DNA from: Nitrosospira sp. Nsp11
Lineage (GTDB): Bacteria > Pseudomonadota > Gammaproteobacteria > Burkholderiales > Nitrosomonadaceae
Direction: 5' to 3'
Length of the DNA: 64,000 nt
Assembly: GCF_900142705.1 (NCBI RefSeq)
Contig: NZ_FRBV01000001.1
Coordinates: 434,001 to 498,000 of the forward strand
Shown: piece by piece, positions 1 to 64,000 of the stretch
Layout of the letters: each line of letters starts with the position of its first letter
How positions within the stretch are numbered: the first letter of the stretch is position 1
Translations under genes and position numbers: made by a program
The notes under the pieces: generated by a model
What the model saw: the letters and a program-made list of their open reading frames with translations, nothing else
Told to the model about the DNA's origin: nothing
Database searches by the model: none

Positions 1-909
1 ATCCTGCATCACATCGGTAAGCTCGGTCAGAACCAGCGAGACACGCAAATCCGGTTTGTCCGAGCCGTACCGGGACATCGCTTCTCCGTAAGCCAGGCGC
101 GGGAAGGGACTTGGTAGATCAATATTCATTGCGCTTTTGAATATTCCGCAAATCATCTCTTCCATCAGCGCCATGATCTGGGCTTCGTTCAGGAAAGACG
201 TCTCGATATCAATCTGGGTGAATTCCGGCTGGCGATCGGCGCGCAAATCCTCATCGCGAAAGCATTTGGTGATCTGGTAGTAACGGTCGAATCCGGCCAC
301 CATCAGGAGCTGCTTGAACAACTGCGGCGATTGTGGAAGCGCGAAAAAATGTCCCGTGTTGACACGCGACGGCACCAGGTAATCGCGCGCACCCTCGGGC
401 GTCGATTTGGTCAGCATGGGCGTTTCAACATCGATGAAGCCATGCTGGTCGAGAAATACGCGAACCGCCATCGCCACCTTGTAGCGCAACCGCAGGTTTT
501 CCTGCATTTTCGGACGTCGCAGATCGAGATAGCGATGTTCCAGGCGCACGGCTTCACTCAGGTTTTCATCGTCCATCAGAAACGGTGGCGTGAGCGAAGC
601 ATTGAGTATCTCGATGGACTGTGCCAGCACCTCGATTTCACCGCTGACGAGGTCGGGGTTGATGGTCCCAGCAGGACGGGGTCTTACCGTGCCGGTAACT
701 CTGAGTACGAACTCGTTGCGAATTTTCTCCGCGCTTTCAAAAGTGGGCGCATTGTCGGGATCGCATACCACCTGCACCAACCCCTCGCGGTCGCGCAGAT
801 CGATGAATATGACGCCACCATGGTCGCGACGGCGATGCACCCAGCCATAGAGGGTGACATTCTGCTTCAGATATTTGGCATCAATGAGGCCGCAGTAGTC
901 AGTACGCAT
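1..909 (-). CDS. aspS: Aspartyl-tRNA synthetase, N-terminal part (cut by window edge)
   Basis: Class II synthetase that charges tRNA-Asp with aspartate in the cytoplasm. The 303 visible codons begin at an ATG (907-909) with residues MRTDYCGLI. They cover the N-terminal OB-fold anticodon-binding domain (about residues 15-105) and the first half of the catalytic core. Class II motif 2 reads [18 protein letters not shown] at about residues 216-233, which is diagnostic of AspRS. The C-terminal half, including the bacterial GAD insertion and motif 3, lies off the left edge; the family is usually about 590-600 residues. It is the third gene of a minus-strand group fmdB-like, DUF502, aspS, with 29 bp separating it from DUF502, so co-transcription is likely. 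Confidence 0.95.
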
Positions 910-938
910 GACAGCTCTGTAATCGGGGGAAAAAGAAA

Positions 939-1619
939 TCAGGATTTGTCGCTTGAAGCAGAACTGGCAGCGCCATGCAGCAGCGCTGCCTGTGATTGGC
1001 TCGCATCTTTTTTACCATTGCCGGGTGCGACGACACCCATTGAAATAATATATTTCAATGCCGCATCCACACTCATGTCGAGCTCGATCACATCACTTTT
1101 CGGCATCATCAGGAAAAATCCGGAAGTAGGGTTGGGTGTAGTCGGCACATAGACACTCACATAGTCTCCCTTGAGATGGTTGGCCACATCACCGCCCGGG
1201 TGCCCGGTCATGAATGCGATCGTCCACGAACCCTTACGCGGATATTGCACCAGCAATGCCTTGCGGAACGCCTCCCCCTGACTGGAAAACAGCGTGTCGC
1301 TGACTTGCTTGACCCCGTAATAGATCGATTTTACGACCGGTATGCGCCATAAAACGCCTTCCCAGAATATCACCAGCCGCTGGCCGATGATATTCGTCGT
1401 CAGCAAGCCGGTGAGAAATACCACAAGCAAGGTCAATACAGTACCGACGCCGGGCACATATACGCCCACAAGCGCTTCAGGGCGCAGGGCCTCCGGCAAG
1501 AGCAGCAGGGACTGATCCATGGTACCAATGAGAAATTTCAACGCCCAGGCGGTAATGCCCAGCGGTACCCAGATCAAAAGCCCCGTAATGAAATAGCGTT
1601 TCACGTTAGCAGGTTGCAA
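939..1619 (-). CDS. DUF502 family inner-membrane protein
   Basis: A 226-residue protein of the DUF502 family, which has no established biochemical role. Two hydrophobic segments are visible, at about residues 8-30 and 50-78, followed by a soluble domain and an Ala/Ser-rich tail. The motif [20 protein letters not shown] and the downstream [10 protein letters not shown] are typical of the family. The start appears to be TTG (1617-1619), two bases after the stop of the upstream zinc-ribbon gene, with GGTGAG just ahead of it; a GTG at 1604 is the alternative. It is followed closely by aspS, an arrangement common in betaproteobacteria. Confidence 0.85.
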
Positions 1620-1621
1620 GC

Positions 1622-1918
1622 TTACTCACCCGGGCAAGCTGGGCACGCAGCGCCCGAAGCTGGTGCTGCTGCAGGTCCGGTTTCACTCTTGACAGCGGCT
1701 GGCGCTTCCGCATCAGATTTCGGTTTTGGCTTTGCACCGTTCTTGAAATCGGTAACGTACCAGCCACTACCCTTCAATTGAAAGCCCGCAGCGGAAATAA
1801 GCTTGACATAAGCATCGCTGCCGCACGAGGGACACGCCGCAACCGGCGCATCGTTCACCTTTTGCAGATATTCTTTTTCAAAACCACAGGACCCGCAACG
1901 GTATTCATAGATCGGCAT
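1622..1918 (-). CDS. FmdB-family zinc-ribbon protein
   Basis: A 98-residue protein beginning [14 protein letters not shown], the classic N-terminus of the FmdB/CxxC_CxxC_SSSS putative regulatory family. Two Cys pairs (CGSC near residue 8, CPSC near residue 29) should form one zinc ribbon. The C-terminal third is a low-complexity Lys/Pro/Ala tail that ends in an extra CPAC. The ATG at 1916-1918 is preferred over an upstream extension because GGAGGG lies about 5 bases before it and the family starts there. First gene of the fmdB-DUF502-aspS group. Function beyond metal binding is unknown. Confidence 0.88.
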
Positions 1919-1954
1919 GACAGCCCTCCAATACAGCGGAATAGAAAAAATGGA

Positions 1955-1960
1955 ATTATA
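1955..1960 (-). promoter_or_regulatory. Probable -10 element upstream of the fmdB-DUF502-aspS group
   Basis: On the minus strand a perfect TATAAT lies about 37 bases upstream of the zinc-ribbon ATG. No good -35 hexamer sits at 16-18 bases spacing (TTCCGG or TCCGGT are the nearest), so the call rests on the -10 and its position. Confidence 0.4.
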
Positions 1961-2076
1961 CCTCAACCACTTGCCTAACCGGAAAATATGGGCTGCAAGC
2001 GCGGATTACAAGATGGAGCTGCGGATATACCTGAATATGCTTTTGGCGTGCAGCAGGATGGGTGAAGCGTAGCACT

Positions 2077-2132
2077 GTAGGTCGGGCTGCGCCCGACATC
2101 GTTTTTTGATCGTCGGGCGCAGCCCGACCTAC
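2077..2132. repeat. Long perfect palindrome (REP-like element)
   Basis: Two 21-bp arms (2077-2097 and 2112-2132) are exact reverse complements, separated by a 14-base T-rich loop. They contain the core GTCGGGCTGCGCCCGAC, itself partly self-complementary. The flank at 2055-2075 (GGATGGGTGAAGCGTAGC) resembles another widespread proteobacterial REP motif. The hairpin would be very stable in RNA or single-stranded DNA. It sits between the zinc-ribbon gene and the small ORF at 2382 and could be a mobile repeat or act as a transcription barrier; there is no T-run directly after either arm. Confidence 0.75.
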
Positions 2133-2381
2133 CAAACTATTGAGCAATCCACTCATCAAACTGAGAATGGTGCACGGAAATATAGCTGAACGAACCTCGG
2201 ATTAATACCGAAATACGGAGTTTGTGTGATTAAGGGTAAGAAGTGGACATAGGAAACAGGAAATCGAACCCGAGTAAAATACTGATAGGTGGATATCGAA
2301 AATGGCACGGTATGTTTTAAGGCAGATCTACAGCGCGTTTCCACTCAGCGCAGATCAGACCTGACATGACATATCCGATTT

Positions 2382-2576
2382 TCAATGCACGTTAATGATG
2401 TAATCATCGCGATTGAGAGAGTGATAAGGTTTTTCCTGACAAAATCGAGTGAACGCCAAATCTCCAGCTTCAGCTTCCGAGTCAGCTTCAATATTGTAGT
2501 CGGCTAGAACGCCACTGTAATTAGGCTCGCCTTTTATAGATGGCTCAGCAGGTGTTATAAGGACTTTGTATCTCAT
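2382..2576 (-). CDS. Small hypothetical protein, 64 residues
   Basis: Not a family I recognise. The reading frame starts at an ATG preceded by AAAAGGAGGTAACGTT, one of the strongest ribosome-binding sites in the window, which is the main reason to call it. The product (MRYKVLITPAEPSIKG...) is acidic, soluble and has no signal peptide or membrane segment. The pattern of repeated EAD/SEAEAG residues suggests a small alpha/beta domain, but no function can be assigned. It is isolated: REP-like DNA lies on one side and about 440 bp of non-coding DNA on the other. Confidence 0.5.
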   Translation of the reverse strand: MRYKVLITPAEPSIKGEPNYSGVLADYNIEADSEAEAGDLAFTRFCQEKPYHSLNRDDYIINVH

Positions 2577-3020
2577 AACGTTACCTCCTTTTCATATTTA
2601 TCCCACTCTATTTCTTAGAAGCCTAGCAGAACTGGAATACATGTCCAGCTTAAAGATGACGATCCCAAAGAGATTGGGTCCCAAACTGCTGTAACTCGGT
2701 GAGGTGAGGTAGCCACCGCTTGTGGTTCGGTAAGCTGACGTTGTCGAACTGCCCAAGAAATACCGGCGGTATCTGCGCCGCATCAATATTCGAACGCCGC
2801 TATTTGGACATCGACTACTTCAAAGAGGGGTTGCGGCATGCGCCGCCGTCAGTGAGGACAATAACGTTGTGTTCTTCAATGACCGACAAGATCATTCGTC
2901 ATTGACGAGCCAAAGGAAATTACAACAGATTTTGGACCTGATTCAAAAAGGCCCATGAGCAACCGGCATGAAAGAATTTTCGAATTTCCTGATGCTTCTC
3001 AAACGTCAGAACGCGAGCGC
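2577..3020. other. Non-coding stretch before ychF
   Basis: About 440 bp with only short, unconvincing reading frames and no strong Shine-Dalgarno site except the one belonging to the small gene at 2382. A plus-strand frame of 61 codons (2720-2905) has plausible composition but no recognisable homology. This may be the decayed remnant of an accessory gene; I see no tRNA, terminator or intact insertion sequence. Confidence 0.4.
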
Positions 3021-4112
3021 TTAGACGTTAAACCGAAAGTGCATCACATCTCCATCCTTGACCACATACTCCTTGCCTTCGAGTCGCATTTTTCCGGCTT
3101 CCTTGGCGCCCTGCTCGCCTTTACAAGCGATGAAATCCTCGTAAGCGATAACCTCGGCGCGGATGAAGCCTTTCTCGAAATCTGTATGAATCACTGCGGC
3201 GGCCTGGGGCGCGGTATCTCCTTTTGATATGGTCCAGGCGCGCACTTCTTTCACGCCGGCGGTGAAATAAGTTTGAAGGCCGAGCAGTTGGTATGCTGCA
3301 CGAACCAGACGATTCAATCCCGGCTCTTCCAGATTCATATCGTCCAGGAAGATTTGCTTATCCTCGTCCTGCATCTCTGCAATTTCCGATTCGAGAGCTG
3401 CGCATATTGCTACCACCGGCGCACCCTCGCGCGCGGCATATTCTTCCACTCGGCCCAGCAACGGATTATCAGTGAAGCCCTTTTCATCGACGTTGGCCAC
3501 GTAAATGGCTGGCTTGGCGGTCAGCAGGCAGAGCGGTTGCAGCAGTTGTTGTTGTTCCTTGTCCAGCCCCATACTTCTGACGGGTTTACCCTGGTCGAGG
3601 TGTGCCCGTGTCGCTTCCAGTAGCGCCACCAACTTGATCGCATCCTTATCGCCGGATCTGGCGAGCTTGGTTTCTCGATGCAATGCCTTTTCCGTCGTAG
3701 CGAGATCGGCTAGCGCCAATTCGGTTTGTATGGTTTCGATATCCGAAACCGGATCGACGTTACCGGCAACATGCACGACGTTGTCATTGACGAAGCAACG
3801 CACCATATTGACGATGCCGTCTGTCTCGCGGATGGTGGCAAGGAATTTGTTTCCCAGCCCCTCGCCCTTGGATGCGCCCGCCACAAGACCGGCGATATCA
3901 ACGAACTCGACGATGGCGGGTTGCACTTTTTGCGGCTTGACGATGGCGGAGAGCGCAGTTAAACGCTTATCGGGAACCTCGACGATACCGACATTGGGCT
4001 CGATGGTGCAGAACGGATAGTTTTCCGCGGCTATGCCGGCATTAGTCAGTGCATTGAATAGAGTGGATTTCCCCACATTGGGCAAACCAACGATACCGCA
4101 TTTCAGGCTCAT
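3021..4112 (-). CDS. ychF: Redox-regulated ribosome-associated ATPase YchF
   Basis: A 363-residue Obg-like P-loop ATPase that binds ribosomes and the 50S subunit; in E. coli it is implicated in oxidative-stress control. The P-loop GLPNVGKS is at residues 9-16. The switch region contains [17 protein letters not shown]. The helical coiled domain follows, then a C-terminal TGS domain ending [12 protein letters not shown]. The length matches the family exactly. The start ATG (4110-4112) is unambiguous from the conserved N-terminus [17 protein letters not shown]. It lies 97 bp after pth on the same strand; the pth-ychF pair is widely conserved in proteobacteria. Confidence 0.97.
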
Positions 4113-4209
4113 AAGTTTTTCGAACTGTAAAGATTAGAAGATTTCAGACTAAATGAATCCTGAAATGTAAAGATGAGATGAACCGCCGGTCTTTCGCAAG
4201 ACTTACCGT

Positions 4210-4785
4210 TTATTCCTTACTTTTGGTGTGCAATTTCATCATCGCTGCCTGACAATTGCCCTCCGCGATGAGCGGCCAGACTTCCAGGCTGCGGTGAATA
4301 GCGTCGTCTATCAGCGCCGCTTCTTCCCGGCGGGGAGGCTGCAATACATAATTCACCACGGCGTTTTTATCGCCTGGATGACCGATGCCAATGCGCAGGC
4401 GCCAGAACTCTCTGGTGGCAAGATGAGCAGCGATGTCCTTCAAGCCATTGTGTCCACCCAATCCACCGTCCAGCTTCAGTCTGGAGGTTCCGGGCGGCAA
4501 ATCCAGTTCATCATGAACCACGAGAATCTCTTCGGGCTGAATTTTATAAAAGCGGCACAAGGCTGCAACGGATTTTCCGCTTACGTTCATATAGGTTTGA
4601 GGATTGAGCAGCCACAACTCTGAATCACCCTGCCCAATGCGCGCACACAAGCCGTGAAATCTGGCTTCCGCTTTCAATGTGATACGCAATTCATCAGCCA
4701 GGCGGGATAGCCACCAAGTGCCAGCGTTATGGCGAGTGGCCGCGTATTCCTTACCGGGGTTGCCAAGACCGACAATGAGTTTCAT
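4210..4785 (-). CDS. pth: Peptidyl-tRNA hydrolase
   Basis: A 191-residue enzyme that cleaves the ester bond of peptidyl-tRNAs released from stalled ribosomes and recycles tRNA. The N-terminus [22 protein letters not shown] holds the substrate-binding Asn (residue 9) and catalytic His (residue 19). The later VVHDELDLP segment carries the catalytic Asp, and [12 protein letters not shown] is the family signature. Length is typical. It follows rplY, with a stem-loop terminator between them, so pth may depend on readthrough or its own promoter. ychF follows. Confidence 0.97.
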
Positions 4786-4821
4786 TGAACGTAACAGGAA
4801 AAATACGCTTGTTCATTAAAG

Positions 4822-4856
4822 AAAAGCCCGCTGGAACAGACATGGCTCCAGCGGGC
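4822..4856 (-). terminator. Rho-independent terminator after rplY
   Basis: On the minus strand a 10-bp perfect stem (arms 4847-4856 and 4826-4835, GCCCGCTGGA) is followed immediately by TTTTCTTT. It lies 20 bases past the rplY stop and about 40 bases before pth, so it should attenuate or end transcription between the two genes. Confidence 0.85.
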
Positions 4857-4875
4857 CTCACGTAAATTACAGGGT

Positions 4876-5574
4876 TTATTTTTTCTTTCCGCCGTCTTTC
4901 TTGCCGGAATCCTTTTTCTCCCCTTCCTTTGGAGCTTCTTTCTTCTGTACCGTTGTCGGGATATCGCCCGCGGCCACGACCGCGGCGGCTTCCTCCGCTG
5001 CCACTGCTCGCGGAATGACGATGGTCGCCACAGGCAAATTGTCGCCCTTGGTGATCGCCGGAATTTCCACACCTTCCGGCAGCTTCAGATCGCTCAGGTG
5101 CAACGTATTTCCGGAAGCCAGCTCGGCCAGATCCACCGAAATGAATTCGGGCAGGTCTTTGGGTAAGCAGGAAATATCCAGTTCGGTAAGCACGTGGCTG
5201 ACGATCCCGCCGGAAAGCTTCACTCCGGGGGCAATGTCCGCGTTAATGAAGTGCAATGGCACTTTCATGTGTATTTTCTTGTTCGGGTCGACACGCTGGA
5301 AATCGATATGCAGCACTTGAAGCTTGAACGGGTGCATCTGGATGTCGCGCAATAGAACCCGTTCTTTCTGGCCTTCCACATCCATGGAAAGGATGGAGGC
5401 ATGGAAGGCTTCGAGCTTGAGCTTATGATAAAGATTATTATGATCCAGCTCGATTGCCTGGGCCGGGTTTTCTCCGCCGTAGATGATTCCCGGGACGACA
5501 CCGGAACCACGCAGGCGGCGGCTCGCACCCTTGCCCTGCAGTACGCGCTTTCTGGCGCTGATTTCAATTTGCAT
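4876..5574 (-). CDS. rplY: 50S ribosomal protein L25/general stress protein Ctc
   Basis: A 232-residue long-form bL25 that binds 5S rRNA. The N-terminal L25 domain (residues 1-95, [22 protein letters not shown]) is followed by the CTC-type beta domain (about 100-190). The acidic/alanine linker ends in a Lys/Gly tail ([13 protein letters not shown]). The ATG is preceded by TTTTGGAGAAAACAG, a clear Shine-Dalgarno site. It sits 127 bp after prs in the conserved order prs-rplY-pth-ychF and ends at a hairpin terminator. Confidence 0.96.
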
Positions 5575-5701
5575 CTGTTTTCTCCAAAATGTGGATCATC
5601 CGCGACCAGATGATCCTGATTAATAAAACTTGTACCGTTCCCGAAATTCTTGTTGAGATATTTCTTTTTTCTCTTCTTCCGAATTCGTAGATATGTCCTT
5701 C

Positions 5702-6652
5702 TTATTCCATGAACAGTGAGCTCACAGAATCTTCATTGCTGATCCTCAGCATCGTTTCCCCCAACAGACTGGCCACGCTCAGCTGATGAATACGAACACA
5801 AGCTTTGGCGTCCTCCCGTAGCGGAATTGTGTCGGTGACCACCAATTTATCAAGGGCGGAATTCTCGATGCGTTCCACGGCGTTGCCCGACAGTACCGGA
5901 TGGGTGCAATAAGCGAGCACTCGCTCCGCCCCTTGCTCCTTCAAGGCACGGGCTGCTTCACACAGGGTATTGGCGGTATCTACCATGTCATCCATGATTA
6001 CGCAGGTACGCCCCTCAACCTCGCCGATAATGTTCATTACCTTGGCGACGTTAAATTTGGGGCGGCGTTTATCTATGATTGCCAAATCACATTCCAGGCG
6101 TTTTGCCATCTGTCTGGCCCGTACCACTCCGCCCACATCAGGAGAAACCACTACCAGGTTCTGGTAATCGTTTTTCCACAGATCGCCCAGCAGGATCGGC
6201 ATGCTATAAATATTGTCCACGGGAATATCGAAAAATCCCTGAATCTGGTCGGAATGCAGATCCATGGTCAACAATCGGTCTATCCCGACGGTGGTCAGCA
6301 TGTTAGCTACCACTTTGGCGGTGATTGGCACCCGCACCGAACGCGGCCGTCTATCCTGGCGGGCGTAGCCGAAATAGGGTATCGCCGCCGTGATTCGCCC
6401 AGCGGAAGCCCGCTTCAACGCGTCCACCAAGACCAGCAGTTCTACCAGTGTATCGTTGGTAGGCATGCAGGTGGATTGCAACACGAACACATCCTTGCCT
6501 CGGACATTCTCGAGGATTTCCACCATCACCTCGCCGTCGCTGAAACGACCTACCGTGGCACGGCCGATACGGATATTCAGATGCCGCACCACATCCTGAG
6601 CCAGCTTGGGATTGGCGTTGCCGGTAAAAACCATCAAGCTATCGTAGGCCAT
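5702..6652 (-). CDS. prs: Ribose-phosphate pyrophosphokinase (PRPP synthetase)
   Basis: A 316-residue class I enzyme that makes PRPP from ribose 5-phosphate and ATP for nucleotide, His, Trp and NAD synthesis. Visible motifs are [10 protein letters not shown] near residue 38, the ATP/Mg segment [11 protein letters not shown] near 130, the flexible loop region with KRRPKFN near 195, and the PRPP-binding loop [13 protein letters not shown] near 216-228. Length is standard. It lies downstream of ispE and tRNA-Gln and upstream of rplY on the same strand; ispE-tRNA-Gln-prs-rplY-pth-ychF is a conserved betaproteobacterial order. Confidence 0.97.
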
Positions 6653-6819
6653 GGCTGGAAGCTATAAGTTTGAAAATTCTAAACCTGGAACTGAGGGATT
6701 CAAGCGAATACAAGCGGCTCTCGCACGTCTGATCCGGCTGGGCCTGGAAGCCTGACTACGCTTCCGTGGAGTGCGCGTGGGATTATTCGGAGGTTCCTTA
6801 TATTTCAAAACCTGAAAAC

Positions 6820-6894
6820 TGGCTGGGGAGGTAGGGATCGAACCTACGAATGCCGGAATCAAAATCCGGTGCCTTACCACTTGGCGACTCCCCA
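6820..6894 (-). tRNA. tRNA-Gln (anticodon TTG), CCA encoded
   Basis: Read on the minus strand, a 75-nt cloverleaf runs from 6894 to 6820. The acceptor arms TGGGGAG (6888-6894) and CTCCCCA (6824-6830) pair perfectly. The anticodon stem CCGGA/TCCGG encloses the loop TTTTGAT with anticodon TTG, the T-arm carries GTTCGATCC, and the 3' end is G-CCA in the DNA. It sits 4 bp past the stop of ispE and upstream of prs, so it is probably processed from a shared transcript. Confidence 0.97.
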
Positions 6895-6898
6895 ATAA

Positions 6899-7744
6899 CT
6901 ATTCCGCAAAATCATGCATGGGATGATGGTTCAGTCCCTGTGCCACAAAACCATTCATACCGGACGGAACTTGCGACAGCGCCGACCTTGCCGCCCGCTC
7001 TGTGGCGAACTCCGCAAATACGCAAGCGCCGGAGCCCGTCATTGCAGCTATCCGGGGACCATCGAGCTGCTTCAGCCATTCAAGATGGCGCGCCACATCT
7101 GGATATAGCCGGCATACCACCGGTTCCAGATCATTATGCCCGTGCTCGATGGAAAAGGGCGGTATTTTGATTGGGATTGTGTTTCGTGTCAATTCCTTGC
7201 TGCCAAAAACCTGCGCGGTCGACACGTGCACGGACGGCGTCAGGACCAGATACCATGCGTCTGGCAGGGCGATAGCCGAAAGCGCTTCGCCTATGCCTTC
7301 AGCAAAGGCATTGGTTCCGAAGATGAATACCGGCACGTCCGCACCCAATCTGAGTCCCAGTTCTAATAGCCGACTCTTTTTCCAGCCCAAGCCCCACAAA
7401 CGGTTGAGTCCAAGCAATGTCGTGGCCGCATCGGAACTGCCGCCTCCCAGCCCGCCTCCCATCGGAATACGCTTCTCTAGAAAGATATCGACACCCAGAG
7501 AAATGCCGCTTTCCTGTTGCAGCAACCTTGCGGCACGCACACACAGATCCTTGTCTTCAGGTACACCGGGAGTTGGCGTATGCAACTTAACCAAGCCGTC
7601 TGTCCGTGGCGCCAAATGAAGCTGATCCGAAAAATCCAACAATCGGAACACAGTTTGCAACAGGTGATAGCCATCCTCCCGACGTCCTACTACATGCAGG
7701 AACAGATTAAGTTTGGCGGGAGCAGGGCAAGCAAGTCTGGTCAT
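6899..7744 (-). CDS. ispE: 4-diphosphocytidyl-2-C-methyl-D-erythritol kinase
   Basis: A GHMP-family kinase that phosphorylates CDP-ME in the MEP isoprenoid pathway. The start MTRLACPAPAKLNLFLHV is preferred (ATG at 7742-7744); a GTG three codons upstream is possible and neither has a strong ribosome site. The PAPAKLNL motif, the glycine-rich ATP loop PMGGGLGGGSSDAATTL and the late MTGSGACVFAEF segment are all present. About 281 residues, the usual length. It follows lolB after a 15-bp gap and is followed 4 bp later by tRNA-Gln. Confidence 0.96.
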   Translation of the reverse strand: MTRLACPAPAKLNLFLHVVGRREDGYHLLQTVFRLLDFSDQLHLAPRTDGLVKLHTPTPGVPEDKDLCVRAARLLQQESGISLGVDIFLEKRIPMGGGLGGGSSDAATTLLGLNRLWGLGWKKSRLLELGLRLGADVPVFIFGTNAFAEGIGEALSAIALPDAWYLVLTPSVHVSTAQVFGSKELTRNTIPIKIPPFSIEHGHNDLEPVVCRLYPDVARHLEWLKQLDGPRIAAMTGSGACVFAEFATERAARSALSQVPSGMNGFVAQGLNHHPMHDFAE

Positions 7745-7759
7745 CAAATCCACGTGGCT

Positions 7760-8476
7760 TCAGCGGTCCCCTGGGTTCCAGTTATCTATTATGAGTTTTA
7801 TCTGAAGACCGTTTCGCTTAAGTACCAATAACCTCGGACTCGGATACGTAGTCCCGGACTGCCTGGCTTGTGTCAGCGCCGCAGGGGCATAGCCCGCATA
7901 ATCAATTTCCCATCCGTCCTGCCGAATAGCCACCACGGACCCGTCCATGTCCAGGTCTATCGCCGATGCCGTAGTGGGCGAATTCAGGCTTTGTACCCAG
8001 TATTGCAACCCTATGAGGGGCAATCGCCACCCTAGCGCCTGTTCCGTCAGGCTTTCCACATCGGTCGCGTAATAACGCTTGTGCTCGGAGGTAGTCAGGT
8101 ATACGCCATCGGTAGTGTGCTGAATTTGCGCCAGCGTCTGACCTAATGGAGAAAGCAGAAGAATTTCATCGCCTCTGTCGCTGTGACGCCATTGTACTCC
8201 ACCTGAGAAGCTTTCTTTGCCGCCCTTCACCGATACCCTGCCAATAAGCCCGAAATCCGCTGCCGTCGCGTTGGTCAGACCGGCAACAGGTTCGGTGACG
8301 ATAGTGCTGACGGCATTTTTGTGGGTATGACTGCTGAAAGTAGCGCACCCCGAAAAAAAAACCGGTATGAGCAGTATGCAGAATATGAAAACCTGCCAAG
8401 AGAAAACGAAATCTTGTTTTAACGGCAGACCCACCCGGATGCCTGGCTGCATCGTCGCAATACCAGAATGACTCAT
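7760..8476 (-). CDS. lolB: Outer-membrane lipoprotein LolB
   Basis: A 238-residue lipoprotein that receives lipoproteins from LolA and inserts them into the outer membrane. A hydrophobic signal segment (about residues 24-42) ends in the lipobox FFSGC. The mature domain has the LolB-like beta-barrel half with FGLIGRVSVKGGKESFSGGVQWRH and a late WEIDYAGY strand. An internal ATG at 8452 would give a shorter signal region and is an alternative start. It is embedded between the TPR lipoprotein gene and ispE; lolB-ispE-prs is a standard proteobacterial arrangement. Confidence 0.93.
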   Translation of the reverse strand: MSHSGIATMQPGIRVGLPLKQDFVFSWQVFIFCILLIPVFFSGCATFSSHTHKNAVSTIVTEPVAGLTNATAADFGLIGRVSVKGGKESFSGGVQWRHSDRGDEILLLSPLGQTLAQIQHTTDGVYLTTSEHKRYYATDVESLTEQALGWRLPLIGLQYWVQSLNSPTTASAIDLDMDGSVVAIRQDGWEIDYAGYAPAALTQARQSGTTYPSPRLLVLKRNGLQIKLIIDNWNPGDR

Positions 8477-8673
8477 ATTATCCCAGACAATTCATTAGGC
8501 GGCTCCGCGAGCCTGTCCGAGTGCTGGCGGTTAGTTGGCGGCCATTTTCGCCGCCATTTTTGCTACCTGCGCGGCGTCCATAAACCAAACTATGGACTTC
8601 TCTCAACCGGCAAAACTGTCTCGCAACCTGCCTCGCCATCATCTCGCGTCCCAATGGATTATCTGGGATTATA

Positions 8674-10392
8674 CTACTTCATGAATTTTTTCATTGTGCT
8701 GAGCAATGCCTCATTGCCAGGATGATTCTTGAGCGCTGCCTCCCAAACCTCTGTAGCCTCTTCCTTTTTTCCCTGTACCCATAGCACCTCTCCCAGATGG
8801 GCTGCAATTTCCGGGTCCGGCGCCAGCCCGAATGCCTGTCTCAGGTAGTTGAGCCCCTGGTTGAGATTGCCCATGCGGTAATGCACCCACCCCAGGCTGT
8901 CCATTATGTATGGATCACCAGGAGAAAGGGTGATAGCCTTCTCGATGAGTTCAAGCGCTTCCGGCAGGCGGTCAGTACGTTCTGCAAGGCTATAGCCAAG
9001 GGCATTGTAAGCATGAGCATGATCCGGCTTCAATTGGATCAACTTACGCAAATCCTGCTCCAGAATTTCATATTTACCGATTTTTTCCGCTGCCAACGCG
9101 CGGTCGTAGAGCAAATCAGGAGAGTCAGGAAGCTTCTCGAGGCCATTACTCAGCAATTGGAACGCTTTCCGGTACGAACCGTCCTCGCGCAGCAATTGCG
9201 CCTCGGCGATCATTAATTGCGCACGCTGCTGGTCGTTCGTCACCGGCAATTGCTGCAAGTGCTGTAAAGCCTCGTCGATTTTGCCTTTTCTGCTCAGCAG
9301 GATGGCATACTTTATCTGTGCCGGAAGATACTGTGCGCCAGCCGTTACTGAGCGATACCACTCCATCGCGGAGGCATCATCCTGGGTTTTTTCATGAATG
9401 CCACCAAGGTAAAAACGCACCATGCCCGGGTCTCTGTAATCCAACTCCAGCGCTCTCTTGAAATTGGATTCGGCCAAGCCATATTCCCGCAATTCCATTG
9501 AAAGCAAACCTACAGCCACAGCGACATCGGCATTATCCGGATTTTCCGCCAGCAATTGCTGAAATTGGTCGCGTGCCTTGATGTAATCTTTTTCCGCCAG
9601 CAATAACCGGGCGTAGGTAATGCGCGTATCGTTGGCTTTGGGATAGGTTTCAAGATAGCGTTCAAAAAATCTGATAGCGCTGGCATTGGATTCACGCGCA
9701 AGAATTCGGCCCTCATAAATTGCCGCCATCTCCCACTCCGGCCTAAGTGCCAATGCCTTTCTCATCTCTGCCAGGGCAATATCGAAACGATTGGCGAGCC
9801 ATGCTGCCTGAGACACGGCGAAATGTGCTTCCGGTAGTTTTGGATAAGGTTCGGCAAGTTTTCTGACCAGCTCAAATGTCGCATTTTTGTCTGAGCTACG
9901 CACCAACAGGCTATTCAACTGCATAAAAGCCTCATCGATATTGCTTCCGCCAGAGGCCAGCAATTTCTCCAGATGGGGCCGGGCTTCGTCCAGCCTGTTA
10001 AAGTTAACCAGTAGCGCTGCCAGCGTCTGGCGGGCACCGACCGAATTCGGATCAAGCGTTGCCCAGATGTTCGCTGCTTCAAGTGCCGGCAGGGGTTGGC
10101 GTGATTGAAGGGCGATTTCTGTCGCTCTCTGAGCGACACGCGGGTCGCGCGTGGTTCTCGCCAGCTTGAGATAAGTATTGGTAGCGATCTCCGGATCACC
10201 GCGCTGAAAAGCCGTCTCCCCCAGCAAGAAATCGAACAACATGGGTGGGGTCAACTCCTGATCGGGCAATTTCGACTGTCCAACTCCTGTCTTGTTCGAC
10301 TGATTGCTCGTCGTGACATCGGTCTTGGCAGGAAACTGCGCACAGGCAGCGAGGAAAAGCAGCGGCAATGCGCCAAAAATCTTAAAACTCAT
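8674..10392 (-). CDS. TPR-repeat lipoprotein
   Basis: About 572 residues, starting at MSFKIFGALPLLFLAACAQ, a lipoprotein signal with lipobox LAAC. An upstream in-frame start at 10458 is ruled out because a promoter -10 element lies there. The mature protein is almost entirely tetratricopeptide repeats (for example NPDNADVAVAVGLL, GDPYIMDSLGWVHYRMG), consistent with a periplasm-facing scaffold. Such proteins usually sit before lolB-ispE in betaproteobacteria. The precise role is not known. A gap of about 200 bp without a recognisable gene separates it from lolB. Confidence 0.9.
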   Translation of the reverse strand: MSFKIFGALPLLFLAACAQFPAKTDVTTSNQSNKTGVGQSKLPDQELTPPMLFDFLLGETAFQRGDPEIATNTYLKLARTTRDPRVAQRATEIALQSRQPLPALEAANIWATLDPNSVGARQTLAALLVNFNRLDEARPHLEKLLASGGSNIDEAFMQLNSLLVRSSDKNATFELVRKLAEPYPKLPEAHFAVSQAAWLANRFDIALAEMRKALALRPEWEMAAIYEGRILARESNASAIRFFERYLETYPKANDTRITYARLLLAEKDYIKARDQFQQLLAENPDNADVAVAVGLLSMELREYGLAESNFKRALELDYRDPGMVRFYLGGIHEKTQDDASAMEWYRSVTAGAQYLPAQIKYAILLSRKGKIDEALQHLQQLPVTNDQQRAQLMIAEAQLLREDGSYRKAFQLLSNGLEKLPDSPDLLYDRALAAEKIGKYEILEQDLRKLIQLKPDHAHAYNALGYSLAERTDRLPEALELIEKAITLSPGDPYIMDSLGWVHYRMGNLNQGLNYLRQAFGLAPDPEIAAHLGEVLWVQGKKEEATEVWEAALKNHPGNEALLSTMKKFMK

Positions 10393-10795
10393 GGGGAAGT
10401 CCGCAACGTTCGAAAAAAGGCTGTCAAGGACGGGGCTGTCCTTCAGTACAATCCACATATTAGGTATATTTTACGCTTATCACAAGTGCACATCAGAACG
10501 ACGATGTCGTAAATGTGCTTATCGCCAGCCCTGTTAATTCAAAAATGACTTCTCAAATCGTATGGAGAAGCACAGAGATCAGTAGATAAGGGAGGAATGC
10601 CCGAATCCGAATTCATCATGATATTCTCATGGCCGAACAGCTCGACTCAGCCGCCATGCCGGCTCGTGCCCCTGCCATCATTTCGCTGGCCGGCCGGGTA
10701 TGCGGAACCGATCTGGCGGAAATGCGCTTCGGTCGACGTGCTGTGCTTTTGTTGATTGATTTTTTGTAAGCTGAACCATATTTTGGTAATCGCAA
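10393..10795. other. Divergent intergenic region between the TPR gene and mutM
   Basis: About 400 bp. It holds the minus-strand promoter at 10457-10485. A 46-codon plus-strand frame (10629-10769, MAEQLDSAAMPARAPAI...) has coding-like composition but no ribosome-binding site or recognised homology, so it is not called. No clear plus-strand promoter for mutM was found. Confidence 0.45.
10457..10485 (-). promoter_or_regulatory. Sigma-70 promoter for the TPR-lolB-ispE block
   Basis: Reading the minus strand: -35 TTGTGA (10485-10480), a 17-base spacer, and -10 TAATAT (10462-10457). Predicted transcription starts near 10450, about 58 bases ahead of the TPR gene ATG at 10392. Confidence 0.6.
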
Positions 10796-11617
10796 TTGCC
10801 TGAACTGCCTGAAGTCGAAGTTATCCGTCGCGGAATCGCCCCCCATCTGGAAGGCCGCCGCGTTGCCTGCGTCACGATACGGAATCCAAATCTGCGCTGG
10901 CCGGTGCCATCCGATCTGAATAAAACACTTCGCGGCGTGACAATCGACAAGGTGGAGCGGCGCGCAAAATACCTCTTGTTTGGCTGTGGCAAAGGCACGC
11001 TGATCCTGCATCTTGGAATGTCGGGGAGCTTGAGGTTGCTGCCAACTGGAGCAACAACCGTGCCGGAAAAACATGACCATGCCGATCTGACTTTAGACAA
11101 CGGCATGACTCTCCGCTTCAAGGACCCTCGCCGCTTCGGCGCAATACTGTGGACATCGATTGATGTCATGCGCCACCCGTTACTGGCTCAGCTTGGCCCC
11201 GAACCGCTCACTGAAGCGTTCAACGGATACCTGCTATATAAGCGGACCCGGAACCGTAGCGCCAGCATCAAAGAAGTGCTGATGAATAGCCGCATCGTCG
11301 CCGGCGTCGGCAATATTTACGCAAATGAAGCGCTCTTTCGGGCTGGCATCAATCCCATGAGGCCAGCGGGCGGGCTTGAGTTAATCGAATGCGAAAAACT
11401 GGTGCAGGCAATAAGAGAGATCCTGGATATCGCAATTAAAGCAGGCGGCAGCAGCTTGCGTGATTTTGTCGATAGCAGCGGCAACCCCGGTTATTTTCAG
11501 CAACAGTACTGGGTATACCGACAAACCGGCCTGCCTTGCCGAAAGTGCGGAACAAACATTTTGCAAGCAAGGCAGGGGCAGCGGTCAACTTTTTATTGTC
11601 CACAATGTCAAAAATAA
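10796..11617 (+). CDS. mutM: Formamidopyrimidine-DNA glycosylase
   Basis: A 273-residue base-excision repair enzyme that removes 8-oxoguanine and formamidopyrimidines and has AP-lyase activity. The start is a TTG (10796-10798). This is fixed by chemistry: the catalytic nucleophile must be Pro2, and the sequence reads (M)[13 protein letters not shown] from this codon. Other landmarks are the Lys-containing KYLLF strand, the H2TH region [18 protein letters not shown], and the C-terminal zinc finger CRKCG...CPQC. The length is typical. It is divergent from the TPR gene and monocistronic-looking. Confidence 0.97.
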
Positions 11618-11979
11618 GCTGCGCAAAGTCATCGTTGCGGTAAGGGGCACAGGCTTTACCTGCTGCGGAATCTGATAAACTGCCACAGCTCCCATTACGT
11701 TACCCCCGTTACGTTACCGGTGGGTTACGCTACGCAAGGGGTAAGGGCTGAGTTCCGGAAGAAAAAACATGTTTTACACGATGAAAGGCGAAAGTGTCTC
11801 CGAGATCGTTGCCGAAAAGCGCGATCTCGGCATTTGCCAAATACGTACGGCGTACGCTGGCACAGCCGTGCCCGGTTTCGCGGGCATCTTCGCCTGAATG
11901 TGTGTCGCCGCATCCATGACCAGGACACAAGCGCCTCCAGATCGCAATCCATCGCAATTATTACGAGTTTAGAGTTTAT
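11618..11979. other. Intergenic region with short REP-like repeats upstream of proC
   Basis: About 360 bp. At 11694-11735 the unit ATTACGTTACC/GTTACGTTACC/GTTACGCTACG recurs three times, resembling decayed REP sequence. A 42-codon frame (11769-11897, MFYTMKGESVSEIVAEK...) follows a weak GGAAG ribosome site but cannot be assigned. The PLP-protein gene yggS, which often precedes proC, is absent. Confidence 0.45.
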
Positions 11980-12792
11980 ATGAACATTACTTTCATCGGC
12001 GGCGGCAACATGGCCTCCGCCTTGATCGGTGGCCTGTTGCAGCAAGGTTATCTGCCCACGCAGATATGCGTGGTGGAAGTCAGCGCTGAAGGGCGCGAAA
12101 GGATTAAGCAGGAGTTTAATGTAGAGGCCGTAGCGGAACTCTTCCAAGGCGTAGCCAACAGCAATGTGGTTGTGCTGGCGGTAAAGCCGCAGCAACTACC
12201 CGCTGTGGCACGAGAGCTTGCGGCGCTACTCAATAATCACCTGGTTATTTCTATCGCTGCCGGTGTTCGCGCAAAAGACATTTCCCGCTGGCTCGGTGGT
12301 TATACACGTATTGTGCGAGCCATGCCCAACACGCCAGCCCTGGTTGGTGCGGCTGTTACCGGCTTGTATGCCATGGCCGGCGTGTGTGAAGCGGAAAGAG
12401 GTGATGCAGAGGCCATACTCGGTGCGGTAGGTTCCGTACTGTGGGTTGCGCGTGAGGAATTGCTGGACACCGTTACAGCCATCTCCGGCAGCGGCCCGGC
12501 TTATGTATTTTATTTCATCGAAGCGATGCAAAAGGCAGCGCATGAACTAGGTCTGGATGCGGCCCAGGCACGGAAGTTGAGTATCGATACTTTCGTCGGT
12601 GCGGCAAGGCTTGCAAGCCTGAGCAGTGAAGAACCCGCCGCGCTGCGTGCTCGAGTGACGTCCCCCGAGGGCACTACCGAGCGCGCGATACGAGCTCTCG
12701 AAAACGAAGGAGTCAAGAGCGCCATCCTGCGGGCGATACATGTCGCAAACGCTCGCTCGCGCGAACTGGGCGATGAGTTTGGCAATATATAA
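11980..12792 (+). CDS. proC: Pyrroline-5-carboxylate reductase
   Basis: A 270-residue NAD(P)H-dependent enzyme for the last step of proline synthesis. The N-terminal Rossmann motif MNITFIGGGNMASALIGGL is intact. AVKPQ and RAMPNTPALVG are classic P5CR segments, and the C-terminal dimerisation domain carries ISGSGPAYVFYFIEAM and VTSPEGTTERAI. The start is fixed by the Rossmann strand. The yggT and DUF167 genes follow on the same strand with 30-bp and overlapping junctions, forming the common proC-yggT-yggU cluster. Confidence 0.97.
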   Translation: MNITFIGGGNMASALIGGLLQQGYLPTQICVVEVSAEGRERIKQEFNVEAVAELFQGVANSNVVVLAVKPQQLPAVARELAALLNNHLVISIAAGVRAKDISRWLGGYTRIVRAMPNTPALVGAAVTGLYAMAGVCEAERGDAEAILGAVGSVLWVAREELLDTVTAISGSGPAYVFYFIEAMQKAAHELGLDAAQARKLSIDTFVGAARLASLSSEEPAALRARVTSPEGTTERAIRALENEGVKSAILRAIHVANARSRELGDEFGNI

Positions 12793-12822
12793 ACGGCGCT
12801 GACTATTATTTTAGGAAATTGA

Positions 12823-13395
12823 ATGCTCAACCAGATGTTGATATTCCTCCTCGACACCCTTCTGGGGCTATTTTCCCTGGTGCTGCTGCTGCGTTTTTAT
12901 ATGCAGTTGCTACGGGCGCCCCATCGTAACCCGCTATCGCAATTTCTCATCGCGATTACGGATTTTCTGGTACGACCGGCGCGACGCCTAATCCCCGGCT
13001 TCGGAGGTATAGATTTTCCCACGTTGCTGCTGGCATGGCTTACGCAACTCATATTATTGGCAGGTGTGTACATACTTCAGGGGTACAACTTCACCTCGAC
13101 TATCGGCCTTGCAGCCGGCGCGCTGGCGCTCCTGGCGCTTGTGGAAATCATCAAGATGACGCTGTATATCATAATGGCGGCGGTAATCATTCAGACGGTG
13201 CTTTCCTGGTTCAATCCCTATAGCGCACTGGCGCCGGTACTCGACAGTTTTACCCGGCCGTTCCTCGGGGCTATCCGGGCACGCATTCCCCCTATCGGCA
13301 ACATTGATCTGTCGCCACTGTTTGTGCTGATAATTATCCAATTGCTGCTGTTCGTAGTGGCAAGGACGGAAGGGGAAATCTCCCGCCTGTTCTGA
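12823..13395 (+). CDS. YggT-family membrane protein
   Basis: A 190-residue integral membrane protein with two YggT repeats. Each has paired hydrophobic helices and an arginine-rich loop (for example FLVRPARRLIPGFGGIDFPTLL, and FTRPFLGAIRARIPPIGNIDLSPL in the second). The family is implicated in cell-envelope or division-related functions and osmotic stress, but its biochemistry is unsettled. AGGAAATTGA precedes the ATG. It overlaps the next gene by TGATG, so the two are translationally coupled. Confidence 0.9.
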   Translation: MLNQMLIFLLDTLLGLFSLVLLLRFYMQLLRAPHRNPLSQFLIAITDFLVRPARRLIPGFGGIDFPTLLLAWLTQLILLAGVYILQGYNFTSTIGLAAGALALLALVEIIKMTLYIIMAAVIIQTVLSWFNPYSALAPVLDSFTRPFLGAIRARIPPIGNIDLSPLFVLIIIQLLLFVVARTEGEISRLF

Positions 13396-13724
13396 TGCCG
13401 GAAATAACATCTTCCACTTGGTACCGCTGTGATAGTGGCGGACAACGGCTTATCCTTACCCTGCACGTACAGCCGGGCGCAAAGCAAACGGAAGCGGTTG
13501 GGTTGCATGGCGACGCGATGAAAGTCAGGCTGGCTGCCCCACCTGTAGAAGGCGCAGCCAACGCTGCGCTGATTGAATTTCTCGCCGGAATATTTGGGGT
13601 GCCACAATGCCAAGTGACGCTCAAGCACGGGATTAAATCCCGGCGTAAGGTGGTTGAAATTACCCATCCGCTCCGTGACCCCAGCGTGCTATGGAAATAT
13701 GCCAGGGATACGAATACGGGCTAG
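13395..13724 (+). CDS. DUF167/YggU-family small protein
   Basis: A 109-residue protein of the DUF167 family, usually found after yggT. The family core is visible: LHVQPGAKQTEAVGLHGDAM, then VRLAAPPVEGAANAALIEFLA and the KSRRKVVEI strand. The start ATG overlaps the yggT stop (TGATG). Cytoplasmic; the function is unknown. It ends 14 bp before the convergent stop of the lipoprotein gene at 13738. Confidence 0.9.
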   Translation: MPEITSSTWYRCDSGGQRLILTLHVQPGAKQTEAVGLHGDAMKVRLAAPPVEGAANAALIEFLAGIFGVPQCQVTLKHGIKSRRKVVEITHPLRDPSVLWKYARDTNTG

Positions 13725-13737
13725 CGGTTTCGGCAAG

Positions 13738-14964
13738 TCATTTAGCGATAGTGATACTGGGCACACCAACACGGGGCAGCTCAGTGACGGTTATTTGAAA
13801 CAGAAGGTACAACATCTGGAAGGCATCCCGGTTCCAATTCGCAAGAGGTCCTGCCGTGTCCACCGCGTAATATCGGCCGTGCGAGTGCACCGAAAGATCG
13901 GCTTCCTCGGGATCCGAGTCTGAAACAACGAGCCCAATGGTGGCGGCGGGATTTTCGTCGTTATGGATTGCGGGAGTTCTTGGATCCTTGTCGACATCAT
14001 ACTCTGGATCGTCGCCGATTGAGCGGCCCAGGAAATTGAGGACTGAATGGAAGCTTCTGAGCCGAAAAACGCCTCTCATAGGCCACGTCCCTCCCGGAAA
14101 ATCGGAACGGATGTCGAACGCAATATCGTTACTGGTCCAATCTACCGCCTCCCGGCTCAACCGCATGCGTTCGTCAGTAGACAAAGTCTTTGGGTCGTAA
14201 TTGGTCATGAGAATGGGCCCAGGCACTTGTTTGCGAAGCGTGAAAGTATTATCCACGCTGTTATAGAGCACGGAAAACTCTTTCTCCAGCGCTTGAAAGC
14301 CCTCCGCCGTAACCGACCCTGCGGGAATACTCCAGGCTTGTTCCAGGGTCAACGGTTCGGCGTGGAGCTGATCCTGATCCTGAATGGCCGAGAGGTGAAG
14401 AACCGCGCGGCGAAACATTTCGTAGCCCGCGGTATCGGAGGGCCTGTTGCGATAGGCGACATGGTGCTCAGAATGCTGAATTCGTACTTCTTGAGCCATC
14501 AGCCTCAGCAAGAGATCAATATCAAAACGCTGTCGAAGCAGCAGGGTAAACTTGTTTTGGTGAAACGGGGTAAGAAGCCGTTTCGTAAATTCTTCCCCTT
14601 CGATCGGAACAATGCTGATGGTCGGATTTTCCGCGACGCTACCGCCGAATAATGGCAGGAGTACCGGTCCAGCCAACCCGCCCAGGGCAGGTGTGGCTCC
14701 GGCACTGAATCGGAAATCGAACGTCGCCGCAATGTTTGAGACTCCGGTAAAATGTATGGGTTGACGGTGATGCGCACGAGCAATGTTCATCAATAGCTGC
14801 TTGGACGCCGCGCTGGTTATGGCATTATCATAAGCGCCCACCGCTCGATTGAGCGTGATGGGAGACAGGCAAGCCGACAGCATCAGCGGGGCTATCAGGC
14901 AAAATAACACGCATAGCGAACGTTTAGGGCGAGAGCAAAAACTGCCCATGTACTGTAGGTTCAT
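13738..14964 (-). CDS. Uncharacterised lipoprotein, 408 residues
   Basis: I do not recognise the family. The N-terminus has basic residues, a hydrophobic segment (about 18-30) and a lipobox LSAC near residue 32, so the product should be a lipoprotein of the periplasm or outer membrane. The mature part is about 375 residues with no obvious repeats, no heme motifs and no catalytic signature. It contains a conserved-looking stretch SPITLNRAVGAYDNAIT right after the lipid Cys and a C-terminal half rich in aromatic and Asp residues. Either ATG 14964 or 14949 could start it. It is a single gene convergent with DUF167. Confidence 0.75.
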   Translation of the reverse strand: MNLQYMGSFCSRPKRSLCVLFCLIAPLMLSACLSPITLNRAVGAYDNAITSAASKQLLMNIARAHHRQPIHFTGVSNIAATFDFRFSAGATPALGGLAGPVLLPLFGGSVAENPTISIVPIEGEEFTKRLLTPFHQNKFTLLLRQRFDIDLLLRLMAQEVRIQHSEHHVAYRNRPSDTAGYEMFRRAVLHLSAIQDQDQLHAEPLTLEQAWSIPAGSVTAEGFQALEKEFSVLYNSVDNTFTLRKQVPGPILMTNYDPKTLSTDERMRLSREAVDWTSNDIAFDIRSDFPGGTWPMRGVFRLRSFHSVLNFLGRSIGDDPEYDVDKDPRTPAIHNDENPAATIGLVVSDSDPEEADLSVHSHGRYYAVDTAGPLANWNRDAFQMLYLLFQITVTELPRVGVPSITIAK

Positions 14965-15455
14965 CTGGATAAACGGATAGGCAAGCAGAATGGGAGCGAG
15001 ATAACAGATTCTTGTTGTACTTAAAGTAAATGCTCAAGACGGTACGGGTTCGACTCAAGGCATAGCGCTTCGCAGGTCCACCTGTATAATCCGCGAAGGT
15101 TGAGACGTTAGCTCAGCATACCCCAAATGGGTATCAGCTCCCCGCCAACCTGAAAGTGAGGAACTCCGCTGCCGCTTCTCAGTCTATTTCCGGCAAGACA
15201 TTACCTCTTTCCAATCCCTGCGGTCAAGATGTTAATTCATGGCGGCGAAGTACGATTTCAGGCAATGAATGGAAGCCAGCCATCAGATAATATCCGGATA
15301 ATAATGTAAAATGAATGTGTCCCCTGATTACAACTGGCAGTTGGGGCAAAACGAGCCGGTGAGCTTTTTTTGCTATATTTGTATTGAGGTACCCCAATAG
15401 CAATAAGATCGATACTGAAAGTGGGAATTCGAATCTCTGCCGGGAGAAAAATCAC
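14965..15455. other. Intergenic region upstream of the copper-linked cassette
   Basis: About 490 bp with no gene. It contains several short dyads that could be operators: TACCC-5-GGGTA (15119-15133), CAACTG-G-CAGTTG (15331-15343) and CTTCGC...GCGAAG (15068-15098) flanking a TATAAT at 15085-15090. No promoter with both hexamers could be assigned. Given the downstream copper proteins, a metal-responsive control site is plausible but unproven. Confidence 0.4.
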
Positions 15456-15938
15456 ATGAAAAAGATTTTGATCGTATCTGCGTTAACTTTAGGTTTGGCC
15501 TCACCCGTCGCCTTTGCGCAGCATGATCATCACAGTGGAGAAAAAGACACCTCCCTCGGCAGCCCCGGCGATCCCGGCGAGGTTTCACGAACTATCGAAA
15601 TAACAATGGTGGATAATCGCTTTAAGCCTTCGGAAATAAAAGTAAAACAAGGTGAAACAGTTAAATTTCTGCTTAACAATACTGGCAAGAAAAAGCATGA
15701 GATGATGATCGGTACGCCAGAAGACATTGATAAGCACAATAAAATGATGAAAAAATTTCCCGACATGGAGCACCCTGACGAGCCCAACATGGTCAGCGTT
15801 GCTCCAGGCAAGACCGCGGAATTGGTCTGGCATTTCACCGAAGCCGGGACGGTTGACTTCGCCTGCCCGTTGCCAGGCCATTTCAAGGGTATGAATTTTC
15901 CAGGTATGAAAGGAACAATCGAAGTGGAGACCAAATGA
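15456..15938 (+). CDS. CopI-like periplasmic cupredoxin
   Basis: A 160-residue exported blue-copper-type protein. MKKILIVSALTLGLASPVAFA is a Sec signal peptide, followed by a His-rich start (HDHHSGE). The single cupredoxin fold shows the ligand set His in KKKHEMM, then Cys, His and Met in FACPLPGHFKGMNFPGM. The sequence plan, with the KHNKMMKKFPDMEHPDEPN loop, resembles CopI-type proteins that confer periplasmic copper tolerance in other proteobacteria (family knowledge). The ATG at 15456 is chosen because it begins the signal peptide and has GGGAGAAAAATCAC upstream. It overlaps the DUF411 gene by ATGA, so the two are coupled. Confidence 0.88.
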   Translation: MKKILIVSALTLGLASPVAFAQHDHHSGEKDTSLGSPGDPGEVSRTIEITMVDNRFKPSEIKVKQGETVKFLLNNTGKKKHEMMIGTPEDIDKHNKMMKKFPDMEHPDEPNMVSVAPGKTAELVWHFTEAGTVDFACPLPGHFKGMNFPGMKGTIEVETK

Positions 15939-16417
15939 AAATATCAAAGCAGGTATTATTAGCAGGATCCATCCTCATCAGCGCACTGGCTGGAAGCGGC
16001 GCTCATGCCACTGCCACGACGGTCGAGGTTTACAAGAGTTCGACCTGCAAATGCTGTGCAAAATGGGTTGATCACATGCGAGCGAACGGGTTTACGGTCA
16101 ATACCCACGATGTGGGCAACAAGGAAGCCCGCGAGCAAGCCGGAATTTCCACTACCCTCGGGTCATGCCATACTGCCCTGGTCGACGGCTATGCAATTGA
16201 AGGCCATGTGCCCGCCCAGGATATCAAGCGCCTTCTCAAGGAGCGTCCCCGTGCTATTGGCCTGACCGCTCCGGGCATGCCTCATGGTTCTCCAGGAATG
16301 GAAGGAGCACGCAGCGATCCTTATGACGTGCTTTTGATAAACAAGCAAGGCGATACCACGGTTTACAGCCAGCATCGTCCATCTGACGCAAAAGATTCAG
16401 TGATGAGGCTTAAATGA
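15935..16417 (+). CDS. DUF411 family periplasmic metal-binding protein
   Basis: A 160-residue exported protein of the DUF411 family, often found beside copper and silver resistance genes. A signal peptide (about residues 1-26, ending SGAHA) precedes a thioredoxin-like domain. That domain has a Cys-rich putative metal site STCKCCAKW near residues 36-44, a further Cys in LGSCHTALVDGY, and the GHVPAQDIKRLL motif. Its ATG overlaps the stop of the cupredoxin gene, and its own stop overlaps another start (ATGA at 16414). A role as copper chaperone or sensor is inferred from context. Confidence 0.88.
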   Translation: MKISKQVLLAGSILISALAGSGAHATATTVEVYKSSTCKCCAKWVDHMRANGFTVNTHDVGNKEAREQAGISTTLGSCHTALVDGYAIEGHVPAQDIKRLLKERPRAIGLTAPGMPHGSPGMEGARSDPYDVLLINKQGDTTVYSQHRPSDAKDSVMRLK

Positions 16418-16569
16418 AGAGCATCGAATCCTGTAACCTTACCCCTCAAGGCATGAAAGAGAGATCCAGCAAGGTTTCCCTGACCGCGCCAGTAAGTTTC
16501 TTTACAGTCCCGACCATTATGCCGCTTACCGGGCAAGGAATGGTTGGCGCGGGAGGCAAGCGGCCTTGA
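16414..16569 (+). CDS. Possible small coupled ORF, 51 residues
   Basis: An ATG overlaps the DUF411 stop in the same ATGA arrangement used between the previous two genes. The frame stays open for 51 codons up to the start of the cytochrome gene. The peptide (MKSIESCNLTPQGMKERSSK...) has one Cys and a weakly hydrophobic middle, no clear signal peptide and no recognised family. The overlap and its perfect fill of the gap are the only evidence; it may instead be a leader that couples translation to the cytochrome. Confidence 0.3.
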   Translation: MKSIESCNLTPQGMKERSSKVSLTAPVSFFTVPTIMPLTGQGMVGAGGKRP

Positions 16570-16571
16570 GC

Positions 16572-17144
16572 ATGCATCGTTTCATTCTCTTAAGTGCGGT
16601 AATCGTTATCATTGCAAGCTGCGGCGAATCCAAACCGCCTGCCACAACAGAAGCGCCGCCGGCTGCACCAGCCTCGCCAGCCGCCGCACCGGCTACTGCC
16701 GAACCCGCCGCGCCTGTTGCCGAACCTGGGCCACCAGCTGCGGCATCTGTCCCGGCACCGGTGGAACAACCCAAAAACTTGGCAGCGCGCAAGCTGGATC
16801 CGGAAAAAATCAAGCGTGGCCAGGCCACTTATACCAAAAATTGCGCAAGCTGCCATGGACCCAATGGCGAGGCCACTCCAGGTTGGCGAATACCGGCGGC
16901 TGACGGCAGATATCCACCGCCTCCTTTGGACGGCAGTGCCCATGCCTGGCATCACTCAACCGAAACATTGGAAACAATGATCCGGGTCGGTAGCCCGGGT
17001 GCCGGTATGCCAGCGTGGGATGGAAAACTGACGAAACAGGAAATAGATGACGTGATCGTCTGGATAAAATCGCTATGGCCAGATGAAGTCTACGATATCT
17101 GGCTTAAGGAAATTGAGAGTAAGCCGGAACCAAAACGAGGCTAG
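16572..17144 (+). CDS. Monoheme lipoprotein cytochrome c
   Basis: About 190 residues. A short signal ends in lipobox IASC, so the protein should be membrane-anchored. A Pro/Ala-rich linker of about 50 residues follows, then a single class I cytochrome c domain with the heme site CASCH and a distal Met in GAGMPAW. The start is ATG at 16572; a TTG two codons upstream (16566) is possible. It follows the cupredoxin and DUF411 genes on the same strand. It could pass electrons to or from the copper protein, but that is inference. Confidence 0.88.
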   Translation: MHRFILLSAVIVIIASCGESKPPATTEAPPAAPASPAAAPATAEPAAPVAEPGPPAAASVPAPVEQPKNLAARKLDPEKIKRGQATYTKNCASCHGPNGEATPGWRIPAADGRYPPPPLDGSAHAWHHSTETLETMIRVGSPGAGMPAWDGKLTKQEIDDVIVWIKSLWPDEVYDIWLKEIESKPEPKRG

Positions 17145-17583
17145 GCTCTAAGCGCCGGCTATTTGCTGCGCTGGTTTTGGGATAACGGAGATAGCGCTAC
17201 TTTTCGGGCTGAGACCTGGTTTAAGCCCGAAAAGGGCGACCAGAGTTTCGCTAGGTTGCTAATCCCATCTGAAGGGACAGGAACTGCGACAGGCGAAGGA
17301 TTCAGGTAGAGTTGAGATATAACAACAAGGCCACCAGACCGATCAATCGGCCGACTGTTTCCCTATCTTATCCAGCAGCCTGTTGAAGAATCGCACCTAA
17401 AAGGTGGCCGGGTGAGGACAGATTTTGAGGATTTTGAAGGCCAATAGTTATTCTATTGACCTAAAAAGCGGCGACATATAAACCGCCCAGACGCTTGCAG
17501 CCGATTTTCTTCAAATTCGACAGGCTGCAAGGTAGCAGTCGGCAATTCAACGTCGCTCACACTCCCGATCAAAAGCGCTACGC
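17145..17583. other. Intergenic region with an inverted repeat and a MITE-like element
   Basis: About 440 bp. An 11-bp perfect inverted repeat (17200-17210 and 17224-17234, CTTTTCGGGCT/AGCCCGAAAAG) lies shortly after the cytochrome stop and may terminate transcription, though no T-run follows. The rest is mostly the interspersed repeat at 17375-17528. Confidence 0.6.
17375..17528 (+). repeat. MITE-like interspersed repeat, family 1, copy A
   Basis: A 154-bp element bounded by a 9-bp perfect terminal inverted repeat (GCAGCCTGT...ACAGGCTGC). Its centre contains GGCCAATAGTTATTCTATT, a dyad. A second copy in inverted orientation is at 53684-53843, with high similarity across the whole length (shared blocks GGGTGAGGACA, GGATTTTGAAGGCCAATAG, AAAAAGCGGCGA). 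The left end here looks trimmed relative to the other copy. No coding capacity, so it would have to be moved in trans. Confidence 0.8.
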
Positions 17584-17988
17584 TTAACCCTCGGGTTGGC
17601 TGGCTTTCGGCGCCGCCTTCTTTACCGTAGCACGGGCGGGAAGCTTTTCCCGGATGCGCGCCGACTTGCCGGAACGATCCCGCAGATAATAAAGCTTGGC
17701 GCGACGGACATCCCCGCGACGCTTGATCTCTATGCTGGCAATCAGCGGTGAGTAGCTCTGGAAAGTCCGTTCCACACCCTCCCCGCTGGATACTTTACGT
17801 ACAGTAAAGGCCGAATTGAGACCGCGGTTGCGCTTGGCGATGACGACACCTTCATAAGCCTGTATCCGTTTACGGTCGCCTTCCACTACGTTGACGTTAA
17901 CGATCACGGTATCCCCAGGAGCGAAATCCGGAATTGTCTTGCCGAGACGGCTGATTTCTTCATTTTCAAGTTGTTCGATCAGGTTCAT
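17584..17988 (-). CDS. rplS: 50S ribosomal protein L19
   Basis: A 134-residue bL19 that sits at the 30S-50S interface. The start is ATG 17988 ([12 protein letters not shown]), six bases after [25 protein letters not shown] and the signature [29 protein letters not shown] segment are present. It has a C-terminal Lys/Ala tail of about 18 residues beyond the minimal family length. It ends the classic rpsP-rimM-trmD-rplS operon, 29 bp after trmD. Confidence 0.97.
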
Positions 17989-18017
17989 TTGCACTCCTTA
18001 CTTTATATTCTCTGGTT

Positions 18018-18788
18018 TCAATTTCTGATGTGGACATGCTGGAATTCTTCCAGCAACTCCTTTTCTTCTCTCGTCAGGCCACGTTCCACTTTCAATGCCA
18101 TCAAATCCGGTCGCCTCAGCCATGTCCTGCCGAGGGACTGCTGTAAACGCCACCGCTTGATCCTGGCATGATTGCCAGACATCAGAACCTCAGGCACCAC
18201 ATTTCCCCGATATATCTCCGGCCGCGTGTATTGGGGAAAGTCCAGCAACCCCGCCACAAATGAGTCCTGGTTCGCCGATTCTGGATCGCCCAGCACGCCT
18301 GGCATCTGCCGCACCAGGCAGTCTATCAGCACCATCGCGGCCAGTTCGCCGCCAGAAAGCACGTAATCGCCAATAGAAATTTCATAATCGACCTGACGCC
18401 CTATCAAACGCTCATCCACGCCTTCATAGCGTCCCGCCAGAAGTACCAGCGCCGGTAGCTCGCCCAACTCTACAACCAGGCCATGATCCAGCGGGCGTCC
18501 CTGCGGAGACAGATAAATCACTTTCGTTTCCGCAATGCCGAGCGCTGCCTGTCGGTTCCTTGCAGCAGTGAGCGCTTTTTCAAGCGGCTCAGCCAACATT
18601 ACCATCCCTGGCCCGCCACCATAAGGACGATCATCTATTGTATGGTAATTATCCACGGTAAACTCACGCGGATTCCAGGTATGCAGACGATAAATATCGT
18701 TTGCGTTCGCCCTCCCGGTCACGCCATGCTTGGTGATCGCGTCGAACATCTCGGGGAACAGGGTAACGACATCAAATTCACGAGCCAT
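18018..18788 (-). CDS. trmD: tRNA (guanine-N1)-methyltransferase
   Basis: A 256-residue SPOUT-class enzyme that methylates G37 of tRNAs, using SAM bound in a trefoil knot. The N-terminus [18 protein letters not shown], the SAM-site segments [11 protein letters not shown] and [14 protein letters not shown], and the knot motif [14 protein letters not shown] are visible. Normal length. It follows rimM by 4 bp and precedes rplS, as in most bacteria. Confidence 0.97.
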
Positions 18789-18792
18789 GTTC

Positions 18793-19305
18793 TTAGTAGT
18801 CCACGCCCCAATCCACCGTTATCCGGCACGCCTTGAAATCTACTTTTACAATTACCTGGCTGATGAAAGGAATCAATCTTTCCCTTTCGGGTTCTTTCAA
18901 ACTCTGCACTTGAAGCACATCGTTGGCGCCGGTTTCAAGCAATCCAGTGACTTTCCCCAGTGCTTCGCCCTGTTGGTTAACGATTTCAAGCCCGATCAGA
19001 TCCGACCAGTAATAGCCGTCGTTACCGCTATTCGACAAGACCGGCAACTGACCGCGAGGAATTGCAATTTGCAGGCCCTTCAGTTCCGCCGCTGCGTTAC
19101 GATCGGCGCATTGCTCAAGTAACGCGGTCAATCTGTTCCCGTGAACACCGCTTGCGTTAACCTTAACGTTGCGCCATTCGCCATTGCCGCTGCCCAACCA
19201 CCACACCGGATAGTCAGCCAGCCCATCTATATATTCGGTATAGGGGAAAACCTTGATCCAACCTGACAAACCGTAAGGGCCAACGATATGCCCCATCACC
19301 ACCAT
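18793..19305 (-). CDS. rimM: 16S rRNA processing protein RimM
   Basis: About 170 residues. A ribosome maturation factor for the 30S head domain that binds uS19. The N-terminal RimM domain starts [24 protein letters not shown], and the PRC-barrel domain follows ([22 protein letters not shown]). The start is uncertain: ATG 19305 is chosen because it lies 22 bp after rpsP and gives the family-typical N-terminus. A TTG at 19359 would add 18 residues and overlap rpsP by 32 bp. Second gene of rpsP-rimM-trmD-rplS. Confidence 0.93.
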
Positions 19306-19327
19306 CGGCTCGACCGCTGTGCCCGGT

Positions 19328-19591
19328 CTAGCTTCCTGCGGTTTCTTGTTTCGCGCCAAACTGCTTGACCAGCCTCGTTACGGTGTCCGACAGCTGCGCA
19401 CCCTGTGATTGCCAATAAGTGACTCGATCCAGTTTGACCCGCAGCCCTTCTTCACCTTCAGCCGCTCTGGGATTATAAAAACCGATGCGCTCGATGAATT
19501 TTCCATCACGAGCATTGCGCGAGTCCGCTACTACCATATTGAAAAACGGGCGATTCTTGGCGCCGCCGCGTGCCAATCGAATAATGACCAT
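19328..19591 (-). CDS. rpsP: 30S ribosomal protein S16
   Basis: An 87-residue bS16. The conserved N-terminus [41 protein letters not shown] and the late [16 protein letters not shown] are all present. Length is typical. First gene of the rpsP-rimM-trmD-rplS operon, with a promoter-like pair about 40-70 bases upstream. Confidence 0.97.
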
Positions 19592-19632
19592 GTATATATT
19601 GCCTATTGGGGTCTAAAACTGAAAAGGGTGTG

Positions 19633-19662
19633 ATTTTACGGTAATTTTTGCCGGATTAGCAA
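19633..19662 (-). promoter_or_regulatory. Probable promoter for rpsP-rimM-trmD-rplS
   Basis: On the minus strand: -35 TTGCTA (19662-19657), an 18-base spacer, and -10 TAAAAT (19638-19633), about 42 bases before the rpsP ATG. A second pair slightly upstream (TTGGCA, TAATCC) overlaps it. Confidence 0.5.
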
Positions 19663-19879
19663 GTAATACTTCCGCTTGCCAATAGGGATAGAAGGCGTAG
19701 AGCCAATAGATTACCACATGCTGATCGGGCAAGCCAGCCACCTCCACGTTTGCTCGTTTCCGCGTTTCCATGTTTACGGCGGCTCTTTCATTAAAGCACG
19801 GAATCTCTATCATGATCGCCTGCCACCGGCGGCGGGTGGCCAAGCTGGCAAAACGATAATTTATTCGCAGTCCCTTACC

Positions 19880-22621
19880 TTAATGCGCCTGTTCCCAATT
19901 TGAGCCAACACCCACCTCCACTAACAGCGGCACATCGAGCTCGGCCACGTTACCCATCAATTTCGGCAATTCATGTTTCATCATTTCGATTTCATCAGCC
20001 GGCACTTCCAATACCAGTTCATCGTGGACCTGCATGATAAGCTTGCTGCGAAGATTTTCCCGTTCCAACCAGCCATGCACCGCAATCATGGCAAGCTTGA
20101 TGATGTCCGCCGCAGTGCCTTGCATCGGCGCATTGATAGCGGCACGTTCTGCAGCCTGCCTGCGATTGCCGTTGGCGCTGTTGATCTCCGGGAGCCGTAG
20201 TCGTCGGCCGAATACGGTTTCTACGCAGCCCGTTTCTTTGGCAGTTTCCCTGGTCCGCTGCATATAGTCCGCCACACCCGGATAACGGGCAAAATAACGG
20301 TCCATGTAAGCGCGGGCGGCCGCGCGCTCAATGCCGAGCTGAGAGGCAAGGCCGAATTCGGACATCCCGTATATCAGACCGAAGTTAATGATTTTTGCGT
20401 AACGCCGCTGTTCGTTGTTCACTGCTTCCAGCGGGACGCCGAACACTTCCGAGGCTGTGGCGCGATGGATGTCCTCACCCTTGGCGAAAGCGTTGAGCAT
20501 CCCTTCATCATGCGAAATATGCGCCATGATGCGTAGCTCGATCTGCGAATAATCCGCGGAGACAATGCTATGCCCCGGCGATGCGATAAATGCTTCACGA
20601 ATGCGACGGCCTTCAATGGTACGCACGGGAATATTCTGTAGATTGGGTTCGTTGCTGGCGAGTCGTCCGGTCACTGCTACCGCCTGCGCGTAATTGGTAT
20701 GCACCCGCCCGGTAGCGGCATCCACCATACGCGGGAGCTTATCGGTATAGGTAGACTTGAGCTTGGCGAGGCCACGATAATCGAGCAGGACTTTTGCAAG
20801 GGGATAGTCCAGTGCAAGCCGTTGCAGCACATCTTCGTCCGTGGAAGGCACGCCGCCCGGGGTTTTTTTAATGACGGGCAGCTTAAGCTTGTTGAACAGG
20901 ATTTCCTGAATCTGCTTCGTTGAATTCAAATTGAACGGCTGTCCGGCGATTAAACACGCGCTGTTCTCCAGTAGCAGCATTTTTTCGCCGAGTTCCCGGC
21001 TTTGATTTTCCAGCAACTTCAAGTCCAGCAGTACGCCGTTGCGCTCCATGTCGAACAGTATCTCCATCGCCGGCATTTCAAGAGCGCGATAAATATATTC
21101 AAGCTTTGCATCCGCCGCAATTTCAGGGTACAGGTGTTGATGCAGTTGCAGCGTGATGTCGGCATCTTCAGCCGCATATCGCGAGGCGCGTTCGATATCC
21201 ACCTGATCAAAATTTATCCGGCTGGCTCCCTTGCCCGTGATCTCATCATAACTGACCGTCTTGACGCCGAGATGCCGCAATGCAAGGTTATCCATGTCGT
21301 GCGGGCGGTGGGATTCGAGTACATAGGACTGGAGCAGCGTGTCATGGACGATACCGTTCAAGGCAATACCATAACTGGCAAAGATATGCTTATCGTACTT
21401 CAGGTTCTGCCCGAGTTTTTGTTTGGCCGGATTGGTCAGCCAGGGCCTGAGCTTATCGAGGACAAGACCGATCGGCAGTTGCTGTGGCGCGCCGGCATAC
21501 CGGTGCGCCAACGGCAGGTACGCGCCCTGGTGAGCCTCGACGGAAAATGCGATGCCGACGAGCTGAGCCTGCATCGGGTCCAGCCCTGTGGTTTCGGTAT
21601 CCAGTGAAACAACCGGCGCGGCATCGATACGCATGACCCACTCATCGAACTGGGCCGGCGTAACAATGGTTTGGTAGTCTACCGGCGCCCGGTCAGCGCG
21701 TACCTCGCCCGCACTCGCTTGCGGATAGGTCCGAGTCAGGGAAAGGGAACGCTCGCCGCCCTTTTCTCCTGAACCCACGTCCCGCAACTCTCGCAGCCAT
21801 GTTTTAAAGTCCAGCCGCTCATACAGTTCTGCCAATTTGGCGGTATTTTGCGGCTGCAGCCCAAGGCCATGCAGATTTACGGGCAATACGACGTCGCACT
21901 TGATCGCGAGGATTTCGCGAGACTTGCTCAACCAATCGAGAGCACCGCGTAAATTTTCGCCGACCACACCGCCGATTTCATCGGCATGGGCGACAATATT
22001 GTCCAGCGTACCGTATTGCGTGAGCCACTTTACCGCGGTTTTAGGGCCGACCTTTGGTACGCCCGGAATGTTGTCGGATGTGTCACCGACCAGTGCCAGA
22101 TAGTCGATCATGCGCGACGGCGCGACGCCGAACCGGGCCACCACGCCGGCTTCATCAAGTATTTCGTTTGTCATGGTATTCACCAGCGTTACCTGTTGAT
22201 TTACAAGCTGCGCGATATCCTTGTCGCCGGTAGAAATTATGCAACGCATATTCTCCCGTTCAGCCTGTTTAGCCAGCGTAGCGATCACATCATCCGCTTC
22301 TACCCCTTCCACGATCAGCATCGGCCATCCCATCGCATTGATGCACTCATATAGCGGCGTTATCTGAGCAACGAGATCATCCGGCATGGGAGGGCGATGC
22401 GACTTATACTGCGCGTAAAGATCGTCACGAAAAGTCTTGCCTTTTGCATCAAATACGCACGCGCTATAATGCGCTTCGTAATCCTTGTGGAGGCGGCGTA
22501 ACATATTGATCACGCCATAAATCGCCCCCGTCGGCTCGTTGTTGCGGTTGCGGAAGTCTGGTAACGCATGAAAAGCGCGATATAGGTAGGATGAACCGTC
22601 AACCAGCAGTAATGTTTTCAT
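19880..22621 (-). CDS. polA: DNA polymerase I
   Basis: A 913-residue repair and Okazaki-fragment polymerase. The N-terminal 5'-3' exonuclease runs about residues 1-290 (MKTLLLVDGSSYLYRAFHAL, VEGVEADDVIATLA). The 3'-5' proofreading domain is active-looking, since VSLDTETTGLDP keeps the catalytic Asp and Glu. The polymerase domain has motif A DYSQIELRIMAHIS, motif B RRYAKIINFGLIYGMSEFG and motif C QVHDELVLEVP. Full length. It is divergent from the LOG gene with only 22 bp between the two start codons, so promoters must lie inside the coding regions. Confidence 0.98.
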   Translation of the reverse strand: MKTLLLVDGSSYLYRAFHALPDFRNRNNEPTGAIYGVINMLRRLHKDYEAHYSACVFDAKGKTFRDDLYAQYKSHRPPMPDDLVAQITPLYECINAMGWPMLIVEGVEADDVIATLAKQAERENMRCIISTGDKDIAQLVNQQVTLVNTMTNEILDEAGVVARFGVAPSRMIDYLALVGDTSDNIPGVPKVGPKTAVKWLTQYGTLDNIVAHADEIGGVVGENLRGALDWLSKSREILAIKCDVVLPVNLHGLGLQPQNTAKLAELYERLDFKTWLRELRDVGSGEKGGERSLSLTRTYPQASAGEVRADRAPVDYQTIVTPAQFDEWVMRIDAAPVVSLDTETTGLDPMQAQLVGIAFSVEAHQGAYLPLAHRYAGAPQQLPIGLVLDKLRPWLTNPAKQKLGQNLKYDKHIFASYGIALNGIVHDTLLQSYVLESHRPHDMDNLALRHLGVKTVSYDEITGKGASRINFDQVDIERASRYAAEDADITLQLHQHLYPEIAADAKLEYIYRALEMPAMEILFDMERNGVLLDLKLLENQSRELGEKMLLLENSACLIAGQPFNLNSTKQIQEILFNKLKLPVIKKTPGGVPSTDEDVLQRLALDYPLAKVLLDYRGLAKLKSTYTDKLPRMVDAATGRVHTNYAQAVAVTGRLASNEPNLQNIPVRTIEGRRIREAFIASPGHSIVSADYSQIELRIMAHISHDEGMLNAFAKGEDIHRATASEVFGVPLEAVNNEQRRYAKIINFGLIYGMSEFGLASQLGIERAAARAYMDRYFARYPGVADYMQRTRETAKETGCVETVFGRRLRLPEINSANGNRRQAAERAAINAPMQGTAADIIKLAMIAVHGWLERENLRSKLIMQVHDELVLEVPADEIEMMKHELPKLMGNVAELDVPLLVEVGVGSNWEQAH

Positions 22622-22643
22622 CTAACTCCAAAGGTTTTTGCCA

Positions 22644-23372
22644 ATGAGCCCGAAAGATAAGCTAGCCCGTACCATGACGAACGAATTTCGGGAACAGACC
22701 TGGTCGGCGAGCGAATCGTGGCGCGTGTTCAGAATTATGGCAGAATTTGTCGAAGCGACAGAACGCTTGAGCTCGATCAGGCCCGCTGTAAGCATTTTCG
22801 GTAGTGCGCGTACGCTCCCAGAGCATCCATACTATAAACTGACCGAGCAGATTACCCGGCAACTGTCCGATGCGGGTTTTGCCGTAATTTCCGGCGGTGG
22901 TCCCGGTATCATGGAAGCGGCCAACAAGGGCGCTTATTTTGGTGAATCGCCCAGTATCGGCCTGAATATCCAACTTCCCCATGAACAGCATCGCAATGTC
23001 TACCAGGATATCAGCCAGACCTTTCGCCATTTTTTTGCGCGAAAATATATGTTTGTCAAGTTCGCCAGTGCCTACGTCGTCTTACCTGGCGGATTTGGCA
23101 CGCTTGATGAGCTAATGGAGGCACTTACGCTGGTTCAGACCGGCAAGACCCGGAAAATGCCTATTATCCTCGTTTGTTCGGATTTTTGGCGCGGCATGAT
23201 TGATTGGCTCCAGCACGTGCTTGTCTCGGAAGGCATGATCGGTTCGGAAGATATGAACCTGATACAGATGATCGATGAGCCGAGCGAAGTGGTGAACGCC
23301 ATATTCAAATATTATGAAACCCGGGGGTTCGAGCCTTCCGCGGCAGAGCGCGAAGTCCAACTCAATCTGTAA
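22644..23372 (+). CDS. LOG-family (TIGR00730-type) nucleotide-processing protein
   Basis: About 242 residues, Rossmann-like, lysine-decarboxylase-like fold. Family members hydrolyse nucleoside monophosphates (cytokinin-activating LOG or PpnN-type enzymes), so cytoplasmic nucleotide turnover is likely but the substrate is open. The signature PGGFGTLDELMEALTLVQTGK and the upstream SGGGPGIMEAANKGA are present. ATG 22644 is chosen (AAGG nine bases upstream); a TTG at 22638 and an ATG at 22674 are alternatives. It faces away from polA. Confidence 0.9.
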   Translation: MSPKDKLARTMTNEFREQTWSASESWRVFRIMAEFVEATERLSSIRPAVSIFGSARTLPEHPYYKLTEQITRQLSDAGFAVISGGGPGIMEAANKGAYFGESPSIGLNIQLPHEQHRNVYQDISQTFRHFFARKYMFVKFASAYVVLPGGFGTLDELMEALTLVQTGKTRKMPIILVCSDFWRGMIDWLQHVLVSEGMIGSEDMNLIQMIDEPSEVVNAIFKYYETRGFEPSAAEREVQLNL

Positions 23373-23430
23373 TGGCGGGTCATTTCAGATAGAATAACAT
23401 ATTGACCCTGACCCCCTGCCGGGAGGCGCC

Positions 23431-23796
23431 ATGCGTCGTATAGTGATTGCATTATTATTGATTTCCGCACTACCCGCAGCAGCGCAATCCAATCAGCCCA
23501 AGGATCTGCGGCCCTTGCCCGAGGTTCCGGAACCACCAGAATTACCTTTGCCTTCGCCGGGGGCGGACGATGAGGACGCCTCGCTGGAACCGCAGGTTAC
23601 GATCACCAAGCGTGGAGAGGACAAGATCGAGGAGTACCGGATCAATGGGCGCCTCTACATGATCAAGGTGACACCCCGCATTGGCCTGCCATATTATTTG
23701 ATGGACAATCGTGGGGACGGAACATTTTCTGCCCACGACACCGGCGGCCTTGACCAGCGCATTCGTCCTCCGATGTGGGTAATACGCGAGTTTTGA
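23431..23796 (+). CDS. DUF2782 family exported protein
   Basis: A 121-residue periplasmic protein with a Sec signal (MRRIVIALLLISALPAAAQS). An acidic, proline-rich stretch (about 30-55) is followed by a compact C-terminal domain that includes TITKRGEDKIEEYRINGRLYMI, cut short here as family evidence, and ends in PMWVIREF. GGGAGGCGCC precedes the ATG. DUF2782 genes commonly lie between polA and thrB in betaproteobacteria, as here. The function is unknown. Confidence 0.85.
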   Translation: MRRIVIALLLISALPAAAQSNQPKDLRPLPEVPEPPELPLPSPGADDEDASLEPQVTITKRGEDKIEEYRINGRLYMIKVTPRIGLPYYLMDNRGDGTFSAHDTGGLDQRIRPPMWVIREF

Positions 23797-23859
23797 CCTT
23801 TGATTAAAGGCAGCGAGATTCTTCTCCCTGTTGCTGCTTAGCCTTCTTTGCTCCCGTTC

Positions 23860-24810
23860 ATGTCCGTCTATACCACCGTCACGCAGCATCAGCTTTCCAT
23901 TTGGCTGAAAAACTACTCTCTCGGGTCCCTGATCGATCTGCAGGGCATCTCCTCGGGTATCGAAAACACCAATTATTTCGTCACTACCAATCACGGCAAG
24001 TACGTTCTCACCCTGTTTGAAAAGCTGAGCTTTTCCGATTTGCCCTATTACCTGAACCTGATGGCCTATCTGTCACGCCATGGCATTCCGTGCCCCAGCC
24101 CAATTGCTGATCTCGACAATAAATTTCTTGGCGAGCTCAACGGTAAACCGGCGAGCATCGTCACCTGCCTGCGCGGAAAATCTCAGGAACATCCGACTAC
24201 CCTGCACTGCGCGGAAGTCGGCGAACTCCTGGCAAGCCTGCATTTATCTGGCCTTTCCTATCCTGAGAAAATGGAGAACTCGCGCGGACCAAAGTGGTGG
24301 AAGGCCACGGCGCCTGATGTTATGCCATTTCTTAATGCGGAGGACGCGAAAGTTCTTCGGGAAGAATTGCGTTTTCAGTCGTTGTATCGTTTTGAAAACC
24401 TTCCCCGCGGCGTAATTCATGCAGATCTGTTTCGCGACAATGTCCTGTTCAACGACAACGCGATGGGCGGCGTGATCGATTTCTATTTCGCTTGCAACGA
24501 TGTCTTGCTGTACGATCTCGCCATTGCCGCCAACGACTGGTGCCTGAACGAAAATGGCGAACTGGACGCGACACGTACATCGTCTTTACTCCAGGCGTAT
24601 CACCGCACCCGCCCGCTGACTGTCAACGAACGCGACGCCTGGCCGGTGATGCTGCGTGCCGCGGCTTTGCGCTTCTGGTTATCGCGGCTCCAGGATTATC
24701 ATTTGCCGCGCATGGGCGAACTCACTCATGTCAAAGACCCTGCCCACTTCATGCATATACTGAAGAACCACGCGTCATCCCAAGCCACACTGAAGCCGGT
24801 TTGGGTTTAA
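23860..24810 (+). CDS. thrB: Homoserine kinase (APH-fold type)
   Basis: A 316-residue enzyme that phosphorylates homoserine in threonine synthesis. It is the aminoglycoside-phosphotransferase-fold ThrB used by many proteobacteria, not the GHMP type. The start is ATG 23860 ([16 protein letters not shown]). The N-lobe has [15 protein letters not shown], the catalytic loop reads [14 protein letters not shown], and the Mg-binding segment is [10 protein letters not shown]. It follows DUF2782 by 63 bp and is followed by a membrane-protein gene. Confidence 0.96.
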
Positions 24811-24864
24811 GTATAAAACTGCGGTTACGTTTTGCGGCGGGCACAGCCCTATCGGAGATAAAAA

Positions 24865-25620
24865 ATGCAAGTCAGGCAAGTCGATGCGAAACAGGGGTGG
24901 CAGTGGATAATGACTGGCTTTTTTTTGTTCCGCAGAGCTCCTCTGGTATGGATTGTCCTGTGCGCCACCTTGCTGCTGATCGCTGCCACGCTAGCGCTTA
25001 TTCCAATAGCAGGACAATTTATTTTCACTTTGCTCTCGCCGGTGTTCCTGGCAGGCGTGATGATAGGATGCAAAACACTGGAAGAGGGCGGCCGACTGGA
25101 GATTACCCACTTGTTGGCAGGCTTTCGCGGCACTGCATCTCCGTTGATTACGATAGGGGGAATCTATCTGGTAGGGCAAGTGCTGATTGTTGGGGTGTTC
25201 ATGCTGGTCGGAGGCGACGTACTGATGGGTTTGTTGCTGGAGGGGAAAAGGGTCGATGAAAATGAGTTGCAGAATGTATCAGGGGATATGCTCTCCGCAT
25301 CCCTGGTGGCGCTCGTGTTGACCATTCCGCTTTTGATGGCTGTCTGGTTCGCACCACTGCTGGTAAAATTCGGCAATATGCGGGCCTTGGATGCAATGCG
25401 GTCCAGCTTTATTGCCTGCCTGAAAAATATCGTTCCACTGCAGGTTTACGTCATTACGCTGGTAGTCGTCATGACGATACTGATAATGCTGGCAAGCGGT
25501 CTGCTAGGCCCTTCGCTAATAGTACAGCTGGCAGTAATCACGGCCGTGTCTCCGACCTTGTTCGCTTCCATTTTTGCAAGCTACCGCGACATTTTCCAGG
25601 ACTCGGCGGAAGCCGTATAA
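24865..25620 (+). CDS. BPSS1780-family membrane protein
   Basis: A 251-residue polytopic inner-membrane protein. About five to six hydrophobic segments are visible (about residues 25-55, 60-72, 93-118, 143-167, 185-213, 215-240). The start MQVRQVDAKQGWQWIMTGFFLFRRAP resembles the BPSS1780 family, which is widespread in betaproteobacteria and uncharacterised. GGAGATAAAA precedes the ATG. It is convergent with uvrD, 45 bp apart. Confidence 0.8.
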   Translation: MQVRQVDAKQGWQWIMTGFFLFRRAPLVWIVLCATLLLIAATLALIPIAGQFIFTLLSPVFLAGVMIGCKTLEEGGRLEITHLLAGFRGTASPLITIGGIYLVGQVLIVGVFMLVGGDVLMGLLLEGKRVDENELQNVSGDMLSASLVALVLTIPLLMAVWFAPLLVKFGNMRALDAMRSSFIACLKNIVPLQVYVITLVVVMTILIMLASGLLGPSLIVQLAVITAVSPTLFASIFASYRDIFQDSAEAV

Positions 25621-25665
25621 CAATTCTTCAAAACAGCTCTTCAAAAGCTCCAATCTATCCCGGCT

Positions 25666-27900
25666 TCATGCACCGACCAGCTTGGCATACTCCAGCAATA
25701 ACCACTTTGTGCCAGCACGGCCAAACTTGACCTCGACGCGAGCGTCTGCGCCGCTTCCTTCGCAATTGACGATTACACCTGCACCAAACTTGGCGTGCAC
25801 AACATTCTGTCCTACTCGCCAGGGCGATGTAGGCGAGTCGTGCCTCGCTGGCTGCTGGATTGGCTTGCCATATCCATGACCGTAATCCCCGAGGCTCGAT
25901 TCCTGATTCCGGATTCCTGCCTTCTGCGGCGGCTGTAACCACTTCAGCAAGCTATCCGGAATTTCCTTCAAAAACCGCGAAGGAATGTTATAGCGCGTCT
26001 GACCGTGAAGCATGCGGCTTTGGGCGAAACTCAAATACAACCTTCGCCGGGCCCGGGTTAACGCGACATACATCAACCGCCGTTCCTCTTCCAGGCCGGC
26101 TGCTTCGTTACGACTGTTATCATGTGGAAACAGGCCTTCTTCCAATCCACTCAGAAACACGCTGTGAAACTCAAGACCCTTGGACGAGTGCACCGTCATC
26201 AACTGCAGCGCATCCTCACCACCGCCAGCCTGATGCTCGCCCGCTTCCAGCGACGCATGGGCAAGAAATACCGTCAGGCTATCATCCTCCGCCTCATGTA
26301 CGAAGCTGGCGGCAGCGGTGACCAATTCATTCAAGTTTTCCAGCCGGTCGGCTCCCTCGCGTTCGGCGCGATAATGCGCCACCAGCCCACTATGCTCCAG
26401 AACGTGCTCCACCACCTCCGGTAGCGGTAACTTCTCGCATACGTGACGCATCGATTCGATCATCGCGACAAAACCGCCAATTCCTTTCTTTGACTTCTCC
26501 GATCCCTTACCGCCCTCGGACCTGGCAGGGGTTTTATCTTCCGCCTCCGGTATGGAAAACGCTCCACCTCCGCATTTCTCAATCATTGCTTCCCAAAGGC
26601 TTCCACCTTGCCGCTTGGCTTCATCCTGTAACTGTTCCAGACTTCGCATACCGATTCCGCGCGCAGGAAAGTTTACAATCCTCAGCAGCGCATTGTCGTC
26701 GCCCAGGTTGACCAATAGCCGAAGATACGCCAAGGCATGCTTGATTTCCTGCCGTTCGAAAAAACGCATTCCGCCATAGACCCGATACGGCAACGAGGCA
26801 TTGAATAAAGCATGTTCCAGTACCCGCGATTGCGCATTGGAACGGTAGAGCAATGCCATCTGGGACAGCGCCACACCTTCCGCACGTAGCGATTTTGCTT
26901 CACCTACGATGAATGCAGCCTCATCAAAATCGGTCGGCGCGTTATACACGCGTATCGGTTCGCCATGGCCCTCGGAAGTCCACAGATTCTTGCCCAGCCG
27001 ACCGCTATTGTTGCGTATCAGCGTGTTGGCGGCATTCAGTATATTGCCGTGCGAGCGATAGTTCTGCTCCAGCTTGATGATTTTTGAAATACGAAAGTCG
27101 CTTTCAAACTCCTTCATATTGCCGGTGTTCGCGCCGCGAAATGCATAGATACTCTGGTCGTCATCTCCAACGGCAAATACTGCAGCCTGTTCGCCGGCGA
27201 GCAACCTTAGCCATTTGTATTGCAGACGACTTGTGTCCTGAAATTCATCCACTAGAATATGGCAGAAGCGGCTACGATAATGCTCGCGAATGATTTCATT
27301 CCGGCTCAGCAGCTCATAACTGCGCAGCAGCAGCTCAGCAAAGTCAACCACGCCTTCCTTATTGCATTGCTGCTCGTAGAAATGGTAAAACTCAACCGCC
27401 TTCCGCGCAAAATCGTCATAGGTTTCAACCTGCGATGCTCTCAACCCCTCGTCTTTTGCGTTGTTGATGAACCATTGGACCTGCCGCGGCGGAAATTTTT
27501 CGTCATCCGCGTCCAGATTCTTCAGGATGCGCTTGATTACTGCCAGCTGATCAGCGGAATCCAGAATCTGAAAAGCCTGCGGCAATCCGGCATCCTGATG
27601 ATGGGCGCGAAGCATGCGATTGCACAAGCCATGGAACGTGCCTATCCACATACCACGCGTATTGATCGGCAGCATTGAAGAGATGCGGGTGAGCATTTCC
27701 TTCGCCGCCTTGTTGGTGAAAGTGACGGCCAGTATGCCATGAGGACTCACCTGGCTGGACTGGATTAAATAGACAATGCGGGTAGTGAGTACCCGTGTCT
27801 TGCCGCTACCCGCACCCGCCAGCACCAATGCCGACTGATGCGGCAAAGTGACCGCTTCGCGTTGTTCAGGATTCAGTGCGGAAAGAGAAGGAGAAGGCAT
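25666..27900 (-). CDS. uvrD: UvrD/PcrA-type DNA helicase II
   Basis: A 744-residue superfamily 1A 3'-5' helicase for nucleotide-excision and mismatch repair. The Q-motif LNPEQREAV, Walker A LAGAGSGKTRVLT, Walker B VDEFQDTS, motif III AVGDDDQSIYAFRGA and motifs V/VI (LMTVHSSKGLEF, YVALTRARRRLYLSF) are in order. A Lys/Gly-rich insertion lies near residues 455-475. The C-terminal tail ends in the UvrD KOW-like domain (VVHAKFGAGVIVN). It is convergent with thrB and the membrane-protein gene. Confidence 0.97.
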   Translation of the reverse strand: MPSPSLSALNPEQREAVTLPHQSALVLAGAGSGKTRVLTTRIVYLIQSSQVSPHGILAVTFTNKAAKEMLTRISSMLPINTRGMWIGTFHGLCNRMLRAHHQDAGLPQAFQILDSADQLAVIKRILKNLDADDEKFPPRQVQWFINNAKDEGLRASQVETYDDFARKAVEFYHFYEQQCNKEGVVDFAELLLRSYELLSRNEIIREHYRSRFCHILVDEFQDTSRLQYKWLRLLAGEQAAVFAVGDDDQSIYAFRGANTGNMKEFESDFRISKIIKLEQNYRSHGNILNAANTLIRNNSGRLGKNLWTSEGHGEPIRVYNAPTDFDEAAFIVGEAKSLRAEGVALSQMALLYRSNAQSRVLEHALFNASLPYRVYGGMRFFERQEIKHALAYLRLLVNLGDDNALLRIVNFPARGIGMRSLEQLQDEAKRQGGSLWEAMIEKCGGGAFSIPEAEDKTPARSEGGKGSEKSKKGIGGFVAMIESMRHVCEKLPLPEVVEHVLEHSGLVAHYRAEREGADRLENLNELVTAAASFVHEAEDDSLTVFLAHASLEAGEHQAGGGEDALQLMTVHSSKGLEFHSVFLSGLEEGLFPHDNSRNEAAGLEEERRLMYVALTRARRRLYLSFAQSRMLHGQTRYNIPSRFLKEIPDSLLKWLQPPQKAGIRNQESSLGDYGHGYGKPIQQPARHDSPTSPWRVGQNVVHAKFGAGVIVNCEGSGADARVEVKFGRAGTKWLLLEYAKLVGA

Positions 27901-28210
27901 TATGGAAAGGGTTTCCGATCAGATATTCGGGAATGATCTTGAATCCCGAAATTGGGCAAAGGCTCAGTGTGCAGTGAGGGCACGATGAGTCCTGTATAAC
28001 TTGACTATAACTGCTGCGCTCGGGATTATCCGCGTTTATGCAATTTGGGAGTAGTCGAGCAAAAAGAAGAAAAAGAAGATATGGCGCCACTATAAATTCC
28101 AGCTTCGAAGCATTATGTAGCGCTATCGGTGTGTAAAACGACAGGCAATCCATTAAATGAGCCGTTGAAGCGGGGCTTTATAGGGCGCCCTTATCGATAA
28201 TATTACATGA
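27901..28210. other. Intergenic region between uvrD and prk
   Basis: About 310 bp between two minus-strand genes. I see no RNA gene, strong promoter or terminator; an A/G-rich run lies at 28060-28080. Confidence 0.5.
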
Positions 28211-29083
28211 CTATTTGCTTCGGCTTTTCCTCACCAGATCCAGAATAAGCGGCGTTAGAACCAATTCTATCGCCAAACCCATTTTACCCCCCGGCACTAC
28301 AATTGTGTTCGGACGAGACATGAATGAGTTGTGAATCATCGAAAGCAGATACGGGAAATCGACGTTCTTGGGGTCGCGGAATCGAATCACGACAAAACTT
28401 TCGTCCAGGGTAGGTATATCCCGAGCAATAAAAGGATTGGACGTGTCCACCGTTGGTACACGCTGGAAGTTGATATGCGAACGTGAAAATTGCGGCGTAA
28501 TGTAATGAACATAATCATGCATGCGCCGAAGAATGGTGTGTGTTACCGCCTCAGCCGAATACCCCCGCGCATTCATGTCGCGATGAATTTTCTGTATCCA
28601 TTCCAGATTGACAATGGGCGTAACACCTACCAGCAGATCGACATATTGCGTAACGTCGACGCTATCGCTTTTCACCCCGCCATGCAAGCCTTCGTAAAAT
28701 AACAGATCTGAACCGGGCTTTATCGGTGACCATGGGGTAAAGGTGCCCGCTTTTTGCTGGTATGGCGCAGCTTCTTCATCATTGTGCAGGTACAAGCGAA
28801 CTTGGCCGCTGCCGCTCTCGCCATATTCCTTGAAAAGAGCTTCGAGCTTCTCGAATTCGTTAGCTTCGGGACCAAAATGGCTGATGGCGTGACCGCCATC
28901 CTTCTCCGAATCAGCTACGGCGTTTTTCATTCCGTCGCGATCGTAGCGATGGAAGCTATCACCTTCTACCACCGCAGCAGTCAGTGTCTCGCGCCGAAAT
29001 ATATGCTCGAAGCTATTCTTGACCGTCGACGTACCCGCGCCGGACGACCCGGTAACGGCGATGACGGGGTGCTTTTGTGACAT
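28211..29083 (-). CDS. prk: Phosphoribulokinase (class I)
   Basis: A 290-residue Calvin-cycle enzyme that makes ribulose 1,5-bisphosphate from ribulose 5-phosphate and ATP. The P-loop GSSGAGTST is at residues 12-20. VVEGDSFHRYDRDGM is the substrate and catalytic region, and FYEGLHGG carries the Walker-B acid. Length and sequence match the octameric bacterial class I enzyme. GAGGAGAAAGTCTGT precedes the ATG. It stands alone, away from RuBisCO genes. Its presence argues for an autotroph. Confidence 0.96.
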   Translation of the reverse strand: MSQKHPVIAVTGSSGAGTSTVKNSFEHIFRRETLTAAVVEGDSFHRYDRDGMKNAVADSEKDGGHAISHFGPEANEFEKLEALFKEYGESGSGQVRLYLHNDEEAAPYQQKAGTFTPWSPIKPGSDLLFYEGLHGGVKSDSVDVTQYVDLLVGVTPIVNLEWIQKIHRDMNARGYSAEAVTHTILRRMHDYVHYITPQFSRSHINFQRVPTVDTSNPFIARDIPTLDESFVVIRFRDPKNVDFPYLLSMIHNSFMSRPNTIVVPGGKMGLAIELVLTPLILDLVRKSRSK

Positions 29084-29300
29084 ACAGACTTTCTCCTCAG
29101 GATAATAAGATGTTCATAGGGCGTGCGTCAGTGGATTTGCTGATTTCAGCAAATCTCGAGCAGCGTAATGATAACTGTTTTTTTAATAATTTTGGTGGCA
29201 ACGGTTGAGGATAAAGTCATTTCACGCTTGCTTGTAAGCAAATAGCTTGCGGACAATCTGTTTTTTCTTATAGGGAAAATTCCCGGGTAAATACTCAAGT

Positions 29301-29329
29301 TTGACATTCACAGGTCTCTGGCATAGAAT
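29301..29329 (+). promoter_or_regulatory. Sigma-70 promoter for rplM-rpsI
   Basis: A consensus -35 TTGACA (29301-29306), an exact 17-base spacer and -10 TAGAAT (29324-29329) lie 35 bases before the rplM start. This is one of the two best housekeeping promoters in the window. Confidence 0.85.
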
Positions 29330-29364
29330 GCGCCGCTTTACTGAAATAAGCAGGGGTAGGTTTT

Positions 29365-29799
29365 GTGAAAACCTTTTCAGCCAAACCACATGAAGTAATC
29401 CGCGACTGGTTTGTGATCGATGCAGCCGACAAGGTGCTGGGACGTCTCGCAGCAGAGATCGCCCATCGTTTGCGCGGCAAACACAAGCCCATTTTCACTC
29501 CACACGTGGATACCGGCGATTTTATTGTTGTCATCAATGTCGATAAGCTACGCGTGACCGGCAATAAAGCGGAAAACAAGACTTATTATCGTCATAGCGG
29601 TTACCCTGGCGGCATTTACGAAACAAGTTTTGCGAAAATGCATGCACGTTTCCCGGGTCGTCCCCTGGAAAAGGCAGTCAAGGGTATGCTGCCGAAAGGT
29701 CCGCTCGGGTACGCAATGCTAAAGAAACTTAAAATCTATGCGGGTGCTTCCCACCCGCACGCGGCGCAACAGCCGCGTCAACTCGAAGTCAGGGCTTGA
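29365..29799 (+). CDS. rplM: 50S ribosomal protein L13
   Basis: A 144-residue uL13, early 50S assembly protein. GTG start at 29365 ([20 protein letters not shown]), with GGGGTAGG upstream. [19 protein letters not shown] and the HSGYPGG motif are diagnostic. It precedes rpsI by 4 bp in the universal rplM-rpsI operon and is driven by the strong promoter at 29301-29329. Confidence 0.97.
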
Positions 29800-29803
29800 T
29801 ACC

Positions 29804-30196
29804 ATGAGCACAACCTATAGTTACGGTACCGGCCGCCGGAAAAGTGCGGTGGCGCGGGTATTCATCAAACCTGGAAAGGGGTTGATCACGGTCAACGACA
29901 AACCGGTTGACGAATTTTTTTCCCGTGAAACCGGGCGCATGGTCGTCCGTCAACCACTCGAACTGACGGGAAATCTGACGAGTTTCGACATCCTGGTCAA
30001 TATCCACGGGGGCGGTGAATCGGGTCAGGCAGGCGCGGTGCGACATGGTATTACCCGCGCATTAATTGATTTTGACTCGACGCTTAAACCTGTATTGAGC
30101 AGCGCTGGACTTGTCACACGTGATGCACGTGAAGTGGAACGGAAGAAAGTGGGTTTTCGCAAGGCACGCCGGCGCAAGCAATTTTCGAAGAGATAA
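29804..30196 (+). CDS. rpsI: 30S ribosomal protein S9
   Basis: A 130-residue uS9. The start is ATG 29804 ([20 protein letters not shown]). The C-terminal basic tail [14 protein letters not shown] reaches the P-site tRNA, as in other S9 proteins. [19 protein letters not shown]-type central residues are present. It ends the operon and is followed by a canonical terminator. Confidence 0.97.
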
Positions 30197-30215
30197 GCGT
30201 TGTACGATGCTATAC

Positions 30216-30246
30216 AAAAAGCCGCCCGCTTCTGGCGGCTTTTTTA
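30216..30246 (+). terminator. Rho-independent terminator after rpsI
   Basis: A stem AAAAGCCGCC/GGCGGCTTTT with a 7-base loop (CGCTTCT) runs straight into a T-run ending near 30246. It lies 20 bases past the rpsI stop. Confidence 0.92.
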
Positions 30247-30542
30247 TTTGTTGCTTATAATCAATCGATGAGATTCACCTCCCCTGCCAAGATAAATAAT
30301 CGGACAAAGCTTCAATCCCACATTAGAGACTATGGGCTCGAATTGATCCGTCATGAGGCGCCACTGAGATCCGTGCAAATATCCAGCTCGAAAATGAGGT
30401 TGTATCAACGAATTTTTTAGCGACATCAGGAGTGCTGTGTTAAAGCAGGGGAGCCGATGGCGAAGCGGATGCTCACGAGCAAGTTTCATTCTGAAGCTTG
30501 CTGCATGCAGCCTGACGCGTCCTTTTAAAACCTGGAGACACC
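30247..30542. other. Intergenic region before argC
   Basis: About 300 bp. An 81-codon minus-strand frame (30244-30489) overlaps the terminator and has no ribosome site, so it is not called. GCTGCATGCAGC at about 30500 is a 12-bp palindrome and a possible operator. CCTGGAG before the argC ATG is its ribosome site. Confidence 0.45.
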
Positions 30543-31571
30543 ATGCTTAAAATTGGTATCGTAGGCGGAACCGGTTACACCGGCGTGGAATTGCTGCGCA
30601 TTTTGTCGCAACACCCTGAAGCGAACATCCAGGCCATTACTTCACGTAAAGAAGCAGGTATTGGCGTAGCTGAACTGTTTCCCAATTTGCGCGGACGGGT
30701 ATCGCTCAAGTTTTGCGATCCCGCGGAAGCAGGATTGGAGAAATGCGATGTGGTCTTCTTTGCCACCCCCAACGGTATCGCCATGCAACAAGCCCGATCC
30801 TTGCTTGCCGCAGGGGTGCGCGTGATAGACCTTGCCGCGGATTTCCGCATCAAGGATGTGGCGGTATGGGAAAAATGGTACGGCATGCCTCATGCCTGTC
30901 CCGACCTCGTGGCGGAGGCTGTCTATGGCTTGCCGGAAATCAATCGCGACAAAATCAGGAGTGCTCGGCTCATAGCGAATCCCGGCTGTTATCCAACCGC
31001 CGTGCAACTGGGCTTCCTGCCCTTGATCGAGGCCGGCATTGTCGATCTCGACCACCTCATCGCAGACGTGAAATCCGGCGTCTCCGGTGCGGGACGCAAT
31101 GCGGAAATTCATACGCTGTTTGCGGAAGCAGCTGATAACTTCAAGGCCTATGGCGTGGCGGGACATCGTCATTTACCCGAGATCCGGCAGGGCCTGTCGA
31201 ATGTAGCCACACGTCCGGTCGGGCTGACATTCGTGCCGCACCTTACACCGATGATTCGTGGCATCCACGCCACACTATATGCAAGACTTGCGGCAGATAT
31301 CGATTTGCAGGCTTTATATGAGCAACGATACGCCCACGAACCATTTGTTGACGTGCTTCCGGCAGGTGCTCATCCCGAAACCCGCTCAGTGCGCGGCTCA
31401 AATCTTTGCCGGATTGCGGTCCATCGCCCGCAAGGCGGCAACATGGCAGTTATACTGTCGGTAACAGACAATCTTGTAAAGGGTGCGGCGGGACAAGCAG
31501 TGCAAAACATGAACCTCATGTTCGGCTTGCCGGAAACCCTGGCGATCAATCATGCTCCATTACTACCTTAA
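30543..31571 (+). CDS. argC: N-acetyl-gamma-glutamyl-phosphate reductase
   Basis: A 342-residue NADPH enzyme, third step of arginine synthesis. The Rossmann start [21 protein letters not shown], the catalytic Cys in [16 protein letters not shown], and the active-site His region [13 protein letters not shown] are present. Type 1 (long) ArgC, normal length. CCTGGAGACACC precedes the ATG. The order rplM-rpsI-argC recurs in betaproteobacteria. Confidence 0.97.
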
Positions 31572-31762
31572 GTATTCATTGAATAAATCTTATGGAGGAC
31601 ACAACGACAACAACCGTGTTAACCCGGCAATAAGGGTATTAACCCAGTCTTTATTTCGACCGAACGAGAATACTTCATCCATCTTGTTTGAGTGCTTTTC
31701 TCCAATACTTTTAGTGGCGCTGGGTCTCGGTAATTCGCTGCCGCACGGCATAAGCTTGGGTT

Positions 31763-32497
31763 ATGATCAAATCGTTTAAAAGAAAATCCGGCATCTCTGC
31801 GTCGCGAGTGGCGGTTCGCCCGCAAACCCCGGCGTATGTCCGATGGTTGGCCATTGCCGCACTTATCCTGCTGGCGCTTGGTTTGTCCTGGGGAATGTAT
31901 GACGCCGGGCGCAAGTTTGCTGGTTTCGACAAGAATGAGGTAACGTATGAGCTGGATCGGCTAACCCAGTTAAACGCCGACCTTCAGCGAGATAATGAGG
32001 AGCTGCGTGTCAGACTTGCCGGACTTGATCGTCAATTGCAGATGGACCTCGTGGCACGAGAAGATATCGCCAAGCAGGTGAAGACGCTGGAACACGAGAA
32101 TACCCGCCTGAAAGAAGATCTCGCATTTTTCCAGAATCTTGGGTCAGCCCCCGGAAAAAACGAACAACGGATTTCCATTGGCCGCTTAAAACTGGAACGA
32201 GGCAATTTCCCCGGAGAATACCGTTACAGCTTGCTGCTGGTCCAAGGCAAGCAGCGCCCCGGCGATTTCCATGGTAGCCTGGAATTCACCATCAATTTCG
32301 AGCAAGATGGTAAAAAAATAGCGATGCCACTCGCAGATAGCACATCAACGACAGAGGTTAGCTTCAAGTTTTACCAGAGAGTGGAAAATATCTTCCGCAT
32401 GCCGCCCGATGCCACCGTGGAAAGTATGCAGGTGAAAGTGTTTGAAAAAAACGTAGCCCAGGCTAAGCTGGTGCAAACCGTCAATTTGTCTTTGTGA
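31763..32497 (+). CDS. DUF6776-type membrane protein with coiled coil
   Basis: A 244-residue single-pass protein. A basic N-terminus precedes one transmembrane helix (about residues 29-47), then a coiled coil (about 60-125, rich in L/E/R heptads) and a C-terminal beta domain ending VQTVNLSL. It matches the uncharacterised family found just upstream of bactofilin in betaproteobacteria. It is 10 bp from the bactofilin gene and likely acts with it at the inner membrane; that link is inference. Confidence 0.8.
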   Translation: MIKSFKRKSGISASRVAVRPQTPAYVRWLAIAALILLALGLSWGMYDAGRKFAGFDKNEVTYELDRLTQLNADLQRDNEELRVRLAGLDRQLQMDLVAREDIAKQVKTLEHENTRLKEDLAFFQNLGSAPGKNEQRISIGRLKLERGNFPGEYRYSLLLVQGKQRPGDFHGSLEFTINFEQDGKKIAMPLADSTSTTEVSFKFYQRVENIFRMPPDATVESMQVKVFEKNVAQAKLVQTVNLSL

Positions 32498-32507
32498 AGG
32501 AGAGAAA

Positions 32508-32921
32508 ATGTTTGGGAAGAAGACGGGCAAGCCCCAGAACCAGATCGATTCGCTCATAGGTGCAGGCACCCGCATCGACGGCAATATAAGCTTCAGTGGA
32601 GGTTTGCGGGTAGATGGCCATATCAAAGGTAATATTACCGCGCTGGGCGACAAACCCAGCACTTTAGTGCTAAGCGACGAAGCAATCGTCGAAGGGGTAA
32701 TCCAGGTCTCTCACGCGGTTATCAATGGCACGGTAGTCGGTGCCATACAAGTGAGCGAGTATGTGGAACTACAAGCCAAGGCCAGAGTCTCTGGAGATAT
32801 ACACTATAAAACCATGGAAATTCAGCTTGGCGCATCCGTTCGAGGAATGCTGCATCACCAGGATACGATGCAGCTCGACAACAAGGTGGTGACGCTAATA
32901 CCGGCTTCCCACAGTGATTGA
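32508..32921 (+). CDS. Bactofilin
   Basis: A 137-residue cytoskeletal protein that polymerises without nucleotide through a right-handed beta-helix. The core repeats are visible as successive short strands: LIGAGTRIDGNISFSGGLRV, DGHIKGNI, GTVVGAIQVSEYVEL, GDIHYKTMEIQLG. Short disordered tails flank it. GAAGGAGAGAAA precedes the ATG. It lies between the coiled-coil membrane gene and erpA. Bactofilins often scaffold cell-wall enzymes, and an M23 peptidase gene is nearby at 34535. Confidence 0.93.
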   Translation: MFGKKTGKPQNQIDSLIGAGTRIDGNISFSGGLRVDGHIKGNITALGDKPSTLVLSDEAIVEGVIQVSHAVINGTVVGAIQVSEYVELQAKARVSGDIHYKTMEIQLGASVRGMLHHQDTMQLDNKVVTLIPASHSD

Positions 32922-32977
32922 CCGTTGTTTGATAGCAGGGGATAATTTTTCTTGATTAATTTTATTTGCGACTCAAT

Positions 32978-33346
32978 ATGAACGCGCCAGCAGACTCAAA
33001 TTTAGCCGCAGAAATGCAAGTTCCCTTGAACTTTACCGATAATGCGGCAAGCAAAGTCAGACAATTGATTGAAGAAGAAGGGAACAATGAGCTCAAACTG
33101 AGAGTATTTGTAGCAGGTGGAGGATGCTCCGGTTTCAAGTACGGCTTCACGTTTGATGAACTGACGAGCGAAGATGACACGGTAATCGAAAAGAACGGCG
33201 TGAAACTTCTGGTAGATCCGATGAGCTTTCAGTACCTGGCGGGAGCGGAGATCGATTATCAGGAAAATGCCGAAGGTGCGCAGTTTGTTATCCGAAACCC
33301 AGGCGCTGCCAGCACTTGCGGTTGCGGGTCTTCATTTTCTGTTTAG
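32978..33346 (+). CDS. erpA: Iron-sulfur cluster insertion protein ErpA
   Basis: A 122-residue A-type Fe-S carrier that passes clusters to apo-enzymes such as those of isoprenoid synthesis. The three cluster cysteines are C50 (GGGCSGF), C114 and C116 (TCGCGSS). The start is ATG 32978 ([13 protein letters not shown]); a TTG at 32966 is less likely. It closes the DUF6776-bactofilin-erpA group and is convergent with anmK. Confidence 0.96.
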
Positions 33347-33383
33347 GTATAGATAAGACAGGCAAATTTAGGCCGGGTAAAAC

Positions 33384-34484
33384 CTAAGCCGGGTAAATTG
33401 CACCAAGCAACCTGGCGCCCTTGGCGCCGGTTACCGCAGGCAGATTGCCGGGAATTCCCTGGATGACTTGTTTGGCCAGCCAGGCAAAAGCAAACGCTTC
33501 CAACCAATCCGCATCGATGCCAAGGCTGTCTGTCAATTCCACTTTCCTGCCAGGCAGTGCTGTTCGCAGCGCGTCAACCAATAACCCGTTACGCGCTCCA
33601 CCTCCGCACAAGTAAATTTCTGCCGCATCTGGGAAATAATCGAATACCGGCCTGGCAATCCCCAATACGGTTAACTGCAGCAAGGTGGCCTGTACGTCCG
33701 CCGGCGCCTCTTTTCCAGATAAGCAACTCTCCAGCCAAGCGAGGTTGAATGTTTCTCTTCCCGCGCTTTTGGGGGGCGGAAGAGAAAAAAATGGAAGCGC
33801 CAGAAGTTTTTCAAGCAGACTCTGTATTATTCTTCCAGACCCGGCCCATGAGCCATTTTCGTCATATATCTTGCCGGTATGTTGCAGGCACCAGGCGTCC
33901 ATCATCATATTGCCAGGTCCGCAGTCGAACCCGATGACTTCTCCATTGGGCGGCAGGCTGGTGAGATTACAAATCCCACCGATGTTGACAACGAGACGGT
34001 GAATTTGAGGATGGGTGAACAAGATATGATGAAACGCCGGGACCAGGGGCGCGCCCTGGCCTCCCGCGGCTATATCACGACTTCGAAAGTCCGCCACCAC
34101 AGTGATGCCGCTGAGTTCAGCCAGCAATGCAGCGTTGCACAACTGGATAGTGTAACCTCTTCCGGATTCCGGGCAATGACGCACCGTCTGGCCGTGACAA
34201 CCGATTGCGATCACCTCCTCTGGCCCTACGTCGCTTTCGCTAAGTAAGCCCGCTACCGCCTCTGCATAGCGTCGTGCAAGCTCATTGCCAAGCATGGCGG
34301 CAGTATGCAGTTCATCATGACCAGGATAATGCAGGTCAAGCAGTTGACCGCGAAGGGCTGCGTCGTATGGCAGATAAAAGGTGTGCGACAGCAACGGGGG
34401 AGACGGACTCAAGTCGGCCAGCACCGCATCTATCCCGTCCAGACTGGTGCCGGACATGAGTCCAATATAGTAAGCGGCTTTCAA
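33384..34484 (-). CDS. anmK: Anhydro-N-acetylmuramic acid kinase
   Basis: A 366-residue sugar kinase that recycles anhMurNAc from cell-wall turnover to MurNAc-6-phosphate. The start is TTG (34482-34484). It is required to keep the N-terminal phosphate loop YYIGLMSGTSLDGIDAVL, and GGCGGAAGAAT lies just upstream. GGICNLT, GFDCGPGNMMMDAW and YLCGGGARNGLLV are family motifs. It sits downstream of the M23 peptidase gene, 50 bp away, so both may serve peptidoglycan turnover. Confidence 0.95.
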   Translation of the reverse strand: MKAAYYIGLMSGTSLDGIDAVLADLSPSPPLLSHTFYLPYDAALRGQLLDLHYPGHDELHTAAMLGNELARRYAEAVAGLLSESDVGPEEVIAIGCHGQTVRHCPESGRGYTIQLCNAALLAELSGITVVADFRSRDIAAGGQGAPLVPAFHHILFTHPQIHRLVVNIGGICNLTSLPPNGEVIGFDCGPGNMMMDAWCLQHTGKIYDENGSWAGSGRIIQSLLEKLLALPFFSLPPPKSAGRETFNLAWLESCLSGKEAPADVQATLLQLTVLGIARPVFDYFPDAAEIYLCGGGARNGLLVDALRTALPGRKVELTDSLGIDADWLEAFAFAWLAKQVIQGIPGNLPAVTGAKGARLLGAIYPA

Positions 34485-34534
34485 ATTCTTCCGCCTGGAC
34501 GCCTCTGGGTATCTACCTAAGAACTAGCTCAAGA

Positions 34535-35890
34535 CTAGTCCAGGAATGCGAGGCTGGTGCCACGCAGCGCATCCAGCCTGGCCATCGACGACTTTGTATA
34601 TTCGTAAAACGCGGACATTTGCCGGGATGAGACGGGATTGGCGGTCGGCATCGCCACCTTCAAAGGGTCACGCTGGACGCCCTTGAACCGGAATTCATAG
34701 TGTAGATGTGGTCCCGTCGCCATTCCGGTTGAGCCGACATGGCCGATAATGTCGCCCTGGCGGACGTGCTGCCCTTTTTTCAAACCCTTCGCGAAAGACG
34801 ACAAGTGGCCGTAAACGGTGGAATAAGACCCCTGATGCTCCAGGAAGATGACATTACCGTACCCATCCTGCCAGCCCGCGACTGCCACGATCCCATCGGC
34901 AGCAGCCTTGACTCCGGTGCCCGTTGGGGCGGCATAGTCGATCCCTTTATGAGCACGCCATGTTTTCAGGATCGGATGGAAACGACCGCTGGAAAAACCG
35001 GAACTGATGCGGGAAAATTCCAGCGGCGAACGCAAGAATGCTTTTCGCAGGCTCTTGCCGTCGGGCGTGTAATAACCGCTTTCCCCGTTTTCCACCTGGA
35101 AATACAACGCCCTGTAAGGCGTTCCCTGGTTAACGAACTCCACCGCCAGTACTCGACCTGCCCTTGCGGGTTCGCCATTGCCATAGAGAGAATCATATAC
35201 CACCGTAAAACGGTCGCCCTTGCGTAAATCCCGATGGAAGTCAATCTCGGTGGCTAAAATATCGACAATCTGGGTAGCAATACTGTCAGGCACACCCGCG
35301 CTGTCGACGGCAGCAAACAGCGAGCTGTTTATTACGCCGGATTTCATCTGGATATGCGTCTCCAGCTTTGCCGGTTGTTCGCTTAACTTGAAGGTGCCAG
35401 CAGCTTTTTCCATCACAAGCTGCTCGCTGCCGCCCGGAAAATAGCGGAGTAAAAGCAGCTCGCCCGCTGCCGTGGTTTGCGCATGCATCGTTTTGCCGGC
35501 TACCAATTGATGCACTGCCTTGATATCTCTTGTATCCCGTAGAAAACCGGTTGCGTCCTGAGTATTCACGTTAAGGCGTGAGAGTAGCGTTGCAATCGTG
35601 TCCCCGCGCTGAATGCGTTCCTGGCGCCAGAATGTCATATCAACGTCAGAAGCCACGTGAGTTTCAGGAAGCTCGAGGCTGAGAACGACCTGCTCGATGG
35701 GTAATTCTTCTACGGAGGTATCCGGTGCGATACCAAAAGCGGCCATCATGCCGAACAAGGGAAAACTGGATAACAGAATGAGCCAGCGCAGCCTTTTTTT
35801 TGTCAACATCGGCGGCTTTTGCGCTAGAACACTATTTTTGTCGCCCTGCATGCTTTCCCCCACGACCATTGAGGGCATAGAGTCTAACAT
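34535..35890 (-). CDS. M23-family peptidoglycan DD-endopeptidase
   Basis: About 451 residues. One membrane anchor or uncleaved signal (about residues 34-54 from ATG 35890), an OapA/LysM-like region (RIQRGDTIATLLSRL), a Csd3-like domain, then the LytM domain. Zinc ligands are visible as HKGIDYAAP (His, Asp) and HLHYEF (His-x-His). This layout is that of MepM/ShyA-type enzymes, which cut cross-links in murein. Several ATGs exist (35890, 35851 with a strong GGGGGAAAGC, 35809); 35890 is a compromise. It precedes anmK. Confidence 0.93.
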   Translation of the reverse strand: MLDSMPSMVVGESMQGDKNSVLAQKPPMLTKKRLRWLILLSSFPLFGMMAAFGIAPDTSVEELPIEQVVLSLELPETHVASDVDMTFWRQERIQRGDTIATLLSRLNVNTQDATGFLRDTRDIKAVHQLVAGKTMHAQTTAAGELLLLRYFPGGSEQLVMEKAAGTFKLSEQPAKLETHIQMKSGVINSSLFAAVDSAGVPDSIATQIVDILATEIDFHRDLRKGDRFTVVYDSLYGNGEPARAGRVLAVEFVNQGTPYRALYFQVENGESGYYTPDGKSLRKAFLRSPLEFSRISSGFSSGRFHPILKTWRAHKGIDYAAPTGTGVKAAADGIVAVAGWQDGYGNVIFLEHQGSYSTVYGHLSSFAKGLKKGQHVRQGDIIGHVGSTGMATGPHLHYEFRFKGVQRDPLKVAMPTANPVSSRQMSAFYEYTKSSMARLDALRGTSLAFLD

Positions 35891-36296
35891 AAAATTTGTC
35901 CTGCACGGGAAATGCAGACCCAATTAACCGGGAGTCTAAGTGGAGTCGAGACATACCCTTGATATCGGTTGATCCCTAATCAACCTTGCCAAGGTTTTGC
36001 GACGTCACCCGATGCAACGCAATAACAAGCATATCTCTGGAAACCGCCTCCCAGTATCGGGACTCCATGTTTACTTTTCGGTTCAACGCGAGCTATTGTA
36101 TAATTCCATTGTTTCAAGAATCACTGAGTAAATCGCTACCTGAAGCTCGAAAACTCCAGCGGGCGATCCGCCTTTTTCTCGAATTCAAGAGACATCTTTA
36201 GCGTAGTTGTTCTTCGAATCGCGCCGATCTGAACCGCCACTTCCAATCCGTTGCATGGGCATTTAGCCCCTCTGCGCATTTTCAGACGAGCATAGT
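35891..36296. other. Divergent intergenic region, M23 peptidase to histidine kinase
   Basis: About 400 bp. A TATAAT at 36099-36104 (plus strand) is a possible -10 for the kinase gene, but its -35 is poor. A 71-codon frame (35986-36201) has no support. tyrS, which often sits here in relatives, is absent. Confidence 0.4.
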
Positions 36297-37454
36297 ATGT
36301 CTACAGAAGACCTTACGCTTGATTTACTGACGTACCATGCATTTCCCCGTCTTGCTTCGGCGCTGCGGTCACGCTCCGATGTCATCATACAAAAGTGGGA
36401 AACCGCCGTGCGTGCCATGCTGCCTGCCGCCGATGAACTCACGCTCCTACAGCTTCGAAATTCGCTGCCCGCGATTCTGCAAGAAATCATCGATGTATTT
36501 GAGTCAAACAAGCCTCATGAAACCCGCGAACTCATAGAAGGCAGCAAAAGCCATGGCTCTACGCGCTTTCACGAAAGCTACAGCATAAGAGAGCTGATTA
36601 TCGAATACCAGCTGCTGCGTAGAATAATCATAGAACAAATTTCAGAGGACCTGAACGAGGTACTGGACACCAGAAGCACCGTGGCCTTGAACATGGCGAT
36701 AGATACAGCGCTCCAAAGCGGTGTGGTTACGTTTACCGAAGACCTGCAACAGCAGATTAAAGCCTCTGCCGAGGCCCAGTCCAAATATCTCTCCTTCTTG
36801 TCGCATGATCTTCGGAATCATCTCAACCGGGCGACACTTCATCTGCAGCTTCTCGCCGCAAAGCTTGCCCAGTCTCCGGAATATTCCGAGAGCGTAGAGG
36901 ATATCCGATCAGTCAATCGATCCATTTTGCAGACAATATCGGGGATGGATCGAATACTACAGGCAGAACAGCTCCGGCAAGGGTCGATGGAGCCCGATAT
37001 CCAGCCTGTGGATTTGAATTTCGTGCTAAAGGACGTCGCAAAGCAGTTGTATCCTGAAGCAAAATCCAAAGGGCTGGAGTTGGATGTGGACGTGCCCGAA
37101 GATGCCCGGATAGGGAGCGATGAAGGTCTGCTGACTCTTGTTTTACATAACCTGCTTTGCAATGCAATAAAATACAGCGCAAAGGGAAAAATAAAAATAA
37201 CAGCCCGCAGCAGACCAGAAGGCGAAGAAGGAGGGTGGGTAGTCAGCATTAGCGATCAAGGGCCCGGCATCGCTCCGGAAAATTTGCGGCATCTGTTCGA
37301 GGCCTTCAGGCGCGGCAATACGTACGGCACCCCTGGAGTAGGACTGGGATTATCCATTGCATCCCACGCGACCAAACTACTGGGCGGCATGTTGGAAGTC
37401 GAGTCGAAAGTCAATGACGGATCGACCTTCCGATTAGTTCTTCCTCAGCGATGA
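36297..37454 (+). CDS. Orphan soluble sensor histidine kinase with RsbRD-like N-terminus
   Basis: A 385-residue cytoplasmic kinase without membrane segments. The first about 150 residues are all-helical and resemble the RsbRD N-terminal sensor domain (SDVIIQKWETAVRAMLP...LRNSLPAILQEI). The HisKA box follows at about 168-180 (FLSHDLRNHLNRA) and the HATPase_c N, G1 and G2 boxes later (LCNAIKYS, SDQGPGIAP, GVGLGLSIA). No response regulator gene adjoins it, so its partner lies elsewhere. The RsbRD-like module hints at a general-stress input; that is inference. Confidence 0.9.
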   Translation: MSTEDLTLDLLTYHAFPRLASALRSRSDVIIQKWETAVRAMLPAADELTLLQLRNSLPAILQEIIDVFESNKPHETRELIEGSKSHGSTRFHESYSIRELIIEYQLLRRIIIEQISEDLNEVLDTRSTVALNMAIDTALQSGVVTFTEDLQQQIKASAEAQSKYLSFLSHDLRNHLNRATLHLQLLAAKLAQSPEYSESVEDIRSVNRSILQTISGMDRILQAEQLRQGSMEPDIQPVDLNFVLKDVAKQLYPEAKSKGLELDVDVPEDARIGSDEGLLTLVLHNLLCNAIKYSAKGKIKITARSRPEGEEGGWVVSISDQGPGIAPENLRHLFEAFRRGNTYGTPGVGLGLSIASHATKLLGGMLEVESKVNDGSTFRLVLPQR

Positions 37455-37580
37455 CCACTCGTCCCTTTTATACTTTCCCGGTTTTACGGGTTCGCTCGTT
37501 ATCGCAATTATTTTTGATGGACCCGATGCGCCGGGCCAGCGGATCGGCCGCTCCAGGCATCAGGCCGACGGGATGAGTTA

Positions 37581-39083
37581 TTGAAGCAATTGAATATAAT
37601 CCGCACGGAATTTAGTATTTCCTTTCTGGTCGGCGCACTTACCGTTCTCGGTTTTGCGCCGTTTTATCTTTTCCCGATCCCGCTTTTCACGCTCGCGCTG
37701 CTATGCCGTTTTTGGCGCAGAAGTGCGACGCCCTTCAATGCGGCAATGCTGGGCTTTTCTTTTGGCATGGGCATGTTCAGCGCGGGGGTGACCTGGATTT
37801 ACGTAAGCCTGCATGATTTTGGCGGCATGCCGATGGCGGCCGCGGTGCTCGCGCTATTTGTCTTGTGCGCTTATCTGGCGCTGTTCCCGGCGCTGACAGG
37901 CTGGATACTGAAAAAACTTCCAATCGCTTCGGCCTATGTATGGTTTTTGGTTGCCGGCGCGCTGTGGGGACTCTCCGACTGGCTGCGCAGCGTACTGTTC
38001 ACCGGTTTTCCGTGGCTGACATTGGGTTATTCGCAAGCGCCGCAGAGCCCACTGGGCGGTTTTGCCCCAGTAATAGGCGTCTATGGCGTGTCAATGATAC
38101 TGGTCTGCAGTTCGGCGCTCTTGTGCCTGTTTTTTGAAAAAGAATTCCGCAAAAAAAGTTATCTGCTCACGCTGTTCGCTATCTGGGTTGCCGGCTTCGG
38201 CTTACAGCAAGTCCGGTGGACTGAACCACAAGGCGAGCCGGTGACGGTGAGCCTCCTGCAAGGGAATATCTCCCAAGACCTGAAGTGGCGTGCGGATCAA
38301 CTCGTGAATTCCCTGGAAAGGTATGCCGCGCTTACGCTTGAGAGCAACAGCCGCCTGATCGTCACGCCGGAAATTTCCATACCGCTTTATCGTAAGGAGG
38401 TGCCGGCGAGTTACCTCGAACAACTCGCCGCCCATGCGCGGCGGAACGACGGAGACATCCTGGTGGGCATGGTCGAAGTGCCGGATGGTAGCCACGGATT
38501 CTATAATTCCATGTTCAGCTTTGGCACTTCGCCTGATCAGAGTTACCGAAAACACCATCTGGTCCCGTTCGGTGAGTTTATTCCATTGAAATTCCTGTTC
38601 GGCTGGGTCGTCAATGTATTTCCATTGTCGGACTTCTCACGCGGCGGCCTTGACCAGAAACCCATGAATATTGCCGGGCAAAGGGTGGCAGTGAACATCT
38701 GTTATGAAGATGTATTCGGTGAGGAAATAATTCAGCAACTACCGGAAGCCACACTGCTTGCCAACGTCAGCAATGATGCCTGGTTCGGCCGATCCATCGG
38801 TCCGCGTCAGCACTTGCAGATTTCACAAATGCGCGCGCTGGAAACCGGGCGTTATATGCTGCGTGCCACTAACACAGGCGTGACCGCCATTATCAACGAG
38901 CGCGGTATCGTGCTACAGGAAGCGGAAGTGTTTACCACAACCGCGCTCCACGGCCTGGCGCAGGGCTACACCGGTGCAACACCCTATGTCCGGTTCGGCA
39001 ATAGTCTGCTATGGGGACTTGCCGGAATAATACTTTTGATCGCCCTGTTGCCGGTTTTTCGCGGCAGGCGTAAAAACCTGTAA
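37581..39083 (+). CDS. lnt: Apolipoprotein N-acyltransferase
   Basis: A 500-residue inner-membrane enzyme that adds the third acyl chain to lipoproteins. Six to eight hydrophobic segments fill the first about 210 residues. The nitrilase-fold domain carries the catalytic Glu in VTPEISIPLY, Lys in YRKHHLVPFGE and Cys in NICYEDVFG. A final transmembrane helix ends the protein. The start is TTG 37581 (MKQLNIIRTEF), with GGGATGAG upstream; no better ATG is in frame. The usual upstream corC is not here. Confidence 0.95.
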   Translation: MKQLNIIRTEFSISFLVGALTVLGFAPFYLFPIPLFTLALLCRFWRRSATPFNAAMLGFSFGMGMFSAGVTWIYVSLHDFGGMPMAAAVLALFVLCAYLALFPALTGWILKKLPIASAYVWFLVAGALWGLSDWLRSVLFTGFPWLTLGYSQAPQSPLGGFAPVIGVYGVSMILVCSSALLCLFFEKEFRKKSYLLTLFAIWVAGFGLQQVRWTEPQGEPVTVSLLQGNISQDLKWRADQLVNSLERYAALTLESNSRLIVTPEISIPLYRKEVPASYLEQLAAHARRNDGDILVGMVEVPDGSHGFYNSMFSFGTSPDQSYRKHHLVPFGEFIPLKFLFGWVVNVFPLSDFSRGGLDQKPMNIAGQRVAVNICYEDVFGEEIIQQLPEATLLANVSNDAWFGRSIGPRQHLQISQMRALETGRYMLRATNTGVTAIINERGIVLQEAEVFTTTALHGLAQGYTGATPYVRFGNSLLWGLAGIILLIALLPVFRGRRKNL

Positions 39084-39103
39084 AATCCCACTGTTGTGGT
39101 TAT

Positions 39104-39229
39104 TAAACCTAAATCCGGTGGTTGACCGCTCATTCGATAGATCAGCGTTATGATTAATAACAATATTTCTTATTAGTTGACGCTTATCTTCCGGATGAGG
39201 GCGCTACGGGACTACCGGATTTAGATTAA
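39104..39229 (+). repeat. MITE-like interspersed repeat, family 2, copy A
   Basis: About 126 bp between imperfect 19-bp terminal inverted repeats (left 39104-39122, right 39211-39229, core ACCGGATTTAG). Internal blocks TTGACCGCTCATT and GCTACGGG are shared with the copy at 63576-63715. It fills the gap between lnt and glyQ and ends 29 bp before glyQ. Confidence 0.7.
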
Positions 39230-39258
39230 ATCCACCATCACAATTTCTCAGGCGTTTC

Positions 39259-40164
39259 ATGCGTACATTCCAGGAAATTATTCTCACCCTGCAGCATTAT
39301 TGGGACAGGCAGGGCTGCGCGCTGCTCCAACCCTATGATATGGAAGTGGGCGCGGGCACTTCGCACACTGCGACCTTTCTTCGTGCCCTCGGCCCCGAGC
39401 CCTGGAAAGCGGCTTACGTGCAGCCTACCCGGAGGCCCAAGGATGGCCGCTATGGGGAAAATCCTAACCGCTTGCAGCACTATTATCAGTTTCAGGTTGT
39501 TCTGAAACCGGCGCCCGGCAATATCCTGGAACTGTACCTCGGTTCGCTGGAAGAGCTCGGCTTTGACCTGAAACAAAACGATATTCGATTCGTCGAGGAT
39601 GACTGGGAAAATCCAACTCTGGGCGCCTGGGGCCTGGGGTGGGAAGTGTGGCTGAATGGCATGGAAGTGACGCAGTTTACGTATTTTCAGCAAGTCGGCG
39701 GCATAAATTGCAGGCCGATTACGGGCGAGATCACTTATGGCCTGGAGCGCCTCGCGATGTATTTGCAAGGTGTGGAGAATGTGTTCGATCTCATCTGGAC
39801 AAAAGGGCTCTCCTACCGCGATGTATATCATCAGAACGAGGTTGAACAATCCGCCTACAATTTCGAGCACAGCGACGTTGATTTCTTGTTGGCTGCCTTT
39901 TCGAGTCACGAAAGACAAGCCAGATATCTGGTGGAACATGGGCTGGCATTGCCGGCTTACGAGCAGGTGCTGAAAACAGCGCATTCTTTCAATCTGCTGG
40001 ATGCACGCGGTGCGATTTCCGTTACGGAGCGGGCGGCATACATGGCGCGAATTCGCGACCTCGCCCGCAGCGTAGCGGAAGCCTATTATGAGAGCCGGGA
40101 ACGCCTCGGTTTTCCCATGGCGCCACGCGAGTGGGTCGAGCAGTTGACGGAGAATGTCGCTTGA
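39259..40164 (+). CDS. glyQ: Glycyl-tRNA synthetase, alpha subunit
   Basis: A 301-residue catalytic subunit of the bacterial heterotetrameric GlyRS. The N-terminus [20 protein letters not shown], the class II region [20 protein letters not shown] and the motif [18 protein letters not shown] are diagnostic. Its stop overlaps the TTG start of glyS (TTGA), so the two subunits are translationally coupled, which suits a 1:1 complex. Confidence 0.97.
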
Positions 40165-42296
40165 GTAACACAGCCAGAAGCGTGCTTATAGAATTGCTGG
40201 TCGAGGAACTGCCACCGAAGTCGCTGAAACAGTTGGGCCAGTCATTTGGAACATTATTGTTCCAGGGATTACAAAAACTGCATAATCTTGGAGACGGCTC
40301 GCAACTGACCACATTTGCGTCTCCCAGACGTCTTGCCGCCCATATCACCAACGTTCTGGACATTGCTTTGCAACCCCCGCAGAAAGTAAAACTCATGCCG
40401 GTATCCGTCGGGGTGGGTGCGGATGGCGAATACACTTCGGCATTTCATAAGAAGCTGCGGCAAAGCTGCGGATACCGTGATGATGTACACCACAGCGTTC
40501 TCGAGGTACGAATTTCACGGGAATTTGAGGGAAAGACGGAATTTCTATTCCACACTGATGTGGCTGTCGGGGTACCTGTAGCCGTAAACGTGCAACAAGT
40601 TCTGAGTACTTTGATCACTAGACTTCCGATCGCCAAACTGATGACCTATCAATTGGCCGATGGCTGGACGACGATATGTTTTGTGCGTCCCGCACACGGT
40701 CTGGTAGCGCTGCATGGCGATGAGACCATACCGATCGGCGTGCTGGGCTTGACTGCCGGACGCGAGACACAAGGACATCGCTTTGAAGCCGGGACCAAGG
40801 CGGTCGTGCTGCGAGATGCGGACTGTTATGCGCAACAGCTTGAAAGTGAAGGCGCGGTCATTCCCGGTTTTGCTGCGCGGCGCAATGAGATAGTGCGGCA
40901 GCTTAACGTGGCTGCCGCGGCGGAGGGTCTGAAACCGGTAGAGGACGAAGCCTTGCTGGATGAAGTGACCGCGCTGGTTGAACGCCCTAACGTGCTGGTG
41001 GGCAAATTTGAATCCGAATTCCTGGATGTGCCGCAGGAATGCCTGATTCTGACCATGAAAACCCATCAAAAGTATTTCCCCCTGCTGGACGCAAACGGCA
41101 AGCTCTCTCCTAAATTCCTGTTGGTTTCGAACATCCGGCCGGCGGATCCCAGCCATGTCATCGATGGAAATGAGCGAGTGCTGCGCTCACGCCTGGCGGA
41201 TGCGAAATTCTTTTTCGACCGGGATCGCAAAAAAAAGCTTTATTCACGTGTGGCCGGTTTGGATAAGGTCGTTTACCACAACAAGCTCGGCAGCCAGGCG
41301 GAAAGGGTGGAACGGATATGGGCGATTGCGCAGGCGATAGGCTTGCGCCTGGGCGGTAATGAGCTTGCGGCGCAGGCAGGAGAAGCGGCAATGCTATGCA
41401 AGGCGGATTTGCTCACCGACATGGTGGGTGAATTTCCCGAACTGCAAGGTATCATGGGACGTTATTATGCCAAGCACGACGGGTTGCCGGATGACGTTGC
41501 GTTTGCCATCGAGGATCACTACAAGCCACGGTTTGCGGGCGATGAATTGCCGCGTAACATGACCGGCACTTGCGTGGCATTGGCGGATAAGCTGGAAATG
41601 CTGATTGGCATGTTCGGTATTGGGCAAATTCCAACCGGTGACAAGGACCCGTTTGCGTTGCGCCGTCATGCGTTAGGTGTGACTCGCATCCTGATCGAAA
41701 AAAAGCTCCATATCGCCCTGGAAGAAATGATCAAGATTTCGAGCGGGGTCTTCAATAACAAGATTAAATTTGGCGACACTGAATCTCGCCAGTTGCTTGA
41801 TTTCATCTACGAACGAATGTCCAGCCAATTGCGCGAACAAGGTTACTCACCACAGCAGATCGAGGCAGTTATTGCGAAAAGGCCTCAATTATTGATGGAG
41901 ATTCCGCAACGTCTTGCTGCGGTACGCGCTTTCTCCGCCTTGCCCGAAGCTGAAAGCCTGGCGATTGCAAATAAACGTGTGAGCAATATTCTGAAAAAGG
42001 TTGAAGGTTCAGTCAGCGGCGCGGTGAATGCCGAACTGCTACAGGAACCCGCCGAGCGGGCGCTGCATATCGCGCTCAACAGTGTGATGCCTAAAGCTGA
42101 TGTTGCTTTCGATCGAGGAGAATTCAGTTTGGCGTTACAGGAACTCGCGGTGCTAAAAGCACCTGTTGATGCATTTTTTGACAATGTGCTGGTGAACACC
42201 GAGGACCCCGTGCTGCGCGCCAATCGCCTCGCGTTATTAGCCCAGCTACAGCAGGCCATGAACCGGGTCGCCGATATTTCAAGACTGGTGGCTTGA
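40161..42296 (+). CDS. glyS: Glycyl-tRNA synthetase, beta subunit
   Basis: A 711-residue tRNA-recognition subunit of GlyRS. The start TTG (40161-40163) overlaps the glyQ stop and has GGAG eight bases upstream. It gives [20 protein letters not shown], the family N-terminus; a longer frame into glyQ is not credible. [33 protein letters not shown] and the HD-like and DALR anticodon regions are visible. Followed by gmhB. Confidence 0.97.
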
Positions 42297-42297
42297 A

Positions 42298-42831
42298 GTG
42301 AAACTGATCATCCTCGACCGCGACGGCGTCATCAATTATGACAGTGACGCTTTTATCAAGACGCCTGACGAGTGGAAACCCATTCCCGGCAGCCTGGAAG
42401 CTATCGCCCATCTCACCCAGGCAGGTTATCGCGTCGTTATTGCAACCAATCAGTCGGGCATCAGCCGGGGATTGCTGGACATGGTGACCCTCAACGCCAT
42501 CAACGACAAGATGTGCAAGGCGGTCAATCAGGTAGGCGGACGCATCGATGCCATGTTTTTTTGTCCTCACTCCAATACGGACAAATGCAATTGCCGCAAG
42601 CCGGCGACCGGAATGTTCAAGGAGATCTCCGATCGCTTTGGCCTGGAGCTGAACGGCGTGCCGGCGATAGGCGATTCGCTTCGTGATTTACAGGCCGCAG
42701 CCGAAGTCGGCGCCATACCGATTCTGGTACTTTCAGGCAAAGGTAAAAAGACCAGGGCGAAGGGAGGGTTGCCGGAGAACACGCGGATTTTTTCGAATCT
42801 TTCAGCGGCCGTTGATGCGCTGACACAATGA
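42298..42831 (+). CDS. gmhB: D-glycero-beta-D-manno-heptose 1,7-bisphosphate 7-phosphatase
   Basis: A 177-residue HAD-superfamily phosphatase of LPS heptose synthesis. Nucleophile and acid Asp lie at residues 7 and 9 (LDRDGVIN). The structural zinc loop CPHSNTDKCNCRKP is intact, and GIGDSLRDLQAA-type motif IV residues follow. GTG start one base after the glyS stop. It overlaps the acyltransferase gene by ATGA. The order glyQ-glyS-gmhB-plsC is conserved in betaproteobacteria. Confidence 0.95.
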   Translation: MKLIILDRDGVINYDSDAFIKTPDEWKPIPGSLEAIAHLTQAGYRVVIATNQSGISRGLLDMVTLNAINDKMCKAVNQVGGRIDAMFFCPHSNTDKCNCRKPATGMFKEISDRFGLELNGVPAIGDSLRDLQAAAEVGAIPILVLSGKGKKTRAKGGLPENTRIFSNLSAAVDALTQ

Positions 42832-43577
42832 ACTCGATTTTGGTAGTGCTCCGCTCGACGCTATACGGTCTATTGCAAATCATCATTACACCGCTTTATT
42901 TTGTAATCATACTTGCTTCGTTTCCGCTCTCCCCGCTCAGCCGCTATCGCATCACTTCCGGCTGGGCGCACCTGATGCTGTTTTTGCTCCGTGTTATCTG
43001 TGGCATCCGGTATCGCGTGATCGGCGCGGAACATATTCCTCAAACGCCTGGCATTGTGCTCTCCAAGCATCAATCGGCTTGGGAGACACTCGCGTTTCAG
43101 GAGATATTCCCGCCGCAGGTGTGGGTCCTGAAAAAAGAGTTGTTGCTGGTTCCGTTTTTTGGTTGGGGATTGGCCATGACCAGCCCCATCGCGATCGATC
43201 GCAGCTCGAAAAAAGCGGCACTGAAACAGATCGTCAGCCAAGGGAAAGACCGGCTCAAGCGAGGTTTCTGGATCGTGGTTTTCCCGGAAGGCACGCGCAT
43301 TGCGCCTGGCGAAAAAGGCAGATACGGCATTGGCGGCGCATGGCTCGCAACACATACCGGCGCGCCGGTCGTACCGGTGGCGCACAACGCGGGACGGTTC
43401 TGGGGCAAGAATGCGCTCATCAAATTGCCCGGCACCATCACCGTAAGTATCGGCGCGCCCATCGATCCCACGGGGATGGAGCCTGGCGACCTCAACGCCC
43501 GCGTGGAATCATGGATTGAAGCAGAGGTGGCACGCATCGATGATCCCACTTCAGGCAATCGCGAATCCGGCCGTTAA
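42828..43577 (+). CDS. 1-acyl-sn-glycerol-3-phosphate acyltransferase (PlsC family)
   Basis: A 249-residue membrane-associated enzyme of phospholipid synthesis. A hydrophobic anchor (about residues 8-30) precedes the LPLAT domain. Motif I reads KHQSAWET, that is His-x4-Glu rather than the canonical His-x4-Asp. Motif III is FPEGTRIAPG and the late motif is GAPVVPVAHNAG. The His-x4-Glu form is known in some PlsC-like subfamilies. Coupled to gmhB by ATGA. Confidence 0.92.
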   Translation: MNSILVVLRSTLYGLLQIIITPLYFVIILASFPLSPLSRYRITSGWAHLMLFLLRVICGIRYRVIGAEHIPQTPGIVLSKHQSAWETLAFQEIFPPQVWVLKKELLLVPFFGWGLAMTSPIAIDRSSKKAALKQIVSQGKDRLKRGFWIVVFPEGTRIAPGEKGRYGIGGAWLATHTGAPVVPVAHNAGRFWGKNALIKLPGTITVSIGAPIDPTGMEPGDLNARVESWIEAEVARIDDPTSGNRESGR

Positions 43578-43626
43578 TTCCATCGCGTTTCAGTTCCACA
43601 CTTATGACTGTTAAAGTTTTTTTCAA

Positions 43627-43672
43627 CTTGACCTTCACTTGGTGAGGTTCCTATTTCCGGATTCAGGATAAT
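43627..43672 (+). repeat. Family 2 repeat, right-end fragment
   Basis: CTTGACC...TTCCGGATTCAGGATAAT matches the right end of the element at 63576-63715. Its terminal repeat (43654-43672) abuts and overlaps by two bases the ATG of the next gene. No matching left end is found. Confidence 0.5.
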
Positions 43673-44450
43673 GCATGACGAAAAGAAACCACTGCCTCGA
43701 CGTTTAAACCAGCGTCCAAAAACAAGCAAACTTGCAGCAAGCGAACAGCGCCGTATTAACCTGAATGGCAAGGATGTCGCGTATGTCCTCATGCGCTGCC
43801 GGCGCAAAACCATCGGCATGAAAATCAATAGCGAGGGGTTAACGGTTCGTATTCCGCCGAGAGAACCATTGTGCTGGGTCGAATCAGTATTACAAAAACG
43901 AGCCGATTGGATCGTAAAAAAACTCGACGAATGGAAGAATAAAAAATCGAGCAAGCCTGAGTGGGCCGAAGGCGCGATTTTTCCATTGCTGGGCGAGCCT
44001 TGGCAGGTGACGATTACTACCGACGGGATTGTCCAAATGGTTCCGGCCATGGTGAATGCAGGGGTGGAAGAGGAAAACCAGTTGAAATTGCCGCTCCCAT
44101 CCATGCTGACCGCCAACCAAATCGAAAAAGCGGTGATGAACTGGTATCGCCATCACGCCATGACATGCTTCAGCGAACGCATCGTACTGTATGCGCATAA
44201 GCTCGGCGTGGCGTTGCCACAACTACGATTATCGCGCGCAAGAACCCTATGGGGTAGTTGCAACTCGCGCGGCATAGTCCATCTCAACTGGCGGCTGATC
44301 CAGAAGTCGCTCGACTTGGTGGATTATGTCGTCGCGCACGAGTTGTCGCATCTCATTGAAATGAACCACTCCAAGGCGTTTTGGCAAACGGTGGGGAGCG
44401 TATATCCGGGTTATGCGGCGGCCAGGAAGAAATTGAGGGGGGTTGGGTGA
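43671..44450 (+). CDS. YgjP/SprT-like M48-type metallopeptidase domain protein
   Basis: A 259-residue protein of the DUF45/YgjP family. The zinc motif is HELSHLIEMNHSKAFW (HExxH with a third His), near residue 223-238. Upstream LWGSCNSRGIVHLNWRLI is the family core. The start ATG 43671 overlaps a repeat fragment; a basic N-terminal tail (about 25 residues) may be an addition. Members are annotated as metal-dependent hydrolases; substrates are uncertain. Last gene before the accessory island. Confidence 0.88.
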   Translation: MHDEKKPLPRRLNQRPKTSKLAASEQRRINLNGKDVAYVLMRCRRKTIGMKINSEGLTVRIPPREPLCWVESVLQKRADWIVKKLDEWKNKKSSKPEWAEGAIFPLLGEPWQVTITTDGIVQMVPAMVNAGVEEENQLKLPLPSMLTANQIEKAVMNWYRHHAMTCFSERIVLYAHKLGVALPQLRLSRARTLWGSCNSRGIVHLNWRLIQKSLDLVDYVVAHELSHLIEMNHSKAFWQTVGSVYPGYAAARKKLRGVG

Positions 44451-44795
44451 TGGTGAGATCGGGAATTGCATTCCTGATCTGAAAGCTGTGCCAGAAGCAG
44501 TCGTTACGCCGCGCTATAGGAATCTCCTACAGGTAGGCATCAGTAAGCACCTGATATACAGACGTAAGGAAAAATTTTTCGACAAAAAATTTATGCTTGA
44601 TATGTAAGGAGCTTTATACCTCTTAGTCGTAATTAAAATGCTCGACTCAGCCAAAGCCACAGAGAAAAATCGAAGCGTTCTGAAAATGAATACAGGTTCT
44701 GTGGTCGGAGTAAATATCCGAACATCAGCACTGTATTGAATCATGAGCTCACTGAGAAACTTCGTTGTCGCACAGGAAAATTGAAGAAGGTAGCA
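44451..44795. other. Left edge of the accessory island
   Basis: About 345 bp without a gene. Base composition turns visibly A/T-rich from about 44560 (runs such as GGAAAAATTTTTCGACAAAAAATTT), unlike the GC-rich housekeeping DNA to the left. No tRNA, integrase or direct-repeat attachment site was found. GAAGAAGGTAGCA just before 44796 is the ribosome site of the ATPase gene. Confidence 0.5.
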
Positions 44796-46475
44796 ATGCC
44801 CAAGACGTTACTAAAAAAGCTCGTCATCAAAAAGTTCCGAGCACTGAACAACGTAAATATTGAGTTTGGAACTCATGTTACCGTTATATGCGGGAAAAAT
44901 GGAACTTCTAAATCATCCATCCTTGGTATTGCTGCGCAGATTTTTAGTTTTGAAAAAAACTACCTAAAGGACGAGCAACTGCGATTTCAAACTATAACTG
45001 GATCGAACTTCAAATCATTACCCTCTGAACATTTTCGTTTCTCCGATAAGTATGATGTACCTGGATCATTGGACGTAGCGGTTGAGCTACACGATGGCTA
45101 CAGCGATAACGATGCCACTGCCGAACTTGGATTATTCAGTCGAGGATCTTCTGCTAGACCAGTTGTTCGAAAGAACACAACCGCAGAGAAAGGGAGGGAA
45201 AGTCGCAATTTCACACATCCAGTTATTTTTCTTAGCCTAAAAAGGTTGCAGCCAATCGCCTCCAGAGAATATAAGGTTCGCGATTTCGAGTACTTAAGCG
45301 CGCATGAGCAGCAGTTCATCAACCTGAACAATCAGTTGCTCAACAAAACATCGTCTTCTGCAACAGGCACAGGTGGTTCGATCAACTCAGCAGTCGCACA
45401 CGCAGAAAACTACGATCAAGATTCTGTGTCAGCAGGAGAAGACAATGCTGGACAAATCGTTTTGGCGCTGATGTCCTTTAGAAAGCTAAAGGAAGAATAT
45501 TCCGATTACAAAGGTGGTCTTCTGCTTATCGATGAGGCAGATGCGGGATTGTTCCCAGCAGCACAGACAAAACTGCTCGAGATACTAGAAAAAGAATGCA
45601 ACGATCTTGAGTTGCAAGTAATTATGACTTCCCATTCTCCGACCTTGATCGAACGCACATATGATTTAAGCAAAAAATATCAACGAAAATTCAAAACGGT
45701 GTACCTGAGCGATACCTTTGGTCCTGTTCAGGCTATGCATGACATTTCTTGGCCAGGAATTAATTCCGACCTGCTCACCACAACAGTTGCAGCCCCAAAT
45801 GAAATTTCCTTGCCAAAAATAAATGTCTATTTCGAAGATAAAGAAGGATGGAATTTTTTCAACACGCTGCTATTTCGGCACAAAAGTAAGAAATACATCA
45901 ATCAATTGGATGACGTGTCACTTGGCTGCGCCAACTACATTCAACTTGTGCGAAAAGGCGTTCCGGAATTCTCAGCCAAGAGCATCATCATTCTAGATGG
46001 CGATGTCGAAGGAATAAAGAGTCTTAACTCGATTATTCTGCTGCCAGGGCCGCTGCCGCCCGATCAACTTATATTTGAGTTTTTATACAACCTACCCCCA
46101 AGTGACGAACTCTGGAAAAATACAATCCACTTCACACGACCTGTATTTACTAATTGCGCATCGAAGATAATAAGTACTCTGTCTATTACCGGCAACCAAC
46201 TCAACCTCAAATCACTTGTCGATTCCTTCAGCAAAAGTAATACAACAGAACCGAAAGTCAAGCTTAGAGAGGTATTTAAGGATTTTTATAAAACTCCTGA
46301 TTTTCAAAATTTCCTTACCCAAAAGGGAAAGAATAATCCTTGGAAAAGATGGGCTTACGACAACCAAGCCGCCAGCCAAGAATTTAGATCACTTTTTACA
46401 AAACGCCTCGCCAAGACGATGCGAGATGGCTATGGCGTCGACGAGTCAAAGTTAATTTTTCTAGAAAACAAATAA
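44796..46475 (+). CDS. AAA/ABC-type ATPase fused to a TOPRIM-like domain (OLD/PARIS-like, putative defence)
   Basis: About 559 residues from ATG 44796 (MPKTLLKKLVIKKFRALNNV), chosen for its upstream GAAGG; an ATG at 44736 would add 20 residues. The ATPase part has Walker A GKNGTSKSS (33-41), a signature-like SAGEDNAGQIVLALMSF, Walker B GLLLIDEADAG (D246, E247) and the H-loop TSHSPTLIE. After about residue 335 comes a TOPRIM-like core: VYFEDKEGW (E347) and ILDGDVEG (D401, D403), then an ILLPGPLPPDQLIFEFL segment as in OLD-type and DUF4435 proteins. Such fusions occur in anti-phage systems (OLD nucleases, Gabija GajA, PARIS). An adenine methyltransferase gene follows. Defence by DNA or RNA cleavage is an inference. 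Confidence 0.8.
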   Translation: MPKTLLKKLVIKKFRALNNVNIEFGTHVTVICGKNGTSKSSILGIAAQIFSFEKNYLKDEQLRFQTITGSNFKSLPSEHFRFSDKYDVPGSLDVAVELHDGYSDNDATAELGLFSRGSSARPVVRKNTTAEKGRESRNFTHPVIFLSLKRLQPIASREYKVRDFEYLSAHEQQFINLNNQLLNKTSSSATGTGGSINSAVAHAENYDQDSVSAGEDNAGQIVLALMSFRKLKEEYSDYKGGLLLIDEADAGLFPAAQTKLLEILEKECNDLELQVIMTSHSPTLIERTYDLSKKYQRKFKTVYLSDTFGPVQAMHDISWPGINSDLLTTTVAAPNEISLPKINVYFEDKEGWNFFNTLLFRHKSKKYINQLDDVSLGCANYIQLVRKGVPEFSAKSIIILDGDVEGIKSLNSIILLPGPLPPDQLIFEFLYNLPPSDELWKNTIHFTRPVFTNCASKIISTLSITGNQLNLKSLVDSFSKSNTTEPKVKLREVFKDFYKTPDFQNFLTQKGKNNPWKRWAYDNQAASQEFRSLFTKRLAKTMRDGYGVDESKLIFLENK

Positions 46476-46520
46476 GTTACACAGAGATACCTGGACCTCA
46501 TTCTTTGAGATAATCCTCTC

Positions 46521-47396
46521 ATGTACTCTAATAAGCTTTACACACCTCTGCGCTACCCTGGCGGAAAGGCACGCTTCGCACCCTTCATTGCGCGAGTGAT
46601 GGAAGTAAATGGATTAACGGGCGGCCATTATCTTGAGCCGTATGCTGGTGGTGCGGGCGTTGCACTCGAGTTGCTATATGATGGCCATGCAAACCATGTA
46701 CACATCAATGATTTGGATTCTGCAGTCCACTCCTTCTGGGTTGCGGTAACGAAGAAACCCGAGGAAGTGCTGAAGTTACTTCATGATACGCCTGTCACTA
46801 TGGACCAATGGTTCAAGTGGAGGTTAGTTTTGCGTGGAGAGGTGGAGGCCGACTTGGTTGAGCGCGGCTTTGCGACTTTGTTTATGAATCGCACAAACCG
46901 ATCTGGGATCCTGAAGGGCGGCGTCATTGGTGGTTTAGCACAAAGGGGGAGCTATAAGCTTGATGCCAGATTCAAGAAAGACGCGTTAGCTGCAAGGATA
47001 CGGAAGATCGCGGACCATGCGAGCCAAATTACGGTTTATAGCGAGGATGCTTTGGCTCTGTTGCAGCGCTGTGGGACGTTCCTGCGCAAGGAGTCGCTAA
47101 TTTATCTAGATCCGCCCTACTATGTAAAAGGGCAAGGTCTGTACCGGAATTTTTACATGCACGACGACCACCTCAAAATCGCAACGGCACTGCAATCCAA
47201 CCGATTCATGCTGCCATGGGTGGTGTCCTATGATAACGCTACCGAAATTTGCGATATGTACCGGCTTAGCAAGTGTCTTTCGTATAACTTAAACTATACA
47301 GCTCAAAAGCGCTATGTCGGCAATGAAGTGATGTTTTTCAGTTACGAGCTTCTCGTTCCTGAAAATGAGATTCCGCAGTCGAAGCTGATTGCATAA
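46521..47396 (+). CDS. D12-class adenine-specific DNA methyltransferase (Dam/DpnM-like)
   Basis: A 291-residue N6-adenine methyltransferase. SAM motif X is LRYPGGKAR (10-18), motif I is EPYAGGAG (39-46), and catalytic motif IV is DPPY (197-200). The target-recognition insert lies between (about 70-180), with NRTNRSGILKGGVIGG typical of D12 enzymes. The recognition sequence cannot be read from the protein. It is 45 bp after the ATPase-TOPRIM gene on the same strand with no terminator between, so the two probably form an operon. The ribosome site is weak. Confidence 0.92.
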   Translation: MYSNKLYTPLRYPGGKARFAPFIARVMEVNGLTGGHYLEPYAGGAGVALELLYDGHANHVHINDLDSAVHSFWVAVTKKPEEVLKLLHDTPVTMDQWFKWRLVLRGEVEADLVERGFATLFMNRTNRSGILKGGVIGGLAQRGSYKLDARFKKDALAARIRKIADHASQITVYSEDALALLQRCGTFLRKESLIYLDPPYYVKGQGLYRNFYMHDDHLKIATALQSNRFMLPWVVSYDNATEICDMYRLSKCLSYNLNYTAQKRYVGNEVMFFSYELLVPENEIPQSKLIA

Positions 47397-47559
47397 TAGA
47401 GAAAAGAGCTATTTCTCTCATGTCAAGGTGTTGCGCGATGACTTGCGGAGAAAGATTGCTAAAGTCCCCAGAGCGAGTGTCCTTTCAAGTGGCAATTGAT
47501 ATGGGGCAATAACGCGCGCTTGCTGTCGTTGATGTGGAGACCATCTAAAGAATTTGAGG

Positions 47560-47793
47560 CTACACGCCGATTGTTATTTCGGCGACCTTCACGTGGCCGG
47601 CTTTGCGTTTATCCTTGAGCCGGTAGCTTTCCTTGCACATCTGCACGATATGTGCGTGATGCCGCAACCGAGCCAACATGGCGTCATCAAGGTTGGATCG
47701 TCGGCGGCGCAGTACCTGCGCACAAGGGCGAGCATTGTTCTTAACGTTTAGGATCTTCTCCAGGAAATCGGATCTTCTCCAGGAAATCCTCAT
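47560..47793 (-). pseudogene. 3' remnant of an IS21-type IstB helper ATPase
   Basis: The minus-strand frame ends ...NLDDAMLARLRHHAHIVQMC, KESYRLKDKRKAG..., which resembles the C-terminal end of IstB-like ATPases from IS21-family elements. No Walker motifs, no IstA and no intact gene remain, so this is a decayed insertion. It begins close to a 19-bp tandem duplication (47751-47788). A further minus-strand frame at 47830-48027 could be more debris but is not identified. Confidence 0.55.
47751..47788. repeat. 19-bp tandem duplication
   Basis: GGATCTTCTCCAGGAAATC occurs twice with no spacer (47751-47769, 47770-47788) inside the IstB remnant frame. It looks like a slippage or insertion footprint. 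Confidence 0.85.
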
Positions 47794-48111
47794 CCAATAC
47801 CTGAGTCGCTGCCCGCGGCGATGTCGTTGTCAAGCGCGCTCATTCAACGCCGTCAGCCTTTGCTGCCGGGCTGCCTTGTCCAGCCTGGCTAGTGCCAGCC
47901 GTTCCAGCAACCCCGGCGTCCTGCATTTACCTCTCGTTCTTGCCCGAACGGGTCGCGTCGTATCGATCCCTCCGCCCCTACATATGCTTCCACTCCAACA
48001 GAATTGGCCAGCGGACTCGTGCATCATGTTGACTTCGTTTTCGATGGGTGAACCGCCCGAGTCGCTCTGTTGGCTCTCATTTTAGCGGTGCAGAAGGCCT
48101 CCTCCATCCCC
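47794..48111. other. Insertion-sequence debris, no intact gene
   Basis: About 320 bp between the IstB remnant and the promoter at 48112. A 65-codon minus-strand frame (47830-48027, ending LERLALARLDKAARQQ...) has coding-like composition but no recognised homology or ribosome site. Confidence 0.4.
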
Positions 48112-48140
48112 TTGACAAAGATGTGGTCTTCACATATTCT
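48112..48140 (+). promoter_or_regulatory. Sigma-70 promoter for the small membrane-peptide unit
   Basis: Consensus -35 TTGACA (48112-48117), an exact 17-base spacer and -10 TATTCT (48135-48140). It overlaps the first two of the phased TTCACA repeats. Predicted start of transcription is near 48147. Confidence 0.7.
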
Positions 48141-48183
48141 TCACACACGCCTCACAAAAACTTCACAAAAACTTCACAAGTCC
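48129..48183 (+). promoter_or_regulatory. Five 11-bp-phased TTCACA repeats (candidate OmpR/PhoB-type binding array)
   Basis: TTCACA starts at 48129, 48140, 48162 and 48173, and CTCACA at 48151: exactly 11 bases apart, about one helical turn. Winged-helix response regulators of the OmpR/PhoB family bind direct repeats with this 11-bp period. The first two repeats overlap the -10 region, which would suit repression from this promoter, while activation would need a promoter just downstream. The last two units share the longer form AACTTCACAA. Confidence 0.65.
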
Positions 48184-48233
48184 TTTTTGGAAATAGCGCA
48201 AGCTTTGCAATTAATCGAAAATGGAGCGGCAAG

Positions 48234-48350
48234 ATGAAAACTGAAAACATGAAACCGGAAAACAGTAAGGATGAAAGCGTCGAAAATGATAACGTTCTTG
48301 AACTTTTCCTGCTCGTGGTGTTGGCCGGATTGATGGGACTGGCTTCCTGA
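48234..48350 (+). CDS. Small membrane peptide, 38 residues
   Basis: Not a known family. The ATG at 48234 follows GGAGCGGCAAG (spacing eight). The peptide has a charged N-terminal half (MKTENMKPENSKDESVENDN) and a C-terminal transmembrane-like stretch (VLELFLLVVLAGLMGLAS). It is the only frame between a strong promoter and a terminator, which supports expression. Size and layout are those of small regulatory or toxin-like membrane peptides, but nothing in the sequence proves either role. Confidence 0.5.
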   Translation: MKTENMKPENSKDESVENDNVLELFLLVVLAGLMGLAS

Positions 48351-48475
48351 GGGTTGGAATTACCCGAATGACAAGAGGCCAAACGTAAATGGTCTCCACT
48401 GCCAGCCCCCAACTGGCAAAAGGAAGGCGGCCCCGCTACGGCTTCCCTGATAACCCGCATCCGCGGGTTTTTTAT
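48351..48475 (+). ncRNA. Hairpin-rich 3' region of the small-peptide transcript
   Basis: Several stems occur in sequence: GAGGCC/GGTCTC (with one wobble) around 48375-48396, TGCCAG/CTGGCA (48400-48418, perfect), and GGAAG/CTTCC around 48422-48445, before the terminator. The AGGAAGG at 48421 could be an RNA-protein binding motif. It may be a processed small RNA or simply a structured 3' untranslated region; no known RNA family was recognised. Confidence 0.35.
48452..48475 (+). terminator. Rho-independent terminator of the small-peptide unit
   Basis: A 7-bp stem AACCCGC/GCGGGTT with a 4-base loop is followed by TTTTTATT. It ends a predicted transcript of about 330 bases that starts near 48147. 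Confidence 0.88.
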
Positions 48476-48769
48476 TGCTTGGGGACAAGTGTCGCCAAAG
48501 CAAGGCGGCAGGAAGATATAAGGAACGAAAACTAACCCCCCGCGAAATCAGGAAAATCTATAGGTCAGACTCGATCGGTCTTTTTCTTTCCATGGACATC
48601 CTTTGGCAGCCTTCGCTTCGTGAAGTCAGATGCTAGAGGTTCTGTAAACAGTATTGGGGACAGACGGAGCCAGTCCCTGCTCATTCATGAGCTTTCCTCG
48701 TTTTCAATGCAATAGCTGTCGCCTGAAAACCCCCGCCCAGCCTGGAGGCGACTTCAAACCACATTCCGA
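48476..48769. other. Intergenic region at the right end of the island
   Basis: About 290 bp. It contains a phrase ATTGGGGACAGAC (48653-48665) often seen near REP-associated transposase remnants, but no open frame. Nothing else identifiable. Confidence 0.4.
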
Positions 48770-49444
48770 TCAGCGGGGACCTGTAAAAATCGAGATCGAC
48801 AAACCATCCCATCCCTTTATGCCCACTGTCTGAATCGCGGTCGAAGTCAATCGTGGTTCGGCGGCCAGAAGTTCAAAGAAGTGCCGTGTTCCCTGAACGT
48901 CCGGGTCGCTGCTGTCCGCATCCATCACCCGGCCCTTGCGAACGACATTGTCGCAAATGATCAGCGTCCCCTGCTGCGACAGCTTCAGTGCGCCCTTTAG
49001 GTACGTCGGATTGTTTTCCTTGTCCGCATCGATGAATACGAGATCGAACGGCTCCACATGATCGGCCGCGAGCTTTTCCAGGGTATCGGCAGCCCTGCCG
49101 ACAATGATTGTGACAACATCCGACAAACCAGCCAATTCGATATTTTTTCGTGCAACCTCCGCATGGACGTGACTCACCTCCAGCGAAACGAGCGAGCCAC
49201 CGGGCGGGAGCGCCCGTGCAAGCCAGATGGTGCTGTATCCGCCCAGCGTGCCGATTTCCAGAATGCGACGGGCGCCCCGGATTTGCGCCAGCATGTGCAG
49301 CAGCTTCCCCTGGTTGGGCGCGACATTTATCGACGGCAACCCTGCGTCGGTACAATGCTTCAGCGCTGCCTCCAGAACGGGATCTGCGGGTATCAGCATC
49401 TCCGAAAAATACGCATCGACGGCGGACCATTGTTCCAGACTCAT
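48770..49444 (-). CDS. SAM-dependent O-methyltransferase (CCoAOMT-like)
   Basis: A 224-residue class I methyltransferase. The start is ATG 49444 (MSLEQWSAVDAYFSEML) with AATAAGGAGG about eight bases upstream; a 15-residue longer frame exists. SAM motif I is ILEIGTLGGYSTIWLA, and metal and substrate residues lie in VFIDADKENNPTYL and IICDNVV. The family methylates catechols or similar hydroxyls, often with Mg. The substrate is unknown. It stands alone. Confidence 0.88.
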   Translation of the reverse strand: MSLEQWSAVDAYFSEMLIPADPVLEAALKHCTDAGLPSINVAPNQGKLLHMLAQIRGARRILEIGTLGGYSTIWLARALPPGGSLVSLEVSHVHAEVARKNIELAGLSDVVTIIVGRAADTLEKLAADHVEPFDLVFIDADKENNPTYLKGALKLSQQGTLIICDNVVRKGRVMDADSSDPDVQGTRHFFELLAAEPRLTSTAIQTVGIKGWDGLSISIFTGPR

Positions 49445-49708
49445 GCAGAATGCCTCCTTATTATTTTTATCGCAAAAGAGCACGGCCATGTCGCCGGCTT
49501 TACTGCGCGCCCGAACGCACCTCGCATGGGCGCACTCCAGTTAATCAATGTCTATCTTATTCATGACGCTTTGCGACCTTGCCTAACCGGGATAATTCAG
49601 CAGCTTGAACAAAGCGCTCGAAATCAGTCTTTGCTTTTCGATAGGAATCGGCTGCTTCACTGAGACTTGGCAGCCGGCTGAGCGGGTGCGAACAAATTCC
49701 GCAGACCG

Positions 49709-50383
49709 TTAGCTCGACGGCTCATCCTTCTCCGCCGGGAAACCATAAAACTGGGAGCCGAGCTCAATCAGGGAACGACCCTGGCTTCTCCGGTGCCGGT
49801 TGGTATCGCGCAGCGAGTAGACGCAACCGCAATACTCCTGCTGATAAAACTCCTCGCGCTTGCTGATTTCGATCATGCGCGCCGAACCGCCACCCTTTCG
49901 CCAGTTGTAATCCCAGTAGACCAGCCCCTCATAGCGTCCTGCCGCGCGGCGACCGCAATCGTTGATCTGCTCCATGTTCTTCCAGCGCGAAATGCCGAGA
50001 GAGCTCGTTATCACGGGAAAGCCGTTCTCGAAAGCATACAGCGCAGTGCGTTCGAAGCGCATGTCGAAGCACATGGTGCACCGGATGCCGCGTTCGGGCT
50101 CCCACTCCATGCCTTTGGCGCGCGCAAACCAGTTTTCCGTGTCGTAATCCGCATCTATGAATTCGATGCCGTGCTTGTCCGCAAACCGGATGTTTTCATT
50201 CTTGCGCAGAAGGTATTCGCGCTCGGGATGAATGTTGGGGTTGTAGAAAAAAATGGTGTAGTTGATCCCGGAGACCAGCATGGCCTCCATGACTTCCCCC
50301 GAGCAGGGCGCGCAACAAGAATGCAGCAATACCTTTTTTTCGCCGCCGGGTGGGATGAGACTCGGCCTTTTCGTTTCGTCCAT
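49709..50383 (-). CDS. queH: Epoxyqueuosine reductase QueH
   Basis: A 224-residue Fe-S enzyme of the DUF208 family that makes queuosine in tRNA anticodons, a non-orthologous replacement of QueG. Cysteine motifs HSCCAPC (near 22-28), CTMCF (near 102) and EYCGC (near 183) supply the cluster and redox cysteines, with SLGISRWKN typical of the family. Slightly longer than the minimal form because of a C-terminal tail. No other queuosine gene is nearby. Confidence 0.9.
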
Positions 50384-50668
50384 GGCATTAGGCTAACAGA
50401 CTTGCCTATATTTTTCCACCGGTAGCCGCCTTTTCCGGTTGCCGGGAAAGGCTTTTCTTTGGTTCAAGCTCCGCGTCTGCCGCGCTTGTGGAAATGATTC
50501 ACACAGCGTTGCTGACGTAAGCACGGCACCCTGGCTGCCTCGATAAATCGGGCTTGGAAAACGCTGAGGGCATTGCTCTGAGGAGCATCACTGGAAAACC
50601 TCGGGACGTAGTCAGTGGTTACTGATCTTTGTGTTAGTATTTCCACCTCATCTTTCTTGTACCAACCC

Positions 50669-50839
50669 ATGCGTACGCTTTCTTCCGTCGTTGTGATAGT
50701 TTTGCTGCTCAGTGCTTGCGGCCTTAAAGCGCCTCTCTATCTTCCGCAGAAAGCGCCTCCGCCACAGAAATCGTCCACCCCGCAGAAGTCCCCTGCGCCC
50801 CAACCTCAACAGCCTTCAGATGAAGAGAGAAGGGAGTGA
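50669..50839 (+). CDS. lptM: LptM/YifL-type small lipoprotein
   Basis: A 56-residue lipoprotein with signal MRTLSSVVVIVLLLSAC. The mature start CGLKAPLYLP matches the LptM motif; LptM helps LptD mature in the LPS export complex (family knowledge). The rest is a Pro/Gln-rich tail. The ATG at 50669 begins the signal peptide. Its stop overlaps the GTG of lysA (GTGA); lptM-lysA is a common proteobacterial pair. Confidence 0.85.
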   Translation: MRTLSSVVVIVLLLSACGLKAPLYLPQKAPPPQKSSTPQKSPAPQPQQPSDEERRE

Positions 50840-52092
50840 GCGGCTTCCCTTCATTCAGTTATCGTAATGGCAGGCTATGCGGTGAATCGGTTGAGCTGGA
50901 TCGCATCGCCCGAGAGTTCGGCACGCCTTGCTATATTTATTCGCGCGCCGCGCTAACTGCCGCTTACAGAGAATTCGATGCTGCTTTTGCCGGGCGCGAC
51001 CATCTGGTGTGCTATGCGGTCAAGGCCAATTCCAATCTGGCTATTCTCAATTTGTTCGCCCGCCTCGGCAGCGGCTTCGACATTGTCTCGGGCGGTGAAC
51101 TGCAGAGGGTGCTGAAAGCCGGAGGCGATCCGAAAAAAATCGTTTTTTCGGGAGTCGGCAAGCAGCCTGAAGAAATGCGGGCGGCGCTTGACGCAGGGAT
51201 ACTTTGCTTCAATGTGGAGTCGGAAGCGGAGTTGAGAGTGTTGAATCAGGTCTCTGGGCAGATGAATAAAATCGCACCCGTGAGCCTGCGGGTCAACCCC
51301 GACGTCGATGCCAGAACCCACCCGTATATTTCTACCGGCCTCAAGGAGAATAAATTCGGTATTCCCTTCGACGAAGCGGAATCGCTTTATGTCTCCTCCC
51401 ATGCATTTTCCAACGTACGCATTACCGGACTCGATTGCCACATAGGTTCGCAGTTGACCGAGCTCGCCCCTTTCGTCGAAAGCTGCGAAAAAATGCTGAG
51501 GCTGCTGGACCGTCTCGAAGCGCAGGGCTTGCAAATCGATCATCTGGATTTGGGCGGGGGGTTGGGAATTCGTTATTCCGGGGAAAATCCGCCTCTCGTC
51601 CGGGAATATATCGATGTGTTGCGCACCGGTATCGGCCAGCGTAAGCAGCGTATCCTGATCGAGCCTGGTCGCGCGCTGGTGGGAAACGCCGGTATATTGC
51701 TCACGCGGGTTGAGTATCTCAAGCATACGCCCCATCGCGACTTCGCCATTGTGGATGCGGCGATGAATGATCTGATGCGTCCGGCGCTATACGATGCTTA
51801 TCATGAGATTCTTCCCGTTATTTCCGAGGATGACATGAGCGCTAAAACTTATCAGGTGGTCGGCCCTGTTTGCGAAACGGGCGACTTTCTCGGGCATGAT
51901 CGGAAGCTGGCATTACGCCAGGGAGATTTGCTTGCCATCATGTCCGCTGGGGCATATGGCATGAGCATGAGCTCAAATTACAATACTCGTCCCCGCGCCG
52001 CCGAAGTGATGATCGATGGCGACGATGTTCATCTTATTCGAGAGCGAGAATCCATAGAGCAATTGACCGCCGGTGAGAAAATTCTGCCGTAG
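50836..52092 (+). CDS. lysA: Diaminopimelate decarboxylase
   Basis: A 418-residue PLP enzyme that makes lysine from meso-DAP. The PLP lysine is K63 in CYAVKANSNLAIL. HIGSQLTELAPF, LGGGLGI and the catalytic GPVCETGDFLG are present. The start GTG (50836) overlaps the lptM stop and has AGAAGGGAG upstream. Normal length. Convergent with mgtE, 43 bp apart. Confidence 0.97.
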   Translation: MSGFPSFSYRNGRLCGESVELDRIAREFGTPCYIYSRAALTAAYREFDAAFAGRDHLVCYAVKANSNLAILNLFARLGSGFDIVSGGELQRVLKAGGDPKKIVFSGVGKQPEEMRAALDAGILCFNVESEAELRVLNQVSGQMNKIAPVSLRVNPDVDARTHPYISTGLKENKFGIPFDEAESLYVSSHAFSNVRITGLDCHIGSQLTELAPFVESCEKMLRLLDRLEAQGLQIDHLDLGGGLGIRYSGENPPLVREYIDVLRTGIGQRKQRILIEPGRALVGNAGILLTRVEYLKHTPHRDFAIVDAAMNDLMRPALYDAYHEILPVISEDDMSAKTYQVVGPVCETGDFLGHDRKLALRQGDLLAIMSAGAYGMSMSSNYNTRPRAAEVMIDGDDVHLIRERESIEQLTAGEKILP

Positions 52093-52135
52093 CTTAACTA
52101 GCAGCTTCAATTATGTGATCTCGCTCCTGGATTTG

Positions 52136-53581
52136 TTACACCAGAAAAATTGTAGCCAGCCCCAGAAAAATAAAAAAACCTCCGCTATCGGTAACGGCGG
52201 TAATCATCACGCTGGAGCCTGCCGCCGGGTCGCGGCCGAATTTATGAAGGGTCAGCGGTATCAGCACACCCACTGTTGCTGCCAGCAGTAAATTCAATAT
52301 CATTGCCAACATCATTACCAGACTGAGGGGAATGCTGCGGTAAATCAGAAAAGCGAATATCCCTACCACGCTACCCCACATCAGGCCATTCACTGCGCTC
52401 AAACTGATTTCCTTGCCAAGCAGCATCCGGGCATTCCTTGGGTCAAGTTGCCCCAAGGCAAGCGCCCTCACAATCATGGTAATTGTCTGATTGCCGGAAT
52501 TGCCACCGACCCCGGCAATAATCGGCATCAGCGCCGCCAGCGCTACCAGTTTTTCAATCGAATCTTCAAATATGCCTATTACGCGCGAGGCAATAAAAGC
52601 GGTCACCAGATTAATGGCTAGCCATGTCCAGCGGTTCTTCAAGCTTTTCCATACCGGCGCAAACAGATCCTCTTCCTGTCGCAGGCCAGCCAGGCTCAGC
52701 GCCTCGCTTTCTGATTCCTCGCGGATAAAGTCCATTACCGCGTTAACAGTCACGCGCCCGACAAGCTTATCTTCCGCATTTACCACGGGGGCCGAAACCA
52801 GATCGTAGCGCTCGAACGCCTGCGCCGCCCGATGCGCCTTCTCATCGGGATGAAACACTGTCATTTCGGTGGTCATCACCGAAACGACCTGCGCGCCGGG
52901 ATCGCTGACCAACAGGCGGTTCAGCGGTAGCACGCCCTTGAGATACTCTTCCCGATCCACCACGAATAATTGATCAGTGTGGTCCGGCAATTCATCCAGC
53001 CGCCGCAAATAGCGCAGCACCACTTCCAGCGTGACATCCTCACGAATAGTCACAACGTCAAAATCCATCAGTGCGCCGACCGAATCCTCTGAATAAGACA
53101 TGGCGGAGCGCAATTTCTCGCGCTCCTCCATCGGCAGCGACTGGAATACATCATCGAGAATATAACGTGGAAAATCGGAGGCGATGTCGGCAATTTCGTC
53201 AGCGTCAAGCTGCTCTGCCGCGGCGCGCATCTCGCGCCTGTCCATCGTGGCGATCAGCGTCTCACGTACCGCGTCCGAAACTTCCAGAAGAATTTCGCCG
53301 TCACGCTCCGCGTTGACCAGGTCCCAGATCAAAAGGCGGTCTTCCAGCCGCATCGCCTCCAGAATGTGCGCAATGTCGGCGGGGTGTAGCTTGTCCAGGA
53401 GCTTTTGCAGCTCAGCCAGATTCTGCTTATCCGGCCATTCTTCCTCGAATTCCCGGTCTGACGGTGCTGCATGGGCATGCGCAAGACTTTCGGCAAGCCT
53501 GTGCTCGTGCAACAAGTAGGTTACCCGTTGCAGATGCTCTTGCAGATTTTCTGTTTCCCTGAGGTTGTTTGCTTTTGTCAT
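52136..53581 (-). CDS. mgtE: Magnesium transporter MgtE
   Basis: A 481-residue Mg channel of the inner membrane. An N-terminal helical domain of acidic, leucine-rich repeats (about 25-150, including LHPADIAHIL) is followed by a CBS pair (about 160-280). Five hydrophobic segments fill 310-481, with the pore region MPIIAGVGGNSGNQTITMIVRALALG. Closed by Mg through the CBS and N domains in homologues. Monocistronic, followed by a repeat element upstream of its start. Confidence 0.95.
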   Translation of the reverse strand: MTKANNLRETENLQEHLQRVTYLLHEHRLAESLAHAHAAPSDREFEEEWPDKQNLAELQKLLDKLHPADIAHILEAMRLEDRLLIWDLVNAERDGEILLEVSDAVRETLIATMDRREMRAAAEQLDADEIADIASDFPRYILDDVFQSLPMEEREKLRSAMSYSEDSVGALMDFDVVTIREDVTLEVVLRYLRRLDELPDHTDQLFVVDREEYLKGVLPLNRLLVSDPGAQVVSVMTTEMTVFHPDEKAHRAAQAFERYDLVSAPVVNAEDKLVGRVTVNAVMDFIREESESEALSLAGLRQEEDLFAPVWKSLKNRWTWLAINLVTAFIASRVIGIFEDSIEKLVALAALMPIIAGVGGNSGNQTITMIVRALALGQLDPRNARMLLGKEISLSAVNGLMWGSVVGIFAFLIYRSIPLSLVMMLAMILNLLLAATVGVLIPLTLHKFGRDPAAGSSVMITAVTDSGGFFIFLGLATIFLV

Positions 53582-53683
53582 GACGGGTCGCCCTGGAACA
53601 GGATGGCCTGATTGTAGGGAAAATTGGGTCGGATATTATGACAGCGAGGACGCAGAACGCAAAATAAGCATTACCGGCCCCCA

Positions 53684-53843
53684 GCAGCCTGTCGGACTTG
53701 AAGAAACCTGCTGCAAAAGCGTGTGGCCGGTTCATATTTCGCCGCTTTTTCGGCTAATAGAATAACTATTGGCCTTCAAAATCCGCAAGGTGTGTCCTCA
53801 CCCAGTCACTTTTTCGTTGCGATTCTTCAAATCCGACAGGCCC
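53684..53843 (-). repeat. MITE-like interspersed repeat, family 1, copy B
   Basis: About 160 bp with near-perfect 20-bp terminal inverted repeats (53687-53706 and 53823-53842, 18 of 20 matching when one is reverse-complemented). It is the inverted, better-preserved partner of 17375-17528. It lies between the divergent-side 5' end of mgtE and the 3' end of mtgA and ends about 25 bp from the mtgA stop. Confidence 0.82.
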
Positions 53844-53868
53844 CCAGCTTTCCAACCTGTTCAGATTT

Positions 53869-54567
53869 TCAGGGAATTTGTGCCGATGCCATTCGGCTAA
53901 GGATGATCCCGGTTTTCTTCGATAACCAGGGTGTATTACGGTGCTTATCGTAAAAGCGAGGGTTGGTAATCATGGCCGCGAGGCGAGCAGCTTGTTCCGC
54001 AGTAATCGAAGAAGCGGAAACGCCGTAATAGTAGGGGATGGCAGCGCCCGCCCCGAACACTCCGTTTCCCCATTCAATCACGTTCAGATAAATTTCCAGA
54101 ATACGGCGTTTGGACATCACGTTTTCCAGCATCAAGGTGATGATGGCCTCTTGAATCTTGCGCCCCGGGGTTTTTTCACTGGAAAGAAATAAATTCTTTG
54201 CCAGTTGCTGACTGATGGTGGAGCCTCCCGCAACAAGCTTGCCCTTTTTCACGTTTTTCTGATACGCGTTCTGAATAGCATCGAAATCGAACCCCTCATG
54301 CGCCAGGAATTTGCTGTCCTCCGCAGCGACGATCGCCCGCTTGAGATTGGGAGAAATTCGCTCGTAAGGAACCCATTGTGTACGCAATACCGCCGTTCTA
54401 TTTCCTTGCCGTAATACTGCCAAACGATCTTCCATGAAAGCGCTGGAAGAAGGGTTGTAAGAATTCCAATAGACGACATGGCCGAAAATCCAGAATTGAT
54501 AGGTGAAGACGATGCCGACAAGCAGCAAAAAGAGGCGCCAGAACCAGCGCTTGAAGAACATTCTCAT
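53869..54567 (-). CDS. mtgA: Monofunctional peptidoglycan glycosyltransferase
   Basis: A 232-residue GT51 enzyme that polymerises lipid II. One N-terminal membrane helix (about 10-30) anchors it. Catalytic glutamates lie in IVAAEDSKFLAHEGFD and in the ILEIYLNVIEWGNGVFG segment, and GGSTISQQLAKNLFL is intact. It follows aroE by 18 bp in the conserved RNB-tonB-aroE-mtgA order. Confidence 0.96.
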   Translation of the reverse strand: MRMFFKRWFWRLFLLLVGIVFTYQFWIFGHVVYWNSYNPSSSAFMEDRLAVLRQGNRTAVLRTQWVPYERISPNLKRAIVAAEDSKFLAHEGFDFDAIQNAYQKNVKKGKLVAGGSTISQQLAKNLFLSSEKTPGRKIQEAIITLMLENVMSKRRILEIYLNVIEWGNGVFGAGAAIPYYYGVSASSITAEQAARLAAMITNPRFYDKHRNTPWLSKKTGIILSRMASAQIP

Positions 54568-54585
54568 GCGTTTGCTGCCGCAACC

Positions 54586-55422
54586 TTATATTTTCAACTT
54601 GTCGCGCCCATGCGATCTGAGCATTTCAATTACCGGTTCCGTTCGTGGTCTTAGTCCACGCCACAGGAAGAACGATTCCGCCGCCTGCTCCACCAGCATG
54701 CCGATACCATCAGCCAAATGACCCGCGCCCTGTTGCTTTGCAAATTGCATAAAAGGGGTATACCCGTTGCCGTACATCATGTCGTAAGCCAACGATTCGC
54801 TGGAAAAAATGCCGGATGGCAGCGCTGGAAGTTTACCATCCAGGCTGGCGGAGGTGGCGTTAATGACGAGATCAAATTTCGTTTCGTTCAGATCATCGTA
54901 GTCGGCAGACACGATATTTCCGTGGCGCGTAAACAGCTGCTGCAACGTATCGGCTTTTTGTCTGGTACGATTTGCGACAGTCAACAGATAAGGCTTATGC
55001 TCCAATAGGGGCAACACTACGCCGCGGGCCGCGCCCCCGGCGCCCATGAGCAGAACCTGCCTGCCTGCAAGTGAAAATTTCAGATTGGTTACGATGTCAC
55101 GTAATAATCCGGCACCATCGGTGTTATCGCCGAAAATTCCGCTGTCATCAAACGCAAGCGTGTTCGCCGCTCCCGCCGCTTCTGCCCGCTCGGTCAGGCG
55201 GGTGGAAATCCTGCAGGCTTCAAGCTTGAACGGAACAGTGACGTTCACGCCTTTGCCTCCACGCGCCCTGAAACCCGCTATCGTTGCGGCGAACGCATCC
55301 GTCGGCGCCAGAATGGCCTCGTAATGTATATCTTGACCTGTTTGCCGCGCAAACTCGGCATGAATCAGCGGTGACTTGCTGTGGGCAACAGGGTTGCCGA
55401 TGACGGCATAGAAATCGGTCAT
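54586..55422 (-). CDS. aroE: Shikimate dehydrogenase
   Basis: A 278-residue NADP enzyme, fourth step of the shikimate pathway. NPVAHSKSPLIHAEFA binds shikimate, NVTVPFK holds the catalytic Lys, and LMGAGGAARGVVLPLLE is the Rossmann loop. TDGAGLL and the late ADGIGMLVEQAA segment agree. Normal length. It lies between tonB-like and mtgA genes on the same strand. Confidence 0.96.
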   Translation of the reverse strand: MTDFYAVIGNPVAHSKSPLIHAEFARQTGQDIHYEAILAPTDAFAATIAGFRARGGKGVNVTVPFKLEACRISTRLTERAEAAGAANTLAFDDSGIFGDNTDGAGLLRDIVTNLKFSLAGRQVLLMGAGGAARGVVLPLLEHKPYLLTVANRTRQKADTLQQLFTRHGNIVSADYDDLNETKFDLVINATSASLDGKLPALPSGIFSSESLAYDMMYGNGYTPFMQFAKQQGAGHLADGIGMLVEQAAESFFLWRGLRPRTEPVIEMLRSHGRDKLKI

Positions 55423-55485
55423 TAGCCAACCACTTGAATGGGTAAAAAGATATACGGACAGCGGCAGGCCTGGGGCCCGCGCCGT

Positions 55486-56403
55486 TCATTCGCTGGCCAA
55501 CTCGTCCGAACGGGTAAATACCCAGGTGCGCGTAATGTGGAGGATGTCGGTATCTCGACTGATGTCGGGGGGGAAAGGAGCGAACCCATTTTGCCCGGCC
55601 AGGTTAACGATGCGTATCGCTGCTTCATCCAGAACCTTTCTCCCCGATGAGCGGTTTATTTCGATTGATTCAAGGCTGCCATCGGATTTTATCCCAACGG
55701 TGAGTTGCAGTTTTCCATAAAGCCCCTCCCGTCTGGCAGCTTCAGGGTAGTTAAGGTTGCCGATCCGTTCCACCTTGAGGCGCCAATCTTCGGCATAACG
55801 AGCGAAGCGGAATTCCTGCGTACGGGCACCGATGAATTTGCGCTTTAGCCGGTGCTGATAAGCTTCATAATTCACCGGTGTCTGCGCTTCGAGCCGTGCA
55901 ATCGCGAGGCTTCGCTGAACCAACCCAGTGGTGTCAACCGCGTTCTGACTCTGTTCGGATTGCACCAAAGGGGGCTCAGCCTGATACATGAGTTGATCGC
56001 TATCAGCCTCTGTCATTAGCCGCTGCGTTTCCTGTTCAAGCTGCTCTGTTTCTTGCCTGCCTGTGTCAGTCTCCACTGCCTGATTATTTTTTAGCGGAAG
56101 CGGAAATGGAGCTTTCGCCCCGCGATCGCTGCGGGTATTGCCTCCACCCTCCAGATTGGCCTGCGCCCACGCATCTGCCTTGCTCGGCTTGGACGCGGAC
56201 TTGCTGTTCACCAATACCACTTCCAGCGGGTTACCGGCTTTGCTATCCTTGGGAAGGGGAGACTTGAAGTTGATGCCGAACAAAACAGCTGCATGGCAGA
56301 CCACGGATATCAATAGCGCCAGCTTCAGACGTGAGGACCCATTCAGCAACCAGCCGTGAGTTGCCATTGTGTCGAAACCAGATATATTCGGAATGGCGCT
56401 CAA
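55486..56403 (-). CDS. TonB-family energy transducer
   Basis: A 305-residue inner-membrane protein. One N-terminal helix (about 26-46, LKLALLISVVCHAAVLFGI) is followed by a long polar periplasmic linker and the TonB C-terminal domain (about 215-300, NYPEAARREGLYGKLQLTVG). The linker lacks the Pro-Glu/Pro-Lys run of classic TonB. ExbB, ExbD and receptor genes are not adjacent. The gene belongs to a conserved RNB-tonB-aroE-mtgA group, so a housekeeping envelope role is as likely as iron uptake. Confidence 0.88.
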   Translation of the reverse strand: MSAIPNISGFDTMATHGWLLNGSSRLKLALLISVVCHAAVLFGINFKSPLPKDSKAGNPLEVVLVNSKSASKPSKADAWAQANLEGGGNTRSDRGAKAPFPLPLKNNQAVETDTGRQETEQLEQETQRLMTEADSDQLMYQAEPPLVQSEQSQNAVDTTGLVQRSLAIARLEAQTPVNYEAYQHRLKRKFIGARTQEFRFARYAEDWRLKVERIGNLNYPEAARREGLYGKLQLTVGIKSDGSLESIEINRSSGRKVLDEAAIRIVNLAGQNGFAPFPPDISRDTDILHITRTWVFTRSDELASE

Positions 56404-56564
56404 TCTCGGAACCGTGCGGACGCTAGGTTGAGGAACGGATTTTATGGAACATCAGGATAATTCCCGAGCTGAAAGGCACGACGGTGAACATGGACTAGTT
56501 CGGCGTTTCCGGCGTCATTTTAAACAATAAAACCCCATTCGTCACATCGAATGCAAGAATAACT

Positions 56565-58418
56565 TCATGCTTCTTGTTTATTCAGGAATTTTGCGTTGAA
56601 AGTGAGTTCCAGCAAATCAATATTGGAAATCTCAACTTCAATATTCGTTTCAGGCGGCACTTCCGGTAACGAGGCAATCCGTACCACCAGTGGAAGGCGG
56701 TCCAACTTCACCAGATTTTCTTTCAATACCTGCGCCCCCGTTGTACTGATATTTTCCTGCAACAGCCAACGCAGGCACCAATAGCGCTCCATGGCGCGCT
56801 GAAAATCTGTGTAAACCTCATAAGTCGCTTCGAAATCCCGCATGAACGTCTGCAGACTCTCGCCCTCTCTTGTGTAAGGCGGCGTCTCTCCGCGCAATAG
56901 CGCAACCAGTTGACGTTGATTAATGAAATCGACATATCGGCGCATAGGCGAACTGATCCAGGCATACTGCGAAACACCCAGTGCCTGATGCGGTGCGGGA
57001 GAGGTACTTATTTTAACCTTGCCGCCACCCTGGCTACGATAGATGCCGGCAACGCTATTGTCTGCGAGCAGCTTGCCCCATTCGGAATTAACGTAAATCA
57101 TCAATTCCGATACCACCTTGTCAATCGGGGAGCCCCGCCGGCGCTGACTGATATCGATACGATCATCCTTGACGCTGAAGCAGTAATCGATTCGCTCATT
57201 ATTGCTGTCGTTGGCCTTGCCCCGGAGTGCCTCCGCCTTGCGGGCGAAGTTCCAGAGCGACAGCAGCTCTTTTCCGAAAGGATGATCCAGCTTTCCTCCC
57301 GCCAGGGTAGACTCGTTAAAATGTTCTTCCAGCGTGTCATGTCTCAGGTTAGCGGCAATCCTCACTTGTTCGATACGGCTGCTTGTGGCAAAAACGGTGA
57401 AGTCATCGGCGACGTCGAGATACATCGAAACCACCGGGCACAACCGTTTTTCGCATAATGTATAGTGCTGTATCACGGCGTCCGGAAACATCGTGATCTT
57501 CTGGCCCGGGATATATACGGTTGAAAGGCGCTCTGCCGCCAAGGTATCCATCGGCGAACCCGGCGCGATGCCCAAAGTCGGGACAGCGATATGGATACCG
57601 ATGCGGACGCTCCCCAGCGTCAGCGGGGTAACTGAAAAAGCGTCGTCAATTTCGGTAGTGGTGACGTCATCTATACTGAAGGCAGCCACATCCGCAATGG
57701 GCAAATCCGTCGGGACGTGCAGATCCCCGCAATCGAATGCCCCGAACTCGGTACCTTCAGGAAAATGCTCCAGCAGAAAACGGTTGAGATGATAGTCATG
57801 CGTGGAGGGGATTGCACCGCATTTCTCCAGCAACTGGGAAACGCTCAGTTTGCTTGCAGTACAAGCGGCTTCAAGCGCTTTCCACTCGACTGTATTCTTG
57901 TCGGGACGATAAAGCAGGCTGGATAGCGACGGCTTGAATTCTTCCGGTAATGAGAACTCGCTCAGTAATTGCGTATAGCGCGCCTGCTGTTCCGCCTGGC
58001 GACGTCTTTTTTCCTGGCCCGCAAGCGCCGCCTCAAGCGCTTTCGGTGGCGCAGCCTTGTAGCGCCCGCGACCCTTCTTGTAAAAATACATCGGCGCACT
58101 GTGCAGCCGTATCAACACAGCCGCCGCTTCCTCGGGAGTGGCGACATGACCGAAATAATCTGCAGCCAGCGCGTCGCTGGCAAACTCCGCCTCGATCTCG
58201 CAACATTCCCAAAGAAAATCAGGATCCAGATCTTCCGCCTTCTTTTGCGCAAGATCCATGAATTCGGACAGCGAGGGCGCGTCAAACCGAAGCAGCACCG
58301 AAGCCGCTTTTATTTTTGCACGCTTGCCGTGAGGCGCCTCCACTTGAAGCGAGGTCGTGTTGTCGGCAAGTATCGAACCCACCTTGAAGGTGCCTTCCTC
58401 TTCGTAAAAAACATTCAT
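56565..58418 (-). CDS. RNB-domain 3'-5' exoribonuclease (RNase II/VacB family)
   Basis: A 617-residue RNA exonuclease. A short N-terminal beta domain and a helical region (about 1-230) precede the RNB core, with DVAAFSIDDVTTTEIDDAFS holding the catalytic aspartates and YAWISSPMRRYVDFINQRQL near the active-site Arg. A C-terminal S1-like tail ends the protein. It is shorter than E. coli RNase R and closer to RNase II. First gene of the RNB-tonB-aroE-mtgA group. Confidence 0.92.
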   Translation of the reverse strand: MNVFYEEEGTFKVGSILADNTTSLQVEAPHGKRAKIKAASVLLRFDAPSLSEFMDLAQKKAEDLDPDFLWECCEIEAEFASDALAADYFGHVATPEEAAAVLIRLHSAPMYFYKKGRGRYKAAPPKALEAALAGQEKRRRQAEQQARYTQLLSEFSLPEEFKPSLSSLLYRPDKNTVEWKALEAACTASKLSVSQLLEKCGAIPSTHDYHLNRFLLEHFPEGTEFGAFDCGDLHVPTDLPIADVAAFSIDDVTTTEIDDAFSVTPLTLGSVRIGIHIAVPTLGIAPGSPMDTLAAERLSTVYIPGQKITMFPDAVIQHYTLCEKRLCPVVSMYLDVADDFTVFATSSRIEQVRIAANLRHDTLEEHFNESTLAGGKLDHPFGKELLSLWNFARKAEALRGKANDSNNERIDYCFSVKDDRIDISQRRRGSPIDKVVSELMIYVNSEWGKLLADNSVAGIYRSQGGGKVKISTSPAPHQALGVSQYAWISSPMRRYVDFINQRQLVALLRGETPPYTREGESLQTFMRDFEATYEVYTDFQRAMERYWCLRWLLQENISTTGAQVLKENLVKLDRLPLVVRIASLPEVPPETNIEVEISNIDLLELTFNAKFLNKQEA

Positions 58419-59064
58419 GAAATAGTTTGCGGAGCAACGCCGTTAAAGATTATAGGAAGCGCAAATGCACCGGTTCAGCTCTGTAACGCCGGCAAATTAT
58501 AACCGGAACGTAACACCTCCCGAGGTTCGGAAGAACCTTCCGCCTGGGTAGAATACAGGCGATGATACCAATCCGCGGCAGCCGCTTTTTGGTGCCTGCC
58601 AATTCAGGGTGCCAAGAAAACCATAAAATACCCAAGATTTAGACTGCAATTCGGGGCAAAAGTTTTCTTTCAAGCATCCGTTATATAACGAAAATTGTCA
58701 GGGATATTAGCACAGTGAGCATCTCCTTCTACTTCGACCCGGATGGGACAGTACCGGAACGGTTCGTCTGTCGGCACATCTGTTACGGAAAAACGAGAAA
58801 AGTCTACCCCTTGCCTCGTCCCCTCCTTTGCTCAAGCCCATCAAATCCGGCTGGAACTCATCCGCCCAATCATTCGAGATGCGCTGACGCCTGTTGAGCT
58901 GGTTTCAAGCTTGATCATTTTCATACTCTACGGATTGTGCGATTAGAGCTATGCTAAACAGCGCAGTCCACCGCCTGGCGCCAGATATTTTGCGGAAATA
59001 AACTATAATTATCTTAGAGCGTTACTCTTATTCTCATCCTCTCATTCTCGGTAAAGGGACTATT
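58419..59064. other. Large intergenic region before the di-heme cytochrome
   Basis: About 645 bp. Two overlapping frames exist at 58715-58946: one starts MSISFYFDPDGTV, the other ends RPIIRDALTPVELVSSLIIF. Together they could be one gene broken by a frameshift, but neither has a recognised family. TATAAT at 59004-59009 is a possible -10 for the cytochrome gene; its -35 is weak. Confidence 0.4.
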
Positions 59065-61257
59065 GTGAACCAATCTTTTGCTGCGTTAGAAAAACGGCGC
59101 GCATTTTTCATTCCCGCGCTGATCCTCGTGATCGCGCTTTTGCCTGCCTGTGCAGCATTCGACAAAGACCCGGACCGGGGCGCAACCACAGTGAAGCAGG
59201 ACGTTTTCGGCGATCAGTTCAATACAGTGGAGTACCTTCCCAGCCAGAACTGGCAACCTGCCGACAGCTTATGGTTTTACAGCGTGACGCAGGGATCGAG
59301 CATGATGCCCTATGATTTCTTCATGGTACTGGAAAAAAAAGGCACCTCGGAACCATTTCGATCCAATGAGAACATGAATGGCTACCGCTATCTGCCGCAG
59401 AAGACAACTTCCAGCAATCCCGATGCACTGCCGGTCGGCTTCGTCAAGGATACATACAAAGGCCATGATTACATAGGCCTGACTTGCGCCGCCTGCCACA
59501 CGGGGCAAATAAACTACAAGGGCAAGGGAATACGTATCGATGGCGGTCCGGCAGGGGCTGATATGGAAACGTTCATGGCGGATATCATCCGCGCAATGAA
59601 AGCTACCCTCGAAAATGGCGAAGCCCGGAAACGGTTCGTGGAGAACGTCCTGGCGCGCGGAAACTATAAAACAGAGGCGGAAGTCGAGGCTGATCTCAGA
59701 AAATACATCCAGCGTCTCACCAATTACATTACGATCAACTACAGTACGACACATTACGGCTATGCGCGGCTGGATGCATTTGGACGAATCTATAACCGGG
59801 TGTTGGAACATACCGTAAACGTCAAAGCGCTCAGGGAGTTATTGCGCGACCCCATGGTGATGAGAAAAGGGGTGCTAAGTGAAGAAGAACTGGACGCCTT
59901 ATTCCGCGATGTTGACAATGTGCGTGTTCTAAGCGGAGAGCAGCGTGATCGAATAGTTGAAAATCTAATGAAAGCCTTGAACGAGAAGAAAGGGCGGGAT
60001 GCGCTCGAATCGCTCTGGAAGCTAAGGACAAAGCTGTTCAATATGCCTAATGCCCCCGTCAGCTATCCTTTCCTTTGGGACACCCCTCAGCATGATTATG
60101 TTCAATGGAATGGGCTAACGGAAAATGCTGGCCTGAAGGCTATCGCTCGCAACGCGGGAGAGGCGATTGGCGTATTCGGCACGTTGGATTGGACGGAAAG
60201 AGAGGGATTTTCATTGCCGGCATTCATTACCGGCCAAGGCTTGTTCAGCAAGCACATTAGCTACGACTCTTCCGTTAATGTAATGAATTTACGCCGGATA
60301 GAGGCTCGCCTATTAACCCTGCAATCTCCACTGTGGCCAGAAAATATTCTTCCGCCCATTGACAAGGCTCGTCTCGTGAAGGGGAGATCGCTGTTCAATC
60401 AGCATTGCGTAAGTTGTCATACCAACCTCAAACGCGACGATCCTGATCGCCGCATTGTGGCGCATATGTCGAGGGCCCGCGATGTCGGTACCGACCTCCA
60501 GATGGCTGAGAACAGCGTAAATTACCAGGGTTACTCAGGCATACAACGAAATCTATATGTTGGCGCCGGTGGGGTGGGTGACATCTTGCTCGATCAGCGC
60601 GCGCCGGTTTCGGCCTTGTTGACAAAAGCGACAATAGGGGTCGTCGCCAACCCCGAACCGGACAAGTGGTTCCTGCAGCGTTGGGGCGAGTGGGCCTATA
60701 ATCTGGCGACAGGGTTTCGTGATAATGTGATCAAACCTTCGATCAAACACGGCGATTATGACCCCGACACGACAGCCAATCCGGTTGCCTCGCTGAAATC
60801 GTACAAGGCCCGGCCGCTGAACGGCATCTGGGCAACCGCGCCTTACCTGCATAATGGTTCCGTACCTACGCTCTACGATTTGCTGCTGCCGAAAAAGCGA
60901 CCCGGAGACCCCGAAGGCGGGGAATACCGGCCTGATGAGTTCGTAGTGGGATCGCGGGAATTCGAGCCCGACAAGGTTGGGTTCAAAAGCAGCGGTTACG
61001 AAGGCTTTACATTTAATACCAAGGGAATCTGGGACGACAGGACAGGAGACTATACCAAGGGAAACAGCAATGCCGGGCATGAGTACGGGGCAAGACGCGT
61101 AGCCGACGAGTCTAATGGATCTGTAGACCAGAAGGATAGAGACCTGTGTTCGAACGACAAGATCAAAGATGAAGATGAGTCCATCAAAGGCAAATGCCTG
61201 TATCCCATGTCCAGGGAAGACCGCCTCGACCTGCTTGAATATTTGAAGACGCTATGA
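59065..61257 (+). CDS. Di-heme cytochrome c (peroxidase/RoxA-like), membrane-anchored
   Basis: A 730-residue lipoprotein-type c cytochrome. Signal helix (about 12-28) with lipobox LPAC (C29). Two heme-binding sites: CAACH at 141-145 and CVSCH at 448-452, about 300 residues apart. SLWFYSVTQGSSMMPYDFF and LPVGFVKDTYKGHDYIGLT resemble RoxA-type and large di-heme peroxidase-like proteins, in which one heme can be an oxygen- or peroxide-reacting site. The start is GTG 59065. A cytochrome P450 gene follows 58 bp later on the same strand. The substrate is unknown. Confidence 0.85.
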   Translation: MNQSFAALEKRRAFFIPALILVIALLPACAAFDKDPDRGATTVKQDVFGDQFNTVEYLPSQNWQPADSLWFYSVTQGSSMMPYDFFMVLEKKGTSEPFRSNENMNGYRYLPQKTTSSNPDALPVGFVKDTYKGHDYIGLTCAACHTGQINYKGKGIRIDGGPAGADMETFMADIIRAMKATLENGEARKRFVENVLARGNYKTEAEVEADLRKYIQRLTNYITINYSTTHYGYARLDAFGRIYNRVLEHTVNVKALRELLRDPMVMRKGVLSEEELDALFRDVDNVRVLSGEQRDRIVENLMKALNEKKGRDALESLWKLRTKLFNMPNAPVSYPFLWDTPQHDYVQWNGLTENAGLKAIARNAGEAIGVFGTLDWTEREGFSLPAFITGQGLFSKHISYDSSVNVMNLRRIEARLLTLQSPLWPENILPPIDKARLVKGRSLFNQHCVSCHTNLKRDDPDRRIVAHMSRARDVGTDLQMAENSVNYQGYSGIQRNLYVGAGGVGDILLDQRAPVSALLTKATIGVVANPEPDKWFLQRWGEWAYNLATGFRDNVIKPSIKHGDYDPDTTANPVASLKSYKARPLNGIWATAPYLHNGSVPTLYDLLLPKKRPGDPEGGEYRPDEFVVGSREFEPDKVGFKSSGYEGFTFNTKGIWDDRTGDYTKGNSNAGHEYGARRVADESNGSVDQKDRDLCSNDKIKDEDESIKGKCLYPMSREDRLDLLEYLKTL

Positions 61258-61315
61258 TCCGGACCTGCTTTGATTTTTCGACATTCGCTATATACAAACG
61301 ATAAGGGAGTTACCG

Positions 61316-62593
61316 ATGAGTGCAAGTCATTACCTGGAGCAATATGATGCCGCTGCCGATTCAGAAAAATTTGGATTGGTCCGCCGTTGGATCGATACGG
61401 AACCCTTGCCGTTTTTTAAGGAATTGCGCGAAAAGCGGCCGATTCTGGTGACATCGAAATGCACCTTGGTCACACGCTTCGACGATGTCAGGGAAGTCCT
61501 GAACATGCCCAAGGTATTCACGGTTGCGCCTTACGCACCAAAAATGGGCAACTACCTGATGATGCATGATGACGATGCCTTGCATACACGTGAAAAATCC
61601 CTGATGCAGTGCATGTTGAATCGCGATGACCTGCCGGCGGTGCGCGAAATGGTGGGCAAGGTTTCCAGGGAGATACTCGACAATGCCCATGGCAACATCG
61701 AGTTGGTCGGCAATTATTGCCGCATGGTGCCTGCCACCCTGGTGCGGGAATATTTTGGGCTTACCGGAGCAAAGCGGGCCGATTTGATCGAATGGTCTTA
61801 CTGGAACCAATGCGATACCTTTCATAATCATCCTTTTGACGCGCAGCCGCCGGAAAAATCCCAGCACATCATCGACCGTCACAATGAAACTTCCAAAGAA
61901 CTGGGCAAGTTCATCGTCGAACTTATTGCTCGCCGTTTGCTGCAAGTAAAGGCTGAACAACTCACCTTCTCGACTCTCATTCGGCTGGACGATGATATCG
62001 TGACCAGAATGTTGCGCACGGATTATCCAAAACAACTGGATTTTGATATCAAACGCCTGGGGATTAACGCGGGCGGTCTTTTGATCGGCGCCATCGAGAC
62101 AACCTCGCAGGCCGTTGCGCAGGTGATGCAATATCTGCTGGACCGCCCGGAATGGCTCGCCAAGGCAACAACCGCTGCTCAGCAGGAAAACACCGCTGAA
62201 TTCGATGGCTTCGTCTGGGAGGCCCTGCGCTTCGTGCCGATCACGCCTTATTTGTTCCGCACTTGCGAAAGCGACTATACCGCAGCCAAGGGCACGGAAC
62301 ATGCAACGTTGCTTCGCGCGGGAACCTATGTGCTGCCGGTAACCTTGTCGGCAATGTTCGATGAGAGAGCGTTCGAATCACCAGACGAGTTTATCCCGAA
62401 GCGTAACTGGTATAACTATTTTCATTTCGGCTTCGGCAGCCATGAGTGTCTGGGGCGCTACGTCGGCATGGTCATGATCCCGGAGATGGTACGCCAGGTC
62501 CTGATCCGGCGGAACATTGCGGCTAAAGCCCCCATCGACTATAAGGATGGCCCTTTCCCCGAACAGTATCACCTTTCCTGGGCCGTGGAATGA
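61316..62593 (+). CDS. Cytochrome P450
   Basis: A 425-residue soluble bacterial P450. The heme-thiolate loop FGFGSHECLG carries C378. The I-helix GAIETTS keeps the acid-alcohol pair, and the K-helix EALR matches ExxR. GGGAG precedes the ATG. No ferredoxin or ferredoxin reductase gene adjoins it, so its redox partner is elsewhere, unless the upstream periplasmic cytochrome is only a genetic neighbour. Substrate unknown. Confidence 0.94.
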   Translation: MSASHYLEQYDAAADSEKFGLVRRWIDTEPLPFFKELREKRPILVTSKCTLVTRFDDVREVLNMPKVFTVAPYAPKMGNYLMMHDDDALHTREKSLMQCMLNRDDLPAVREMVGKVSREILDNAHGNIELVGNYCRMVPATLVREYFGLTGAKRADLIEWSYWNQCDTFHNHPFDAQPPEKSQHIIDRHNETSKELGKFIVELIARRLLQVKAEQLTFSTLIRLDDDIVTRMLRTDYPKQLDFDIKRLGINAGGLLIGAIETTSQAVAQVMQYLLDRPEWLAKATTAAQQENTAEFDGFVWEALRFVPITPYLFRTCESDYTAAKGTEHATLLRAGTYVLPVTLSAMFDERAFESPDEFIPKRNWYNYFHFGFGSHECLGRYVGMVMIPEMVRQVLIRRNIAAKAPIDYKDGPFPEQYHLSWAVE

Positions 62594-62684
62594 AGGATGC
62601 GTCATCCTGAGATAGCGGGGTCGATCTGGCGGTTAAGACTGCCGGTGAGGTTGAACAAGGTCTGCGCCGGGCGTAGACCTGTAG

Positions 62685-63353
62685 TTACCGGGCTCCTGCA
62701 TCCTTGAGTAGTTTTACTACATCCTGGTGACGATACCTGGATGCCAGCATCAGTGCTGTTGCGCCGTTACCTGCTGTCGCATTCACATCGGCCTTGGCGG
62801 AAAGCAGTGTTTGCACCACTCCAGTATGGCCGATCTGCGATGCAAGCATCAGTGCGGTAGCGCCATTGCCTAATCTACCATCCACATCGGCCCCGGCGGC
62901 GAGTAGCATTTGCACGATCTGCCGTTGCCCCTCCTGTGCGGCCTGCATCAATACGGTAACGCCATCGGCTCTCCTGGCATTCGCGTCGGCCTTGGCGGAA
63001 AGCAGCTCCTGCACTACTTGCCGGTGACCTTTTTGTGAAGCCTGCATCAACGCGGTAGTGCCGTTGAGCGTCTTTGCGTTTACATCTGCCTTGGTTTCGA
63101 TCAGCAATTGCACCACCTCTTCATAGCCGTTCTGCGATGCCGCTATCAAGGCGGTGACACCGTCGGGCGCCCGGGCATTCACATTGACTTTTGCAGCGAG
63201 CAGTGTCTTGACCCGAGAGAGATCACCGTTGCCGGATGCAGCAATAAGCCTTTCCTCATCTATATTCGCCCACGTACTCGCCGCGGTGCACAATAAAAAC
63301 ATCGCGCCCAAAATGGAGAAACTTCTGCCGATTATTCCAATTTCGTTTTTCAT
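62685..63353 (-). CDS. Exported ankyrin-repeat protein
   Basis: A 222-residue protein with a signal peptide (MKNEIGIIGRSFSILGAM...CTAASTWA) and about six ankyrin repeats of 33 residues each. The units share the pattern NGATALMLASQ.GH..VVQ.LL.AKADVNA. The start ATG 63353 is preferred for its GAGG site and the signal peptide; a longer frame runs to 63437. It is periplasmic, likely a binding protein. Convergent with the P450 gene. Confidence 0.9.
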   Translation of the reverse strand: MKNEIGIIGRSFSILGAMFLLCTAASTWANIDEERLIAASGNGDLSRVKTLLAAKVNVNARAPDGVTALIAASQNGYEEVVQLLIETKADVNAKTLNGTTALMQASQKGHRQVVQELLSAKADANARRADGVTVLMQAAQEGQRQIVQMLLAAGADVDGRLGNGATALMLASQIGHTGVVQTLLSAKADVNATAGNGATALMLASRYRHQDVVKLLKDAGAR

Positions 63354-63575
63354 ACCAGCCCTCATATTCCTGATTCGAGTTGCGGCAGGAATAATAGTTG
63401 CGCTACCCTCGTTCCGGTTCACGCCTATTCCGTTCATTTTTCCGCTGGCTCGTGCGAACCGACAACGCTGGCTCCTGCTGTACCGACAAAGTAAATTGAT
63501 CCGAAAATACAGTCATCCTTTTAGTTTTGACGGCAATACTCTACACTTGTCCAGCTCAATAAATGTCGAAGTTAT

Positions 63576-63715
63576 ATTATCCCGAATCCGGGAGTTGACC
63601 GCTCATTTTTCGGATCATTCACCGATCAAGCGCTATAACCGAAGGTTTTTTACCCTTTTACCTCCTAAGCTTCACCTTCCTGGGTGAGCTCGCTACGGGG
63701 CAGATTCAGGATTAT
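63576..63715 (+). repeat. MITE-like interspersed repeat, family 2, copy B
   Basis: About 140 bp bounded by imperfect inverted repeats (ATTATCCCGAATCCGGG on the left, CAGATTCAGGATTAT on the right). TTGACCGCTCATT and CGCTACGGG blocks match copy A at 39104-39229. It occupies most of the gap between the ankyrin gene and DUF3617 and ends 15 bp before the latter's ATG. Confidence 0.7.
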
Positions 63716-63730
63716 TTTTTTAAGGAATTG

Positions 63731-64000
63731 ATGCGAAAACTCTTTTTATTACTATCATTGCTATCGATAGTTTCAGCTGTTAGTGCTGCCGAAAATCATA
63801 TCCGTCCCGGATTATGGGAAGTCACAACCACGTCAATGCTGTTGGCGCTGGTGCCCCAGATTCCGCCGGAGCAGATGCAGAAATTGACCAGCCTGGCCAA
63901 ACAATACGGATTGGATATGCCTCAGATCCAGAATGGGGCGGCGACATCCAGAGTCTGCATTACGCAGCAAATGGCGGATGAAGAAATTCCATCTTATTTT
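63731..64000 (+). CDS. DUF3617 family exported protein (cut by window edge)
   Basis: The first 90 residues are visible. A Sec signal (MRKLFLLLSLLSIVSAVSA) is followed by IRPGLWEVTTTSML, the characteristic start of the DUF3617 family, which is periplasmic and uncharacterised. TAAGGAATTG precedes the ATG. The rest lies off the right edge; the family is usually about 150-180 residues. Confidence 0.85.
   Translation, partial: MRKLFLLLSLLSIVSAVSAAENHIRPGLWEVTTTSMLLALVPQIPPEQMQKLTSLAKQYGLDMPQIQNGAATSRVCITQQMADEEIPSYF

Follow-up and report, generated by a model that had tools for sequence, protein, structure and literature searches.

An ABC ATPase fused to a TOPRIM domain and a D12 N6-adenine DNA methyltransferase (MTase), encoded side by side in Nitrosospira sp. 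Nsp11, form a conserved unit in which the pairing of the two genes is near-obligate, and sequence comparison suggests that this cassette is most likely immune, separating the cell's own DNA from viral DNA. It is best read as a putative defence cassette, either restriction-modification-like or methylation-guarded and abortive. Its features and surroundings are as follows, with positions counted in the window (the whole stretch of 64,000 nucleotides analysed).

43671..44450, + strand: ygjP-like metallopeptidase gene, conserved left flank of a variable slot (Pfam, genome comparison)
44454..47820, no strand: stretch holding the pair and an IS21 istB remnant, missing at the DNA level from G006, the closest genome of the genus (the blastn alignment breaks off after 44453 and picks up again at 47821)
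44796..46475, + strand: fusion of an ABC ATPase with a TOPRIM, 559 aa, of the phrog_3940 type; presumably an effector or an ATP-gated nuclease (ORF, Pfam, alignment, fold, profiles)
44892..44915, + strand: Walker A, GKNGTSKS, residues 33-40 (translation, alignment)
45531..45536, + strand: Walker B, D246/E247 (translation, alignment)
45807..46115, + strand: TOPRIM core, about residues 338-440 (bounds by eye), with E347-D348, D401-x-D403 and D423 in an LPPD motif
46116..46472, + strand: helical C-terminal part, about residues 441-559, evolving rapidly except at K495
46521..47396, + strand: D12 N6-adenine DNA MTase, 291 aa, PD-Lambda-5_B family (ORF, Pfam, PADLOC)
47109..47120, + strand: DPPY motif of the MTase, residues 197-200
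47563..47793, - strand: C-terminal remnant of an IS21 istB, close to the right-hand end of the stretch absent from G006 (PF01695, 1.4e-07)

In the ORF list and translation, the ATPase-TOPRIM ORF runs from an ATG at 44796 to a stop at 46475; it matches Pfam AAA_15 (4e-16) and carries H280 as its H-loop, and the MTase (MethyltransfD12, 9.8e-17) follows on the same strand after an intergenic gap of 45 bp. The original prediction of an ABC ATPase with Walker B D246/E247 and an H-loop, continuing into a TOPRIM-like core and followed 45 bp downstream by a D12 MTase with intact DPPY, is borne out by the ORFs, the motifs and a full-length fold match; the Walker A motif that it placed at residues 33-41 is also present, at 33-40. 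Its description of the locus as an A/T-rich island is fair but mild, since the three 1-kb bins of the pair have GC contents of 0.466, 0.435 and 0.452, against mostly 0.50-0.57 and a few values down to 0.46 in the other bins. The slot 3′ of ygjP that the pair occupies is variable among sister species: of 16 sister genomes, 6 have a slot of 260-500 bp and another has Hachiman genes there; the pair itself is present in 1 of the 23 genomes of the genus.

The pairing was measured from the ATPase side, in 139 non-seed loci found through an ATPase-TOPRIM score above 200, and an MTase of the same type is present in 131 of them. Seven of the remaining eight reach a contig edge 0-3 bases past the ATPase ORF (their left flanks of about 5.9 kb hold no MTase), which leaves L132, with flanks of 5.6 and 6.0 kb (13.6 kb in all), as the single true lack; outside the 144 loci from which the alignment described below was drawn, L154 has a split ATPase (score 180) and no MTase, its contig stretch ending 425 bases on. 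Predicted viral contigs supply 78 of the 139 loci, and on genome contigs the genes are paired in 60 of 61 cases, the exception, L056, being cut at a contig edge; the paired genome contigs are titled Pseudomonadota, Bacteroidota, Bacillota, one archaeon and others. Gene arrangement varies, with the MTase upstream in 13 loci and on the opposite strand in 8. No MTase was found in 6 control loci of the HEC-04 model (fetched DNA; two near contig edges), in 12 of GajA (about 1.5 kb of flank per side) or in 11 weak-hit control loci, L066 and L197 being the control loci near contig edges. The viral contigs are redundant, the 127 distinct ATPase sequences giving 102 pairs after dereplication at 90%; among these, ATPase and MTase distances correlate with r = 0.73, and with r = 0.81 in the 59 pairs of the window clade, both without correction for kinship of the hosts, against a largest r in 2000 permutations of 0.15 and 0.26, respectively. 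Co-location of the two genes is thus far beyond chance, and the suggestion that the ATPase merely stands beside an unrelated methylase is rejected by the pairing and the correlated distances. In L134, L139 and L148 the ATPase ORF is split or cut and the MTase intact, and no locus was seen with an MTase ORF below 265 codons plus an intact ATPase; three such cases are not enough to establish addiction, and errors of assembly may account for them.

Both genes keep conserved active sites. In the 127 distinct ATPase-TOPRIM sequences, the window's included (144 loci, less 4 whose ORFs are truncated or split and 13 that duplicate another sequence exactly), D246, H280, E347, D348, D401 and D403 are invariant, E247 of Walker B and K495 of the C-terminal region are each kept in 126, and the Walker A K39 is kept in 124, the remaining 3 being gaps. 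Residue 423 is Asp in 99% of the 82 window-clade sequences and Glu in 98% of the 45 divergent ones, and DPPY is present in 120 of 120 distinct MTases. The set E347, D401, D403, D/E423 and K495 resembles, in the nature of its residues, the acids and the basic residue described for OLD nucleases in PMC7049728, the matching to TsOLD and BpOLD residues being by order and kind rather than by residue alignment. The proposal of a coupled restriction-modification-like or self/non-self module, which had been staked on frequent co-occurrence with an MTase and on conserved TOPRIM residues, is supported because the pairing is so consistent and E347, D401 and D403 never vary. The original prediction is nevertheless only partly borne out in its interpretation, as it recognised neither the PD-Lambda-5_B identity of the MTase, nor that other effectors share this MTase type, nor the HEC-04-type kinship of the ATPase-TOPRIM, all described below.

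The protein has the architecture of the OLD superfamily, an ABC ATPase that has Walker A, Walker B and an H-loop and is joined in one chain to a TOPRIM bearing E...DxD, and its predicted structure agrees: the full-length AF2 model (pLDDT 92.9) has the OLD nuclease 6p74 (1.2e-12) and GajA as its first Foldseek matches. The isolated model of residues 336-559 (TOPRIM plus C-terminal region) matched nothing at E≤0.001 in the PDB or viral models, the nearest relevant matches being XccOLD 6njx (E 0.33) and PARIS 8ux9 (E 0.68), so that the domain is assigned to TOPRIM from its motifs, its succession of strands and helices, the fold match at full length and the profile match to HEC-04. The last was obtained by hhalign against five proteins found with the PADLOC HEC-04 model, not the tested HEC-04 and IbfA proteins, and reached 99.8% at full length (single-pair E 3.6e-29) and 90.9% for the TOPRIM part (E 1.2e-6); the PADLOC HEC-04 match of the window protein is driven by its ATPase part. 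With the same five proteins as reference, the HEC-04-type TOPRIM feature is present, the ED, D-x-D and LPP[DE] motifs being common to both. In the profile comparison proposed with the original prediction, the TOPRIM part gave no match to GajA or P2 Old and a weak one to a DUF4435 protein (E 0.0011, probability 20%). From these profiles, the nearest known relative is predicted to be the HEC-04/IbfA type, a single-gene ABC ATPase-TOPRIM defence, and not GajA, P2 Old or fused PARIS. It differs in standing without an MTase (0 of 6 HEC-04-model loci), whereas the window family is paired. A viral-contig scan with P0001 alone gave one stretch that matched a pattern and none that was confirmed.

The MTase belongs to the same family as that of PD-lambda-5 (Vassallo 2022), a tested defence termed RM+Abi by its authors in PMC9519451; it matches PD-Lambda-5_B (PADLOC PDLC04018) over residues 5-284 at E 3.7e-112. 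The ParB-like PD-Lambda-5_A is replaced here by the ATPase-TOPRIM: the ORF list shows no other gene of comparable size, either separating the two or next to them, and a complete PD-lambda-5 at this locus is rejected. For P0001, PD-Lambda-5_A is not among the PADLOC matches listed (25 of 132); the genome search covered 1 of 25 PADLOC models and matched no control genome, so that the absence holds for the locus. Elsewhere, MTases of this type stand with PD-Lambda-5_A, with an ATPase-TOPRIM or with both, all three genes occurring together in 30 relatives, as found with a PD-Lambda-5_A-like model trained on 24 of those loci. A search starting from the MTase found matches at E≤1e-30 in 10 of 349 genomes of the phylum; the partner is an ATPase-TOPRIM in 2 of these (Nsp11 itself and G154, ATPase score only 188) and PD-Lambda-5_A-like in 7 (one with an MTase match crossing a stop), and 1 is cut by a contig edge. 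Within the genus, 3 of 23 genomes matched (Nsp11, G005 and, weakly, G020), and the MTase of G005 (L191) has a PD-Lambda-5_A-like partner. The same MTase family thus exchanges effector partners, and L038 and L182 have similar MTases next to very different ATPases.

We put at about an even chance the reading that the pair is a two-gene anti-phage cassette working like a restriction-modification system. The MTase would methylate adenines at a motif across the host genome, and the ATPase-TOPRIM, within the broader OLD superfamily and closest there to HEC-04, would be a nuclease gated by ATP, which the methyl mark holds off and which would attack DNA without the mark, such as incoming phage or plasmid DNA. 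The gene anatomy, the conservation of both active sites, the near-obligate pairing, the exchange of effector partners, the presence in one of 23 genomes and the finding of relatives on predicted viral contigs are observed here; we infer that DNA is the substrate, that methylation is the self-mark, that ATP acts as a gate and that this copy works against phage. As in type II restriction-modification, a DNA adenine MTase adjoins a presumed nuclease, which here, however, is an ATP-binding OLD-like protein and not a classical restriction endonuclease. Against the restriction-modification-like reading, L132 has the ATPase without the MTase. HEC-04 and IbfA work without a dedicated MTase, IbfA by abortive infection, according to PMC12111858, so that an ATPase-TOPRIM like theirs is not necessarily a restriction enzyme; the pairing of similar MTases with very different ATPases in L038 and L182 further argues against a nuclease that itself reads the motif of the MTase.

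Tentatively, and with somewhat less than even confidence, we also propose that the PD-Lambda-5_B MTase is a common self-marking chassis taking unlike effectors interchangeably (ParB-like; OLD/HEC-04-like ATPase-TOPRIM; both; ATPase-TOPRIM plus a HerA-type ATPase gene), and that these effectors would detect a missing mark by way of the MTase or the state it is in, without recognising the motif themselves. As far as the literature searched shows, only the ParB form among these has been tested.

A possible but less likely alternative is guarded abortive infection, in which the ATPase-TOPRIM would be a toxic effector (DNase or tRNase) guarding the MTase or its methylation; a phage that disturbs methylation, or one of its proteins acting as a trigger, would free the effector and stop growth of the infected cell. 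It is consistent with the single-gene defences that are the nearest characterised relatives, IbfA among them being abortive, with the weak DUF4435 match, and with the C-terminal region: across the 32 loci whose MTases are closest, its identity to the window's copy is 0.30-0.47, against 0.55-0.75 for the ATPase part, as a sensor region might show; the partner exchange in L038 and L182 also suits a guard better than a motif-reading restriction enzyme. In PARIS, however, deleting either gene is non-toxic according to PMC9122126, so PARIS logic alone does not demand a near-obligate MTase.

We consider it improbable that the two are independent cargo genes, the MTase shielding a prophage from host restriction and the ATPase-TOPRIM excluding superinfecting phage, brought together only by clustering of prophage cargo. 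The many viral contigs would suit this, as would the 28 loci in which a member of an integrase-like ORF cluster (a name taken from the annotated ORFs of L002 and L005) lies no more than 2.5 kb from the pair, but the pairing also holds on genome contigs of several phyla, persists where gene order or strand differs, and was not found for the sister ATPases of the HEC-04-model and GajA loci.

According to PMC10568477, ATPase-TOPRIM nucleases of the OLD type occur on their own, together with a helicase as in Gabija, within retrons, and in split form in PARIS. OLD nucleases and GajA have the same N-terminal ABC ATPase and C-terminal TOPRIM; class 1 OLD, however, is a stand-alone gene, and Gabija has GajB, a UvrD-like helicase, whereas the window pair has an MTase and no adjoining helicase-sized ORF. 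The ATPase-plus-TOPRIM logic of PARIS (AriA/AriB) is alike and the TOPRIM resemblance weak, but PARIS is split, whereas the window protein is one fused gene with an MTase partner and without a DUF4435 Pfam match at E≤1. Membership in Gabija, P2 Old or fused PARIS is rejected on the missing helicase, DUF4435 and TOPRIM profile matches, and, despite the resemblance in architecture and full-length fold, it is very improbable that the protein is an established member of class 1 OLD, Gabija or fused PARIS with an unrelated methylase next to it, the MTase being no chance neighbour.

A keyword search of published papers, outside preprints and the main ABC-ATPase survey, found no description of the ATPase-TOPRIM/MTase pair, and an earlier mention is possible. 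How Gabija discriminates self from non-self is stated as unknown in PMC12407980; the widespread, near-obligate pairing with one MTase family offers a direct handle on such discrimination by a presumed nuclease. The pairing also links PD-lambda-5 to the OLD/HEC-04 group, and phrog_3940, a phage protein family listed in PHROGs as of unknown function, gains a hypothesis for its role. If the chassis reading is true, bacteria and archaea would share one modular super-family of immune systems guarded by methylation.

The ATPase-TOPRIM and the D12 adenine methyltransferase (MTase) form one unit, as the original prediction of a coupled system had proposed, and their linkage is near-obligate. The two genes are separated by 45 bp in the window, and GC falls to 0.435–0.466 across them, compared with 0.50–0.57 in the bulk of the window; by Pfam, the first protein is AAA_15/AAA_21 and the second belongs to the D12 class of N6-adenine MTases.

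44796–46475, same strand as the MTase gene: ATPase-TOPRIM gene, 559 residues
46521–47396, same strand as the ATPase-TOPRIM gene: D12 MTase gene, 291 residues
47563–47793: istB remnant of the IS21 type, lying downstream of the MTase gene and near the right end of the stretch unmatched in the closest same-genus genome

With an alignment of four relatives as query, named genomes yielded 72 loci and viral contigs 79 (from the best 80 of 102), and models built from five seed pairs defined 144 loci at an ATPase-TOPRIM score above 200, five being the seeds. The MTase is present in 136 of the 144 (131 of 139 without the seeds); seven of the eight remaining loci break off 0–3 bases past the ATPase ORF, and a single locus, L132, truly has no MTase. 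In 102 loci the MTase gene directly follows the ATPase gene on the same strand; in 12 it lies immediately upstream, in 6 it is a convergent neighbour, and in 16 it is more distant, among them L139 only through a split ATPase ORF. No MTase was found in the loci of HEC-04-model proteins (0/6), of GajA (0/12, about 1.5 kb per side) or of weak hits in the genome scan (0/11). Protein distances of the two partners, with the kinship of hosts ignored, correlate with r = 0.73 over 102 pairs and 0.81 over the 59 pairs of the window clade, the permutation maxima (n = 2000) being 0.15 and 0.26, respectively. Six loci (L012, L014, L020 and L022–L024) have the pair flanked by both a large helicase gene and a type III-like MTase gene, and two (L010, L018) have it beside one of these, as though nested within a different defence operon; the L012 helicase, the one scanned, matches DrmD best in PADLOC, and HmaA too.

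Among the 127 distinct ATPase-TOPRIM sequences including that of the window, D246, H280, E347, D348, D401 and D403 do not vary, and E247 and K495 are each retained in 126. At position 423, within the LPP[DE] motif, 99% of the 82 window-clade sequences have D and 98% of the 45 divergent ones have E. The OLD catalytic residues (PMC7049728) may correspond to these conserved residues, matched by order and kind only. The AlphaFold2 model (mean pLDDT 92.9, pTM 0.63) shows an ABC ATPase head, a linker of low prediction confidence (~330–335), a strand-helix part whose order, as we read it, fits a TOPRIM, and a helical C-terminus. In a Foldseek search of the PDB, the full model retrieved OLD nuclease 6p74 first (1.2e-12), followed by GajA and retron Eco8; the whole chains superpose only loosely (TM about 0.3), which would be expected if the two domains were rotated relative to each other. 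The isolated 336–559 model (pLDDT 95.6) gave nothing at E ≤ 0.001 in the PDB and viral models. Of the four hhalign comparators, for which all E-values are single-comparison values, the closest was the set of five proteins picked up with PADLOC's HEC-04 model (full length, 99.8%, E 3.6e-29; TOPRIM part, 90.9%, E 1.2e-6); a DUF4435 (AriB-like) protein gave a weak hint (20%, E 0.0011), and GajA and P2 Old did not match the TOPRIM part.

The MTase itself is PD-Lambda-5_B (residues 5–284, PADLOC, 3.7e-112) with distant Dam kinship (43.8 bits against a cut-off of 114.85), and DPPY is invariant in all 120 distinct MTases accompanying an ATPase-TOPRIM. Its PADLOC partner PD-Lambda-5_A, which we take to be ParB-like from its sequence, Pfam ParB giving no match, has a like gene in 30 loci of the collection; in Vibrio phage ValB1MD-2, PD-Lambda-5_A (as two ORFs) and the MTase occur with a convergent ATPase-TOPRIM. 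The MTase search matched 10 of 349 phylum genomes, with an ATPase-TOPRIM as partner in 2, a PD-Lambda-5_A-like gene in 7 and a contig edge in 1. In one of these matches (L188:4632–10875), AAA_21 ATPase and DUF4435 genes come after the MTase and its PD-Lambda-5_A-like partner, so that a PD-lambda-5-like pair lies close to a PARIS-like pair. Two genes lie between ATPase-TOPRIM and MTase in L048:7596–12285 and L065:1641–7653; the larger is HerA/DUF87-like (tested in L048), and the second has no family match. The MTases of L038 and L182 are 63% identical to that of the window, and their ATPase-TOPRIMs 31–34% in the ATPase part. In a quick tree of 111 MTases, in which cut-off flanks may mislabel some partners, the partner label (ATPase-TOPRIM, PD-Lambda-5_A-like or both) switches at least 14 times and ATPase-TOPRIM presence 5 times. 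From these repeated changes and the unlike ATPases, partners seem to have been repeatedly gained, lost or exchanged.

Within the genus, the ATPase-TOPRIM occurs in the window's genome only (23 genomes), one other genome giving a 29% match across 55 residues, and the DNA match to the closest same-genus genome stops at 44453 and restarts at 47821. The slot after ygjP was inspected in 17 of 22 sister genomes and both flanks, the right one presumably lysA by eye, were located in 16; six of these have an interval of 260–500 bp and the other ten a longer one. One sister genome (G013, L164:2801–6817) carries Hachiman HamA and a HamB ORF matched by its model from position 183 on, another (G006) three genes that PADLOC does not match, one of them with weak HSDR_N similarity under the cut-off, and a further species (L166:2501–3211) a 237-aa gene resembling NucS by eye. 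Since much other content, judged by inspection, holds no recognisable defence, we regard this stretch as a variable slot in which defence genes can reside, rather than a proven defence island.

PADLOC names no such pair in the best 25 of 132 matches for the ATPase-TOPRIM or in all 17 for the MTase, nor does any NCBIfam model above cut-off among the matches listed, nor PHROGs, where the ATPase-TOPRIM falls in phrog_3940 (3.2e-143), a family listed as of unknown function. No description was found in the literature covered, which excluded preprints and the main ABC-ATPase survey; as that survey is said to describe OLD-TOPRIM neighbourhoods and RM-like ABC-ATPase systems (PMC12839542), prior mention is quite possible.

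Both active sites are intact, the partners change and presence is patchy. PD-lambda-5, assayed in a host without the mrr region, gave broad protection and was termed a compacted prophage RM+Abi system (PMC9519451), and HEC-04 reportedly protected against T4 and T5 and not against T7 or lambda, its homologue IbfA lowering phage productivity as abortive infection (PMC12111858). We propose that the MTase would write a self-mark, and that where the mark is missing the ATPase-TOPRIM would act on DNA or on the cell. We give an RM-like mode an even chance and consider a guarded abortive mode less likely. The exchange of partners favours detection by way of the MTase or its product over motif reading by the nuclease.
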